A stretch of DNA of 64,000 nucleotides, from the NCBI GenBank assembly GCA_002205965.3, contig NADL03000512.1, forward strand, positions 1,240,001 through 1,304,000. The letters are read 5' to 3'. This stretch comes from Kappaphycus alvarezii (lineage: Eukaryota; Rhodophyta; Florideophyceae; Gigartinales; Solieriaceae). Under the pieces are notes generated by a model. It saw only the letters and a program-made list of their open reading frames with translations, did no database searches and was not told the origin of the DNA. The position numbers and the translations under genes were made by a program. Positions within the stretch are counted from its first letter, which is position 1. Every line of letters starts with the position of its first letter. Shown piece by piece: positions 1 through 64,000 of the stretch.

Positions 1-967
1 AGCTGCAGCCTTCCTCGCCTCCAGCGCAGCGTCCAACAGGCTGTGTGCAGCCCTCCTCCCAGCGGCAATTACGGATCTCTCAACGTACCGAGACATCGTC
101 GAGGCGCACCAGATTTGGTCCCTCTCTTGCTCCCAGTCCAGGATTATCCCCTTTAGTGCCCTCTGCTCAAACAAAACACCATCACAGAAGACACTATCGG
201 ACGCCATCCACGAGCGGGTGCAAGAGGAGATCGATGTGGGCGACAATAGACGGCAGGCCTTCCGTGCCTCCATGGGGCTCCCCGGCGCGAAAGATTGGGT
301 GTACTGCACCCCATCTCCGGGCCTTAAGACTAGCATTGAACCAAGAGAATTCTCAATATGGTTCCAATACTATTGCCAAGTCCCGCTCTTCCTCCGGAAA
401 CACCATGCCCCAAGCGGAACTGCCCCGAAACTCTCGACTGTTTCGGCGACCATCTGTTGCACTGCTACACGGGGGCGAAAGGACGCGAAGACACGACTGT
501 CAGGTTCGTTTATTGGCAAGCGATCTCATGAAAGCCGCGCGACATCCAGTCATCGAGCCGCGAGAAGGGGTCCACCGCACAAGACCCGATATCCGCGCAA
601 TGGGACGAACGGGCAGAACAGACCTTTCTGTGTCACCTTCGTCAACCCCCTAGCGCCCTCGAACAGGAGAGTGAGGACATTCAACCCACTCACCTCGCTT
701 AACGCGGCAAGAACGGCGAAACACAGAAGATACGAGTCCTTTATCGCGTCTTCCGCCGGAAGTAGGCTAGTGCCCGTCCCTATCTCTACCCTCGGGGGAT
801 GGCACCCGGACGCCCACGCGTTGCTAACCGACGTCGCACGCAACGTCGCTACGAGGGCAAGGGAGACCTACGCAAAGGTCAAAGAAATCTTATCACAGCG
901 TCATGCCGCAGCAGCAGTAATGTCCAACGTAGCGTGCCTGTTGGCCGGCCTCCCGTCAGTTTTCTAG
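1..967 (+). mobile_element. LINE (non-LTR retrotransposon) C-terminal fragment, frame-broken
   Basis: The window opens inside a non-LTR retrotransposon. Three + frames together carry the tail of the polyprotein. It has a Cys/His segment around 405-480 that reads DCFGDHLLHC in one frame, then an R-H-D motif and RHPVIEPRE (about 490-570), and RPDIRAMGRTGRTDLSV (about 575-640). It ends with GGWHPDAHALLTDVARN (about 797-848). Cys/His knuckle, RHD, EP and RPD..D in this order fit the zinc-finger plus restriction-like endonuclease end of site-specific-type LINEs; that endonuclease assignment is inferred from motif order. The reading frame changes at least twice, so this copy is dead or the sequence has indel errors. 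The RT lies outside the window. A related RT-bearing copy lies at 52034-55680. Confidence 0.6.
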
Positions 968-1055
968 CGTTTTGACGTCTTCCTGCCATTTCTTTATATT
1001 GTAAGCCTTTACCATCACGACATCCCTCAGGGAACAGCTGACCATATTTTTCATG

Positions 1056-1082
1056 CATTAAAAACACCCCAAATTTCCCCCC
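1056..1082 (+). repeat. Dispersed motif CATTAAAAaCACCCCAAATTTCCCC, copy 1
   Basis: The motif is CATTAAAA, then a short spacer, CCCAA, a T run, and a C run. Similar copies on the same strand lie near 28126, 58423, 59471, 61133 and 61471, with weaker ones at 41711 and 43516. Function unknown. It may be the conserved end of a short transposon family. Confidence 0.55.
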
Positions 1083-1156
1083 TGTACACTACTGTATAGC
1101 ACAGTGCGGAACTATCCCGTTCGTCATGACTAGGGAAATTAATTTCGGGGAATTAA

Positions 1157-1192
1157 TGACCTAGCTGGTCATAATTATGACTAGCTAGGTCA
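1157..1192. repeat. 36-bp near-perfect palindrome
   Basis: The segment starts TGACCTAGCT, is centred on TCATAATTATGA and ends AGCTAGGTCA. Both halves pair except for one mismatched pair. It could extrude a cruciform or mark a decayed inverted-repeat element. Confidence 0.75.
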
Positions 1193-1480
1193 AAATATGA
1201 AGTCATAGTCATAATTATGGCTACAACTTTATAAATTACTTATGAGGTAAAAATTCCTGTTTCGGCCTGAGGGAATTAAATTACCCGGTAATACAATATT
1301 ATTTTATGTTGTAAATGGGGGGTTAATTTACTGTGGTAGATATGTGGGTTGGTATTTTTATTTATTTATTTGTTATTTATTAAGTGCCTGTCATGGAATA
1401 ATTTTTTTATTACCGGCCATCACTAGTTCTGTTACAGAAACGGTGGCCTTGCGAAAGAGGCGATGCGGGCTTGCTATTAT

Positions 1481-1547
1481 CTCGCAATGTGAAATTCTTG
1501 CACTACCGCGCTGCTGTCAGATTGCAAGGCAGGAAAGTCGCAGATGA
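1481..1547. repeat. Conserved stem-loop repeat, copy A
   Basis: CTCGCAATGTGA, a centre containing CTACCGCGC, then ATTGCAAGGC and CAGATGA. The ends CTCGCAAT and ATTGCAAG pair as a stem with one G-T pair. A diverged copy with the same stem and centre lies at 11796-11866 in the same orientation. It could be part of a diverged LTR, a SINE or a structured RNA. No tRNA B box is visible. Confidence 0.55.
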
Positions 1548-1665
1548 GCTTCCTCCAACTGGTAGCACGGGGGGCTCATTCACGGTAACAGATATGCTGG
1601 CCTAAACCCAGTGACTTGTGGTGTGCAGGCATGTGAATGTTGTGACAGGTGCCAATGGCATTCCA

Positions 1666-1683
1666 CTCTACCAGCAGGTAGAG
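1666..1683. repeat. Small perfect hairpin CTCTACC/GGTAGAG
   Basis: A 7-bp perfect stem with an AGCA loop lies 13 bp before the breakpoint where the duplicated phosphoesterase segment begins. Confidence 0.6.
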
Positions 1684-1696
1684 GGAGGCCAGCAAG

Positions 1697-2460
1697 CAAT
1701 TCGAGCAGTTCGCTTCTACCCATCTGACTGTATCAATATTTTTCATTTAAAACACAGTACGTAGGCAAAATCCGCGAATTCTCCAAAATACTCGCAAAGA
1801 CGGAACTCGCTATAGACCATCTTAACCAGCAACGTCCTTCTGCGATCATCCATCTTGGTGACATTGTCGACGGCAATGAAACCTTGGACCAAACCCGCTC
1901 TGATCTGGAGCAGGTTCTTCAGCGCCTGAAAAAGCTCCGTTCTCCATTGTTTCATGTGCTTGGGAATCATTGCTTAGAAGCAGGGCGCGATTACCTCTTT
2001 GATAAGTTGAAACTCTCCAATGGCTCCTACTACTGCCATGACCTCTCCCCATTTTTGGTGACTCATTGTACTGGACACTGTTGATAAATCTATTCAACGC
2101 GTAGGGGACAGCCCATGTAACAAGCTTGCACATGACTATTTGAGAGAACATGCTGGGGACCCAAACGCAGTCGGCTGGAACGGTGGATTGGGACCTGACC
2201 AAATGCAGTGGCTACGCCATGTACTAGCAGAGACAAAAGAGCAACGTCGATGGGCGGTGGTGTGTGGTCACTTGCCCATTTTAGAAGAGGCGTCAAGTGA
2301 TCAGCATGTTGTTTGGGACGCGCAAGAACTGGAGCAACTCTTGGTTAGCAGCGGTGTCGTTAAGGCGTACTTGTGTGGTCACTACCATGACGGGGTTACG
2401 CAAAGAAAAATGGCATCCATCACGTCACTTTTGAGGCTATTATCGATTCGACCGATGACA
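1697..2460 (+). pseudogene. Partial duplicate of ADPRibase-Mn-like metallophosphoesterase
   Basis: This is a second copy of the gene at 17840-18862. It starts inside the intron (CAATTCGAGCAG) and stops at GATTCGACCGATGACA, so it lacks exon 1 and the C-terminus. The retained intron 3' end shows that DNA was copied, not mRNA. Calcineurin-like metal-binding motifs are visible in separate frames: HLGDIVDGNE, VLGNHC, VCGHLP and CGHYHDG. It has frame breaks around 2050 and 2130. Most differences from the other copy are one-base homopolymer changes. Without the DIQYAD metal site of exon 1 it cannot make an active enzyme. Confidence 0.85.
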
Positions 2461-3600
2461 GATATGGTCTCAAATGGGCCTAAATTAACGACTTTCCACT
2501 TCTGGAGGGATTTTGTGTGTGCTTAGCAATTTATTCACATAAATCATAATCCGTTTACCGAATGTTTGACAACGTTTCTTCCGATTACAGTAGTATTCGG
2601 GAGGAATGGTGACAATTCATGAAAGGACTTTACTTTCCAAATATTAAACTACTCAGATTTTTCTGCACCTAGCAAAGCACTCAATGTGCCTGACGTGGAA
2701 CATCCGGTTAGTTCTTAGCCGTATTGTCAGTCTGCAGTGTACACGATAGATACTCAATGAAGTAAAGTAAAGATGAATAAATGTCAAATTCACTGTACAA
2801 TACTGCGTCCTGTACAGATATCGTACTGTACTGCCATGTTCAACCCAAGTGAATTCTGAAAGAGAAAAGATCTCGTTTTCCGTTAAATGAACTAAATGGA
2901 GCTGGCTGGGTGATGGATTCGCCCAAAGAGGAATTAATCTCCCTCTAATTGTTTTTGGGAGGCTCAAGCTGTTATTTCTTCCGTATGTCTGCTCTACAAT
3001 TCTACAATAAAGTTGAAGCTATTTATGAGGGTCTTTCAACGTTGTACAAGAAATCGAAAGCGCAGAGAGAAGAACTCAAATAACCTGCAGGAGTAAGTCG
3101 GTATATGAATGATTTCCCCGAGCTTGCAGACATAAATTGTTGTTTGGTATTTGACCTTCTCCGTGGATATTTTGAAGGAGCTACTAATGTTATGCTTCTT
3201 TTGCTTGGAAGCATTCGATTTACCATGTAGCAGTCGTTTCGAATTCCGGCCTTTGTTTACTATGGTTGAATCAGCTCAAGGTGCCGAAATCTGAGAGCTA
3301 ATGGATTATGTAGCCGTACGTGATGTAATTTTGGCCTATTTGTTCCCTATTTTGCATCTTTCGCCGAACTACCCACCAAATAAAATTAGCGTCCGAATAT
3401 TAATAGCTCTTCATGCGCTGGCTTGCTCTCTGCTGAAGGTTCCGACGGCATTTTAAGACCAAGCTGTCAAATTGGACTTCCCGTTGTCAAGATTTCTCCG
3501 TCAGATCTCATCATCGGTCTTATGACGCTCCCTTCTATTCGTGCGAACATGAATTTTTGAATCTCAGAGCTTGCACCTGCACATTGGTTCAATAGTACTT
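2461..3600. other. Unassigned sequence, no supported gene
   Basis: Only short ORFs on both strands, none recognised. It contains TACTGTAC-type repeats near 2795-2835 (CTGTACAGATATCGTACTGTAC) like those elsewhere in the window. Probably decayed transposon DNA. Confidence 0.4.
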
Positions 3601-5070
3601 CAGCTCTATTCGGACAATAAATCTACCAAAAAAGAAGCTAGTCGACCGCGATGAAATCAAAATCCTCAGCGGGGACTTTATATCCGATTCTAACGTTGGC
3701 GGTCTGGAGCCTTCGAAATCATTGGAAAAAGAACTGGTCTTAAAAATACTCCCCAAAGTAAACCTGCGTCAAGGATCGGAGTGCAGACCAGTGAAGAAGA
3801 TTCCACAGACGAATGAGAAAAGAAAAAATTACGTTACTTCTGAAGGGTCAATTTGCTCACTTGCGAGAAAAACGCAGATGGAGAACAATGGCTTTCTCGA
3901 CGACACAGTAATTTTCGCCTGGATTATAGAAGAGCCACGACTTGCATCCGTCCTGTAGAAAAATTTCTCGAAATAAGGGATAATACTGCGATCTGCCACA
4001 GGGGTCGTGGAATTTTGTCTCTTCACGAAGAGACAAAATGTCAGGAAATCGAAAACCTGTTGGAAGCTGGTATAATTACCCCTGCGTCTTCCAACTGTCC
4101 ATTTCTCGTTGCAATGGTTACCAAGAGGGATTGAATAAACCGCTTCTCCGTAGAATACTGAACTCTTGCCTTTAAATAGAGGCCGACTGCAGGAAGATTC
4201 TAATAGTAAAATTAATACTCAAATAGCTAAAGGTTAGTTCCGTTTTCACGATCATAGATCTATTCAATGGTTATTGAAGATCCACTAAAGTGAAGATTGC
4301 AATAAGATGACGAACTTCTTCAGCCATTTGGATACCTTCAAGGTCGAAGTGATATCATTTGGTCTGTTGAATGCGCCCCTACATTGCAACGCATGATGTA
4401 CTACGTATTTTGCTATATTTCTGTTGTCAGTGTTTCCTTGGAAGACATAGTTGTATTGTACAACTTTTTTGAGGAGCATATCGGACATTTCCTTTCGTAT
4501 TCGAAGATTTAGGAGAGGCGGGCCTGAAACTCAAGATTACGAATTGCAATTTCTCCGACCCGACGTTCAAGATGCTTTTGAACCACATAGATAACAACAG
4601 AGTGCAATTCGATGACGAAAAGGTCAAGGACATAAACGAAGGACCATTTACTACGAATAAGAATGCGCTGCGCGCATTTCTTGGAATTTGGGAGTACCAG
4701 CCCCGTTTCACCAAAACTCTTTGCCTGTATATCTACCGACCCTCATGCTTGCATTTATGAAAAATGAAAACTTGAATCGTCAGAAGAAATTACCATGGCA
4801 TTCGAGAATCTCAAGGAAAGGGTTACCTCCCCACGTGTACTAGCTTTTCAGAGCTTTGAGTCCCCTTAATTTTTAAAAGGATGCTTCAAAAGTCTCTCTT
4901 AGAGCCGTTATATCGTAACCGAAAGGAAAGCAGCAAGATACATCCCGAATAATACAAAATAAAAACGGCAGAACGGAATAATTTCGCCTATAAAAGGGAC
5001 GCACTCGCTGTCATTTGTGCTTTTAAGAAATTTCGAGTTTATTTTCCATATGCGAGAATGTTTAGGTCAG
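3600..5070 (+). mobile_element. Ty3/gypsy pol fragment (RT and RNase H), heavily decayed
   Basis: Reverse transcriptase blocks can be followed through frame changes. EIENLLEAGIITPASSNCPF (about 4048-4107) is the start of the RT domain. Around 4340-4400 a stretch ending SFGLLNAP and QRMMYY is the conserved SPFGL.NAP..FQ.MM block. Next come LEDIVVLYNFFEEHIGHFL (YLDD region, catalytic YxDD degraded to SLED), KVKDINEGP and ALRAFLGIWEYQPRFTK (RT connection). ALAVICAFKKFRVYF (about 5000-5045) is RNase H. The upstream protease is unclear and no integrase or LTR was recognised. It is inactive. Confidence 0.7.
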
Positions 5071-8000
5071 GTTAGGGTCTTACATCGGATATTTTTCCGA
5101 GGTGTTATGCAGAGATTATCACTAGTGGCGCATTCGAGGACTGGTGCTTCCAAAGCTCGGAAATAAATTTCATTGGGAAGGGCCGGATTTGATCTTTTCC
5201 GTAGATGGGATCTGTAAATTTTCGATGGAGTTATCGATGTCAGTGACTCTGCTGATTTCAGTGGGGGCTCTGGGCCTTTTTAGATTCGAGTAAACATGAA
5301 ACATGGCTCACTTTAGAGTACAGGAAGATCACTAAAGCTGCGGTAGACTTTATGGACACAGCTCGAGTCCGTATCGTTGTGAATAGATATCACTCCAGGA
5401 AGGGCCTCTCGAGTGGTCATATGAAAATATAACGAGGTTTACACCATACGCGAGGAAGAAAGTTCATTGTACCTTGATCCCCGACAGATACTGTGTGGTT
5501 TGTCTGAGATCCATTGGTGAATGATCCTTAGAGGAATCATGCATTACGGTAATGTATCATACTTGACGGTTTTCGGCTATTTTTTGGAGGGAATTGAAGA
5601 GCCCGTGAAAAAGTACAGACTTTGTTCTACATGTTTGAATTACGATGGATTTATACTAAATTGGTGAGATATGATATGCCTAAGGTTCTCTTTAAAGCGT
5701 CTTGATATTTCATCCGAGCACTGTTTGCTTCAAATGAATACCGATGCGTAGCAGAGCATGCCCGACTGCGCTTTTCAACCGATCCACAATAATTGAGCGA
5801 ACATCTGTTTTCTTTGTCAGTTAATTGCGTTTTCGTAGATTTATTTTGGAATTTCTATGCATATGAGGATAATCAATTGGATCTCGATGATATATAGCTC
5901 TGCAAAACTTCGGAGTACTTGAAATTGTCAATTTTCGATCTTTTCGTCCGGATTCGCTTCGTGAGAGCATCGTTGCTCTCGAGTAAGGCTTATTTCCCAC
6001 AAGCGCCTGTTTCATCTGAGTATGTGGTGACGATTACATGCTAGGGATGAAAATGCGCGGATCGAAACTGGAAAAAAGTTTCGGAAAGATGGGATTGAGA
6101 ACTTTATTGCTTTGAATAGCGAAGTTTATTTTACTATGTAGGTCAGAAGGGCATTGCAATGTAACGGGCTATCGATGCCCTAGCTTTTTCGGAGAGTTAT
6201 ATATATATGATCTAATTTCGAGATCTAAAAGAGCGTCGAGTTCGTGTCGGAAATGGAAGCGATGTTACGACATGATAGGGAAGAACGAGGTCAATTTTGT
6301 ACTGTATTCGGCGATGCTTACAGAAATGTAACGATGGATAACTATATGCGCGCGACAGTGGCGAAGAAGCAATGGTGGAAGGTATTTAGGCGAAATACTG
6401 GCCGTCGACCGCGAAGATTGAAAAGGAGCAGGTTTTGATGCTCGAGTAGGAGACTGTGGAGTGGCTTGACAATGTCGATGACTGAACAGGAAAATGGGTC
6501 GAATTAAAAGCGACTTGTCAGGAAAACTGTCGCATAAGTAGTGCCAGGGCGACTGACTGAATACAGGGTATGTGAATCGTGCCCATTTAATTTCAATAAA
6601 ATGTACTTATTTTTATTCAAAAACCAGGTTTGCCTACTCACAAAAAGGAGACGTATCTACTCCAGCATAGTCACGGTTGGTCACCTTTGCTTTACAGAAC
6701 AAGTGAAAGGCGGTATTTTAAGTAGTTTCGTCTTTTCTTTTCTTCCATTTGGACTCTTTTCGTTGCAGCATAGCGTAAAACAGTCATACGTACCGGGCAA
6801 TCTGCGGAAACAATTTGTATGCGTATTCGCGGTCGACGTCAAACAACCATCTCAAACTGACCGATTTGAACAATTCATTACACATCGATACCCCTTCTGA
6901 CCTTGCACAACAAGAGCTGCATATAAAAGCGCTTCCACTAATGCTGAATATCATCTCGGTCGATTTTATTTTCCATTTCTCGTAGATCGGTACCAGCAGG
7001 GCAAAATGTTCCGCCAGATTTTGAGGGCACGCAAGTTTGCGTTACAACATTTGCGCTACACTTCCCGGCTGTTCATTGGCTTGGACCTTCTTCGATTCTA
7101 AGATTACTTAGAACGTTTTTGAAGCAATAGTTAAACTGATAAGAAGCAGTTTGGGAGCATCCGTGGCTTTTTTGAGAAAGCGTAAGAATTTTGCGAATTG
7201 GAGTGGAGAATATTTACTCGTTGAGATAAAACTGGTATTTTTCTTTATTTCGAGATCTAAGGCAAAGTATACTTTGAAAGATAGCATATAACGTAGCATG
7301 TCTGTTTTAACTCCAATGATAATTAGCGGAAATTCATACTGTGAGCTTCTGTGAATGGGCATATCGTCTTTCCATCCAACGCAATCCTAACAGAATGCAT
7401 AGGAAAAAAAGATGGGACAGAGCAAAAGAGACTTTGTGGGAAATGGTAGAAGTGAGGTTAACTCAAGTTAGAGGTCGTAAACGTGAATGGTACATAAGTA
7501 CACGACGGTTTCTATACAGAACACAGACAACAGAGCTTCTGTAAACGCTTTTAAGTTCCTATTGATCTTTCCACTGCCTTTTTGAGCGTCCAATCTTTCA
7601 TTGGAGGAGTTTTTGCTTGCTCCACCATGGTTAAACGGCTGAGCTATTCGAGATACAACTTTTTTACCGCTAGAACAGGCCTTTCAAAATTTTCTGTAGC
7701 CTCAAAATATGATACTGAGTCTTTTAACACCGAAGTAAATCCCCAAAAAAGTCTTGTATTTCATAATTTGCAAAAAGATCCCGAATTAGAGATATAGTTT
7801 GTGCTTTGCATTGAAAATACTGTACATGTTAGTGTCTCTGAAACCACCACAATCACCGATATAATTGAGAAATGTGGCAAAATTCTAATATTAAGAAAAA
7901 AATATTCGTAGAATTGAAAATTTTGGATTCAAAACGGGTTTATGACGGCCCTCGCGCGCTATTCCTTAGAATAAATCTAGAAAGATGCAAAAATGTCGAA

Positions 8001-8280
8001 ATCTAAACATACGATGTCTTAATAAGGACTTATGGGATCTTGAAGTCAAACAATGACTTCAAGTTTTTTTTAAAGGTTCCTCACGTATTTTAACCTTTGA
8101 TACAAAAAGAAAACTATTTTCCTCTTGATTAAACTTTAATTTCATTCGTAAAGAAGAAGGGCCGTACTGGATATCAAAACCAAGCCGAAGATGGAACTGC
8201 TGCACAGATGCGATGAGAATAAAAACTTTCTCGAGAGCTTATTCTTCGTTACGAAAATAATTTGACCCAATGAAAAGCTG
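5071..8280. other. Unassigned, probably decayed transposon sequence
   Basis: More than 3 kb of roughly 40% GC sequence with many short ORFs and no recognised domain. The longest (6541-6900 +, 119 aa) is hydrophobic and matches no family I know. The first part may be the lost integrase of the gypsy fragment that ends at 5070. No clear repeat, RNA or promoter was seen. Confidence 0.4.
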
Positions 8281-11200
8281 CGCATGATGCGCTCCGATAT
8301 TCGAAGAGCAAAAAGATACAGGCCGCATTACAAGTTCCGGTGTTTCAGGCGCAGCTTTATGGTATATCTTTGGATATGTTGCAGAAAGTTCCTAGCGCTA
8401 CGCTCAAATCTGCCGCTTTATTCAGCTTTCTTGTTGAGTTTATTTACAATAAAGATATCTTGCCATTTTCAAATGATTATCAACGCTTTTCAGCAAGTTT
8501 TGAATACAAAGGGTGGTTACAGTGAATTGTTGAAGAATTTCGAGACGAGACTTGATGAGCAACTGTCGAAGTTCAGTTTGATTTCAAATGAGTGCAAGCC
8601 ACTGCAATTTCTTTTGACATTCATGATACTCCCTGACTTGAACGGAGAATAAGATTCTACTACCGATGATGTAGCTGAGTTTAGTTATTGGCAATATGTA
8701 TCTGGTTCGAATGCAAGCAATTGTCGCAAGATTCTCAGGCCATTGATGTTGCAAGCCGAAAGCTACCAAGGGCAGCCGTTTCACGTAGGAAACCTGCTCA
8801 TTGAAGGGTCATCGCAATGGGTGGTTGGTCGAAATATGACTAGACACTGCAACGTTTTGCATATTGACCAGTGCATATTTTTGTTACCTGAAGACACCAT
8901 GCACATGTTGACTCCTCTGGGCAAGGTTTTACACACTCATCGACCATTTTATATCTTCATCAGGAAGAGCCAGCCTTCTACAGACGCTATACTCTATAAA
9001 AAACCTTCTGTGCTACCCTGACCGTGCACGCACGCTCTCTATCTGCAACTAGACCTTGGTCAGAGCTAAAGAAGATTGCTCAAAAATTGAATCATCACGT
9101 TTGTGGACATTCCAGTTATGACTATATCAAGCTGTTTTCGGTCAACGCAAAAAGATTTGAAAGGAAGATTTGAAAATCTACTTGTCTGGTATTTTGGATA
9201 TTTTTATTGCCTGCAATGCTTTGGAGTCGCTAAAGGGCGAGAGGTATATCTCTCTCTGCTCCTCGTCACGCTATTTCAATGATACTGTTGTGTGGACCAC
9301 TGTTTTGTTGCAGTCAACAAAATTTTCACACCATAGATCTACGGTAAGGTACTCAGCTGGTGACACTTTAACAGACACGAAGATAGGAAATGCAATTGCA
9401 GAGTTTTAAACTCACTGGGTCAGTCCGTTTTGTTATCTATCCTCCGTGCTCTACGACCTGTCGTTCAGAACGAAGAGTTCCACGACTATTTGGAAAAGGG
9501 TGGTGTCAAGGCCGAACCGATTCCGTTACAACAAGAATATGCTTGAACCGAAAAGTACAAACTCATTCGAAATATTTTCAGTCGCTTGAAACAAGCAAAC
9601 AAAGACGGAGATTCAGTCACCAACCAAATGTTAGTCGTGCAGATAATCGTTATTTCAAACGACCTCTACGGGAGTGATGTTCTATTTACCAAAGAGCTAT
9701 CGAGGAGTTATAACCGTCCAGTGACTTCTGTTAAAGCACCCCTCATAGTTCCGACGCTTTTGTTGACGCTCAAAAGAAGCTATTCGCCAGGAGAAAGATG
9801 GTGTTGATTATGCGTTCTAATGGTGTCGAGGATACTCTTGTTTCTGTTTGTGATTTGTTACAGGTCTCTGTTAAGAAGCCTTTTGAGAAGCGGGGAAAAT
9901 GCTATCGTCTAATCCTTTTCTGTCCGATGATATCAAGTCTAGGACTGTCACTGTTGCTGGATCTAATGGAAGCATTATCAGTGCTGCTATTGAACACTTT
10001 CGAACCGCTATGTCTGGGAATGACTTGGCGCTGGCTTTCCAAGAGTTGAGCGATGCTAGTGATGTTGAACTGTAATTGGTGATAGATGACACTTTTGGCT
10101 ACAATGAAGACACACGCCTGCCGCTTCAGAAGCGAGTTCAATTTGAATATTATTTCGAGCCGCCCGAGTTCAATCCGGATGCAAGAAGCACCAACGTGAT
10201 TCTGCAACCTGATGGCACTGATCCTAATAATTCAAACCCTGATCATGGCCATGAAGAGGATGCTGCCCTCCGGAGACTGATCTGAGAGTTCTCGAGTATG
10301 TTCCACCACCACTTTCGCCGCATAGTTCTCAGCCGAGTATGCGTCCAATGGCTACTCGCCTTAAGAACAATTTGCAGGAGAGCGATGTTCAGATATCACA
10401 GAGTAATGACCTGAACAGCATGGAGCAGGTCGGTATCGATACAAGTTTTGATCGATTCAAGGGCAAAAAGTGTTTGCTTCCCCAGGCCGGAGGCCTCACG
10501 TCTTTTGTTACCGAGAACGATTATGGTAAGGAAGAGGTTTGCCTCAAGAAACACGTACGCGAGTTGAACAAAAAGTGTGTATCAAAAATGCAAACGTCAT
10601 TAAGATTCACGTTCTATACAAGATTAAAACGCTCGACGATGATACACACCTGTATTGAGCCTGAATCACACCGTACGGCAATAAGGACCTTCTGAGGGAT
10701 AATTATAAGACAGATTCGAAGACTTGCTCTCCCGTTGGCTTTCGTATTCTGCTGTCGTTTATGTGTTTCGTTCAACTGGGCCTTGGTCAAAATAGATATG
10801 AAGTCTGGGTTTTTGCAAACTGGAGCCGCACTACGGGGCGTGTATGTCGTGCACCAAGTGAGTGCAAGAACAGAGAGTTTTACTGGCTGCTACTCTCTGC
10901 GTATTGTGGAATTGTCAACGTAAGCGAAAAGTGGCAGCATCACAGTGCCGAAGTATTACGAACCGAAGGATTCACCACGATGATTCAAATTACTCAGCTG
11001 TCCTACAAGCGGGTCAAAAGATGGCTGTGGCTACTTTCTGTTAAGGTTTTCAATGAAATTTGCGTCGCTGGAGCTGTGGAATTGTTCAATGACTTTTTTT
11101 CCCGTGTGTCTCAGAAATATGAAGTTGGAAAAATCGTTCATGGACTAGTCTCATTCAAGTTCAATGAATTATCAATTACCAAATGTATCGGTTTGTATCG

Positions 11201-11340
11201 CCCATGATCCTATATTTGGAAGATATTCACAGAAGACAGAACGTAAGGAAAAGCTTAAATTTGCTAGCGGCACCGCAGTCGCTTTTCGAAGGCCAAGCAG
11301 TGAGAAGAATTTAGTCGAGGATGTTAACTTTTAGATTGCT
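8281..11340 (+). mobile_element. Copia-like retroelement, frame-broken, no LTR recognised
   Basis: Pieces of one polyprotein follow in order. A gag-like stretch lies at 8284-8652. A protease-type block with SSQWVVGRNMTRHCNVLHID lies at about 8808-8875. An acidic linker lies at 10076-10285, and an RT at about 10560-11207. The RT blocks (YGNKDLLR, TCSPVGFRILLSF, MKSGFLQTGA) match the copia lineage common in oomycetes and algae. Stops and shifts occur every few hundred bases. The integrase is not recognisable. No flanking LTR pair was found, though the stem-loop repeats at 1481 and 11796 could be its edges. Confidence 0.6.
10560..11207 (+). pseudogene. Reverse transcriptase region of the 8.3-11.3 kb copia-like element
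   Basis: Two overlapping + frames carry the RT. KIKTLDDDTHLYC and YGNKDLLRDNYKTDSKTCSP come first. IDMKSGFLQTGAALRGVYVV follows, the copia 'DVKSAFLQ' block with its first catalytic Asp. WLLLSAYCGIVNVSEKWQ comes next (the AAYGLVNA..KW block). VKVFNEICVAGAVELFNDFF takes the place of the xVDDI.aG block, where the two catalytic Asp are gone (VFNEI). So the enzyme would be inactive even if the frame were whole. Confidence 0.6.
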
Positions 11341-11795
11341 CGAGGAAAAGGGGAAGTGTACTTTTGCTCGATTGCTGTATTCTAGAAGTTTCACAACTGC
11401 GCGCGTGGTCGATAAACTAGTGGTGATTTGTATAGGGAGGTAGTAGCCAAGAAAATTATCAACAGCTGCCACTCTTTCTTGTGTGAGCAAGGATGAATGT
11501 GCACGTCAAAGGGGTAAAATGGTGAATTTTTTGCCTCTCGTGGAAGTTTTTAAGCAGATGAAAGAGAGAACATATGATGGGTCTCGAAAATTGCTCGCAA
11601 AGGTCGTTGACAAAGAGTATCAATAATTCGGGGAAGCAGTGGGTTATGTGACAAAAGGTGGGTTATCAACTGGTGGCGGTGGAGGAGAGGGTGTTGGTGT
11701 GCTTGCAGTAGGCAGCTTGTCTCCATTGCAGCTTTCCTTCATTAATTGACAGAGACGGGACGGCTAGCAGACAGAATGGTGGGGTCTGCTCTTAC

Positions 11796-11866
11796 CTCGC
11801 AATGTGATCTAATTGCTCTACCGCGCGGCGGTCGAGAGATTGCAAGGCTGATGAGGCACAGATGAA
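11796..11866. repeat. Conserved stem-loop repeat, copy B
   Basis: CTCGCAATGTGA, then CTCTACCGCGCGGCGG and ATTGCAAGGC, ending GCACAGATGA. Same order and same terminal stem as copy A at 1481-1547, with the centre diverged. It lies just 110 bp before the copia-1 LTR. Confidence 0.55.
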
Positions 11867-11976
11867 AAGGCCTCAATGAGATATAGCTTTGAGGTGAAGA
11901 GAGACCTCTTCTAAGCGATTAGCAATATTTATGAAGATGAGTGTGATAATTTACAAATTTCGTAGCCCCTCCTTGT

Positions 11977-12241
11977 TGAAATCACGGTGCAAGACGGCTG
12001 ACTGCGCAGAAAAAACTGACGTTGAACGCCAACAGAAATGGAATTCGGGTAGTTTTACTTTCGTCTAATCGCTAGATAAACGACCTTTGTTGGGGAAAGT
12101 GTTTCTGCCCGCCGTCGCCCGCGCCTTTTGTTGACAGAAAGAGCGCGAAGCTTCTGTAAGACGAAAGCTCGCTAACGTGTAACACGGATCAATTTTTTTG
12201 TTGTTCCCGACGTTTCACTTCGCACACCTCGCCGTCCAACA
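11977..12241 (-). repeat. Copia-1 3' LTR
   Basis: Aligns along its length with 17416-17672. Both share GGTGCAAGACGGCTGACTGC, TCTAATCGCTAGATAAACGA and CACACCTCGCCGTCCAACA. Boundaries are set by TG/CA ends and the end of similarity, so they are uncertain by a few bases. Confidence 0.88.
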
Positions 12242-12383
12242 CAATCCTGTGGTCCCGAAACCGCTACATGCCGGGATTGTGCGTCATATTCGCTAATTTT
12301 GAGGACTGTGTTCCGAAATTGCGAAATGCAGCTCCCTGCAGCGGCTTCGTGAAAAAATCGCCAACAATTTCCTTCGTGAGATA

Positions 12384-13026
12384 TTACTTGACACTTACCT
12401 CACCAGCGGCCACCCTATCAGATATGAAGAAATAACTTATGTTTACGTGTTGTGTGCACGCCGTTTTGCACTCTGTTTGTCTTGATAGAGGACGTTGCCT
12501 TGACTCGTATCCTTGGGCCTGTAGTAAGTAGCTGGTCCTGATGATCTGTAGCATGAAGTCGATCGCTCCGACCAGTTTCCGCTCCGGTTGAGCTGCGGGT
12601 GTAGATCTTCTCGCGTAGCGACGAGCTGTGTACGGCTCCGTTACCGAGGGACATGACACCCCCGGTTTGGCTCCTCATGTCACCAGTTACGGCGAACGCT
12701 GCATCAACCCACCATTTAACCACGCGACTGTCGTTCGCCTCCAGTGTCAGCGGCAGGGGCTGTTCCGCGTAAGTAATGGACGAGTCGGCGCAACATTTTC
12801 CTGTCGTGGTCATCGGGGGCTCGGACTCGGGTGCATAGGAATGCCATGGAGAGTTGTATGTCGGGTCTCGCACGCTTCGCGAGGAATAGGGACTGGCTAC
12901 GATGTGATGGAATATGGTCACTTTCTTTTCTTCGGGTTTGCTCGCATTCTCATCAGTGTCGAATAAATGCTTATCAGCCGGCGTAACGGCGGTTCCAGTG
13001 AACGCTTCAGGGGCCTCGTTAAGCAT
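12384..13026 (-). pseudogene. Copia-1 RNase H domain
   Basis: Two overlapping minus frames hold it. KWWVDAAFAVTGDMRSQTGG carries the first catalytic Asp. MSLGNGAVHSSSLREKIYTR and SSTGAETGRSD follow, the latter with the SSTEAE block. The other frame ends with RQTECKTACTQHVNISYFFI, which is the 'RTKHI.IRYFFI' block, and DRVAAGEVSVK. A frame shift in the middle breaks the domain. It is the last pol domain before the 3' LTR. Confidence 0.8.
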
Positions 13027-13905
13027 TTTGGTGATGTAGTGATATGGTCACTCGCACCTTACCTCTCTGCGAGAGTCAGCCTTCATCCAAGATAATTCAT
13101 GCTCGCTCCCTCGCGAGCATGATTATCTCGGCCATGAACGTGCTCCCATTAAAGGTGTTCACTTGACGTATTTCGCGTCAAAGCAGGACACGAGCTCATC
13201 CACAACCTTCGAATCTACGTGCGCCTCAAGAGGAATAATCGACATGCCATCCAAAGGTCTTGCTGCGAGACGTTGATAGTCCTTTTCGCGAGGCACCTGT
13301 CATAGGGGTTCACTGTGAACCATGGATGTCTAGTTTCGCGAGAAACCTGCTCCCAAAATCGTAACAATGACTATAGCATGCCGCCCAGCGCCTTCTACAA
13401 CTCAGCGTAAAGGAAAGACTTGCCATTATCCATGGTTATGCGCAGTCTATATGGGTCGATCATCGCGAGCAGCTCGGCCATCTTCCCTCAAACTTGACAT
13501 GGCCTCATTCGCCGCTGAGCCTTGCCTACAAGAGGGCACCGGGTTAACCATCTTCACAACGTCGCGATTATCCTTCACGGCGATTGTAAGGAAGAGGAAG
13601 ACCGCCTTAGCTGAGATAGTTGGCGACGAGACCTCGCCCTTTGACATGTGCTTGCGCTGTTTCCTACCATCAGCTACCCTCCCCTTATTGCTCCCATCGC
13701 GCTTCAACTTGAGTAACATCAAGTACTGCAGTGCTTCGCGTCTGTCTTTTTTGCTGAGTGACGAAGGCAGCTTGGTGCATATGACGTCTAATTCGTGCAG
13801 CTGGAGCATTTCCACGTGTACTGCCCCGTCTCCCTTTTCACCAAATATCTTGAGCCACTTTTTGATGCCGTATTGTGTGAGTAGAACGTTGACTAGTGAC
13901 GACAA
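13027..13905 (-). pseudogene. Copia-1 reverse transcriptase
   Basis: The minus strand reads QYGIKKWLKIFGEKGDGAV, then LKLKRDGSNKGR, DGRKQR, EVSSPTISAKAVF and DVVKMVNP, all blocks of the algal/diatom copia RT. Downstream, in other frames, lie FLYAELXKALGGML (KALYG block) and FGWHVDYSS. The last replaces W-H-V-D-D-L, so the second catalytic Asp is lost. HVDSKVVDELVSCFDAKYVK follows. At least two frame changes occur after residue 150. No activity is expected. Confidence 0.78.
13091..13127. repeat. Hairpin with 15-bp arms
   Basis: GATAATTCATGCTCGC, loop TCCCTC, GCGAGCATGATTATC. The arms pair with one extra base on the left. It sits between the RT and RNase H coding parts of copia-1. Confidence 0.7.
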
Positions 13906-14733
13906 AGATTCGTCTCACCCGCCCAATTTCGCGGATCGAATTTCGTTGCGATTACTCTCTGGTCTACGTGCGCTAACAGTGCTTTGCCGTTAAATTTTGG
14001 CTCCTTTCTGGCACGCAGTTCGTATGCACCAGTCATTGGTCTGTACCTTATGTTCATCTCTGCCTCAACTACCGCGTCCGGTGCTCCTTCAACGCTTGGC
14101 ACTCCTAAGCTCTCGGCGACCTCCTCCGTAGTGCTAGTTCCTGCTACTTCTGCCGAAGCGCGCGGATTGTTAGGGAGGTTGGGGCCTGCGTCAGTTTCGA
14201 CGGCCCCTTCGTCAGCTTCTCCAGTCTGCGCTTCTTCAACAGATGTCACCTTACCCTCATCATGTGCGTTGCCACTCCTGTGCGCAGCCGCCCCGTCCCG
14301 ACTTCGTCCCGTGAATCAGCCCATTCGCCGTCTGAGCCGGGATCGGGCTCTCTCTCGTCTACCGACTCCTGCTTTGCATGCACGTGTTTCTCCTCAACTT
14401 TTTTCCCCTCGGCCCGTCGCCAAGTCCGCCATCACTATGCTTGCGAATGCGTTGTTGGTTACTTGGTTCGTAGATCGGCGCATCGTGCTCGCTCTCATTA
14501 TCTGAGCTTGGCGGGCTCGACTCTTGCGATCTGTCGGATGACCTACTGCTGATGGACCGCGCATCACCTTCTTCTTCGAGCGCTTCTTCATTGTTGTGTC
14601 CGTCACCGAACGTCAAGTTGTTCATCGAACGGCTTTCCACCTTCTTCTCCACTCTCTCAATTAGGTCGGCTGGCATTGGCACTTCTTTCCATGAATCTCG
14701 GCTAATGCACCGTCCGGAATGCAGACTGAACAA
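13893..14733 (-). pseudogene. Copia-1 integrase-RT linker, low complexity
   Basis: Overlapping minus frames are rich in Ser, Glu, Asp, Arg and Gln (for example SSRSSDRSQESSPPSSDNES and GEADEGAVETDAGPNLPNNP). They end with ELRARKEPKFNGKALLAHVD and FDPRNWAGETNLCRH before the RT. This is the usual poorly conserved linker of copia pol; no enzyme motif is expected. Confidence 0.55.
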
Positions 14734-15675
14734 GTAGTGTCCGCCCCGGGCGTTACCTGTTGGTCACAGCGCGATGGCTCTGATTGTTCTGGACGCCATG
14801 GTGTTGTCGTGCTACTCGTTGGTCTGGACGAACGCCCCAAACGGCACCCACGCAGTGCTTTTTTTGCGTCTATTACTACCCCCGTGGCTAATTCTCGCGG
14901 ATTGAGGGTCACCGACACGCAATCATGCGCCGGGAATGCCTGAAGCCAAATTTTATATTGAGCACCAGCTCCTTTATCATCCGATTTGGTATCTTCTTGG
15001 ACCGCAGCGTGTTGGACACTGTGCGAAACCTTTATTGAAGCTTGCGGATGTGCCTCTCCACCTATGTCGCATTCTCATCTCGCGACACCAGGTTGAGAAC
15101 CATCCCCTCATTGGATAGTGGTCCCTCTAGCGTGTTGAACTCTTTATCCTCCGTCACCTTGTTCGCCAGGAATCCTCTACGGGCATACGTCTCCTTTATC
15201 CTTCTCAGGTCGTCAGTAGTGCTTCGGCTTTGCGGTTCTCGAGCGCCTCTGCGGTGCAGAGCTTCAACCCGCGGCTGATGGATATGGCGAACGCGATGCC
15301 ATTCACGAACATGACATCAAAGCACACGACGTCTTCTTTCTCCCTCGTCATTATCTCGAGCGGCACCGGCTGTGTGGTCAAATCAAAGTGCGGTTCCTTG
15401 CTTCTCGTCGTCTTTCCCTTCACCAATCCGACGTCATGACCAAAGATATCCCTAGCGATCTGCAAGTCCTGCTCCGTGACTCCACAATTTCGAAGCTGGC
15501 GCCGCGCCACGATCTCCCGCATGTGGCTCTCGCTGGATCGGCAGATGATTGACTTGAGTCGACATGCTTCCTTGGCCGCCTTCACCTCGCGCTTAGTGTA
15601 GGACTTCGTGTTGTCCTGCACTGCGCTGACCATCGCGACGTCAGCATGCCGCGTCAATACCAGGGATGCGTACAA
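14734..15675 (-). pseudogene. Copia-1 integrase region
   Basis: The minus frame at 15205-15675 contains the zinc-binding start and core: MREIVARRQLRNCGVTEQDL, then ARDIFGHDVGLVKGKTTRS and FDVMFVNGIAFAISISRGLK, which corresponds to the 'D.....NG..F..S.S' core block. The first catalytic Asp (VCFDVMFVNG) is present. The rest of the core toward 14734 is broken and I could not place the second Asp or the Glu. Confidence 0.65.
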
Positions 15676-15691
15676 TCCCTTGTCGGTCGGG

Positions 15692-16063
15692 CTAAAACGC
15701 GAATGATGCCTTCAGCTTTCCGCACCGTGCAAAAAATTGCCCTTCTCGCTGTCGTACTTCACCTTGAACTTTTTTCTGGGCGTTGGTAAGGGATAGTATG
15801 TTAGCAATGGCGCCTGGGTGGTACCACACTGGCCCGTACCCCTTAAAGTCTCCCATCCTTCTCACCGTCACCGCCCCTGCATTGCATACAATTCTCAACC
15901 GACCCGGCGCCGTGCGTATGTTGGTCAACAGACATGGGTCACTGAACAAGTCGACTGACGACATGCTATCGGGTCCTACGCAGCCTTCGGTAATTACGTA
16001 CGAGCGGTCTCTATTGAACGGGTGCGTCATTACGCTTTCCACGACCTCTTCATTTTGATTCAT
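15692..16063 (-). pseudogene. Copia-1 protease / GAG_pre-integrase region
   Basis: The minus frame reads DSMSSVDLFSDPCLLTNIRT, then LRIVCNAGAVTVRRMGDFKG and YGPVWYHPGAIANILSLTNA. These are the conserved blocks of copia protease in algae (DS.SS...., CN.G, GYG.VWYHP.GIANILSLS). The protease active-site DSG is not obvious; the segment begins downstream or the site is altered (CVGPDSMSS). It precedes the integrase. Confidence 0.75.
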
Positions 16064-16084
16064 CAGGTGGCCTGCGTTCGCGTC

Positions 16085-17329
16085 TTACTCACTCGACAGG
16101 CCGAAAGACACATCTTCATCTTGTTCGTGACAGGTGCACATGGTTACTCTGTTCCCGTCGTCTTCGCCGTCGGCTGGGCTTTCTTCGCCATTGTCGATGG
16201 CATTCCCCGTCATGTGATTGACGGTACCCTGCCACTCTATGACATCAACCTCCTTGCATTTACTATCGGTCGAGATGTGGCCGTGCGGGCGCAGAGGTAG
16301 CATTGGATCTTGGAGCCGTCTCTAGGCGCCCCGCATGGGTCTCCTCGTGGTGACCTCTCATTCTGCTTCCTTGAACTGCCAGATTGTGTGAGGCTCACCT
16401 CGTCGTTTACCGGTGAATCTATGTGTATCACGTCACGGTTCCAGTTCTCGAGCATTTTCTATGCCACGGTTGTTTCTCTGGGTAATTGTCATTCCTTGCA
16501 ATGAACTCATTCTCCAAGCATGTCGATATGTTGGCGAATCTCGCCTTGTCCGCCGATATAATGAACCACGTGGCTAGCATCTTGTTGAACGCCTTTTTCT
16601 TTGCTTTCTCCAGCTGACCGTCTGTCACCTTCGCTCTCCGTACTTTCATCGGTTTTCAGCACCTTGTTGGTGAGTCCCACTAGCTCCATTCCAAGGTCGA
16701 CGTCTATGTGCTCTAGCACTTCCACGACGGCTACGAACCTCTTTCGGTACTGGGTTAGCGACTCGTTTCAGCCTTGTCTCAACTTGAAAAAGGCCGCGAT
16801 CGACGCAGTCGTTGACGCCACTGGTCTCTTAGAGCCTTGTGGGTTGGGTATCCACACCTTGATGCTTCTCAAAAGCTTCTCTAGGTCATTTTAATTAAAG
16901 ATGTCGCCTAAGCTATTCTGTCATCTGAGCCTTGCCTGGAGCGAGTCAGAGGATTGTCCGAGGACTATCGTAAAGACATTGCATCTCTTTTTTGTCATAA
17001 TTTCTCTTCCGTAGCATGTACTCTTTGATTTCCTAGTTAAATATCGCCCTGCCCACCTCGTCTTTCCTCGACTCTTGGAGCTTTGGCTTCCACTTGTCTC
17101 TTGAGATCTACTATCGACTTCCAGATGTCCATTGGGAGAGATAGACTCGTTTTAACCGACTTAGAGATCTTTTCGATGGTCTTCTCGTACTGGTAGGCAC
17201 AGGCGGCCGCATCGTACGTGTAGACCCACCACTGAAGGCCCTCGTTTTCCCCACAATAAGCTTCAGTGGTGGTCTGTCGCGTCGATTTTCTATAACATTC
17301 GCCTCTGTCGAATCGCTTCTTTTGATCAT
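16085..17329 (-). pseudogene. Copia-1 gag with CCHC zinc knuckle
   Basis: The minus strand carries a gag of several frames. The N-terminal part (17329 downward) reads PPLKLIVGKTRAFSGGSTRT. A middle part has NKMLATWFIISADKARFANI, and the end has a CCHC knuckle. The knuckle is split by a frame change: IQCYLCART in one frame and GHISTDSKC in the next give C-x2-C-x4-H-x5-C spacing. It then runs into an acidic tail with EESPADGEDDGN. The start codon was not fixed. Confidence 0.65.
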
Positions 17330-17415
17330 GCCTATGGTACTTGGATTCTCACGTGTCCTTGTCTTCTTTCTTCGGTTCCATCGTCAAGGTTTCGCGGAAC
17401 ACAGGTCGTTTAAGG

Positions 17416-17672
17416 TGGATTCACGGTGCAAGACGGCTGACTGCGCAGAAATAAGCTGACGTTGAACGCCAACAGGAATGGAATTCGGGTAGCTTTACTT
17501 TCGTCTAATCGCTAGATAAACGACTTTGTTGAGGAGGGTGTTTCTGTCCGCCGTCGCCAGCGCGTCTGGTTGACAGAAAGAGCGCGAAGCTCCTGTAAGA
17601 TGACAGCGCCAACGTGTACGGATCAATTTTCTTGTTCCTGCCATTTCACCTCGCACACCTCGCCGTCCAACA
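17416..17672 (-). repeat. Copia-1 5' LTR
   Basis: Partner of 11977-12241. It would hold the promoter of the element. The tRNA primer site next to it (reverse complement begins CCTTAAACGACC) does not match the usual iMet TGGTATCAGAGC, so the primer is unknown. Confidence 0.88.
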
Positions 17673-17839
17673 CTCCTAGAGCTAGACTACCAAGAAACGC
17701 TGGCTTTCACCGGTTTTCAAGCCAAAGTGCACTGTATATGGTATGCACAGAGGTTGGTTTGTAGGCGAGAGACTACATTCGCTTTGCATCGGCAGTTCAT
17801 AATCTCGCGCGATCAACTCAACTAGCCAACAGCGTTCCC

Positions 17840-18862
17840 ATGTCTTCCACTACCAACGCAAATTCTCCTGAAGAACAAGCCCCTGTCCGTCTTGGTGTCA
17901 TAACCGACATTCAATACGCAGACAAACCTGACCAATTCATCGATGTAAGTTCGCACAACCGTCCACGAATTCAGTCTCTTGTACCATCTCGATGGTACAA
18001 GATCATTCTTTTCAATTCGAGCAGTTCGCTTCTACCCATCTGACCGTGTCAGATATTTTCATTTAAAACACAGTACGTAGGCAAAATCCGCGAATTCTCC
18101 AAAATACTCGCAAAGACGGAACTCGCTATAGACCATCTTAACGAGCAACGTCCTTCTGCGATCATCCATCTTGGTGACATTGTCGACGGCAATGAAACCT
18201 TGGACCAAACCCGCTCTGATCTGGAGCAAGTTCAGCGCCTGAAAAAGCTCCGTTCTCCATTGTTTCATGTGCTTGGGAATCATTGCTTAGAAGCAGGGCG
18301 CGTTACCTCTTTGATAAGTTGAAACTCTCCAATGGCTCCTACTACTGCCATGACCTCTCCCCATTTTGGCGACTCATTGTACTGGACACTGTTGATAAAT
18401 CTATTCAACGCGTAGGGACAGCCCATGTAACAAGCTTGCACATGACTATTTGAGAGAACATGCTGGGACCAAACGCAGTCGGCTGGAACGGTGGATTGGG
18501 ACCTGACCAAATGCAGTGGCTACGCCATGTACTAGCAGAGACAAAAGAGCAACGTCGATGGCGGTGGTGTGTGGTCACTTGCCCATTTTAGAAGAGGCGT
18601 CAAGTGATCAGCATGTTGTTTGGGACGCGCAAGAACTGGAGCAACTCTTGTTAGCAGCGGTGTCGTTAAGGCGTACTTGTGTGGTCACTACCATGACGGG
18701 GGTTACGCAAAGAAAAATGGCATCCATCACGTCACTTTTGAGGCTATCATCGATTCGACCGATGACAAGGGCGCGGCAGGAGTTGTGCAGCTCACCAAGA
18801 AATTCATCAGTATAGAGGGATTCGGTGCCCTGACCTCAAGGAAATTGCCTTTGGCAACGTAG
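17840..18862 (+). CDS. Manganese-dependent ADP-ribose/CDP-alcohol diphosphatase-like phosphoesterase (frame-broken)
   Basis: Members of this calcineurin-fold family hydrolyse ADP-ribose and CDP-alcohols with Mn. Exon 1 (17840-17944) starts at a Met and gives VRLGVITDIQYADKPD, the first metal site (D..Y.D). A 129-nt intron (17945-18073, GTAAGT...ACACAG) follows. Exon 2 carries AIIHLGDIVDGNE, VLGNHCLEAGR, GGLGPDQMQWL, VVCGHLPILEE and YLCGHYHDGGYAKKNGIHH, all metal or substrate motifs of the family, and ends near IEGFGALTSRKL. Deletions of one base (for example near 18301, 18467, 18560 and 18650) shift the frame. The partial copy at 1697-2460 lacks most of these, so errors are likely. It converges with TOR. 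Confidence 0.82.
17945..18073 (+). other. Spliceosomal intron of the ADPRibase-Mn-like gene
   Basis: GT-AG intron with donor GTAAGT and acceptor ACACAG, preceded by a T-rich tract (TATTTTCATTTAAAACACAG). Removing it joins ...QFID to YVGKIREF in frame. Its 3' half is also present in the duplicate at 1697. Confidence 0.8.
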
Positions 18863-19408
18863 TCAGTCGAAACTTTACCCCTAATCCTCCAAAACTTTGT
18901 ATTCCAAATGCATTTGCCATTTTCGCTACCTAAAAGAACCGGAACAACCTTTGATCTCCAACCTCTTCGATCATCCAAAGTTGCCACCAAGTTCGATGAC
19001 CACCATTTAGTCTTGTTGTGGGGTACATGCAGTACTGTACTGTAATTCGGTATAGCCTTACAGTTACAAATACAGTTGTTGGGTTGTTACAATAAGCTAA
19101 TTTTCTGCTCTAAGCTTGCCTAGTACCCTGCACCCCGTTTTCCGAGTTAATTTCTATTCCTGTACAGTACAGTACTGAATGTACATTGCTATCTAGTTTC
19201 CTCCAATTAAATTCCAGTTAGGTCTTTTGTACACTGCAAAGTCCGCAATACTGTCGGGTACTTATTCCAGTAACTTCTTTCCATGCCAACCGGTCCCTCG
19301 ATCATCGCGCCATCGCGCCTGACGCGGCGGTGGCGCAGATCAGTGCCTCCTCGGTGCGGATTCGCCTTGTCCCTTCGCCCTCAACGCAGACCCACCATCT
19401 CCGAGGCC

Positions 19409-20720
19409 TCACCAAAATGCACACCAACCCATGAACAGCGCACAGAGGTTCTCTACACTACGTGCCTCTTTGATGAGTAACATTACTTGCTGCTCGACCG
19501 AGATCGGCTGCGATCCAAAGTCCGTTCCACGCAATTTGTCCTCGAAACGATTCAGGGCCAGTTGTGCTTTGGCATTCGCAGCACTTGATATCCACGGTTG
19601 GTTCGGATCCTCGTCCTGCATACTCGCATTTGCAAGTCGCTCTCTTGCGCCCGGTGTCTGAAGGTTGGCAGGATCTACTTCATCATCGTCATCTCCGTCG
19701 CTCTTACCTTGATTGGGGGTGGGTATGCCCCAGCAGCACCTTGTACTGTGGCTGCTGCCGAATGCAGTTCTTGCCTGGTCAACCTTCGAACGGAAGGCCG
19801 CCAAGCTGCCCGTTTCCTGAACACTTCGCGCTAGTTCTCGCAATCCATGGTCTGCGAAATTTGTCAGTGATTATGCCATGGACTCCAGTTGCTTCGGGCT
19901 TGTCTTCGCAGTGCGGTGATCAACCGCTTCGACCTCTTTCAACTGAGCCATCTCATTCGCAGTCACTAGCTTCCATCGGACAAGGAGGTCATACACAAAA
20001 ACCTCCATCATCGGCATTAACAATCCTCTCGACCTGCTGCCTAAGTACTTCCATGGTAGCCTCGGCTGTTTGTTGGAAGTGGCCCTGCACGCCGCACGGC
20101 TCTAAAGCCTGCAAAGCATTCTCGTTAACCTGAAGGGCACCTTCTCAGGATATCTCCGTTTGTCAGCAACCTCGAAGCAGTCGCCAAAGTCTACGTGGAT
20201 TACTTTTCCTGTGAAACGCTCAATCATAATGTTCGAAGGGTGGCGATCGCCTAGCCCCAACAAGTATCCGGCACAGAAGTTGTCGCTAGTGACCTGGCGT
20301 ATGTGTTCCGCCTGTCCAACTACAGCTCGGAGTTTCTGCTGCGCAACCAGAGCACATTGGCGATATCTAGACTCGCAGTATTCTCCACATCAACTCAAAC
20401 AAATTGGCTTGTGCAGGAGCGGAAGATGTTCTATATCCGACGTATGTCCAGCATAACCTTGTGCTCTACGTTGGTCATGATTGACCGGGCATCTCGATAT
20501 TCCTTCACAAGGCATGCAACTTGTCGCAATCTGGCACCCACCCAATGAGACCGGCGTTAGCGGAGAGGGCCACAACAGAATGTTTTCAAATCTACGCCAT
20601 TCAGAAGGTCCTTTCTGCCGCCTTTCCTGAAGAGTGGGTTAACATGGTGAAACACTTGCATCACCCTTTCATCCTGCCGCAGATCTTCATGGCCTTTCAA
20701 AGAAAACGATATTGCTGCCC
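19409..20720 (-). other. TOR: TOR kinase and FATC domains
   Basis: [20 protein letters not shown] starts the kinase N-lobe, followed after a frame shift by [17 protein letters not shown]. Next come [30 protein letters not shown], the catalytic loop GLGDRHPSN (Asp and Asn present) and the metal-binding [12 protein letters not shown] (DFG). The last 60 residues ([18 protein letters not shown] and [20 protein letters not shown], then the terminal GWCAFW) are FATC. An acidic insert ([12 protein letters not shown]) lies between kinase and FATC. Confidence 0.92.
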
Positions 20721-23700
20721 ATCGCTGCCGAGAATTGACATTTTGCGAGGCCGCTGCTTGCTACGACAACGTGCATCTAGTCTCCGAAAGCGTAAATGCT
20801 TACTGCCTTTCTGGTTTCCAAAGGATCGTAAGTCCCGGGGACTGCGAGCAGCAAATTTGAGCAGTTGCCAAGCCGATCCGGGACACAACCCAAGTCCATG
20901 ACCGTGGTTAAATTCCGCAACCTCTGAATCTTTTTGAATGCTGACTGGTACACCTGCCAGGCATCGCTGAGGTACTTTTGCAGTTGTGCGACTCTTTCAC
21001 AGGTCTCGTAGCCAGCAAGAAACTTTCGGAGATTGCCACCGGCAACAGCAAGGTCAGCTCCAAATTCTGGGCGAAATCTCGTGCATAAGGCGTCTCCGGG
21101 CCCCTCTCCAGCTCTTCGTGCAATGGAAGTAGAACACCTATCATTCGTCGACGTTCTTCTCAACAAATAGCGGTTCGAGGCTTCCTCATGCTTTCACCCA
21201 TTCTCGAACCCAAAGATCGCTGAGCGCACGAGCATCGTCGCTACCATTTCTGACTGCTCCACAATTTCCATATGGTATCGCCTCAGGTTGCAAAATGGCA
21301 GCTGCCGCTTCTCCTCGACAAGCAATGCGTGATGTTCGGGTTCCTCGGGCGACTGTCAACGGATCACGGTAACTTGCGGATGTTCTTGCCCAATTCTTGT
21401 CAGAAGTTTCCTAACTCCCCTCCGCACATTTGGCGTCGGGGAATGGAGGCGAGCGATTTTTTGAGGGACAACTTCTAGCCACATCGCAAAGCTGGTTACT
21501 CGGAAGTATTCATCGAAGAATGCATGGAGATCGGCATGCCCGCCATAGTTGAACCAGAAAGTGACTTTCAACGAATCCTGCAGCCTCGTTTTTCCCTCAA
21601 GATCAATCGACTTGAAGTATCCCTTGATGGCTTGGACCAAGTAAGCTCTACCCTTGTGACCGGGTCTTATTTCGTTCAAGAGATGGGCGTCATGCCACGC
21701 TTTTCGGCTTGGATTTCATCCTGTTCAGCGCTGACGCCTCTGCTTCAACAAGCTTTTCAAACTGAACAGCATTGCACTCGCCCCAGTAATGCCACGCCTT
21801 GCACCAATCTGGCCGAATAACAGTGGCGCGTTGAGCATATACGAGGGCGTCCTCTGAAGTAAGTGGCATCTCAGCAGTGCGACTTGTTCCCGTAGCACCA
21901 AAGTCGAACAACTGACGGCCCCATTTCGATAGTTTCGGAAAGACTTTCCCAGCCAGCGTTCTGTTAGCTTCACTGAGATGATCGATAAGGGCCCATGCAT
22001 TCTCCTCACGGAAATTCGCTGCAACCCCTTCCGGAAGGTAATCGTTGCAACACGCGCTCAACGCATTGTACGCCGGCTTCTTTTGATCCAGAGCTCACAA
22101 GTGTTTGATGCATGCAAACCTAACTTCCAGGTCGTGAATGTTCATCACTGAGTTGGCATCCCATCTATGTGAAACATGCAATCCACGGCTCCCAGGAAGC
22201 TTGTACGCGTGATTCCCAGGGGCACGCCGTTCCTCACAAGAAGCGATGAGCATTCGTAACGCTTCACTGGCAAGAGGCAAGCGATGGGGTTTCCTGCACA
22301 TGCAACCAAAATCAAGCCACGGGTCTTTGTTCTCGACCGGCTTCATCACAAGAGAGCGTATCATTAGAAGCTTGTACCATGTGAACCAGTCTTGCTTACA
22401 TCGCTTCAGTCTGCCTTTCCAAAGGCTCTGGAGACGTTGCTTGGCGAACACCGCTGCGTCCCTTGGCAGCATGCGAAGGTATTGAATTATCTCTTCAATT
22501 TTTACGAGGACCTGCGCGCTAACTGAAGCGCTTTGTTGCACGCGCTGGGGTAACCCTCTGAGACCCGAGCTGTAAGGTCAAGATCAAGCTTCCTCCGAGC
22601 TTCGCGCACTTCAACCTCCGCGGCATCCAAATATTTGCGGTTGTCTTTCCCGCGCTTAATGAAAACCAAAGTGCAGTGGAACGACCTCTCGTAGGTTTTC
22701 GGAGGAATTAGGTCAACCCACTCCTCAAATTCACCCCACAGCTCCAGGTCCAATGCAACGGAGGCCCCCTTCCCTTCTAGTGCCAACTGACATAACGCTT
22801 CACTCTCGCCAATCAAAGCCTCGCGCGCCCTTCGCAAAATGAAGTTCATGTCTCTTCACTTACCGAGCTCATTGAGACAGCGAAGCTTGCCCAGAAGATG
22901 ATTCCAACTTTTCTTGTCTCGGTACAGCGCCTCACCCGCACTCAAGCCAATTGGAATTCTAGGATTATCCCGAATATGTACATGTCGGTCTGGTCATACA
23001 CAGTGAGTGCATCGTCCTACCTCTGCAATCTTTCAAGCCACTCTCCCTGTAGCACTTCCCCCTTCATTTCACGCTATGCTCTCAAGGTCCTTACGACCGA
23101 CCCATTCTGGCCAAGTCGCTCGTAGATCGCAATGAGTCCGTTCTTCCCACATACGTCCTCTCTCAACAGCTCTGGCATCTCAAGGTGTTCTCCGTAATCT
23201 TGCTCGCGATACCTAGTTGCCTTAGCATAAGTTCCGCATTTACAGGCAGCGAACGCTAGCCTTTCCGCTCTCATCGGGAGAGATTTCTCATCATGTTCCA
23301 TAAACTCAAACAAATTGAGAAGGCTTTGGAGGACCGTGAGGGGTATGGTGCCAGACGTGAGCGCCATCTCCAGAGAATCGCATATCCTTGTACGAGTGTA
23401 ATCACTCAGATGGGCTTTCCAGCACGAAAGAAACGCAGGATTCAACAGCTGCCGAATGATGGGGGATATGAGTCAGAACTACGACCACATGTGCGCAGGG
23501 CTGGCGATCCAGACCGCTCGACCATAGCGGCCGCGATGCTCTCATACCACACATTCCACTCCTCAGCAGTGAAATTCGGGCTAACCTCCCACTTGTCGAC
23601 GGGGCCTCTTCCAGGGTATGGGCACGTGGATGAGTGGTCGTTGCCAGAGGGAAGAGAGGGGCGTCCTTCAAAAAGCCGCCCCTGGCAGAAGACCCAGGGC

Positions 23701-26700
23701 TGATTTCGACTCAAGCTCTTCCGGTCCATCAATCCCGCCGTTTCATCGTCGGAATCAGAAATGAACTGGAAGTTTCTCTCGGATGGAGCGGTGTGATCGT
23801 CAAGCAAGTCTCGAGCAACGTCTGGGTCTTTCTCAACGAGGAGCAACTTTAAGTTGCGGTAAGCCACCTTGTTGATGCTTGCGACGTTACCTGCCTTCAA
23901 CGCCTTTGTAAGCATCGGTAGAAACAACTCAAACTCACTTCCTGTTCTTCTGCCAAGTTCTGTCAGTGCAGAGGCTGCAAGCGCGGACAACCTCTCCTTA
24001 CCGATTATGTCCTGTTTGTGCTCTCCAAGTCTTCCGCCCTGGACATGCTCGCTGTATTCACAAAGGTACCAACCGTGTGCCCCAGAGAGCACAACTAGGA
24101 GAGGATGAAAGACGCTGGAGATAGCCTCTACAGTATCAATATCCTTCAGTAGTATGATGAGGGTGCTTATCGCTTCTCTCCGACAACGTGTAAGCGACTG
24201 CTCGTTATCACTCGTGCCACTTCGATCAAAACTACTTTTTGGTAGTCATATACCAGTGATCCAGACGATTCCAAGGTTCTTAATACCGCTGTGGAAATCA
24301 CACTGTTCACGGGTGAGTCTGTGGCAAGGGCAGACAAGAGTGGCGGTAAAACTGTAGGAATTATCGGTTTGAATTCGCCCCAATGGCTGTCCTCAGTCTA
24401 GAAAGCAAAGTGCAAGAGCTGGTTATCAAGCGAGGGAGTTCTTCGAGGTACTTAGGTAAGTCCACATGAGAAGGACAGTATCAAACGCGTACGGCATATA
24501 GTCATAACCAGCGGTTGCCACTATATCTGCCAGACGTTGCATAATATGTTGCTGGACCTGAGTGAACGTCGAGCCTAATCTCGGATCTCTCGAAGAAGAG
24601 TGGTGAAGAAGCCAAAGGATTCGCGGGACAACGGCATGAAAAAATTAACACATTTGAGCCGACGACTTCAAGATGCTCACAATTGCTTGCCTCTCGATGA
24701 TGTACAGAAGTCGCGGATTCCGATAATTTTGTGCAAAATGTCAAGAGCGGCGGATGGAAAGAAATCAGGACTGGCAGTAAAGGGATGCTCGAGTAGGGCC
24801 ATTAAAGAATTGTTAGGCATTTCGTCTCGGCCCAACAGGGATTGTACCCTACCATCCGTTGGGAGACTCTTGATCCCCAAGAGCAAATTGGGAGAGGGAC
24901 ACATCATACTCTCCTTTCGAAGGCATTGCGTTCCTGACGCGGCGACTTGGTATCGGGCGAATTTCCAGACTTTGGCGATTGGTCTTGATGCGAGGCACCA
25001 CTTATCGTACTTGTCGCGGCTTCTCTAGTTTGTTGCGGCTGCCCGTACTGCAGATTAGGGGGATTTCCGAGTGGAACCTCTGCTGTTGCGGCCGTACTGA
25101 CCGACTGATGCCCCAGGAAGAAAGAACCCGGGACCGTGGACAGCCGAATTTGCCATTTTGAATACAGAGCTGCCTTGACTATCCCCTCCAACTAGTCGAT
25201 CTCCAGCTCTGCTTTGTCTCTTACCAGCGTAATCGATAACAGCTGCGTACTTGTTGTCTGCTGGGTCAAAGGCACCTAATGACCCTAGCAGAATCCCTGC
25301 GGCAATCCGTACGTCAGAATCGCTCTCATTGGTAATTAGTTGGATGAGCTCAGAGAGTAGAGATGAATGGAGCACATAAGGCTTTGTCGCTTGTCCAGTG
25401 TTCTGTACATAGGCCGTGAGTGCCCTGATCGCAGCCTTCTTGTACGTAGGCTCTGCTGAAGGGGCCTCAAGCACAGACACGATGAGAAGCGGGACCAACT
25501 CGGCCTCGTACTTCCCCAGATCTATACGGCTCATTGTCCCTCCCATTTCTGCAAGCGCCTGTAAGACTGGCAATGCAATAGTGGGTTCATTCGAGCGCTG
25601 GGCCTCTTGCAAACGCATCAAAATTGCGTCCATGAGGGAAGAAGTGTACGGCATTATTAGATTCGCCCCATGATGAACAAGAGTGTAAATCAGCTCCGTT
25701 GCCTCACGCCGGTCTCGTTCAAAAAACACACCATCGCATCGGAGTATAGTTAACAAGTGTAGAAGGTAGTCGCGCAGTACCGGTAATATTTCAGCCGGAT
25801 TCTCCTTACTAAGGTCCCCCGCCATTGAGAGCGCCGAGTCCCGCATCATGAGACTCGAGTCATGAAGACACAGGAATAGCTTGCTCAGCATTTCTGGTTG
25901 CAAGAGGTAAGGGCGGAACACTGGCTCGTCCAGAGATCGGATTGCTATAAATCTAACATCAGTAGATGGATCAGCCACCGATCGCAAGTATCTGATCCAG
26001 GATTGCGTGAATTCCCCGTCGCAGTTCATTTGGACGTCGACGACCCCCGTATGGACCCGCCCAAAGCTTAGCGGCCGACGCCATAAGTTTTGCTGACGCT
26101 GCGACAGCCAATGCTCTGACCTTGACGCTATTGTACTCGGCATACCCGATCACAAACTCGGCAGCCAGGGATATGAAATCCTGTACACGCATGTCGGCAA
26201 AGTCAAGGTTGATAATGGCCTTCAAAGCAACGCACGGAGAGTTCTCCTGGTCTCTATCCGTCGACGAGTTTCCTTTCATGTAGTCCAAGGAAGTCCCTAG
26301 ATTGAAGAAGCCATAAGATCCTTCTTGACTAACGAATCTAAGCTCTTAGCACTGGGTTTTGATGAGAGAATGGAGCTGCTGTCAATTCGATGCAAGTCTT
26401 TAGATATCGGTGCTTCCCGGAAGAACTCTCGAGCACTGGGATCGACTCGTTTGCCTGCAAGGCTGCTCAGTTGTCCTTCATGTTCTTCCTGGCAAGAGCT
26501 AGGGCCCATTGGCTGGGATGGGCTCTGTGGAAGACTTAGCACATTGTGTCTGAGGGACAGAAACGATCTCGTCCTACCAACCACGCTGCAGAAATCTCAT
26601 TCTCCATGGACCGCAGACTGCCTTGGACTGAAGAAGTTGGACTGTTACCCACGATGCCATCCTTTCGGCTAGGAAGCCATTTCTTCAAGGTAGCAGCTAT

Positions 26701-27244
26701 CAAATGCACCAACCTCAGGCGAATCAGACCTGCGTATGCGGGCAAATCTCGACTAATCTCAATAGCCGGATCCAGGTCATTCATAAAGTCGGCACTGAAG
26801 CAATTGCCAACATTCCATCCCGCACTGCTCGTCAAAGACAGGGCTTCCCCTAAATGGCTTCGCCAGATGCGAAATAGCCCTGATAACAGCATGTTGCGGA
26901 AGGGTGAGCTTACTCGGCTCACCGAAGGCATCTCTATATACCCCAAGCTAATCAGTCATCGTGGGTGTCCTTGTTTCTTGGCATTTGCTCTGCGATTACA
27001 CTAAAAGAAAGCAGAGACAGACCTCTCTCCTCTGGCGAAAAACTCTCTTCGGGAATCAGAGCAAGTGTGGACTTGTGTACGGAGTCCAAAAATTTGTCTG
27101 CAAAGCGCGCCTAATCCAGCTGAACCAGAAGCGGCAAAATGTCTGCCACAGCCCTCCGTAGTAACTGCTCGGAACACGTCTGATAGGGCAAAACGAGGTC
27201 GCACAATTGTTCGGAAAAAGTGCGCATATGCAACGTAGTTTCAT
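19409..27244 (-). CDS. TOR: Target of rapamycin (TOR) serine/threonine kinase, frame-broken
   Basis: TOR is the PIKK-family kinase of TORC1/TORC2 that couples nutrients to growth. Going from right to left, the minus strand gives the N-terminal HEAT repeats, the FAT domain, the FRB, the kinase and the FATC end. About 7.8 kb, or 2,500-2,600 codons, fits a full TOR. Conserved motifs are exact in places: [27 protein letters not shown] and [14 protein letters not shown] at the C-terminus. The frame changes many times, usually by one base, for example a missing T before [12 protein letters not shown] near 20679. No introns are obvious. The start was not fixed (upstream of about 27200). It could be a pseudogene, but motif preservation suggests a real gene with sequence errors. 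It converges with the phosphoesterase gene (547 bp apart). Confidence 0.92.
20721..21240 (-). other. TOR: TOR FRB (FKBP12-rapamycin binding) region
   Basis: LWVREWVK, then HEEASNRY in the next frame, [18 protein letters not shown], and [19 protein letters not shown] followed by [10 protein letters not shown]. The Ser of EEAS, the Trp of SDAWQVY and the Phe of SAFKKI match the human rapamycin-contact positions Ser2035, Trp2101 and Phe2108. The aromatic after RY (human Phe2039) is Leu here. Positions come from family knowledge. Confidence 0.8.
21241..24400 (-). other. TOR: TOR FAT domain
   Basis: Helical repeat stretches in three minus frames, with family-like blocks. [20 protein letters not shown] is the tail of FAT repeats. 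[20 protein letters not shown] (about 21790) matches the FAT 'Y.KAWHxWA..N' block. [20 protein letters not shown] (about 22300) matches 'W..FA.LCRKS.RL.LA'. [15 protein letters not shown] and [23 protein letters not shown] lie further upstream. Frame shifts occur every few hundred bases. Confidence 0.8.
24500..27244 (-). other. TOR: TOR N-terminal HEAT repeats
   Basis: The longest unbroken piece (25055-26143, 362 aa) has the classic TOR HEAT blocks. These are [60 protein letters not shown] and [20 protein letters not shown]. Further pieces upstream (26536-26946 and 27001-27244) continue the helical repeats in other frames. Confidence 0.85.
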
Positions 27245-27357
27245 CAGTTGTTAGCAGAGATAGGAGCATGGATAAAGAACCGTGAACCACCGAGACTCCT
27301 AAGACATCTGACGGACGACAAGAGGCAAAGTTTGGGGTTAACTAAGGTGCAAGGCAA

Positions 27358-27908
27358 CGGCGAATGGTGGACATAACATCACGCATTGCTTTCTCGACAT
27401 CGTCCTTCTTCGCTTGCAAGCTATTCTTTCCGCCTTGGTCAACCGGTTGCGACGAATTCTCGAAGTGAGCAATCTTGAATAACACCAACAGAACAGCAAC
27501 AGCTAGGACTCCTCGCTTGCTGTGACAAAGTCAGCACTGATGGAGTGCGGCAGGGTACGCTAAGCATTGCTGAGCCTGATGAGGAGGGCGACCTTCCTTA
27601 CACGCCTTTCCCAGATCCCAACGTGCAGCGGGGGCGAAGGATTGCAATCTTTCCAGAGCGGCAAAAACCAAAATCGACACCACGAGGGCTCCGAAGCGAG
27701 GACGGGCGATCCCTAAGACCCGCTTGAGCTTAGTGCCCAAGCTCAAGTGCCTCGGCGCCCGAGCGCAATATGGCGCCAGGCGCCGAGCGAAGTGGAACAA
27801 ATATTGAAAGAGACCAGTCGTAGAGGTTGAAAGAGTAAAGAAGTTGGTTAAGATAGGTGTATTGCAAAGGGATTCACTAGTGTCTATTTTACTGAAAATT
27901 TCCGTCAA
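27358..27908 (-). other. Unrecognised minus-strand coding-like stretch with two hairpins
   Basis: Minus frames at 27531-27908 (125 aa) and at 27358-27524 look coding-like. The second reads LAVAVLLVLFKIAHFE, then KAMRDVMSTIRRCLAP and stop. Each contains one hydrophobic segment. They are joined by a frame break. They could be an extra 5' part of TOR or a separate small membrane protein. No family was recognised. Perfect hairpins lie at 27723-27747 and 27751-27787. Confidence 0.3.
27723..27787. repeat. Two adjacent perfect hairpins
   Basis: CTTGAGCTT/AAGCTCAAG (27723-27731 with 27739-27747) and CTCGGCGCC/GGCGCCGAG (27751-27759 with 27779-27787). Each has a 9-bp perfect stem. They lie about 0.5 kb upstream of the TOR coding region. 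Confidence 0.75.
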
Positions 27909-28200
27909 TTGGCGGAACTACCCAATACCTCCCAGGGATTATTTTAAAATATAATTATGAAACAGTTTGAGGCTCAACAGTCAAGAGCACAAATCAGATG
28001 CACTTCATCTTTACTCATTGAGCCGGCTCTGTAAGCAAGGTCATTTACTGTAGTGTTACCCATCAGCGAGAACTTATCCCGCAAACGTATTAGCCTCGTG
28101 GATATAACCGACCACATCTTTCGTGCATTAAAATAACCCAAAATTCCCCCTCTTTACTCATTGGGAAGTTTTGGTACCTCATAAAGCGAGGAGGTGTTCC
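27909..28200. other. Non-coding, holds a copy of the dispersed motif
   Basis: No gene. CATTAAAATAACCCAAAATTCCCCC lies at 28126-28150. Confidence 0.5.
28126..28150 (+). repeat. Dispersed CATTAAAA/CCCC motif, copy 2
   Basis: Closely matches the copy at 61471. It lies just left of the piggyBac remnant. Confidence 0.55.
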
Positions 28201-29340
28201 TACAAGTCATGGAAGCCCTTTAAATGTATCGCAAAGAAATTCCGCCCAGAAGATGTATGGCAGACCAAGTAATGGCCTTCATTTCTGTCCATGCATGTCG
28301 AACAAACATGTACTCCCTTTCTTACAGACTTTGCAGTTGCTCTGGAGACTATAGTTTGTCTGAGAACCATACTTTCTTCTGCGCTTCTTCTTCGTGGGCC
28401 TCAGATGCGGATCTACGCCGGAGGGCATATAAGGAGAGACCATATCTGGCTCATAAGAATCGATGGATCTATATCTCAACCCTGTACAGCCATAAGTATT
28501 GCCAATTAATTGGCAGGCCAACGTCTCGTAGAACTTTCTTTGCGTCATTTTTTCGGCTTCCTCTTTCTCACTAGAGTACAAAAGCCAAGCGTCAGCAATA
28601 ATTACACCAAGGATTGAACAATTAACACGTAAAGACCAATCATGAGTGTCGAGTTTTCGTTCTAACATCAGATCGTCCGGGCTGCACCGATTGTGTTGAT
28701 CAATTTTGTCCCAGGCAGAATAATAACTTTCAGAAACCTTAGACTGGTTAATAGAAAGCTCCACTCTTTGCGCCAGACAGAAGACCTGTCTCCACCTAAT
28801 TCTTTTGTATGGATGGCCTTCTAAACAATTAGATACATCAGATGTTAAGTAATTTCCTCACGATCTACCCAAACTAATGCCATCATTGAAACAGTGCTGT
28901 CGCTGTCTTCTCGCTCCGTTGACTTCCACATTCCTCCTCTTTGGTCAATCTTCAGCTGCGAAAGAGAATCCATTGAGAACCGCCTTGTCGCAATTTTAAA
29001 AGTCCTATAAGCCTCAATTCCATGGATTTCATTGCCCCCTCAGCTTCTACGCTAGCAAAGAATGAATCGAAGCAAACAATTAGTCCACTTCCAGCCCATG
29101 CAGAAACAATTCTACGAAGTACAGCACTGCCATATAGTCCATCCCCTTCATACTGTCGACGAGACTCCTCCTCGGCTGTGGACACAAGTTCCATATGTAG
29201 CATGATGTCACTTCGGCCGCAAGTGGCATTTTGTATCTCACAGCCGTTCTCGGGTTTGCGATCAATTGCAACATGCATTGGTAGGCCCTTATCTATCCAA
29301 TGTCCCTCCATTCCATACTGTAGTTCAATTGGCACTCACA
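28200..29340 (-). mobile_element. piggyBac-family transposase remnant
   Basis: Two minus frames hold the C-terminal half of a DDE_Tnp_1_7 (PGBD) transposase. The first (29335-28952) has AWAGSGLIVCFDSFFAS, the 'G..v..DsyFaS' catalytic Asp block. The second (28764-28279) has YYSAWDKIDQHNR, SPDDLMLERKLDTHDW and LRVNCSILGVIIADAW, the 'iDrHNr.rqd.l.LEr...T..W..Rv' block. A Cys-rich tail has CKVCKKGSTC and, after a frame change, EGHYLVCHTSSG. The N-terminus and first Asp are missing, and about 190 bp between the frames are degraded. No TTAA-flanked inverted repeats were found. Confidence 0.75.
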
Positions 29341-29409
29341 CTGTACTGTCATCGGCAGAGCTGATTTTGGTGATCTTTTTTGATCTAATTCACTGCTAAC
29401 CAGCAGGCA

Positions 29410-29430
29410 CTGTACTGTACTGTACTGTAC
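29410..29430. repeat. (TGTAC)n palindromic microsatellite
   Basis: CTGTACTGTACTGTACTGTAC. Similar short runs occur near 2830, 19031, 19160, 41772, 43560 and 43660. Confidence 0.85.
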
Positions 29431-29950
29431 GGGCAATTTTCCCTTGTCGCCCGCTATTATTCCTGGTATTGTATACTCACCCGATGGGGCTTGATCACCC
29501 GATGGGGCTTGATGGCTTACAATCTGGACCGCTCGGGCCCCAAATTGGACCTGATATTTTCGCAGGTGAAAGGCACCTATTACGCCAAGTGTCGAATTTA
29601 CTTATCTCTTACTTGGATTTCCCTAACTTGGCGTGCCCCAACTTCCCTCACCCCGCCGTCGTAGATAACCCTAACCTAGCTAACTAGTATTTATACCTAC
29701 CTGGTCACTAGGGCCCCAGAGTAAACAGACCCCCCGTTGTTGGCTCTGAACATGACTCTCAACTTCCGCCATTGCAGAAACCTTGCCAATGACAACTTTG
29801 GCTATAGTCACGGGTATCTGCCAGGGTCCCCTTTCTATTTTACCCCTCTTTATCCAATATTATAATACCCCTTTTGTTGTTTGTTTGTGATATCTAGTCA
29901 CACTTGGCGCCCCGGACTCCGGAGTCTATGTACAAATAGGAACTTCAAGG
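29431..29950. other. Intergenic stretch with an 18-bp tandem duplication
   Basis: CACCCGATGGGGCTTGAT is repeated twice at 29478-29513. The rest is non-coding as far as can be seen and may hold the promoter of the candidate gene at 29957. Confidence 0.5.
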
Positions 29951-29956
29951 TTTTCG

Positions 29957-30471
29957 TTGGTGACCACATACTTATCTCCAGAGGAGATATTCAGCACTGC
30001 TGACCCACAACTACCTCTTCTTTCTCTCGTGTTACACTCCTGGTGTTCACGGTCCTTTGGAATCGATCCATACCAAGTTTCAAGCATTCCGCGGACCACG
30101 GTCCGGCCTTACAACCCGGAGGACACGTATACCGTCCAACCGTCCAAGGAATTACCCCGCTCTTCCAAATTCTTTTTTCCTCGCCGTTGGCGAGCTGCGC
30201 CACTACATCGCAGGGTGCTTAAAGAGAAAGAGGGACAGCGAACACCCTGTGAGTCCTGGTGTGTGTGTTGAGTTTCTCATTGTCTGACGGTGTTCCGTTC
30301 CTAGACGAGAAGAACTGCGCACCGCGCATTGCACTAAACATACCACCTGGATATAGACTAGTCCACACAAATGAGGTCAGGAGTAGTGACATATTGGGAA
30401 CGGTGACAGTTGAAGGCGTCAATAAACCATTAATGAAGGCATATCTAAACTGTACTGAATCCATGTCATAA
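29957..30471 (+). CDS. Candidate two-exon small gene of unknown function
   Basis: An ORF from ATG 29957 reaches ...KEKEGQRTP and a GTGAGT donor at 30249. A 56-nt intron ends CCGTTCCTAG at 30304, with CTGAC about 20 nt before it as a possible branch point. Joining keeps the frame through EKNCAPRIALNIPPGYRLVH, TNEVRSSDILGTVTVEG and NKPLMKAYLNCTESMS to a stop. The product would be about 153 aa. The second exon has normal composition for a globular protein. I know no family for it. The intron is short, so the model is tentative; it could be the tail of a transposon gene. Confidence 0.35.
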
Positions 30472-30572
30472 TTGGAATCAGGTTAATAACTGAACCTCAC
30501 CATGCGTAGCAATGTGTTGACCTTTTCTCTGCTCATTCCCGTCTAACCAAGTTCGGCTGCTGGAATATATTT

Positions 30573-31121
30573 TTATGGTCTAGTGGGTGACCATAATTGG
30601 CTCTTCGAACCAAAATTTGAACCTTTTATTAGAATCATTACTCCGGAGAACGATAAAACCTCCCCAGCAATAGTTTGTTGAAAAACATTTCCCAATATTT
30701 TGATTTCCCGGTTCGTACAACGCACGATGTGATTAAAACGCTGTGTAGGGAACAAATTCATGAATTAATCATATGGTCTGCGCTTGTAAAGCCTACTATT
30801 TTCAAGAATTTGTCCGCCAGATTGTGTTGTGACAGACTGCGGCCTTTTTGCCACAATAACCCCGATGGGTTTGTAGGCGTCCTCAAAATACCACTGCACA
30901 CCGCTGCATACTATAACAGCCGGGCTTTGCTGTCTTGGTGTATCCTGTTGCGCACTTTCATCAAAGGCGTGCTGGGGGGTACCGCCAGTATAGAAATATT
31001 TTTCATTTCCATCGTCGCTTTCCTGATTCCAAGACTCTTTGGTCCACCAATTTCTGGCGGGAGAATTTCCCGCCAAACTTCCCGTTCCTGTTTCGACTAA
31101 AGTTTGAGTCGCTTTCTGCAC
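30573..31121 (-). other. Unrecognised minus-strand coding-like stretch
   Basis: A minus frame of 118 aa (31121-30765; with TPRQQSPAVIVCSGVQWYFE and DAYKPIGVIVAKRPQSV) ends in a stop. It is followed in the same direction by 62 aa (30761-30573; with NREIKILGNVFQQTIAGEV). Together they may be one gene broken by a stop, or a transposon remnant. No motif was recognised. Confidence 0.25.
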
Positions 31122-31245
31122 TTCCGTGTCTACGGTAGTGGACTCAGCTGTTTTTGTTGGAGACTGGGAGAGATCAGCTAGAATGTACTAGTTTGAGGGT
31201 GTTCCGCTTTGTTCCTGCCGCTAGTTTCCAGTACAGCGCAAAGCG

Positions 31246-31479
31246 ATGTCCGATTCCTCCCCGTTGTTCTCGTTTATTACTTTACGAACCGTCCCTTGGA
31301 CGTATTTTGATTTTCCAGTGATCTGTAGAGTCTATCACACTCAGCAAGGCTTGAGATTCGTATCTTTGGCGAAAAAGATTGATTCATTCGCTCGACGAGG
31401 ATCTGCTTTTTTGATTGACCATATCCCAGTGGTCAATGGAGGCTCCAAGAGCCTCGTGATCTCATTTCAGTTTGTTTGA
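31246..31479 (+). other. Short unrecognised ORF
   Basis: 77 aa, with FPVICRVYHTQQGLRFVSLA and LIDHIPVVNGG. Not recognised. It lies in AT-moderate spacer and may be chance. Confidence 0.2.
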
Positions 31480-31583
31480 CTATGTTATATCACTCCTATG
31501 AATGTGCTCCGCTGTAAGCACTATTGGGCGAGGTATCAGGAGGATCGGAAATGTTCTTCTTTATTTTTATGAAGCCTCAAAAC

Positions 31584-31620
31584 CCCCCTCAATTGAAGGA
31601 AAATCCTTCAATTGAGGGGG
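31584..31620. repeat. Perfect 17-bp inverted repeat
   Basis: CCCCCTCAATTGAAGGA, loop AAA, TCCTTCAATTGAGGGGG. All 17 pairs match. As RNA it would be a very stable hairpin. It could be a transcription-end structure or a collapsed small inverted-repeat transposon. Confidence 0.9.
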
Positions 31621-31921
31621 TCAGTAAAATAGACTCCGGAGTACTGTTCCTCCCTCTTTTTTTAGATAGTCGCCCCTCGTAGATAAAATTTTTTATATTT
31701 TCAAATATCCTACAGTACAGTGCATCACTTCTGGTCCTGGGAAACTTCTAGAACCCACGTGTACTGCTGGAGGCGGCAGTACACTACGAGGTGCGTCCAA
31801 GCACCGTATTTGTACATTGCTTCTCCCCCCCTTACCCTTGCCACCCCGCCTGCCCCAACGAGCCTCACGACTCGCGCACCATTCACCCACAACCAGCCAC
31901 CATTTGGTAATGTGCCGCTAA

Positions 31922-31959
31922 TACAGCACCACCCTCTCCGCTACAGCACCACCCTCTCC
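31922..31959 (+). repeat. Tandem duplication upstream of the H3-mimic ORF
   Basis: TACAGCACCACCCTCTCC occurs twice with a period of 20 bp, about 170 bp before the ATG at 32131. A promoter role is possible but unproven. Confidence 0.75.
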
Positions 31960-32130
31960 CTACGAAGAACCTCAGGCGCGTCCATGTCCGCCAATTCGGT
32001 TGTAATCCATCTTGAACCCTCCTTCCCTCGAGTGCCTTACCCCCTTCGGGCTCTCCTGTCTGCTTTGCTCTGGTTTCATCAGTGGCGGATCCCCCGTGCC
32101 GGTTCGGTCTCGGCTGGTTGATGACCTTAG

Positions 32131-32847
32131 ATGGCTAGGACAAAGCAGACCGCGAATAAATCGACTGGGGGTGAGGCATCGCGGGACCAATGGACGAGGA
32201 TTGCAGCGCGGAGGGCAGCTGGTAGCTCGCGCATCTTCCGCTGCCACGAAGGTGTATTGACGTCTCATGATTACTCGGACAAGACTCCTTTTGCTGAATG
32301 CGAAATCGATTTTCGCGCACCGCAGGATCGACACTTGACGTTGAGGCTGTGGGACATCTGCGTCCCACCAATGTGGACATTTGGTGCGTTCAGGAGACGG
32401 GGACATAAGAGTCAGCTTCTCGGAGGAAACTGTGGTGGAAACGTCGAGTGGAGAGTAATAAAGGGGGTAATTAGAGACCGCCCGCACCCGAAGTATAATT
32501 ATACGATTTTTGTAGATGCTTGGGGCGCAAGTAGTATTTGCGGAGCCGACGAGAGTGAATGGCCCGTCGTGAGAATCTCCCGTGTGGCGAACGGGGTACA
32601 TAGCGTGGGTGCGCTGACCTTACGATTTAACAGGGACCGAAGTAACGTGATTGAAGCGACGGCCATATTGGGCCTTGAACGACCTTGCCGTACGCAACCA
32701 AAACCAGATCCCAATCCGCGTAGTGGACGACTTCCGGCGCAATTTCTGAGGCCATTTCTGCACCCAGCGTCCTCTTCGCATGGAGACGGGCTACAGTCAG
32801 GGTCTCTATCGGACGATCTCCGGACTCCTGGGCTTGCGGCGGATTAG
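32131..32847 (+). CDS. Histone H3 tail-mimic protein, 3' part replaced by gypsy antisense
   Basis: The ORF opens MARTKQTANKSTGGEASRDQ and continues WTRIAARRAAGSS. Against canonical H3 (established sequence) about 20 of the first 30 residues are identical without gaps. Lys4, Lys9, Ser10, Arg17 and Arg26 are kept. Arg8, Lys14, Lys18, Lys23 and Lys27 become N, E, D, I and R. There is no histone fold after this. Residues 33-166 are unrelated, with HEGVLTSHDYSDKTPFAECE, RLWDICVPPMWTFGAFRRRG and NYTIFVDAWGASSICG, and look like a compact mixed strand-rich domain. From about residue 167 (base 32628) the frame is only the antisense of a gypsy integrase, so the true 3' end is lost. I do not recognise the second domain. 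Reader and writer proteins of H3 tails are possible partners (inference). Confidence 0.6.
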   Translation: MARTKQTANKSTGGEASRDQWTRIAARRAAGSSRIFRCHEGVLTSHDYSDKTPFAECEIDFRAPQDRHLTLRLWDICVPPMWTFGAFRRRGHKSQLLGGNCGGNVEWRVIKGVIRDRPHPKYNYTIFVDAWGASSICGADESEWPVVRISRVANGVHSVGALTLRFNRDRSNVIEATAILGLERPCRTQPKPDPNPRSGRLPAQFLRPFLHPASSSHGDGLQSGSLSDDLRTPGLAAD

Positions 32848-33770
32848 TACGGTCAGTACCCATCACGCGGGGTTTGAAGCCGTACAGCAGCTCAAAGGGG
32901 CTTCTCCGCTGTCCCAGGCCAGCAGCGATATCTGAACACACACTTATGAGGGCTTCAACCCAATCTTCTCCATCATTAACGATCTTTCTAATTCAATCTC
33001 AAGGTGCGAACCATCCTTTCCTCTCTTCTGTTGGACATGGGGGCGTACCCCATGATTGTGCACCACTTGATCCATGATTCTGCATGAAAATTACGAGGGA
33101 AGCAGGGTGAAAACATGTTCAATTATCGCTCAAAAACTCCCTAGGAGGGACAAATGGCCTTATTATCTCTTCTTCCACAAACCACATAACTATAGACGCC
33201 GTCGCATTGTGTATAGACATAGAGATTGGATATCCGGTTAGATGTTCGACACAGACCAATATGTCACGGAAGCCTTTCATAGATCGCTAAAATGGGCCTG
33301 CAAAATCAATTGAGAAGGTTGAGGACATTCCTCCCATCGGCACACCGAAAATCGGCACGTACTGCAGTAGCTTTGCATTCGTTGAAACGTGTCGAAGGAA
33401 CGCACGTATTCGTAGATAGCTCCGACCTCCCTCGGCCACCAAAATCGATCCTACGTAAACTTAAAAGTGGTAACGCGCATCCCAATGGTCCACACTGTCA
33501 TGGAGAAAGCGCATTATTTTTGGCACGCACTGCCATTCCCGGAATGATCCCTGGGCCACCTTTCGTGCGGCAGAACAAATTGCCGTTCCAACCATAAATT
33601 TTCGGCTGCACGCCTTGCTTTCAATCTCTCTTTTTGGTGGATCATAGAATATCTTCCATGGAAAAAGTATTGGCTGACCAAAGTGAGATATGGCTCAGAC
33701 CAGCGTCGTCCACAACCTCCGGGACCTACTGAGAGGAAGAGATCCCCTTCATCCTGGCCAGACCGGACCT
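32627..33770 (-). pseudogene. Gypsy-1 integrase
   Basis: The C-terminal part (32941-32627) reads RRSPFELLYGFKPRVMGTD, then LHAKRTLGAEMASE, YADWDLVLVAYGKVV and LQSRYFGPC. These match the gypsy integrase blocks 'SPFelLYG..PR' and 'D.VLv......KL..RyiGPF'. The core between 32941 and 33770 is broken; the DDE residues could not all be placed. Confidence 0.75.
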
Positions 33771-33776
33771 CTGTTT

Positions 33777-35010
33777 CTATAGCTGATCGCGACAGTATAT
33801 GTGCTGACCCATCATCTTTCCGGATCGGTAACGAATAACGTAGTCATATTCTCCCAGGAAGTAAAGCCAAGGAGCTATCATCCTATGTATGTCCTTGAAC
33901 GCAAAGGCTTTCTTTAGCGACCGATGGTCGGTAATGAGATTGAAAGGGTGGCTCGAAAAAAGATATACACGAAACTTCCGTAAACTAAAAGCGACTGCCA
34001 AGGCCTCCCTCTCGCAGACCGAGTAGCGTTTCTCTGCCAAGCTCATTGTCCGACTTGCTTATTGTACGGATTTATTTCCCATCCAGTTGTTTTTGCGATA
34101 AACAGCGCCGACTTCCGAGGAGGATGCATCTGTTTTGACGATGAAAGACATTTTAAAGTCAGCAAGCGCTAGAACAGGTGGGAAGTTCAACGCTTCCTTC
34201 AAAGAGTGAAAAGATTCTTCTTCCAATTCGCCCCACGCGAATCTCCTTTTTGTCGAAGTCACTGCGTGCAAAGTGGCAGCCTTACTCGCAAAGTCCTTAA
34301 TAAACATCTTATAGTATCCTGCCAGCCCGACGAAACTGCGGACCTGCGTAATGTTGACGGGGCTTGGGATTGCCTTAATTGCCTCGACCATTCCCGAATC
34401 CACCCGTACTTGTGCTCGTCAACCACATGGCCCAGAAGACCTATCTGTCCTTGTGCGATGTAGCATTTAGCCAACTTGAGCTTCAATCCGTATTTTGGAA
34501 CGCCGCTTATAACAGCTGAAACGTGCTCTAAGTGCTCTTCCAAGTTTGTGGAGAAGACCACGAAGTCGTCCGAGTAGATGCGAGAGAATCAATATCTGCT
34601 AGGACATGGCCCATCATCCGCTGAAACGTCGAGGGGGCGTTCATAAGCCCGGTAGTCATAACGGTGAATTGGTAAGTCCCTAATCGTCACGTGAATGGTG
34701 TCTTCTTCTTACAGGGCTCCTCGAGGCGGACCTTCCAATACCAGCTGAGCAGATCCAAAGAGGTAAACACAGTTTCGCCTTGCTGGGAGTCAAACTTTTC
34801 CTCTATTTTCGGCAAGGGCCAACGACCACCCTTCATCTTTTGGATAAGGTTCAGGTAATCGACGCAGAGGTGGGGCTTTCAGTCCTTCTTAGTAGCGATA
34901 AAAACCGGAAAGGACCAGACAGATAATGCGGACCGAATTATCCCAGCTTCCAGCATCGTATCCAACTGCTCGCGACGAGCGTTCTGCTTAGGCGCTAGAA
35001 GACGCCCCCT
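33777..35010 (-). pseudogene. Gypsy-1 reverse transcriptase and RNase H
   Basis: RNase H block (34046-33777): LAEKRYSVCEREALAVAFSL, RKFRVYLFSSHPFNLITDHR, DYVIRYRSGK. RT end (34403-34059): VRSFVGLAGYYKMFIKDFAS and FIVKTDASSSEVGAVY. RT middle (34561-34259): EEHLEHVSAVISGVPKYGLK, LKLAKCYIAQGQIGLLGHVV. Toward 35010 the N-terminal RT blocks appear in rapid frame changes. The YxDD box falls in a break near 34570. Confidence 0.82.
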
Positions 35011-35239
35011 ATGGTAGATGTGCTTGTCTTCATTGAGTTCGAACGAGTGTTATATAAGAAAGTTCGAGGGGAGAAGGTCAAACAAGGATTCGGCGATCAC
35101 GTAGCCTTCATAAAGAAGCTTTTGTTGTCTTCTTCATAGTCTGATTCCTCCTCAATGGCTCCATCCATTGCCACAGAAACATTACCTCTGGTCAGTTTCT
35201 TTTTGGCTCGATTCCAGCAAGTAGCTCCGAGTTCCCTTC

Positions 35240-35950
35240 TTACGCATTTGGAGCACCTGGTGTCGCGATGGGGATTTTCGGGGCAACGGCTAGCTGTATG
35301 CCCCTGCTTGTGACAGAATGAAAAGACTCGATCATGGTCAGCTGGTAGGCTCTTCCGATGCCATAGGAGGCCCCTTTGATCGAGTCCAGCTGCCTTGGCT
35401 GCTTCTTGATCATTACAGAGAGATCCTCGAAGGCAGTGATGAGACTGTCCACCTTGCTTTTATCTTTGGTACAAGAGAATCAGAACGAACAAGTAACCTT
35501 GGTGCCTTCTTTTCGATAGAGCAGGCCTGGCTGTCTAGCCTTGACTCCTTATATTTATAAGAAAAGGCCTGAGCCGATACCCCCGCTGAGATCGGCTATC
35601 GGTGAAGGTTCAACGACTTCTGCGACGACTGAAACGCCTTTTTTCCTCCATCAAAGTCAGCGATAATAGACTTCATCGCCTGAGAATCCTTAGGACTGCG
35701 ATATATAATATAAGGAACCAGATACGAGTGGACCATCGCGGCCTTATGGAGAAGCTCAAACTTGGCTTCCTCGTTGAACTTAGCCTTAGCGATAAGAGAA
35801 TCTATTTTCGGAATCAATTCCATAAACGGTTAGGATCGAGCTTAGCGTCCGTTGCACGACGAATCACTTCGTGCGCTCATCTTTGTCTCCAAACTTATCC
35901 CAAGTGCCGCTTTGACAATAAAATAGTCCTTTCCATCCGTCAAAAGATCA
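35240..35950 (-). pseudogene. Gypsy-1 gag with altered zinc knuckle
   Basis: 35823-35596 reads LIAKAKFNEEAKFELLHKAA, a gag helix block. At about 35335-35265 a minus frame reads FSFCHKQGHTASRC. This is a CCHC knuckle whose first Cys is replaced by an aromatic. It is followed by two more Cys pairs (CSKCVRR). Confidence 0.6.
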
Positions 35951-36075
35951 ACGGTATCATCCGTGAACGTATGGAAGAAGTCGAACGCTTCGCCGTCAAG
36001 GTATGACAGAAGTTCAAGTGACCTCCCTTCTTCCGGCTTACCGCGCAGCGCAACGTGTTACCAGTAACATACTTT

Positions 36076-36345
36076 TGTAGGGCATTTTGTCCTTCCAATG
36101 TCTTACACGAGGCCGAAGTATATCATCCTCTTCTAATGATAGTTTAATTTTTGTAATATTCGGATACGGCTAATAGAGTCAATCAGGTCGCGAATAACCA
36201 TCGTCTTAATTGGAACTCACCTAGCGAGACTAAGGATTTTAGTGTGACTTTTTATTTGTGTTGTGCAACACTCCGGTGTTCACCCCGATGAAGAGACACG
36301 ATTATCATTTTACTTTTTTGTATCCTACACTCCCAATTACATCGA
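36076..36345 (+). repeat. Copia-2 5' LTR
   Basis: Matches 41392-41640, with strong identity in GATGAAGAGACACGATTATC and in CACTCCCAATT. It starts TGTAGGGCATTTTG versus TGTTTAGGGAGTTTTG. The exact end is uncertain. Confidence 0.8.
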
Positions 36346-36599
36346 CATTCGCGAACTCGTGGGACGAACATTCCGCGCGGTTGAGCGATTTCCAGGTCCT
36401 GCTGTGCAGGCGGTATTCCCGCACGGTGTAAAAGCAGTGAACGCGAACGAAGCAGAGAGTACTACCCGCAGGATCTCGTCACTGCTTCAGCAAAGACAAA
36501 AGAAGTTGTTCCAGGCGGAACGTATTCATTTTTACGGAACAAATATTCCAGAGGACAACAACAGTTGATCCCAGTGCAAGATTAATCTTCATTATTCAT

Positions 36600-37600
36600 C
36601 TTTAGGAACGTTTGGTAGTCATTCAGCCATGGATACTCAAGCTGTACACGAAGATGACATCAACACCTTCATGGAGGACATGAAGACTGATGAGATTACT
36701 GGTGATGAACTTAAAAAGGAGTATATTCAGAACGTTACGCCGATGAACATCGAAAGCTGCAGTAGACGAATCTGTACAAACTACGGGAATTTCTACAGCA
36801 ATGGCGTGAGTGCGGCAAATCATCGAACTCACCAATCATTACTAAGTTAATCGATTTTTTACCTCCTACGAGAGAGCAAAGGCTTTGAATTGACAAAGTA
36901 ATGAGCCCTCATCGCATGTTATTACCAAGTTAACACAGGAAAATCAAAGACAGGCTGCGTTAAGAGATTTTATCAAAATACATAGATCTGATAGGGACAA
37001 GTTTGCTGGAACTTTCAGTGGACCTTTATGGATGAGTAAGGCGAAGGTTCAATGACGAATACACAACACTCAAGGTGGATGAGATCGATCAACTTTCTTT
37101 GGTTCATGTTGTACTACGTGGTGATGCTTTGAGAGACTTTACAAGGATAACATCATGCAACACGCACCTGATGCTCCCACTACATTTGAATAACTTCATA
37201 GACACTACATAACTGACGCACATCGTGAAAAATGTCGTGAACAATGGCGCGCGCTTTCATTTGGGCAAGCCGCAAAGGGAAATTCGAGTACATCATCTGT
37301 TGAGATACTACATTTATTGTACGCAAAGGCTCATCAGCTACAAAACTACTTGGTCAAGCTTGCAATTCAGATGCCATGTTACGTGATCGCATATTAGATG
37401 CATGTTGGAACGAGACTTTCTATGTTCAACTTCAAAGATCGGATCTCCCAAAGGATCGTGGAAAATTGCGCACACGTTTGCATAACTGCATACGCATTCA
37501 AAAATCAGTGAAGGAACTTCGGCAGTCAACCCGGAAAACAATTTATATGTCCCCGGATCAGCTAGCGTTAACATTACGTTAATAAAGGATGAGGAAGGTA
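36600..37600 (+). pseudogene. Copia-2 gag region
   Basis: Broken + frames read MDTQAVHEDDINTFMEDMKT, then DRDKFAGTFSGPLW and frames with NIMQHAPDAPTTFE. They end before 37600 with RISQRIVENCAHVC. Gag identity rests on its place between LTR and pol. Confidence 0.5.
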
Positions 37601-38320
37601 ATCAGGATGATGTTTACTACTCGCAACAGTAACGCTCGTCTATTGAATCGTCGAATCATGCGTTGGAATCTGAGGTACAGTCCCAACAGGACTCCATCTC
37701 TATCTACGTCACCGAGGAACTAACTTCCTCCTTTCAAATTACCCAAACGCAGACATATTCGTAACCATAACTCACCGTCGCTTAAGCCCTAACCAATCTG
37801 TTACCGATGAACCAAAGGTGGATATTGACACGGATGTTGATGCATTAAATCTTCTTGTGCAAAGACTAAACAACCAAAACACATGGAAAAGAGAAGCGAG
37901 TAACATTTCTCTACACTGCTTTGTGTCATAACTTGCAAACAAAGGCAAAAAAAATGGATAGCTCGTACTGTTCAACATCTGAGCCCTTCATACCACAAAA
38001 CACCATCGAACGTCCTGAACGCATTGATTTTCTAAAATAATTGCTCTACAGGCAGGCTGTACACGAACTAATGCTTTGCGAAGCAAATGGCCATGAAACA
38101 TTTATTCATGTACCCGATGCTCAAAAAATACAGGTTGCAAGCTTCCATGGCCACAAACCATTACTTTACAAGCCTAACGTTCACACTACAGTGATTAAGA
38201 AGTCTGATGTTGACAATTTTAGTGAGTCGCCAACTTTCTATGGATTCTGTATGGACGAAGCCGCTACTTCATCTGTTACTCGTCTAACTCAATAGTTTGC
38301 ATATCTAATCACTCTACACG

Positions 38321-38428
38321 TCCGGAATCACTGTTATCTGTTCAAAAGGCCAATGAAACAGTAATATTTTACGTTCCGGAATCACTGTTATCTGTTCACA
38401 AGACCAATTCAACAGTACGATTTTGCGG
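38321..38428 (+). repeat. 54-bp in-frame tandem duplication in copia-2
   Basis: TCCGGAATCACTGTTATCTG starts two 54-bp units (38321 and 38375). The unit is 18 codons, so it keeps frame. It encodes twice a segment with PESLLSV in the pol N-terminal part. Confidence 0.85.
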
Positions 38429-38879
38429 CAAATGACACAACTTCGTTACGATGTCAGCTACTAGTGTTTCATTATTCGTATACCTATCCAGACCAAACCT
38501 ACATTGATTATGAAAGTTTCTTGATATCTCGGAATGTGCCAACGCTCTCCGGACTTTCTGACCAAAAATGATTCAAATGTACCGCTATCAAGGATGATGA
38601 TGGACCAGGGTTTTATTGTCTTTTGTACATTGGGACTACAACTAACACTTAAATTCCAACTTGTTCATCTATACTACATCGTTGATGAGGACTGCGCTGT
38701 CTTGTTTAAAAGTGAAGAACTAGCAAAATTCATACAAACCTTGGTCATGTCCCTGCTGGATCTGCGTACAGCGCATTGCGTCGCGCTACCCTACAGAGGC
38801 AAAGTTCTCTCACTTTCAGAAGCATGTTGATATAACGAAACGCTGCCAAGGATGTCTGTCTCACTCCAGGATGCTCAAC

Positions 38880-39840
38880 CTTCGTTCGTTCAAGAACACC
38901 AACCGAAGTTATGTTTAACTATGAAGTCGCTTTGGTTATTTCTTTCTTGACAAGCAACCAATTCTACATGCCTTGTGTAGGCGAACAAACTTTAGCCGTT
39001 CTATGATTGTTCGCAAGCAAGACTAGAAAACCACTTTGGGCTACATTCATAACTACGTGGGTACTCCCATATCTCGGCGTGCCTCACGAAAAATGGGCCG
39101 ATCAAGCTAAGGCTAACCTGTCAGATTACTTCAAAGCTATTGCATCTGCATTGGTATGTAATCTTATCCCTATTCCAATTTGAAGCCCATTGGTCTCTCA
39201 TTGTTGAGCGCTACCATGATCCCTTGAAGAGGATAATGAAGAAACTTCAAACTACCTATCCGAATGTACCCCTGAAATTATTGTGGACTTTGCTAATATG
39301 GAAATGTCACATACCATCGGACCGAAAGGACATAAACCGCTTTCCTTGCTTTTGGTGCACACCCGACTTCCAATCGGGAATTATGAGCAACAACAGCAGG
39401 CAGTTGTATAACGTATGGACTTACCAGTCATCGCCCGTCGCCAAATAGATTTTATCATTGTGAAACTACGTACAAAGACTGCATCGAAGTCTGCACCAGC
39501 TAACAAGTCAGCGTTCGGACTGTTAAGTTGCTGTCTACTTCGAAGACGGGCAATAAGACGGGCCCTTTTTTTCTGGAAAACACTGGCACACGCGCTACAG
39601 TTGTTGAAAGTAATGACAACGAGCGAAAATTCCAAATCGCAATGCTCAAACCGTATCATTGCAACAGTGCTCTAATGTCTATGCTTCTCAACCCGGACTA
39701 TAGCAACTTAACTTATCTCACGAATATCATTGACGATTCTAATGATTCCAGATTTAGTGACGTTAAACAGAAAGAGTATGATGGTGTTGTATTAAAGGGT
39801 GAGGTTAAAACCAGTGGCAACATTAGATGTCCCTACAGAC
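38880..39840 (+). pseudogene. Copia-2 integrase region
   Basis: Frames give FEAHWSLIVERYHDPLKRIM, then NMEMSHTIGPKGHKPLSLLL and LPVIARRQIDFIIVKLRTKT. This is the C-terminal half of copia integrase ('ERYHdPlrri...', 'A.N...G..G..P.LLVfG', 'AR...d.i.a.lR'). Shifts occur near 39160 and 39410. The DDE core is not intact. Confidence 0.65.
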
Positions 39841-40560
39841 GTTAATATTGTGAGAAATCGCTTTGTCCTCGCAATCAAAGACCCTGGAACTGCTATTGAG
39901 AAGCTCAAATCCTTTGCATTGTACAAGGACACCAGGGTAAGCAGAAACATGTCATGTCTCACAACGCTCCTATTCTAATACGCTTTTCACTACGTCTTAT
40001 TGTGGCAATGTCTGTCATATATTTCGACTGTGATTTATTTACTCGTGATATAGAATATGCTTATATTCAGAGCAAATCTCTTTCACGCCCTGTGTACCTT
40101 ACGCTCCCCTAGACAAATCTATCAGATGGGTACTTGCGAAGTATCAATCCACCGTATTCGGGACTGGTCGAATCTGGATAATGTTGTTTTGATACCTATT
40201 ACCCTACTACACTCGGATCTATAAAAGTTATGTGCAGCATTTGACACTTGTTTACTGTTCCCTGTGAACGGACTTAACCTTGAAGGGCTTACAGTACTCC
40301 CTAGAATCAATTGCTACAGGCACTAAAGAATTTGAGGACAATGAAGGAAAGGCTACACAGAAATTTAAGTTAACCGAAGGGTTGCTGAATCCCTTGTTTT
40401 CTTGGGGACCGATATTGTCAGAACTACGAATGGATTTAAAATGAATCAACGTGGCCATATCAAAAGTTTAATGACAATGAAATGTGTTGAGCAGGATGCA
40501 TTTCGAAGCTTACGTGGTAAGATCCTCTACATCACTCAGTGCACTAGGCCTGACGTTTCA
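39841..40560 (+). pseudogene. Copia-2 reverse transcriptase
   Basis: VPTDVNIVRNRFVLAIKDPG starts the RT. The YVDD region near 40200-40260 is degraded. SLVFLGTDIVRTTNGFKMNQ and EQDAFRSLRGKILYITQCTR end the domain. The last motif TRPDVSYEVA is where the 25-bp minisatellite begins. Confidence 0.7.
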
Positions 40561-40701
40561 TACGAAGTTGCAAGCCTACATTGTATACGAAGTTTCAAGC
40601 CTACATTTCATACGAAGTTGTAAGCCTACGTTGCATACGAAGTTGCAAGCCTGCGTTGCATACGAAGTTGAAAGCCTATGTTGCATACGAAGTTGAAAGC
40701 A
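40561..40701 (+). repeat. 25-bp minisatellite, about 5.6 copies, inside copia-2 pol
   Basis: Unit TACGAAGTTGCAAGCCTAC plus about six more bases, repeated at 40561, 40586, 40611, 40636, 40661 and partly at 40686. It grew out of the codons for SYEVAS at the RT/RNase H junction. 25 is not a multiple of 3, so each unit changes frame. Confidence 0.9.
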
Positions 40702-41256
40702 TAGCACAAATTCCATATGAAGAAGCTACACAAGCTCATGTGAAACGTCTAAACAAACTGGTCGTTTACTTGGAAGACTTGCAGGAAATCACGTTGAAAT
40801 TTTACAAGCTGGACGAAACTACACTGCGTACCTACATGTTCATTGATTCAGGTTACAACAAAAATACAGATCACTCCTCCCAGCTCGGACTATTGTTTTC
40901 CTATCCGACCACACAAATAAGATTATCTTTCTGCACTGGAGCTCTTCGAAATGTCAACGCGTCACTCGCAGTGTGCTACCTGGAGAAACATACAAATTCT
41001 CTCAACGATATGCTACAGCTACAGTTTGAAACACGTTATGAACTAAATGGGCAAGAATGTTCCGCTATTCATTTTTACCGATTCTAAATCTATCTTTGAC
41101 ACAATAACTAAGTCTAAACGGCTACAAGAACTACGCTTGATGGAAGATATCGCAGATATTCGTCGTGAATATCGGAATGATGAGATTTATAACGTCAACT
41201 GGATTCGCTCGGCCAACAATATCGCGGACAATCTCACACGTCAAAATGCAAGCTAA
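40702..41256 (+). pseudogene. Copia-2 RNase H
   Basis: YEEATQAHVKRLNKLVVYLE, then YMFIDSGYNKNTDHSSQLGL (first Asp in FIDSGY). After a frame change come LFIFTDSKSIFDTITKSKRL and ELRLMEDIADIRREYRNDEI, ending SANNIADNLTR. Blocks and order match copia RNase H. Confidence 0.8.
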
Positions 41257-41391
41257 TTACTGGATAACGCTCTCGCTACATCCTATCGGCAGTTTACTAT
41301 TGAGCAGTTGATCTTGAAGGATCAAACCTCTGTCTCTAAGCATTGACATTGCGTTTGTGTCGCAAAATTTCTATGCTCGGTAACTATAGGT

Positions 41392-41640
41392 TGTTTAGGG
41401 AGTTTTGACCCTTCTTAAGAAAAGAGTGGATGATATTTTAATTTAGATTATATTTGGCTAGGGCTAATTGAGTCAATCAGAACGCGAATAAGCATCATCG
41501 TCCTAATCTCAAGACTCACCTCTCGAGACTGAGGGGTTTAGTGTGACTATTGTATTTGCGTTGTGCAGGACTCTGGTGTTCCCCCCGATGAAGAGACACG
41601 ATTATCATTTTACTTTTGTGTACCTACACTCCCAATTCGA
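41392..41640 (+). repeat. Copia-2 3' LTR
   Basis: Partner of 36076-36345. It shares the LTR start TGTTTAGGGAGTTTTG and the 3' part ending CACTCCCAATT. Confidence 0.8.
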
Positions 41641-42255
41641 TCGAAATCTAAGGTTCAGGATCTAAACAATGCTTGACGACCGAACCTTCCCGAAAGCCGT
41701 CCTACGTCCCTAATCAGTAAAGCAAACCAAGTCCCCCCTCTACAGAAATAATTTTCGATGCAATAACTAGATACTGTACTGTACTATACTTTGCTGTACA
41801 GTAATTAGTCAGTCGGTGTATAGTACAGTATGATACACTCGGGATACAGTGAACCCTTGATAAGCGCTTGCTGATTGCTTGCATACTTCAGCCTGAACCT
41901 AGCACAAGTGTTCGGCAATTGAAGGCAAACTCAGATCGATTTCTTTCTTGAAAAAATCGGTATCTACAGTATGGTCATCTTTGTCGAGCTGCGTTTCCAC
42001 TTAAGCATTAGAATATGCTGTCACTTGTCGAAGGAGGAAAAATTTGGATTATTTAATTTATTGAATGTAATATCATTTTCCTGAAGTGAAGCCACATGTA
42101 CCGTTCGGAATTGAGGTGGGCCGGGATGAGCTTACAGAGTACTTACAGACTATGTCGAAGTTTGTTTGAAAGCCCAACGAAAAGTGATTGCAGCGATCGA
42201 GTGTTGTCGTAACAACTGCGAGATTCTACAGTTGAACCGGTACTCCTGGAAACAT

Positions 42256-42495
42256 CTAATTGCAATCACTCTCCTCCTTGCTATCATTCCCTTGGTCCTC
42301 AGCGCCGGCAATCTCCCTTCCAAATTCTTGAAGTGTAACTTCCTTAGTCATATATTTCTCCTTTACTGTGTTGAATAGTTCGTTCAGATTGACCATTGCC
42401 GTCGGCAACCCGAGCTGGTGCTCGGCTACGTCGCAGACAATGCGTCCTAGCCTCTCTCCAAAGACTTTTGATTTACTTTTCGACCCTACTTCTTA
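42256..42495 (-). other. Coding-like minus-strand fragment of unknown function
   Basis: The minus frame reads VFGERLGRIVCDVAEHQLGL, then PTAMVNLNELFNTVKEKYMT, VTLQEFGREIAGAEDQ, and ends ESDCN stop. The composition is that of a soluble helical protein tail. It could be the last exon of a gene starting near 42600 or a gag-like remnant. No family was recognised. Confidence 0.3.
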
Positions 42496-43659
42496 CAGCA
42501 GCGCACAACGAAATTTCAGTCACATCTGCCGGGCGGTTCTTCCCCTCGTACTCGTAACAGGGTAAGCATATGTGCATTCTAGATATACTTTCGCTTTACT
42601 TCATGTTTTCCAATACAATAAATAGGAGACGGCGAATATACTACACTTTCACCCCCGCGATGATTCCAATATCGAGCATTTATGTTTAAATGGTCCTGAT
42701 AGGTAGCAGAAGCTCGACGCGTATATTTTGCAGATCGAGCAGAGAATCAAATTTCCGACATGCGGAGTACGTGGCAATGAGGAGCAAACTTTTTATCCTC
42801 TGGGTCTTAACAACGTACGCATAGATCCTGTTGAGCCATGTTTGGAATAGCGACGAGTTTCTACGCACCTTTCTGTTGAATTGTTAGTACATGCCAACCT
42901 ATTCCCGTATTGAAAACTTAGTATGTTGGTTGTCCGTAATATCTACGGTTATGAGCGCGAGTCTTTCGGACCTTTTGATATTTCAGCAAACTAGAAGGAT
43001 CAAACACATCATTTACTTCTTGAACTTGGATAACTTTTCGTTAGAAAGTGACCTAGTCTGTGTCTGTGAACAGAAAAGCCTGAATAATCCGCGTTCTCAC
43101 ATCATTCCCGGCTTTGGACGCAAAAATTCGAAGCAGAACTGGTATTCTGCCCGGTTTGCGTCGCTGTCGGCGCTGAGCGCCCAGCAGTAAACATATCGGG
43201 AACCTAGGTTCTTCTGTTTCCTTAATTGCGGCATACAGCTATTTAAGAACTTTATTTTGAGTTACGCCTTGTCTCTGAGGTATTTTTGGTTTCTTTTGGA
43301 ACCTCGAGCACTTCCATGACCAATAACTAGCTTTCAAGTGCGATAAATTATTGTTTTGCCCGCCGACTTACTCGAAGATAGGGGTGGGCTATCATTTTGT
43401 CCCGCACTGTGCTAATGTCACCCGGACACATGGGTTACAGTAATGTAATTACTGGTCCGTCAAGCCGGACCCGGCTTTGCCCCTCAGCGGGCACACACCA
43501 ATTAAAGCCTCCAGACATTAAAATAACCCAGAGGGCGGAGAGTGTACATTGTACAGTATGTACAGTACAGAGGTGGAGCATGAAAGTGGAATCATAAATT
43601 GTACTTTTCAAAATATAGAAAAGATTGGAATTTGTTTCCTTTTTAACGGGCACGCATGC

Positions 43660-43680
43660 TGTACAGTACAGTACTGTACA
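43660..43680. repeat. TGTAC-type short repeat
   Basis: TGTACAGTACAGTACTGTACA, nearly palindromic. Confidence 0.8.
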
Positions 43681-44510
43681 CTAACCCCTACGATATAGTG
43701 CTACCCCCGCACATGAGGCTTTTGCGGGCACTAATGGAATCGGCACTATTCGGTAAAGCTCTCGAGAGCATACCAGGAATTACAACTTGACGCGTCTTTT
43801 CGTGTTGACTTGTTGAATGGCTCAAAGGAAACCGTTCAGTGCGCGACGAAGGCCGGCATCTGCCTCTAGAACGTTGCAGTCGTACGCAAGTTTCTAAAGC
43901 GGTTGTAAAGGCGTGTAAACTTGAGACGCTGATGGTGGATGAACATTTTATTTACTCCCGACGATGAGCCGTCAAAGGATATGTGGTTGGGAAAACTAAG
44001 ATGCTAACTGCAGAGTTTTCGGTGCGGGGTTCGAGTGCATTCTTGAGATCAGTCGGGTCCACGCGTAGGCTCAAAAAAACCCAGCAGGAAAAAACATGCC
44101 TTGAAGCCGATCCTCCTCATTTAGTTCTTTTCTTCGCGGAATTCTTAGAGTGAGCGGTAGTCCTTGTCCGAGAGTTAGTGCTTGAGCCTGTGTTTGATCT
44201 TGTCCGCTCTCGCTTTGCTTGAGCAGGTGCTTCTGCGTTCGTGGATGAGTTTTACGCCATCCCAGGGATACTAGTGGTACATGGCCTTTCTAGAGGCACT
44301 AATAGGGTGCAGCACTATTCAAAGAGGCACTGTATCATAACCCTCCCTGTACTGTACCATAAATTAATTATGTGCAACAAGCCAAAAATAAACCAGAATC
44401 GCCATTTTTTTCACTGCACCAACGCTATTCACTACTCGAAGGGGGGCTTTACTCATTCTAGGTCTCTAATTTTTTGATCCGCGGTCTTCCTTCTAACCAA
44501 CTGCGACACC

Positions 44511-46453
44511 ATGAAAGCTTTGGTCCTCAACACACAGGTCCCCGCGCTGATTTCCACCTCCTATCACCTCCTCCCTCCACAGCAACCCACACCATCTCTC
44601 CATGTCATCGCATGCTAACCCCGCCCTCCTCCCCAGACCGCCGCCGAAGCCATCAACACCATCCGCAAAACCCTCGCGCATCTCGTCTCCCCCGCCGGCA
44701 TCCACATCATCCCTCCAAATGACGCCCATCTCCATTCCCTTTCCCCCCTCCCACTATCCACCGCCCGTCGCACCTTGTCCGAATCCTAAAAGTGCTTCTC
44801 GGCTCCGCTATCGCCCGCGAATCCTGGGACTCATCGTCCCCTACTACCGAACGCCTTCGTCGAGTCAAGGCAGACACCGTTTTGAAACGACGCGCCATTC
44901 ACGCCTCAAAGTCAGCCTTTCTCAATGTCGCACACTAGCTATCATTCAGGATCCTTTTGCTTCCCTGTCTCACTTGCTATTCAACGTTTGCGCGCTGTGG
45001 GCGATGCTACTGGAGCCATTGCAGATGAAAGCGTAGACTCGCTCTCTGATGGCGCCGATCGTGTCATCGCCATCTGTGGTGTCAAGTTTATGGCCGACTT
45101 CCATTTCTCCGCCATTCCACCCAATTCATTTGACGTCAAGGTCAAGTTTCGTTATTTTCTCTCCGATAGCTCGGAAGTCGGCGATCCCAATGTCGATGCA
45201 AGCTTTGCTCACTACATCAAACGCAAAGATTTCGATACCCTAAAACTCGCCTTTCAGAAGCTCATGGCGCTTGAAAGGCTCGCTGATCATGTGAAACAGG
45301 TCCCTATAATTGATTCCTTACGGCTCTTTGAGGAGAATCTACTTGACGCATATATGGCCGAGCGCAAATCCGGCCTAGACGACGAAGCCTGCATGAGATT
45401 TGGCCATGGCGTCATTCGCAGATCCGCGTTGGGTTTGTGCATCAAGTTTATGAAGGCACATACAGCTGTGTTGGGTGTCGAGGATGCAACGCCGGGTCGA
45501 TCCATCGCCGTGGAAAAGGCCCAGCTTGTCATTCCACCGACTGCGCAAGCCCCAGGCATTCCTTCAATACAATTTTCAGAGTGCAAAATGGCTGCCGTGG
45601 GGGCGCAATACGTCCTTACATTTGAGAAGCCAATTTACGTTTGTTTGTCTGTGGCACAACAGTTGGAACGTGTTGGTATTAGTACCGAAGAAGCACCCGC
45701 GCCGAAAATTCGGCGGAAAGAGGCATCTCAAACCGACGATGCAGGCTTCAAAGATCACTTTTGGCCAAGCTTGCAAAGTTTGTTGGCCCCTACGGTTTTT
45801 GGACAACAAGATGAGGAGGGTGGAAACGGCGAGGTCGCCTCAGCAAAGGAATTAGTGACGAAAAGAGAGCATTGGTCACAAGAAGCGCGGAGTTTATCGC
45901 CTCTTGTCGTTTGCCAGATGACCAATACTTGTCGTTTAGTCACAGTGGTAGTGAGATGATCCCTGGTGTGGCCTTGCATCGCGTTCCGCTTTGCCATCCA
46001 AGAAATGTCAAACCGATCTTTGCACTGGTGAGGCAACAGATAGTCTTTAACACACTGTTTGAAAGCTGTTTTAGTAAGCCCATCTATCCAGGAACAGGGC
46101 TGGTACCCTTGCAGTCGCAACCAGTGGAGGTGATTTTATGCGATGCTCCATCTTTCTTACAGTGTAGCCTATACGAGGCGTCTCTGAACGATATCTTGAG
46201 CATGGCCGTCACCGTCGAGTTTGGTGGGGAGATCAAGGTTTCTTTGAAAGTCACGACGGAACAACGCCATGTCTGCTCTGACGAGAAGGCCTCAGCCATA
46301 CTGCGAGTCTCTGAGAGTATTCCGCTAACCGTACTCACCATCCTCAACTCGGCCGTTCAAATGGATCTGTTCGCGGATGAGCTGGTTTGCAGGCCGCATT
46401 CCACCTACTCAGTCTCCGACATCGTTGTGAATAAAGTTTCTTGCGGTGGCTAA
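44511..46453 (+). CDS. MED1: Mediator subunit 1 (MED1), frame-broken
   Basis: MED1 is a subunit of the Mediator middle module that bridges regulators and RNA polymerase II. The body (44925-45959) has FPVSLAIQRLRAVGDATGAI, FDVKVKFRYFLSD and KDFDTLKLAFQKLMALERLA. These correspond to the MED1 'v.v.....d.......l...L....F..f...L..L..L' region. The second frame (45872-46453) has GVALHRVPLCHPRNVKPIFA, LVRQQIVFNTLFESC and DEKASAILRVSESIPLTVLT, matching the conserved 'F.hP..vp.il..lR.Q.aYNtLi.SC' and 'D......v....SIPvTmr' blocks. One shift near 45825 separates them. The N-terminus (44511-44924) is in two further frames, with RILKVLLGSAIARESWD. It converges with the TMF gene (86 bp apart). Confidence 0.78.
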
Positions 46454-46539
46454 CGCAGCCGGGAGGACTGCGAAAGGAGTAGAAACCCTGCCGAGCTTGT
46501 TTCTTTACTACACCTAATCTACTGCAGATGTGCAGCTCA

Positions 46540-48618
46540 CTACGTGGACAGCTTCTCTATTCTAAGAAGCAGTTCAGTCACCTGCTCTTTGTACATTGAT
46601 TAACATCCGAAAGGTCAGCTTGGAGCTCCATGATTTTCTCTTCCCTCCCCAAGCAGCTCAAGCAGGGCGTTGTGCCGAACTTCAAGTTCTTTGAACCTCT
46701 TTTTCGTTTCCGGTGCATCGCTTATCTCCTTACACAACTCATCCACACGTGTGGTAAGGCTGACCACCTCCTCAGCCAAGGCCTTCGTTGCTGCCTCCTT
46801 CCATCCAATTGCGACTGTAATGATGATATCTCACCATTTTTTCTGCCGTAAGGACGCTGAAAAGGACCTCATTTGCGTACACGCCTGCGGCCGGTGATGT
46901 GCCATCTGCGAAAGAGGACTCGTCCCCAAAATCGGAACCAATGAATCCTAGGCTTGTAGAGAAACATTCCCGAAACTATCAAACCGCGGATCCGCCCGCT
47001 AGCGGAAGGAGAGCCGGCTGGTCCACCGGACCGTTGTGCATTCATTGATGTCGCCCTCGTTAAATTCTCTGTGGTCATGTCGAGTTTGGCCTCTAAGGAT
47101 GCAATTTTAGCCCTCAACTGGCTCTCCCTTTCCTCTGCTTGCTCCAGCCCATCCAGATGGCTTGCCCGTTCCTTTGACAAATCCTCAACAGCGGACTCCT
47201 TCTCCCGATTTGATTTGAGAAGCTGGGTCTGCACGACTCCAGCTCGCCCTGATGCTTAAGCCTTATCTCTGCGTTTTCCGATTGCAACGCGCGAAGCTCC
47301 GCGCCAATTCTCGACTGATCTACCTGCGCCAACCTCACCTGCTCCTCCATGTTGCTGTCCTCGTCAACAGACTCCAATTCTCTCTCTAACGCCTTCTCCC
47401 TCTCTGCCGCCTTTGCAACAGACGCCTCCGCCGCCCTTAATCTCTCCAACTGCGACCTATCAACCGCCGACTTGGCCCTCACCCTCTCTGATGCGCTGCC
47501 TGAAGGGCCCTCCTGTCTCAACAATGGCCTCGTGGCATCGGCAGGCAGCTGCCAGTTCCTCATTTCTCGCCTCCAACTGCTCTGCCCGCTTCCTGAGTTC
47601 CTCCTGTCTCCTTTCTCATCTGATCCTCCCTCCAACCCGCATTATCCATTACTTGCGCCAGATGTGACCTCAACTCCATCATCGCCTTGTTGAGACTTCC
47701 TCCTTGTCTTTTGCTTTCCCCCGGACCTGCTCCAAGGCAGCTTCATGTTCGGCTCTCAACCTCATTGCCTGATTCTCCAACGCGGCTGTTTGATTTTTCC
47801 TCAACGACTCCAATTGGGCCCTTGCGGCCTCTAAAGCCGCAGAAGATGAGTTCTTTGACCTGGCATCCAACTCGACTTGGCGCAATCGACGTTCCGCGCC
47901 TCTATCCCATCCTGAGCAGCCTTTTCGCTAGTCTCTAGTTGTCGCTGCCGGCTTCCGCTGCCTCCAGCTTAGCTTCGGTTGCACTCAAGGTAACTCGTAA
48001 GTCATCTATGGTGGCGTCCTTTTCCTTAACACTCGATTTCAAATTGCGCACTGTTTTCTCCTTCTCTGCTATCTTGATAGAGAGCTTTTCACCCTCTCCA
48101 TAACGGCGGCAATTTGTTTGTCTTTCTCTTTGACCAACTCGGCGTCACTAGCACGGGAGTCGCGGATTCGACGTAAGGCATCGCGGTCTTTAGTGAGGGC
48201 GTAAACCTTGCGGTTGCTAGGTTCAGTCGATCAAGAGCATCTGCAAGCTTTGTTGGAGATCGGTAACGACACTCGATGCACCGTCGGCATCGTCAAAACT
48301 TGTTTTCCGTGGTTTTGCTCGGTTGATTTCGGTTCCTTCTCCTCAGCTTCAGAAACAGAGTCGAGTGGCTCTGCAGCTTTGCCGTTGGTATCTGGAAGAG
48401 TGGGAAGCGGAGGTTGCTTTGGGGGAGAGGTCTGAGGAATCGGGGCCATGTCGGAAGGTATGTCGGTTACATCCTCCAGCCATCATCTTCGCCGGCTCCC
48501 GCTGCCCAGCCTTGCCACCCGGAAACATCCTTTGCCATATCCTTGCCGACGTTGGTAACAATCATTCTCAATTTTCTTGAAGGCGTCGGACGCACCCTTG
48601 ACTATGCTGCTGAAATCA
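46540..48618 (-). CDS. TMF/golgin-type coiled-coil protein, frame-broken
   Basis: TMF (TATA element modulatory factor, ARA160) proteins are Golgi coiled-coil tethers that bind Rab6. The N-terminal part has FSSIVKGASDAFKKI and a Pro/Glu-rich stretch (MAPIPQTSPPKQPPLPTLPD). The middle is Ala/Glu/Gln-rich coiled coil. It includes the typical block RRIRDSRASDAELVKEKDKQ then IAAVMEEGEKLS-like, where one G is missing at about 48100. The C-terminal block RHNALLELLGEGREKIMELQ, then MYKEQVTELLLRIEKLST and stop, is the TMF_TATA_bd end ('LELLGEK.E.VEELraD..d.K..Y..Q'). At least six one-base frame changes. The start near 48618 is a guess. Confidence 0.7.
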
Positions 48619-49383
48619 TGATGATGTCGGCGGGCAAACGCTGAGATGTGCGAAAAGGGGGGGGCGAATGGGTAGGGATGGTTGGTTGTTTGTTACTCTG
48701 ATCGATTGGTTACGTTGAGTCTTGGTGAGAAAGTTGCCGTTTGGCTCCCAGGTAGTGAGAGAGGAGAGCTGTCGGGGTAAAGCGAGGATGTATTGTTTCG
48801 GGCCGAGTTTGGCGCTTGTCCTGGGAAGGTGTCGGAAAGCAACGCCGACTGGCGAGCATTCGATAAAATGGAGAGGGCGAATTCAAAGCTCAAGAGACAC
48901 TGTAAGGCTAATGATAATGCTACTTGTGGCACACGTTGCAATTCTAACTTGCAAAATGTACATTGTGCCGTTATGTCAACTTGTCACCTTGACAAGTACA
49001 ATGTCAGTAATCATGTCAGAAGTTCACTGCTTTGAGTGTGTGCATCTTCGCCACCATGCCATGGAAAAACTCATCTTCATGCCCTACTGAGGCGACAAGA
49101 TTTCATCAATAACTTGGCATCCTCTTCCCGCGATTACCGTGCGCACCCGCCGTCCCATCCAACACATCGTCTACCTTGTCACCAACCTTGACGTACGCAT
49201 TCACTGCATACGACTATAAGATAGTACTCTCAAACACCCCATGAATACAAGCTCAATGATGATTTCAATCCGAGCCTCAACAGACACCCTGCGATCAACA
49301 GGCTCCACCTCCCCTCTCATCCTCGAGCCTTCTCCCCACGATTTCCCCACATCGTCGCAAGCATCAGAATAGTCACCTTTTCA
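48619..49383. other. Intergenic spacer between TMF and RecQ genes
   Basis: No recognised gene. The small + ORF at 48722-49090 has no clear family and the frame looks random. It holds the likely promoter of TMF (right side) and the 3' region of RecQ. ACTTGTCACCTTGACAAGT near 48980-48997 is a nearly perfect inverted repeat. Confidence 0.4.
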
Positions 49384-51780
49384 TCAGGTCTTCATCACAC
49401 ACTGATGCACCAACATCCTCGCCACATCCATCCCCAACTCCGTCACATCCCTCACCACTCCATCCGCCACCCCCGACAGATATCGCAGCAAGATCCTTCT
49501 TCCCTCCCTTTCTTTTCCGCCTTTACCTCCCAAATCCCTCCGCGATAATCTCTCTCCGACACCTCTTGTAACCCGACCCTCATCATCTACACCTCGACCC
49601 GTCACATACTTGTACATCTCGTACATTTTCTCAATCTTTTGCCCTTTCTCAGCCACAAATCCGCTCAACGCGCAAAATCCTTAGCACGGTGCAACACCAA
49701 ACACTTGGCTACCTTCCCATTCCTTCCCGCTCTCCCAGATTCCTGATAATATCCCGATACTTGTTGCCATCGTCGCATGAATCACGTACCGCACCCTCAG
49801 GTTATCAATTCCCAACCCAAACGCAATCGTCGCCACTACCACCTGCGTCCTGCCCCTCTGCATCCTTCATGCACTTCGCCCTCTCCGCCATGGTCATATC
49901 CCGTGGTAACATCCACACGCTACACCTCGTTGTTTCAATCCCTTGCTATACGTCTCCGTCTCCTTCCTCGATAGCACATACACTATCCCACATTGTCGTC
50001 TAAACTCAGTTCCAATCATCCGCTGCAAAAGTCCGATCACTTTCTCCTCGTCATCTGGTTTGCTCCGTACCTCGTAGTACAAGTTGGCACGTTCAATACT
50101 CCCTCGAAACACTACACAGTTGGGAATCTCCAGTATCCTGCACACATCCCTCGTCGTATCAGGACATGATGTGGCGCCAACGCAAGATTGGTGTCTCAGG
50201 ACAATGTCGTTTCAGAATCCCCAGTTTACGATAATCGTCCCTAAAGTCGTGACCCCACGAGGAACAGCAGTGTGCCTCATCAATCACAATCCGTGACAAA
50301 TGGCCCATCTCGTACATCATCTCTAGCCGACTCATCAGCTTTTTGTTTCGCACAAGCTGCTCCGGCGTCACAAACAAGATTGTCGTTTCCATGTCGTCTT
50401 GAATCCAACTTTGTGTGTTGGATGAAGCTGGTTCCCCTTTCTTTTTCTTCCTCTGTGGTTTTTGGTGCTTGCTGCGAGGGTGTGACGAGTACACCACATT
50501 ACCTTTTTTGGGAACGACATTGTCGAATATGTGTTTCACAGACGGTTTGGGAGACATAGAGTCGAGTGACTCAGCATAGATGGATAAATTCTTCAATGCC
50601 CGCTTTTGGTCGGCCGATAATGAAATCAAAGGCGTAACCACAACTGTCAATCCCTGATCCACTATGCTTGCCAGCTGGTAAATCAGCGACTTTCCAGCCC
50701 CAGTGGGCAAAATAGCAAACACGTCGCGGCCCAATAGCGTAGCATTCAACGCTTCTCTCTGCAGTGGTCGGAAAGAGTCTATACGAAAGACATCTCTCAG
50801 TCCTTGAGCGAGGATAGTATTCCACGGAAAGTTGTTCCCATTCCAATCGAAAGACGCATCAGCAGCTTTACGCAGATCAGCCATACGCCGGCCACTTGCT
50901 CCTCAAGTTTCGTCAAGTTTACAGTGGCTTCTGTGAGCATGCGATGCAGGTCTTTCACGAGTTCTCGCTGCTTAGTCACATTGACTCTCAGTACATTGAG
51001 GACTGCGTCCTGGCCAAAGTCATCCGATGGTTTGGACTCGGATTCCAACGCTACAGCGTTTTGTGTTTTTCCACTGTGACTTCGCTGGTGAGATCGGCGC
51101 GTGAATCACTGACTAGAAGAATATCTTCATCAGTATCATCGTCCTGTGCTGGACGTCCTCGACGACCGAAACGGTTTCATCTTTGACGTTCCCCTTCGGA
51201 AGCCTGCGATTAGTCCCGTTCGCGCTGTGCAAGGGTGGGTTGCGATTTGAAATTTGACGATCTAGTGTACCTCTTCCCTGCCCTGCACGACCATTTTCTC
51301 TTGGCTTTTCTGGGACCCCCTAGACTCCAGGGATAGAGTCATCGTCTATTACAATCTCTTCAACAGGTGTACCCTCGTTGTCATCGTCAGCGTTTCCTCG
51401 CGCACGCAAACTTCGCGTCCGCTTCCGAGTTCTCCGGCCTGTAGCTGCTTCGAGCAAATTACGGGAGAGACTCTTCAATTCCCTCCCAGCAACCTGGTTC
51501 CCACCTACTTTTGGCTTATATGAGATTTCAACGTCTGCCTTGTTCTAGCGACATGTCCATCCCTCCATCCAACACTTCGTCCTCATGTTCATCAAAGTAT
51601 TGCGACATTTCGATATCTGGCACGAAGTGCCTTTGGGTAGCAACAACTGTTCCACAGCCCGGAGCTCGAGTTCCGCAACAACTCAACCGGGCTTCGAAGC
51701 AATGTTTTCAAAATTTGAGCGATTAGTTGGAAGTTCAGGATTGAACAGCATTAAGTCGGGCCGTTCCACAGCCTGTATTT
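49384..51780 (-). CDS. RecQ-family DNA helicase, frame-broken
   Basis: RecQ helicases unwind DNA 3'-5' in repair and recombination. From right to left: an N-terminal basic/acidic part with GRRTRKRTRSLRARG (nuclear signal-like) and EGTPVEEIVIDDDS; a short coiled coil (LVKDLHRMLTEATVNLTKLE); motif 0 (FRIDSFRPLQREAL); Walker A (LPTGAGKSLIYQL); DEAH box (VIDEAHCCSSWGHDFRDDY). After a shift come RQCGIVYVLSRKETE, motif V (VATIAFGLGIDNLRVRYVIH) and motif VI (YYQESGRAGRNG). The zinc-binding part near 49500 has RRILLRYLSG, with Gly where Cys is usual. N-terminal coiled coil plus helicase resembles RECQ1/RECQL types. About 800 codons. Frame changes near 50890, 51050, 50150, 49770 and 49680. Confidence 0.88.
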
Positions 51781-52033
51781 AAAGGAAAAGCACGGGATCA
51801 CCCGAATCAGGAAGTGGGTCAGTCGGATCCAGATAAAGTTTGCTCGATAAAAAGCCGCTTTTTTATTGGATGAATGTAAGTAGGTAACGGCAGATATAGA
51901 CAACAATGGTGACTGGCGGTAATCATACAAAACTTTAGATTAATCTTCAAGGAGAACTCATCGATCCAATTTCATTCATATTCCGTATTTAAAAGTAGAT
52001 CATGGATCTGAACATAAGGTTCATATCGATGAA
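51781..52033. other. Short spacer between RecQ and LINE-B
   Basis: About 250 bp, AT-rich, no feature recognised. It may hold the RecQ promoter on the minus strand. Confidence 0.4.
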
Positions 52034-55000
52034 ATGTTCAATTCTCGTTTCGATCTACCCAACTGCAATACCAGACCTCCCCACTTTCTCTGTGTAAACT
52101 CGAACCCGCCGCGGGGGCCTGCTCGACCGTCGCCCGACGCGATGCGCCTTGCAGCACATGCCTCCCTTGACCTGTTCATGGATCTCGTCCATCTTCTCTC
52201 CGCAGTCACCGATCTCGCGTCCCCCGACGCTCCTCCGCTCTTCAACCTCCAGCGCTTGGATCCAGCTTTCTCCACCGCCTTCGGCTTCCTTCGAGGTACC
52301 ACCGAGGCCGCCAACGTCGCCAAATCCCTGGCCCAGATCGCCTCCGACTCTCCAAACTCCGCCACGGCGCCTGCCTCACCGGACCATGCTGCCGCCGTAT
52401 CTCGCCGCTGCTCTTCGCCAGCCCGTGCCAAAGTCGCCGCCCACCCGTCCCCGATTCTGGGTCGCGACACAGCCGTCGCCCCCAATCCTGCTCTAGCGAT
52501 CCACCCGACGCTGCAGAGGAGCATAAACCGCATCTCCGCCCGGCTCGTCAAAAACAGGCCAAAGGAGTTTGCCCTTGTCCCCACCCCACGCGACCAGCAT
52601 CCAGTCCACAACGCCTTGTCTCTCCGCGAGGCCTTAGCCGCTGGGACTTCCCCGGTTCCATCACCGTTGTCCCACGGCCGATCCGCATGCAACCTCCGTC
52701 TGCGCCGCCGCCGACTCACTCCAACATCCGCAATCCGCGTACGAGGCCTTCCGCGGCCACTCGGAATCCTGCCTTCCCCTTATCACCGTTTCTACCCCCT
52801 CCCCTATCATCTCTCATTGCCATTCCATTGCAGCTGCCCATTCCCTCCTACCCACCCTCCATGCTGAATTCGCTCGCCTCTCCAACCCCGTCTGCGCTTG
52901 GAGGCCCAAGCAATACTTCGTCGAAGTGCTGCGGTCCTCCACCTTGGATATCATGGCCCGCTATCCCGAGCTCGCCCCTCCCGCCAATCTCGCCAACTCC
53001 CCGCTGCCCAAACCGTCTCCCCATCCCCTCCCCAAACCCCGGTCCTGCGAAACACCTCCGTCCCTTTTGGACCTGAACCAGACTCCAAAGTGGAGGAGTC
53101 CTCACCACCCACGTCCTCCACTCTCGGATAATAGTACCCCACCCACGGGACCTGCCAACGATGTCCGCCACCCTCCATTGTCTCTGCACTCCCTGTCCCT
53201 ACCCTGCCCTATCTCCAAATTCCCTTCGCCTTCCTTTCCATTCGCTGGTGGCATGTCTTTGCAGGCAGTCCGCTAGACCCGCTCGACACAGGCGTGCACT
53301 GACAACCTCCACAAAATCATGATCTCGCTAAACTGGTTCCACGCTAGAGCGGCCGAGGTGAACCCCGCAAACCGGCATCGCCCAGCCTGGTCGCCTCCCT
53401 CAAGCGCAGGATCCGCCTAGCACAAGAGGGGCAGCGTTCCCGTCTCCCTGATGAAGCCGCTGACGCCTTCGACGCAGTTCTCCACCGCAAAGCAGTTCGT
53501 ACCCGATCCCCATAGGACCGCTGCAAAAGGGCATTGCTCAAACCTCCCCACACGAAGCCGCCCAAGCCCAGTGCTGCGACCCCACCAGTCCCTCCCACCT
53601 TTGCAAATGCCGATAAGCCCCGGTCCCTCCATCCCGCTCCTTCCCACCCCGTCAACCGAACCGACAGAGGTACCCTTCCCCCGCCGTACAAGTTCACCAG
53701 GCCGAAGTCCGCCGCCATTGGCGACGACTCCCGTAACACAGCAGTCCTGGTCCGGATGGACTTCGCCCTCCATACTCCAAAGCTCTGGCACATGCCCTCG
53801 GCGGAGCGGAGCCCTCGAAGTCGGCCCTTAAGCGGTTCACCGCCTTCATCAACAGCCTGGTCGATGGGAATTGCCCCACTGAGACTAGCGGGTACGTCGC
53901 AAGTGCTACCCTCTGGGCCTGCCGAAAGATGAAGCCTGTCGCATTCCCCGCCGATCGCCATTGGCTTTGCCATCCGTCGACTTTAGGGCGCCTGATCATG
54001 AAACGAATTCGGGATGATCAAAAGTTGGCCAACTACCTTACAGCCCCATCAACTCTGCGTAGGCGTGCCGTGTGCTACGGGATCCACCGTCCATGCCACT
54101 TGGGCACGCATACACGAACTGCAGAACAATGACACCGCAACGTGTCATTCAGGTTGATGCCCGGAAGGCCTTGAACTCAATTGAGCGTTCCGGAATTCTT
54201 TCTCAGGCTATCTGCCGTATACTCGCGGGTCGCACGTTAGGTCCACTTCCTCTACGGGGCTCCTTCCCACCTTTTCTTCGGCCGTCACCTTACATGGAGC
54301 CAAACTGGCACGCAACAAGGCGAACCCCTCGGCATGTTGCTCTTCGCTATTGCCCTCCACTCCCTTGTGCAAGGACTGGCATCCAATTTCCCCGCCCTCC
54401 CTCTTCACACATGGTACGCGGACGATGGAACTCCAATTGTTCCCATCTCACAAGCCCACGCCGTCCTCCAGTACCTGCGCCTGACCGACCAGAACTTTGG
54501 CTTCCATATTAACCTTAAACCTCAAAAAACGTCGGCCTGGTGGCCCTCTCTCTCACCACAGCCCCTCCTACATGACCTTCCATGCGAAATCCTCTCCTCT
54601 AGTTCTATCACGGTTACTGGTAGCCTGATTGGCACTCCGGATGTATGCACTTCCCTGCCCCTCAAAGCCTTGCAGAAGGCGAATCACTCTGGACATCCCT
54701 CTCCACTATGAACGAGCCCCAAATTTCATACCATATTCTCCGATTCTATGCCTCCTCATCTCTGGTTATATACTTGTTCCGTTCAATACATTATTTTACT
54801 ACTTGCCAGAGCTTTTGACAATGGGTTGCGAAGGGTTTTCGAGCAAGTTCACCGGAAGATGTCGGATCCGACATCGCCGGATCCGACATCGCGTTGCTAC
54901 AAGCCACGTGGGTTGTAGCCACGCTGTCTTTCCGCCACGGTGGCCTTGGGCTCACCCCAGGCACTTCCATCAACATCATCGCCTACACGGTTTCAAATCT

Positions 55001-55680
55001 GACGAAGTTGCCCCTCATTCAGCGACTCCTACACACACAAACTCTACGCATATTCCCAGGCATCTGGCCCCATCCTAAGACACCCTGGCCACGAGTCTGG
55101 ACCTCCTGCAGAACTACGACACGAGGCACTCTTGTCACGCCTAACCAAGTCGACCACGCGCCGCTCGCTCCCTCCAGGTCACCGTCTTTCCACCTTTCCC
55201 GCCTCTCCCTGCTTCATATCGGTCCCTACTGCCTCTTCCGCACCTTTCTACTTGGCTGGCCTCGACGGCCTCCTCAACGGCTTCCGCCCCCTTCAACACT
55301 TCCGCTGCTGTCCACCAACCTACACACCTCACGGGAGATGTGGCGCACGATGGTCGACCATCGCTTAGGCAAACCAATATTCTGTGGCTGCAGGCAGCCT
55401 AACCTGCCTAGAAGGTAACTACACTGTTCCCCTCTCCTCGATACCATGGGCCATCATGCATCAAGCTGCAAATGGGAGTCGGTGCGGTGCGCCGTCACAA
55501 CCGTCTAGGGATAAGCTATACCGCGAATTACAAGCACGGCCATTTTCCTCACAGCATTTCGGGATGGTCTTCGCCGCTGACCTGCACAAAAGCCGAATCG
55601 AGCAGCGGGCACTGGACCTCTTCGTCGACGGCCCTTTGTTGGCGCCCAGTTTACCCAGCGGAAGGGATGTTCCTTAAAAT
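52034..55680 (+). mobile_element. LINE-B: non-LTR retrotransposon with RT, frame-broken and 3'-truncated
   Basis: A GC-rich + strand element. A Pro/Ser-rich N-terminal ORF (52034-52867) is followed by broken frames. RT motifs then follow. VDARKALNSIERSGILSQAI (about 54150) is motif A (D.kNAFN.i.R). SQTGTQQGEPLGMLLFAIAL (about 54302-54360) is the 'GvqQGdPLGPlLFalAL' block. HTWYADDGTPIVPISQAHAV (about 54409) is the catalytic YADD. INLKPQKTSAWWPS (about 54512) follows. AAGSLTCLEGNYTVPLSSIP and RIEQRALDLFVDGPLLAPSL end the piece where gypsy-2 begins. The motif set and WWPS belong to a LINE lineage seen in algae and oomycetes. LINE-A at the window start matches the missing C-terminal part. Confidence 0.8.
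54858..54875. repeat. Perfect 18-bp palindrome with adjacent partial copy
   Basis: GATGTCGGATCCGACATC is its own reverse complement. CGGATCCGACATCGC is repeated right after it (to 54893). It interrupts LINE-B. Confidence 0.9.
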
Positions 55681-58130
55681 CTGATCCATCATTCGCGGGA
55701 TCGTAGACGACGCGGTCATCAAACCGAAGGGCATTACCTCTAACTTAAAGGACCGCAGCGACACCCGAAGTGGTTATCTCGTTGCATTCTCGCTCACCTG
55801 ATTTGCTAATAACCAGCAAAAAGGTCGCGGGCAGTAAAGATGGAAGAACCCCTCAGGTCGTCAAATACTTTTCTATCTTCGGTAGCGGTCAACGATCTGC
55901 CTTCATCTTCCTGTTCAGCATGCGATAATCCACGCAGAAGGTCTCCTGTCCTTGTTGGTGATGATTACGACAGGAAAGGACCACGCAAAAGACGCTGGTG
56001 ATACTTCCAGTGCTAAGATGTTTTCAATCTCTTGACGGGCCGTCAGCTTGTGATGAGGGACATCTGACGAGCTCCATGTAAATAGGACTCTGATCCTTTA
56101 ACTCGAATAAAGTTTCCAGTCGGTACTGATGCAGGGCGAAGTTCATTGATTGTCCATACGACTAATCCCGTACCGTGAAGTGCACCAATAACTCGCCTTG
56201 AACTTTTTCTTCAGGTGAGCCAAGTGTTCCTTAGAGCCCCTCATTTCTTCTCAATCTTCTCCTTCTCAGTTGCTAACGGCGGCAGCACTCTTTTCGGTTT
56301 ACTTTTCTGCGGAAAACTGTATTGCAGGCATATTCTCGATAGCTAAAGTGAGTTCTTTTTCTGATAAGTCGTCGTTGGCTGGACCAGCATCGCTATCGGA
56401 TAAAATCTTCGCTTGTGTTCCAGTCCCCTCTCTCAGGGTGCTTTTCTGTGGGATTCGTATCGGGGTCCAAAGGTAATATCGTTTCATCTGACCTGATTTG
56501 AAGACGGACGCTCTGCTTTCCGAAGTCCAAATTGGCGCGCATAGACGAGAGCGTCGGAAGGCCGATTATGGGTCGAACGGGGATTCTCCATGAAAAGATA
56601 GCTCAGCTTGACGGCTTGATCCCTAAAGTGTAGAAAAGTCAGAAACGAACCTATAGACGAGAATCTTTCTCAATTTTCAACTTATCTTCCTATTGGTGCA
56701 GGTTGGGGATAGATAAAGTCAGCGCGATAGTTCCGCCACATATCAGTAAAGCTCCAGAATCCAGTAAACCCATACTTCGCACCGCAAACCTGTATTTCAA
56801 CGAGCCGCAGCAGACGCTGTGGTGAATTCGAAACGGCTGTGACCAGGGTCCAACTTCTTTCCTAACAGGCGATGCCTAACTTTTGTAGCAGCATCAACCA
56901 ATACACGGAGAATTGATCTAATTAAGGCCACAATTAGCTTTTCGGGCTCTGAAACCACGTCAATTTTTCTACATACTCTTGGATCTGTTCTAATTCTTCT
57001 TTGCTTCTTTTTCTTCTTTTTAATCTTCTTAAAGCGCGTTCACCTCGTAAGTCGTCTCGAGGAATCAGACGTGCTGGGCGAAGGCCTATAAGACCTGAAA
57101 CGAAGCGAGAGATTGGAACTTCTTCACTTTTCTTGCCTTGGTTGTTTCGTTATCATCGACGTCAGAAATCTTTTTTATGGTATTGACTATCTCCCCAGTA
57201 GAGGAGTAGGCGTCACCCATGTCTTCACTGACGAAATTCACCGGTCCTTCTTTTTTTATTTATCCCTCCATTCGGCAGAATACTACTCGTTTTGCAAGCT
57301 GGAGTCCAGCAATTTGCCTTCCGAGTGCCCAAAATTACCACAAAAAAGTGATTTATGAATGCAGTGCGGGCTTTTCTCGCACCCTAGGATATATGCTCCG
57401 GCTCACGACAGTAGGAGAAAGTCATGAGACATTTTTTTTGTTGATTTGAAGCTGAAGGCCGGCTACCTTCTCTCGAGTTTTTTTCTTGTTCTGTTTGTTG
57501 AACGGAGTCAAGCGGGAAAGATTTTCTGCTAGCTTATCCACCTTAATCTAAAAATTCTTTGAGCGAGAATCTGGACGAACCATAAAATTTGTCGGGGTGA
57601 CCTTTCTCGGTCAAGATTATGTTCCCGAAAATGGAAATAGATTATATTGAGAGTCTTCCAAAGCCTGCACGACGTCGACGTTGCTCTTTGAAAGGTCAGG
57701 AACTGCTTTATTCTTCATGATGGCAAGCAGCAGTACGGAGAAGTCAAACTTAGCGATGCTATCGAAGCCGGCCTTCTTGTAAAGTCTTTCCATCTTCTTC
57801 AGCGAACGCAAGATATAGTTTAAATCAAATCCAATCTACAAAGCTTTGCGGATGATCTCTTGCAATTCTTCTTCAATAAAGCTGTTGAGAATTTTTGCCT
57901 TAACGATCGGGTAATTTTGTCGTCATCGGTGAATTCTGCATCCGTCCGAAGTTGTCGTAATAGAACTCGAGCGCAGAGCCATCCAGATGCGCGAGTAGTG
58001 ATAATGCTTTCTCTTCATTGGATTTACCGGCCATGATGACATTATTGAGGATAAAGAAGAACTTATTCACACCGATGCTGCCGTTGTAGACCAACGAGCT
58101 AACCCCATTATAAAATTACCTGTACAGGAA
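55675..58130 (-). mobile_element. Gypsy-2: Ty3/gypsy fragment (gag to RT), frame-broken
   Basis: Minus strand from right: gag (58094-57617) with SNEEKALSLLAHLDGSALEF and MERLYKKAGFDSIAKFDFSV; protease or linker region (56487-56200); RT start (about 56130-55675). The RT reads AWSFPVVIITNKD, then a YRMLNRK-type block, FTARDLFAGYYQI and VMPFGLMTASSTI, all gypsy RT blocks in changing frames. It stops after PRMMDQIL at 55680, so the rest of pol is absent. No LTR was identified. Confidence 0.65.
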
Positions 58131-58422
58131 TTCCATGTTACGCCTGGTAAAGGGAGGATGGCTGGTGGCGTGGATGGGTAATAGATGGTTCCTGCCTTTA
58201 ACGCTTGTTATATGCAACGGCATGCAGGGCATTTGTGGCTTCCATCGTATTTTAATTTTAAAACGTAGAAATAAGAAATCAATAAAACAATAAAGTACGC
58301 GTGGTGGTGCGAATCTACAGTATTACAGTAAAACGATCAAAAGTTAAAGAAAATTATAACTTTCCACCCTCTATCAAATCCGTGCAACAGCAACATTTCA
58401 GGAAATGACATTACTTTCCAAG

Positions 58423-58447
58423 TATTAAATTTCCCAAAATTTTCCTC
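58423..58447 (+). repeat. Dispersed CATTAAAA/CCCC motif, diverged copy
   Basis: TATTAAATTTCCCAAAATTTTCCTC. Same order as the better copies, followed by CTGTAC. Confidence 0.4.
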
Positions 58448-59470
58448 TCTGTACCAATAGAGGTTTCAGTTTCCTAATACTCAGGAAGCCCGCAGCACCA
58501 GCTTGGGGCCCTCTTGTAGAGAAGAAGAATATTACAGTAGAATCCAGAAGAAAGCAGAGCTGAGCACGGAACAAAATCCAGAACCAATGCTAATAGCATG
58601 CTACAAGTAGAACTAAAGTGTTGGAAAAGAGACCCTTTGAAGAGCAAACAATGAAGTGTGATAATGTCGTACGAGCTTGTTGTGGTAATGAGACGGTATA
58701 TGTTGATGCGGGCAGGAGATGCGAACTCCCGATAAGTAAAGAGTCAATATCTTCTTCCTCCCCTCTTGAGGATCAGCGATGAGGTCTTCATTTTGCGTAA
58801 TTTGACTCAGACGAAGTGCTATTTTGCTGATCAGAAACATCGGAACCACAGCAACCATGATGTTCGGACATCACCAAATGTCCCGCTATTCTTCCCAACA
58901 AAATTACTTTACGCTACAAAACGTGCCCAGAGAATCTACTGCAACAAATAAACCCCTCAATATAATGTCGAGATGGATTCAACGCGGGATAAGTTGACTT
59001 TATTGGAAATGATAGTCTGGATGGATGCTGGTATTCGGAGGTATATCTTTTTGAAAGCGCCCTACGGCTTCAGATTAGTTACTAGCCCTTTTGGATTAGT
59101 AGTACCGCTCTAGATGCGTTTAGTAGTATTTTGGGTTTATCTCATTTGGTATATCATTCAGTAGCTATTGGAATAAATCTACTAAAGAAATAAAACGCGC
59201 AATTCCTCCATACGGCTTTATTAATTTGATATACGCCGTATATCGCTACAATTTACTAAAATTGCATTTAATTTTACAATACTTTGCTTCTAATCGTGAC
59301 AATAAATTTAGAATTTCGTTCTATTGAGATCAGAACGAATAATTGGTCAGATTTACATGTCTCTTTCTCTCAATAACATTGTTTAATATACAAACGGCAC
59401 AGATACACAGAATCTCTAATTCACAGACTTTCAAACCTAAGTCCTCGAAAAAAACTGTCCTACACCCCTA

Positions 59471-59497
59471 ATCAATAAAACACCCCAATTTCTCCCT
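59471..59497 (+). repeat. Dispersed CATTAAAA/CCCC motif copy
   Basis: ATCAATAAAACACCCCAATTTCTCCC. It shares the upstream TCCTAC..CCCTAATCA with the weak copy at 41711. Confidence 0.5.
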
Positions 59498-59967
59498 CCA
59501 GTTACGGGATATGCAAAAAAGCCAATACAATTTAAAACGCATGTAATCAAAAATTTTAAACCAAGTCAGGTCCAGTTGTAAAATCTGTGCTAATTTTTTT
59601 TGTTATTTCTTCCAATTCAAAGTATAAGCACGCAAAAAAAAGTAAAACCCGTTGAAAAAACAAGGTATTGAGAAGAGGATTAATGTTTTGCGAGATTAGA
59701 GGTCGTACGCAACAAAACTTTCGTTCGATTTTCCTTGCACAAGTCGGTTTGAAAAAAGAACTGTCCTCGGCACACGAAATATTGTTTGTATACGCGAAAG
59801 AAAATTCGTTAAACAAGCCCTTTAGACGAAATCAAAAAAACTGAAATAGGGAAAGCATGCCCATATGATTCTTTCTGAAGGGCTTCGCTTCCCCTAAAAA
59901 ACTTCATCTAAGAAGCTCATTTCATCAGCAAATTACCCTTCACTTTCATCGCTTTACGAAATGGCGA

Positions 59968-60480
59968 ATGTCTTACCAGGCGACGAATAGCCTGCGGACA
60001 CTGCAGCTACTGCGCTTGCTTCGCCTAATGTTCCCAGCTGTGCCACTAACGCGAGTGTCCCGTCTCTACCCTCTGCAGCAGTTGAGTTTGCAAACCCACA
60101 GGCACCTGGGCAACCACGTCTCAAAAAATTTCGTTCTAACGAAACCTAAGATATCCTGCTCTTGAAGGCTGTTCGTGCTCATGACGCTCACACAGAAGGA
60201 TGTGGCGAGAAAGGAAGCGTTTATGTGAAGGTGCTAGAATCATTTCTTGCGGCCACCCCTTCCATTTTGTTTCTGCATTACAAGCAGCCTTCTGTTAAGA
60301 GCCGTCACGACCGCTTCGATCGTATTCTGCGAGTACGCCGAAATCAGGTCAAGCGCAACGGAAAAGCGTCAGGTATAGACGAATTGTACGGTTATTAGAC
60401 GACATCGTACAAGAGGAAGATGAGAAGGGTGGAAAAAATCGTTTGGAAAATTATAAGAAAACCACTGCTCAGATAGATTA
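59968..60480 (+). pseudogene. Myb/SANT-like DNA-binding domain protein, frame-broken
   Basis: The + frame at 60162-60398 reads VRAHDAHTEGCGEKGSVYVK, VLESFLAATPS, RHDRFDRILRVRRNQVKRNG and KASGIDELYG. After one frame change it gives RLLDDIVQEEDEKGGKN. This order (aH...yg.k...f..v...l, R...L......+R....ASGi.E...ellDdI) is that of Myb/SANT-like proteins common in fungi, oomycetes and algae, often transposon-derived. The N-terminal piece (59968-60165) is in a different frame. Whether this is a host factor or a transposon accessory protein cannot be told. Confidence 0.5.
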
Positions 60481-62000
60481 GTAGCGGCCGGAGAGAAGAT
60501 CAGGGATTGAAGGATTAACAGTATATCTTCTAAATCGGGCGTCATAGATCTTCGTATAGGATGCTGCAGAGATTGACTAAACCCAGAGCAAAAGCTTGTC
60601 AACTTCGGCTAGGAAGAAGCGTAAGCGGCCCTAGCCGAATCAGACGATGAAGTTTCCGAATTTTTGTCGTCTGAATTGGAAGCAAGAAGGAAGCGGGAGG
60701 AAAAGATTGTTAAGATTGAATGAGAGGGATCGAAACTGGTAAATAAGCGTGTAGAGCCAGATAACGCTTATTACCAGCATATTCAATGAGCTCAAAAATC
60801 GATGACTTGACTTGGATTCTCGTACGCTTGAGTTAAGAATGGGAGAGCGCTGAGCTGCGATAGACAGCTAACAAAAGATGATGTAACTGTTGCGCGAGAT
60901 AGCGAGGCACATGATGGATTGAGTTTCCCCCTAACATGTAGCGTAGGATAGCCATCGGCACTTTGTTTTACTCCATTACTCGGACTCAGTTGCGCTTGAC
61001 AGGAATCTAGATAAACTTGACGGTTCGCAGTCAAAATTAGTGCCAGTTTGGCCATCCTTTTCTGTACATATCTTGCAATTATGCAAAATGGCAGCCGCTA
61101 TGTAAATTAGCGGAACTGGTGCACTGTACAATCATTAAACCCAAAGTTTTCCCCTGTAGACCTCTAAAGTTCTTGCAAAATCGTTTATCGCCCACATTTG
61201 CTTTTGATCTTTGTAATTTCACTCACTCCAATGAAACCCGTAGAACATTCATGCTTTTGTGAGCACTTGTTGCGCAGGCGTCGTGGTCAAAAGCTCGTAC
61301 TCAATTTGCATCCAAGGACGCATTACACATGCGAGGTCTCCAAATACGTAGAACTGCCTCTCATCTGTAAAGAGGCAGTGCTCCAGGCCGGTTTAAATCC
61401 CAAAGCGGCGAACTAAAGTCATTTAATGTCTTCCACCTTCCACAAGACATAGACTAACCTATTTTTCAATCATTAAAATACCCCAATTTTTCCCCATGCT
61501 GAAACATATAGATGCCATGTTTTATTCGCGGGAATTAATTTGAGGCTGTATGGTAGCTGAGAATTTTGATAGGGGTAAATCGGCGGGGGAAGAGATCCTC
61601 AGAACCAATTACCCTGAGAAGGAGGTGTTGCGAGCGACAAAAGTGCTACCGTGGTATTGTTGAACGAACAAAAGGGAGTGTATATAGAAGAGAGTTGAGA
61701 AAGCTACAAGCAAGTATAAAAGGGGCAGGGTCTACCACCGACGCTCTGCGACTAGCGTAAGAAAAAGTTTTCTTGGGTCTGAAGTTGACTCTCAACTTCC
61801 TACTACTCGGGACTTGGCTTGAAGTTGTCTGCCAACTTGCTTGACCTCTCCATGAGGAAGCAGTTTACTCAGCTTATATAGACTTTTGGCTACCCCTAAA
61901 GTCCGAACAAAACTACAGAAGATACCAAGAAATGCATAAAAATACTTTGTGTGGACAATATACTCTAAGCAAAAGATACTTAAGAAACTAACAATTAATT
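60481..62000. other. Spacer with unrecognised short ORFs
   Basis: No domain recognised. Motif copies lie at 61133-61154 and 61471-61494. The 72-aa + ORF at 61198-61416 (HSCFCEHLLRRRRGQKL) and the 87-aa - ORF at 60792-61055 have no known family. Confidence 0.4.
61471..61494 (+). repeat. Dispersed CATTAAAA/CCCC motif, best copy
   Basis: CATTAAAATACCCCAATTTTTCCCC. Its second neighbour lies at 61133, about 340 bp upstream. Confidence 0.55.
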
Positions 62001-62008
62001 TGGTCCTC

Positions 62009-62684
62009 TTATTTCCCATTCTCTAAATCAGATCCAAACAACTCCTCTAAAATATCCATGCTGTCCAAGCAGTCCCCACAAATATCTGCGAATGGCTCAC
62101 AACTCTCTATTTCCCCCTGGGAGATATCTAGACTACTAAAGATATCTCCATCCGGTTCCATCGTGGGCACAACTTGATCCATACTCTCTATTCCAGGCCC
62201 CACCAGTCCAACACTTTCCATGCCCCCTGTTCCCTCATCCTCCTCCTCCTCCTCCTCCTCTTCCTCCTCCTATCCTCCTCCCCTCCTCCTCCTCTTCCTC
62301 CTCCCATCCTCCTCATCCTTCCTCCTCCTCCTCCTGAGCCTCGTACACTAGCTCAGGGGCTAACCATTCCTCGAAGGACTCCCCGCTCTCCTCCTCGACC
62401 TTCTCAGCCTCTCCCGGACTTACCTCCCTCGCTTCTTCTTCTATGAAGAGGCGGCGAACGAACTCGATGATTTGCTTCTTTGTTTGCCGCCGGATGTAGT
62501 CGTCGGCATCGGTTGGCCCGTAGGCGGCGAGACGAAGGCCATTGATGGACGGGAAGGGCGGTTTTTGGAAATAGGGACAGAGGGGCGAAGGTTGCTCATT
62601 GTGATAGACGTTGGGGAACGGAGGCAATGTAGGGTGTTTTGGGTGTGTGGGGGGAGAGGTGATGAGTAAAATGATCGGGGGCAT
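62009..62684 (-). CDS. Acidic low-complexity protein of unknown function, split by a GAG microsatellite
   Basis: The minus ORF from 62684 reads RLAAYGPTDADDYIRRQTKK, QIIEFVRRLFIEEEA and EEESGESFEEWLAPELVYEA, then poly-Glu. In the next frame (62221-62009) it ends with DIFSSLDISQGEIESCEPFA and DILEELFGSDLENGK, which is acidic with spaced hydrophobic residues like an activation domain. The (TCC)n tract at 62236-62335 separates the frames and could be miscounted. Function unknown; a transcription co-activator is one guess. Confidence 0.4.
62236..62335. repeat. (TCC)n microsatellite, imperfect
   Basis: About 100 bp of CTCCTC repeats with interruptions. Read on - it codes for poly-Glu. Confidence 0.9.
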
Positions 62685-62967
62685 TTGGAACTTAGAATAA
62701 AGGGGTTTAAATAGGCTCCCGGGCAGGTTCTATAGATTAGGAATAGGTAAAATAAATCTGCAAGGGATTTTGCAATAGTGCATTTGCGCCCTTCTTCTCA
62801 AAAAAAGGCGAATTTGGAGGAGGAGGTAAGCTAAAAGGGAAAAGGGACTTGATTCGGGGTCGATTCAGAGGGTTAAATACAGTATAAAAATATCTAGATA
62901 AAATGGAAGTAAATTTGGAAATGACGGTGGAGAAGTTAGGGGCGGGATCGTTGTAGGTTGCTGGATT

Positions 62968-63056
62968 ACACGAGGGGAGGACCATTTCCTGTATTACGTG
63001 AAGGGAGGACCATTTCCTGTATTAAATGAGGGGAGGACCATTTTTTGTATTACAAA
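62968..63056 (+). repeat. 28-bp tandem repeat, three copies
   Basis: GGGAGGACCATTTCCTGTATTA repeats at 62975, 63003 and 63031 with exact 28-bp spacing. It lies between the acidic ORF and the 63164 ORF. Confidence 0.88.
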
Positions 63057-63163
63057 TTTCTCACAAGTGGTGCTAGTCGGAGATACGAAATGACTTAATT
63101 TTTAAACTTTCGTCTTGTGCTTAATAATTTGCTCACTAAATTGGCGCCGCTTCGGGATTCTCT

Positions 63164-63577
63164 GTGGATGACCGATCATGCGAGAACTGTCGATTGCCGC
63201 AAGTATTTATTGTCGAAGAAAATCCAGGAACGGATCCCAAAGTATTCTTGCGTCGGAAAGTTCCTTCGGTCGAAAGAGGTGTTGGGAATAATCGAGTGGT
63301 CGTCGTGGCAGTTCGATTGCATTTTATTTACAATGTTTCGAAAGTTCTTCGGTTCAAGTACGCAAAGTCAGTAAAATTCTCAGCGAAACTTGAACACCTA
63401 AAACTTCCCAATGAAGATAGCGTTGCTCAGTGGCGCGAAGCACCGAGACGAGGCACTTCAAGCTCTGAAGGAAGCCGGGAGGAGCAAAATTTGGTGGCAT
63501 CTGTCATGTTTTCACTCTACGTCAGCGTTGTGTTGATTGGTTTATATGCGGCTGTTCAGAATTATTGGGACGGGTGA
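63164..63577 (+). CDS. Unrecognised ORF with C-terminal membrane segment
   Basis: 137 aa from ATG 63164. The middle is basic (KVLRFKYAKSVKFSAKLEHL). A Ser/Glu-rich part follows (RRGTSSSEGSREEQN), then a strongly hydrophobic stretch VMFSLYVSVVLIGLYAAV near the end, followed by QNYWDG. This is the pattern of a tail-anchored protein. An overlapping frame (63117-63374) is open too and could be the true N-terminus. No family recognised. Confidence 0.35.
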   Translation: MDDRSCENCRLPQVFIVEENPGTDPKVFLRRKVPSVERGVGNNRVVVVAVRLHFIYNVSKVLRFKYAKSVKFSAKLEHLKLPNEDSVAQWREAPRRGTSSSEGSREEQNLVASVMFSLYVSVVLIGLYAAVQNYWDG

Positions 63578-64000
63578 GGTTTTCATGTTGGCAATCCGAG
63601 CCGTTTGATTTGTATTGTGAGTTAATTCGGAATACTACGATAAGTTTTTAACTCAGGGGGAATAGTTCGACCTGCTGCGCGGCAGACGGTTCAATTCAAA
63701 GGTTTCAAGCGAAGTCATGATGAGGGGGATTTAAACAAGTCTGCTGTCCTAAGTGTGGTTGAATAAATGGAATGCGGAAGATCTGTGTTTAGGTGGGCAT
63801 GTTGGCTTTCAGAGGTACATAGTTCTTTCGAGTGCCCTTCTGATTATTTTCCGTCCGTTTACGCATGCGTGTACACCAGGGCTTTAAAAGAAGCTGTCGT
63901 GAGCTTTGGATTTCTGCAAAGCACCCACACATACGCTCGTTTCCTGCTCCTGTCCTTAGTGGAAGCAATGATAACAATAATACTGATCCAGAAGAGGGGG
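63578..64000. other. End of window, no supported feature
   Basis: Only short open frames. Nothing recognised. Confidence 0.4.

Follow-up and report, generated by a model that had tools for sequence, protein, structure and literature searches.

A histone tail without a histone

On the plus strand of the window, by which we mean the whole stretch of 64 kb that was analysed, an ATG at 32131 starts the frame MARTKQTANKSTGGEASRDQWTRIAARR..., whose protein begins MARTKQTANKSTGGEASRDQWTRIAARRAAGSS..., and the question raised by this locus is what a protein that opens in this way might be and what a histone H3 tail could do on it. An earlier note on this DNA had described a start aligned without gaps to H3 at about 20 identities; we counted 20 of the first 30 residues identical to the H3 of the host, with no gap. 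Using H3 as the query against the whole window, tblastn finds this start at E 3.4e-7 and its next match at E 0.08, and in the PDB the ORF matches H3 chains (E about 5e-4). A protein search queried with the ORF gave no match. Compared with H3, the residues K4, K9, S10, R17 and R26 are unchanged and the substitutions are K14E, K18D, K23I and K27R, just as the note had listed them, but the frame does not end at 32628 after 166 codons as was claimed there: the stop codon lies at 32845-32847 and the protein has 238 aa.

Such an ORF could be a decayed true H3 gene, or an H3 pseudogene broken by a transposon, and gapped tblastn does extend the alignment of the tail with H3 to residue 46. Against this reading, a frameshift-tolerant alignment of H3 to 32131-32640 halts at residue 30 under each of four frameshift penalties, and no convincing H3-fold stretch was found elsewhere in the 64-kb window, where the remaining tblastn matches have E 0.08 or worse. 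The statement that no histone fold follows the tail is therefore upheld, and the alternative raised together with it, a degraded H3 with its fold in another frame, yielded no H3 fold in any downstream frame. Two other sets of candidates were discarded: further H3-like pieces downstream, first picked by eye, were not borne out by the frameshift-tolerant alignment, and possible H3-tail copies at window positions 945-989 and 16120-16191 (minus strand) are weak tblastn matches, with no match to the domain queries of the family described below.

A dispersed family in the host genome

Genome searches were carried out on the Kappaphycus alvarezii assembly, whose 884 contigs total 336 Mb. With H3 as the query at least 86 matches were obtained, with 150 of 399 candidates scored; ten of them represent H3, frameshifted H3 or CenH3-like pieces, and the remaining 76 start at residue 1 or 2 and mostly stop before residue 60. 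From these 76 tail matches, 20 were fetched as loci of about 9.5 kb and five as short stretches for long frames. A diverged H3 tail opens a frame in all 20 fetched loci (with V for M in L026), and most of these frames are short or broken. Long frames are kept in L038 (359 aa) and L083 (421 aa), and also in L084, L021 and L016, so that the fuller accessory proteins, as we call them from their position in the carrier element, measure about 350-420 aa and consist of the H3 tail (residues 1-27, to AAR), a conserved and hitherto undescribed domain and, as judged by eye, a basic C-terminus.

Some of the histone loci deserve a separate mention. L005 and L006 are H3 genes whose first codons are out of frame with the fold, either frameshifted pseudogenes or assembly errors, and L007, L008 and L009 represent two near-identical two-piece loci with a diverged H3 fold, candidates for centromeric H3.

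The carrier is a Ty3/gypsy element

Between 35.5 and 32.5 kb the minus strand of the window carries a degraded Ty3/gypsy element, whose reverse transcriptase and RNase H were recognised by Pfam and whose probable integrase and gag were assigned by conserved position; the H3-tail ORF is convergent with its pol. The features of the window copy are the following.

31641..32130, plus strand: element DNA, from the presumed 3' LTR to the accessory ATG (collinear with L013 from relative position -473, window 31663, and with L015 from -501, window 31641)
32131..32229, plus strand: H3-tail-like start, codons 1-33 (20/30 identities, E 3.4e-7; collinear with L013 and L015)
32230..32454, plus strand: decayed remnant of the accessory second domain, codons 34-108 (collinear with L013 to relative position 325 and with L015 to 321)
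32455..32457, no strand: deletion junction, about 1.19 kb, rest of the accessory gene gone (window relative positions 324/326 equal L013 325/1518 and L015 321/1511)
32457..32847, plus strand: read-through part of the ORF, antisense to the 3' end of pol and not a protein domain (collinear with the pol of L013 and L015)
32502..32992, minus strand: probable integrase C-terminal pieces of the degraded Ty3/gypsy pol (GPY/F-like motif by eye; no Pfam match)
33780..34058, minus strand: Ty3/gypsy RNase H piece (PF17917, E 1.9e-18)
34062..34418, minus strand: Ty3/gypsy RNase H piece, 5' part (PF17919, E 4.6e-10)
34262..34588, minus strand: Ty3/gypsy reverse transcriptase piece (PF00078, E 1.4e-7)
35100..35459, minus strand: gag-like piece with a zinc-knuckle-like motif by eye (weak PF16588, below cut-off)

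This arrangement is general in the family. A convergent gypsy pol, on the opposite strand and with its 3' end toward the tail ORF, is present in 19 of the 20 fetched loci, the one without being L023; the presumed integrase piece at 32630-32992 has an antisense match in 14 of the 20, and the gag-like piece matches two (L022 and L025), upstream of the reverse transcriptase in the sense of pol. Within a family, collinearity between copies begins as far as about 820 bp upstream of the ATG and extends across the ORF and pol. Three loci were examined for LTRs: L022 has a pair of 332 bp at 94% identity (left at relative positions -781..-451, right at 4936..5258), L013 a pair of 166 bp at 85% and L029 short pieces; for the window copy no paired LTRs were found at the repeat-search settings used. 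These pairs enclose both pol and the tail gene, which is thus internal to the element: it sits between pol and the 3' LTR, antisense to gag-pol. The retrotransposon accessory-gene nature of the ORF, antisense to gag-pol, is what the earlier note had missed, along with the deletion in this copy and the antisense pol that makes up half of the domain it proposed. We are nearly certain that the window ORF is a remnant of an H3-tail accessory gene of a Ty3/gypsy clade.

Other repeats were seen in passing. Near the expected 3' LTR, window 31584-31620 is a perfect inverted repeat of 17 bases around a 3-base loop, and several copies of family B have palindromes of about 80-130 bp roughly 600-700 bp upstream of the ATG. 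Elsewhere the window holds a transposase remnant at 28955-29335 on the minus strand (PF13843, E 8.7e-7), which we take to be from a piggyBac-like element, a tandem array of a 25-base unit at 40528-40727, and a duplicate of about 0.75 kb (1697-2460 and 18013-18767, 16.3 kb apart, 95-100% identical in pieces) that looks by eye like part of a metallophosphoesterase gene.

The window copy is a deletion form

The window copy belongs to family A together with L013 and L015, and lacks about 1.19 kb that both of these have, with the junction at 32455-32457. Of the accessory gene, the window ORF retains the first 108 codons only. By these alignments, what remains at 32131-32454 is the 5' part, now decayed, of an accessory gene carried by a clade of Ty3/gypsy LTR retrotransposons, and the ORF as it stands is evidently a deletion form whose C-terminal half was fused on and has no meaning as protein. 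The probably folded domain of about 135 residues that had been proposed to follow the tail is thus real in its first part, where codons 34-108 derive, in decayed form, from the second domain of the accessory protein, and has to be given up from about 32457 on, where the frame reads antisense pol.

In 11 other family A copies, residues from about 107 on match apart from the rest of the ORF. Deletions in the family were surveyed by pairing the match to residues up to about 77-110 with that to residues from about 107 on, using 51 of 114 matches, those able to pair. Of the 25 family A copies that could be judged, 11 exceed the window by 1.13-1.21 kb in the spacing of the two parts. The remaining 14 comprise two with 0.57 kb more, ten with 0.08-0.17 kb (C809, C19, C697, C140, C552, C90, C124, C446, C38 and C507, deletion forms when set against the approximately 1.2 kb of the fuller copies) and two with no extra DNA, C725 and C8, the latter resting on a single match. 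In family B, L022 and L025 share a deletion of about 1.08 kb that removes most of the second domain and leaves the tail; a spliced genomic RNA was considered as its source and rejected, because by eye no GT-AG is present at the junction, which leaves a plain deletion. Tail-keeping forms without most of the second domain are therefore about as common as fuller ones in family A, tail-only subfamilies may have spread, and, as such forms are common, the second domain is not needed in cis.

Homologues and constraint on the tail

The accessory protein of L038 (P0003), searched against a set of 5.8 billion proteins, found one match, P0004, with 30% identity over 287 aa, and P0004 also begins with an H3 tail. 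A profile built from six sequences adds three proteins of Chondrus crispus (P0005-P0007), each starting MARTKQTAA(K/N)STGGKRPRKQLALK..., and two from ENA, P0008 with the tail present and P0009 (204 aa), which starts within the domain with no tail ahead of it. L013 matches the Chondrus protein P0005 with 26% identity over residues 1-344 (E 1.3e-16), so family A has the same domain, and the profile A1 aligns with H3 of the PDB over residues 1-38 (E 2.3e-13). The existence of conserved homologues with the same second domain, whose absence the earlier note had named as the other danger to its view, favours its idea of an H3 tail captured as a module of another protein, since tail and domain occur together in Chondrus too. 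In viral contigs no tail-only relative was found; there the H3 query gave one H3-like locus, L001, covering residues 37-131.

Because the first 20 loci had been chosen by likeness of the tail, 40 further loci were drawn by the domain alone. The domain-only query gave at least 132 matches in the host genome, with 126 of 867 candidates scored, and we took loci in which the match lay near the domain start and outside the loci already fetched. At the expected upstream place, 36 of these 40 loci have an H3-like tail that scores above the maximum of 240 null scans, made on reverse strands and shuffles. A chance origin of the window tail is ruled out by these null scans and by the tblastn E of 3.4e-7. 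Like tails upstream of one non-histone domain, in these loci and in Chondrus, also argue against a decayed H3 gene, and this explanation of the window ORF can be regarded as practically negligible.

Evolutionary rates were estimated on 30 of the 40 loci, leaving out the four without an above-null tail and six whose tail looked frameshifted or partly lost. Over 376 far pairs the tail has an in-frame pN/pS of 0.46, the other two frames giving 1.21 and 1.46; for the 59 near pairs the in-frame value is 0.54 and the others are 1.45 and 0.91, a weaker contrast, as one of the wrong frames stands at 0.91. Long frames were compared in a set of 10 picked for their length, a choice that favours intact copies. 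For the deepest pairs (L038 with L087 and with L086, pS about 0.65) the tail has 0.15 and 0.24 and the rest of the protein 0.29. Within families the tail values, based on few sites, are 0.51 in B, 0.08 in C, 0 in D and 0.21 in F, and those of the rest of the protein are 0.76, 0.81, 0.22 and 0.30 respectively; the near-neutral rest in B and C looks like what is expected of copies decaying after insertion. In the host and in Chondrus crispus alike, tail and domain have remained joined, with constraint acting at the level of the protein.

Tail residues kept and lost

In the 30 domain-chosen copies, A1, T3, Q5, A7, S10, T11, G13, A15, P16, A21, K23, A24, A25 and R26 are each kept in at least 73%, and G12 (70%), R17 (67%) and R2 (57%) less. 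The R8-K9 pair is kept in none of these 30, in two of the 26 tail-chosen copies and in none of the five tailed proteins from elsewhere; for K27 the corresponding counts are 0/30, 6/26 and 0/5. K9 by itself is kept in 12 and K14 in six of the 30 domain-chosen copies. In comparison with these copies the lysine pattern of the window copy is atypical, because in the family K23 is usually kept, K9 often lost and K27 lost.

Residue 27 is V in 15, I in seven and M in four of the 30 domain-chosen copies, with four others; 27 of the 30 have V, I, L, M or F there and 11 have I or M, and the window copy has R. Sequences of the same family are not independent, so a hydrophobic residue 27 should be taken, family by family, as a majority trait and no more, and since similarity to H3 fades at residue 27-28 this residue could simply begin the linker. 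Families differ: positions 8-9 and 27 read N8-K9 and R27 in A, R8-R9 and K27 in D, and, both as in H3, R8-K9 and K27 in E.

The kept residues bear on an idea of the earlier note, that the protein might mark itself: the tail would carry methyl, acetyl or phosphate groups as that of H3 does, and such a mark would recruit or regulate the protein. Among tail-chosen copies 22 of 26 have K4 and 23 of 26 have K23; among domain-chosen copies the counts are 14 of 30 and 28 of 30, and T3, S10 and T11 are each present in 77-87%. Most of the classical acceptor lysines are nevertheless lost, as the counts for K9, K14 and K27 given above indicate, and we regard self-marking of this kind as quite unlikely.

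The second domain

No Pfam match was obtained for P0003, L016, L021, P0005, P0007 and L083, with one sub-threshold match to RAMA (E 0.014); TRP28 (PF04195) is absent, and no histone fold was detected by Pfam in the accessory proteins. NCBIfam likewise gave no match to the second domain, and the PDB none beyond the H3 tail, the best being a bromodomain at chance level (E 0.4), where two of the profile comparisons covered the best 60 matches only. The model of P0006 built from six sequences has a mean pLDDT of 32.5, too low to give a fold.

In the C-terminal part of the domain an order C-H-D was seen by eye in eight sequences, with Cys and Asp invariant and His in seven of eight. This order recalls papain-like proteases and may serve as a lead only. 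Extending it, the second domain would be an effector, a candidate papain-like cysteine protease, targeted to chromatin by the tail or inhibited by it. The three residues speak for this explanation; the lack of a Pfam, NCBIfam or PDB profile match, the low pLDDT and the spread of deletion forms without the second domain speak against it, and we consider it unlikely. It is not incompatible with a role of the tail as an H3 decoy.

A possible role against host silencing

For the tail itself the explanation that we favour is that of a decoy. The accessory protein would enter the nucleus; removal of the initiator Met would expose A1-R2-T3-K4 as in H3; and the tail would then act as a decoy or pseudo-substrate for enzymes or readers of the H3 tail. 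The net effect would be a weaker H3-based silencing of the element, with E(z)/PRC2 as the first target and the accessory protein itself left unmarked. Among the possible effects weakened H3-based silencing appears the likeliest, because in most lineages the R8-K9 pair is broken and K27 has given way to V, I, M or F, with K23-A24-A25-R26 unchanged; an H3 tail that retains A24-A25-R26, has one of these four residues at position 27 and no longer has an intact R8-K9 would be well placed to work as an anti-silencing H3 decoy.

The host has the machinery on which such a decoy might act. CXC matches of EZH2 type were found at two places in its genome, and at the one locus that was fetched the encoded protein has both CXC and SET and matches an EZH2 chain of known structure at E 1.4e-58. 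A search of the host genome for Pre-SET, characteristic of the SUV39-type H3K9 enzymes, gave no match, and its controls were likewise unmatched; H3K9 silencing in this host may be done otherwise. In the red alga Cyanidioschyzon merolae, H3K27me3 is found on repeats according to the available text of PMC5405695. As far as the accessible part of PMC6513997 goes, M or I at residue 27 of H3 inhibits PRC2, and in EZHIP the residue R405, which adjoins M406, is required.

From these premises the tail could be a dominant pseudo-substrate that blocks the host E(z)/PRC2, and perhaps H3K9 enzymes, which silence elements. V, the commonest residue at position 27, is not among the PRC2-inhibiting residues (M and I) named in the portion of PMC6513997 that was available, and this would tell against a decoy. 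A role as K27 pseudo-substrate cannot, moreover, hold for all lineages, because A has R27 and K9, and K27 is intact in D and E, in E together with R8-K9. In this specific form we find the proposal doubtful.

The main rival of the decoy is a tether, in which binding of the tail to H3-tail readers or to the import machinery of H3 would bring the protein, and the integration complex along with it, to the nucleus or to a chosen type of chromatin. The set of kept residues (A1, T3, Q5, A7, S10-G13, P16, R17, A21 and K23-R26) includes the free N-terminus and K23, and the free N-terminus of H3 is held by many readers. The basic C-terminal stretches seen by eye in L013, L083 and P0006 fit nuclear entry, and in maize the antisense-encoded accessory protein of Grande is located in the nucleus, as cited in the available text of PMC11963269. 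A tether leaves the loss of R8-K9 and K27 in most lineages unexplained, and we give it a rather low, though not trivial, likelihood; decoy and tether can both hold.

Returning to the decoy in its broader sense, an anti-silencing role of the accessory protein, as far as its sequence allows one to judge, is plausible and somewhat short of probable. Accessory-gene identity and anti-silencing role, taken both together, strike us as an evenly balanced proposition.

Comparison with known systems

Mimics of the H3 tail are known on non-histone proteins, such as influenza NS1 and the SNAG-type N-termini, where they are short motifs. The algal proteins share with these an H3-tail-like peptide, but theirs extends over about 27 N-terminal residues with a clear likeness. 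With the histones H3 of the host (L002-L004) they have the tail 1-27 in common, but they are without a histone fold, carry another domain and are borne by a retrotransposon.

Antisense accessory ORFs between pol and the 3' LTR are known from the plant elements Retand, Grande and RIRE2, and the function of Retand-type accessory genes is given as unproven in the available part of PMC11963269. The algal gene resembles them, as they appear in that text, in lying between pol and the 3' LTR, in antisense and in most copies; in contrast, the Retand ORFs are mostly TRP28 (PF04195), whereas the algal accessory protein has no Pfam match and an H3-tail start, and the word histone is absent from PMC11963269. 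Our literature search, which covered titles and the openings of abstracts and left subscription papers and preprints outside, gave no precedent for a retrotransposon with an H3 tail. An antisense accessory gene as such is therefore known, and one bearing a histone tail was not found reported within this search.

The H3-tail start points to a concrete target for such a gene, the enzymes and readers of the H3 tail, and it makes testable whether retrotransposons encode anti-silencing histone mimics. The family also constitutes a natural library: its dozens of diverged tails show which residues of H3 are retained in such a mimic and which are lost.

A close parallel is with EZHIP and the K27M histone, which, in the accessible text of PMC6513997, present an H3-like peptide with M or I at residue 27 beside Arg, as the alga, in the majority of lineages, has M, I, V or F after A24-A25-R26. 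EZHIP is a host protein that, as described there, copies the K27 stretch only, whereas the algal retrotransposon carries H3 1-27 at a true N-terminus and its inhibition is putative. If the proposed block of E(z)/PRC2 by a pseudo-substrate is true, the accessory protein would be a natural counterpart, made by a transposon, of the K27M oncohistone and of EZHIP.
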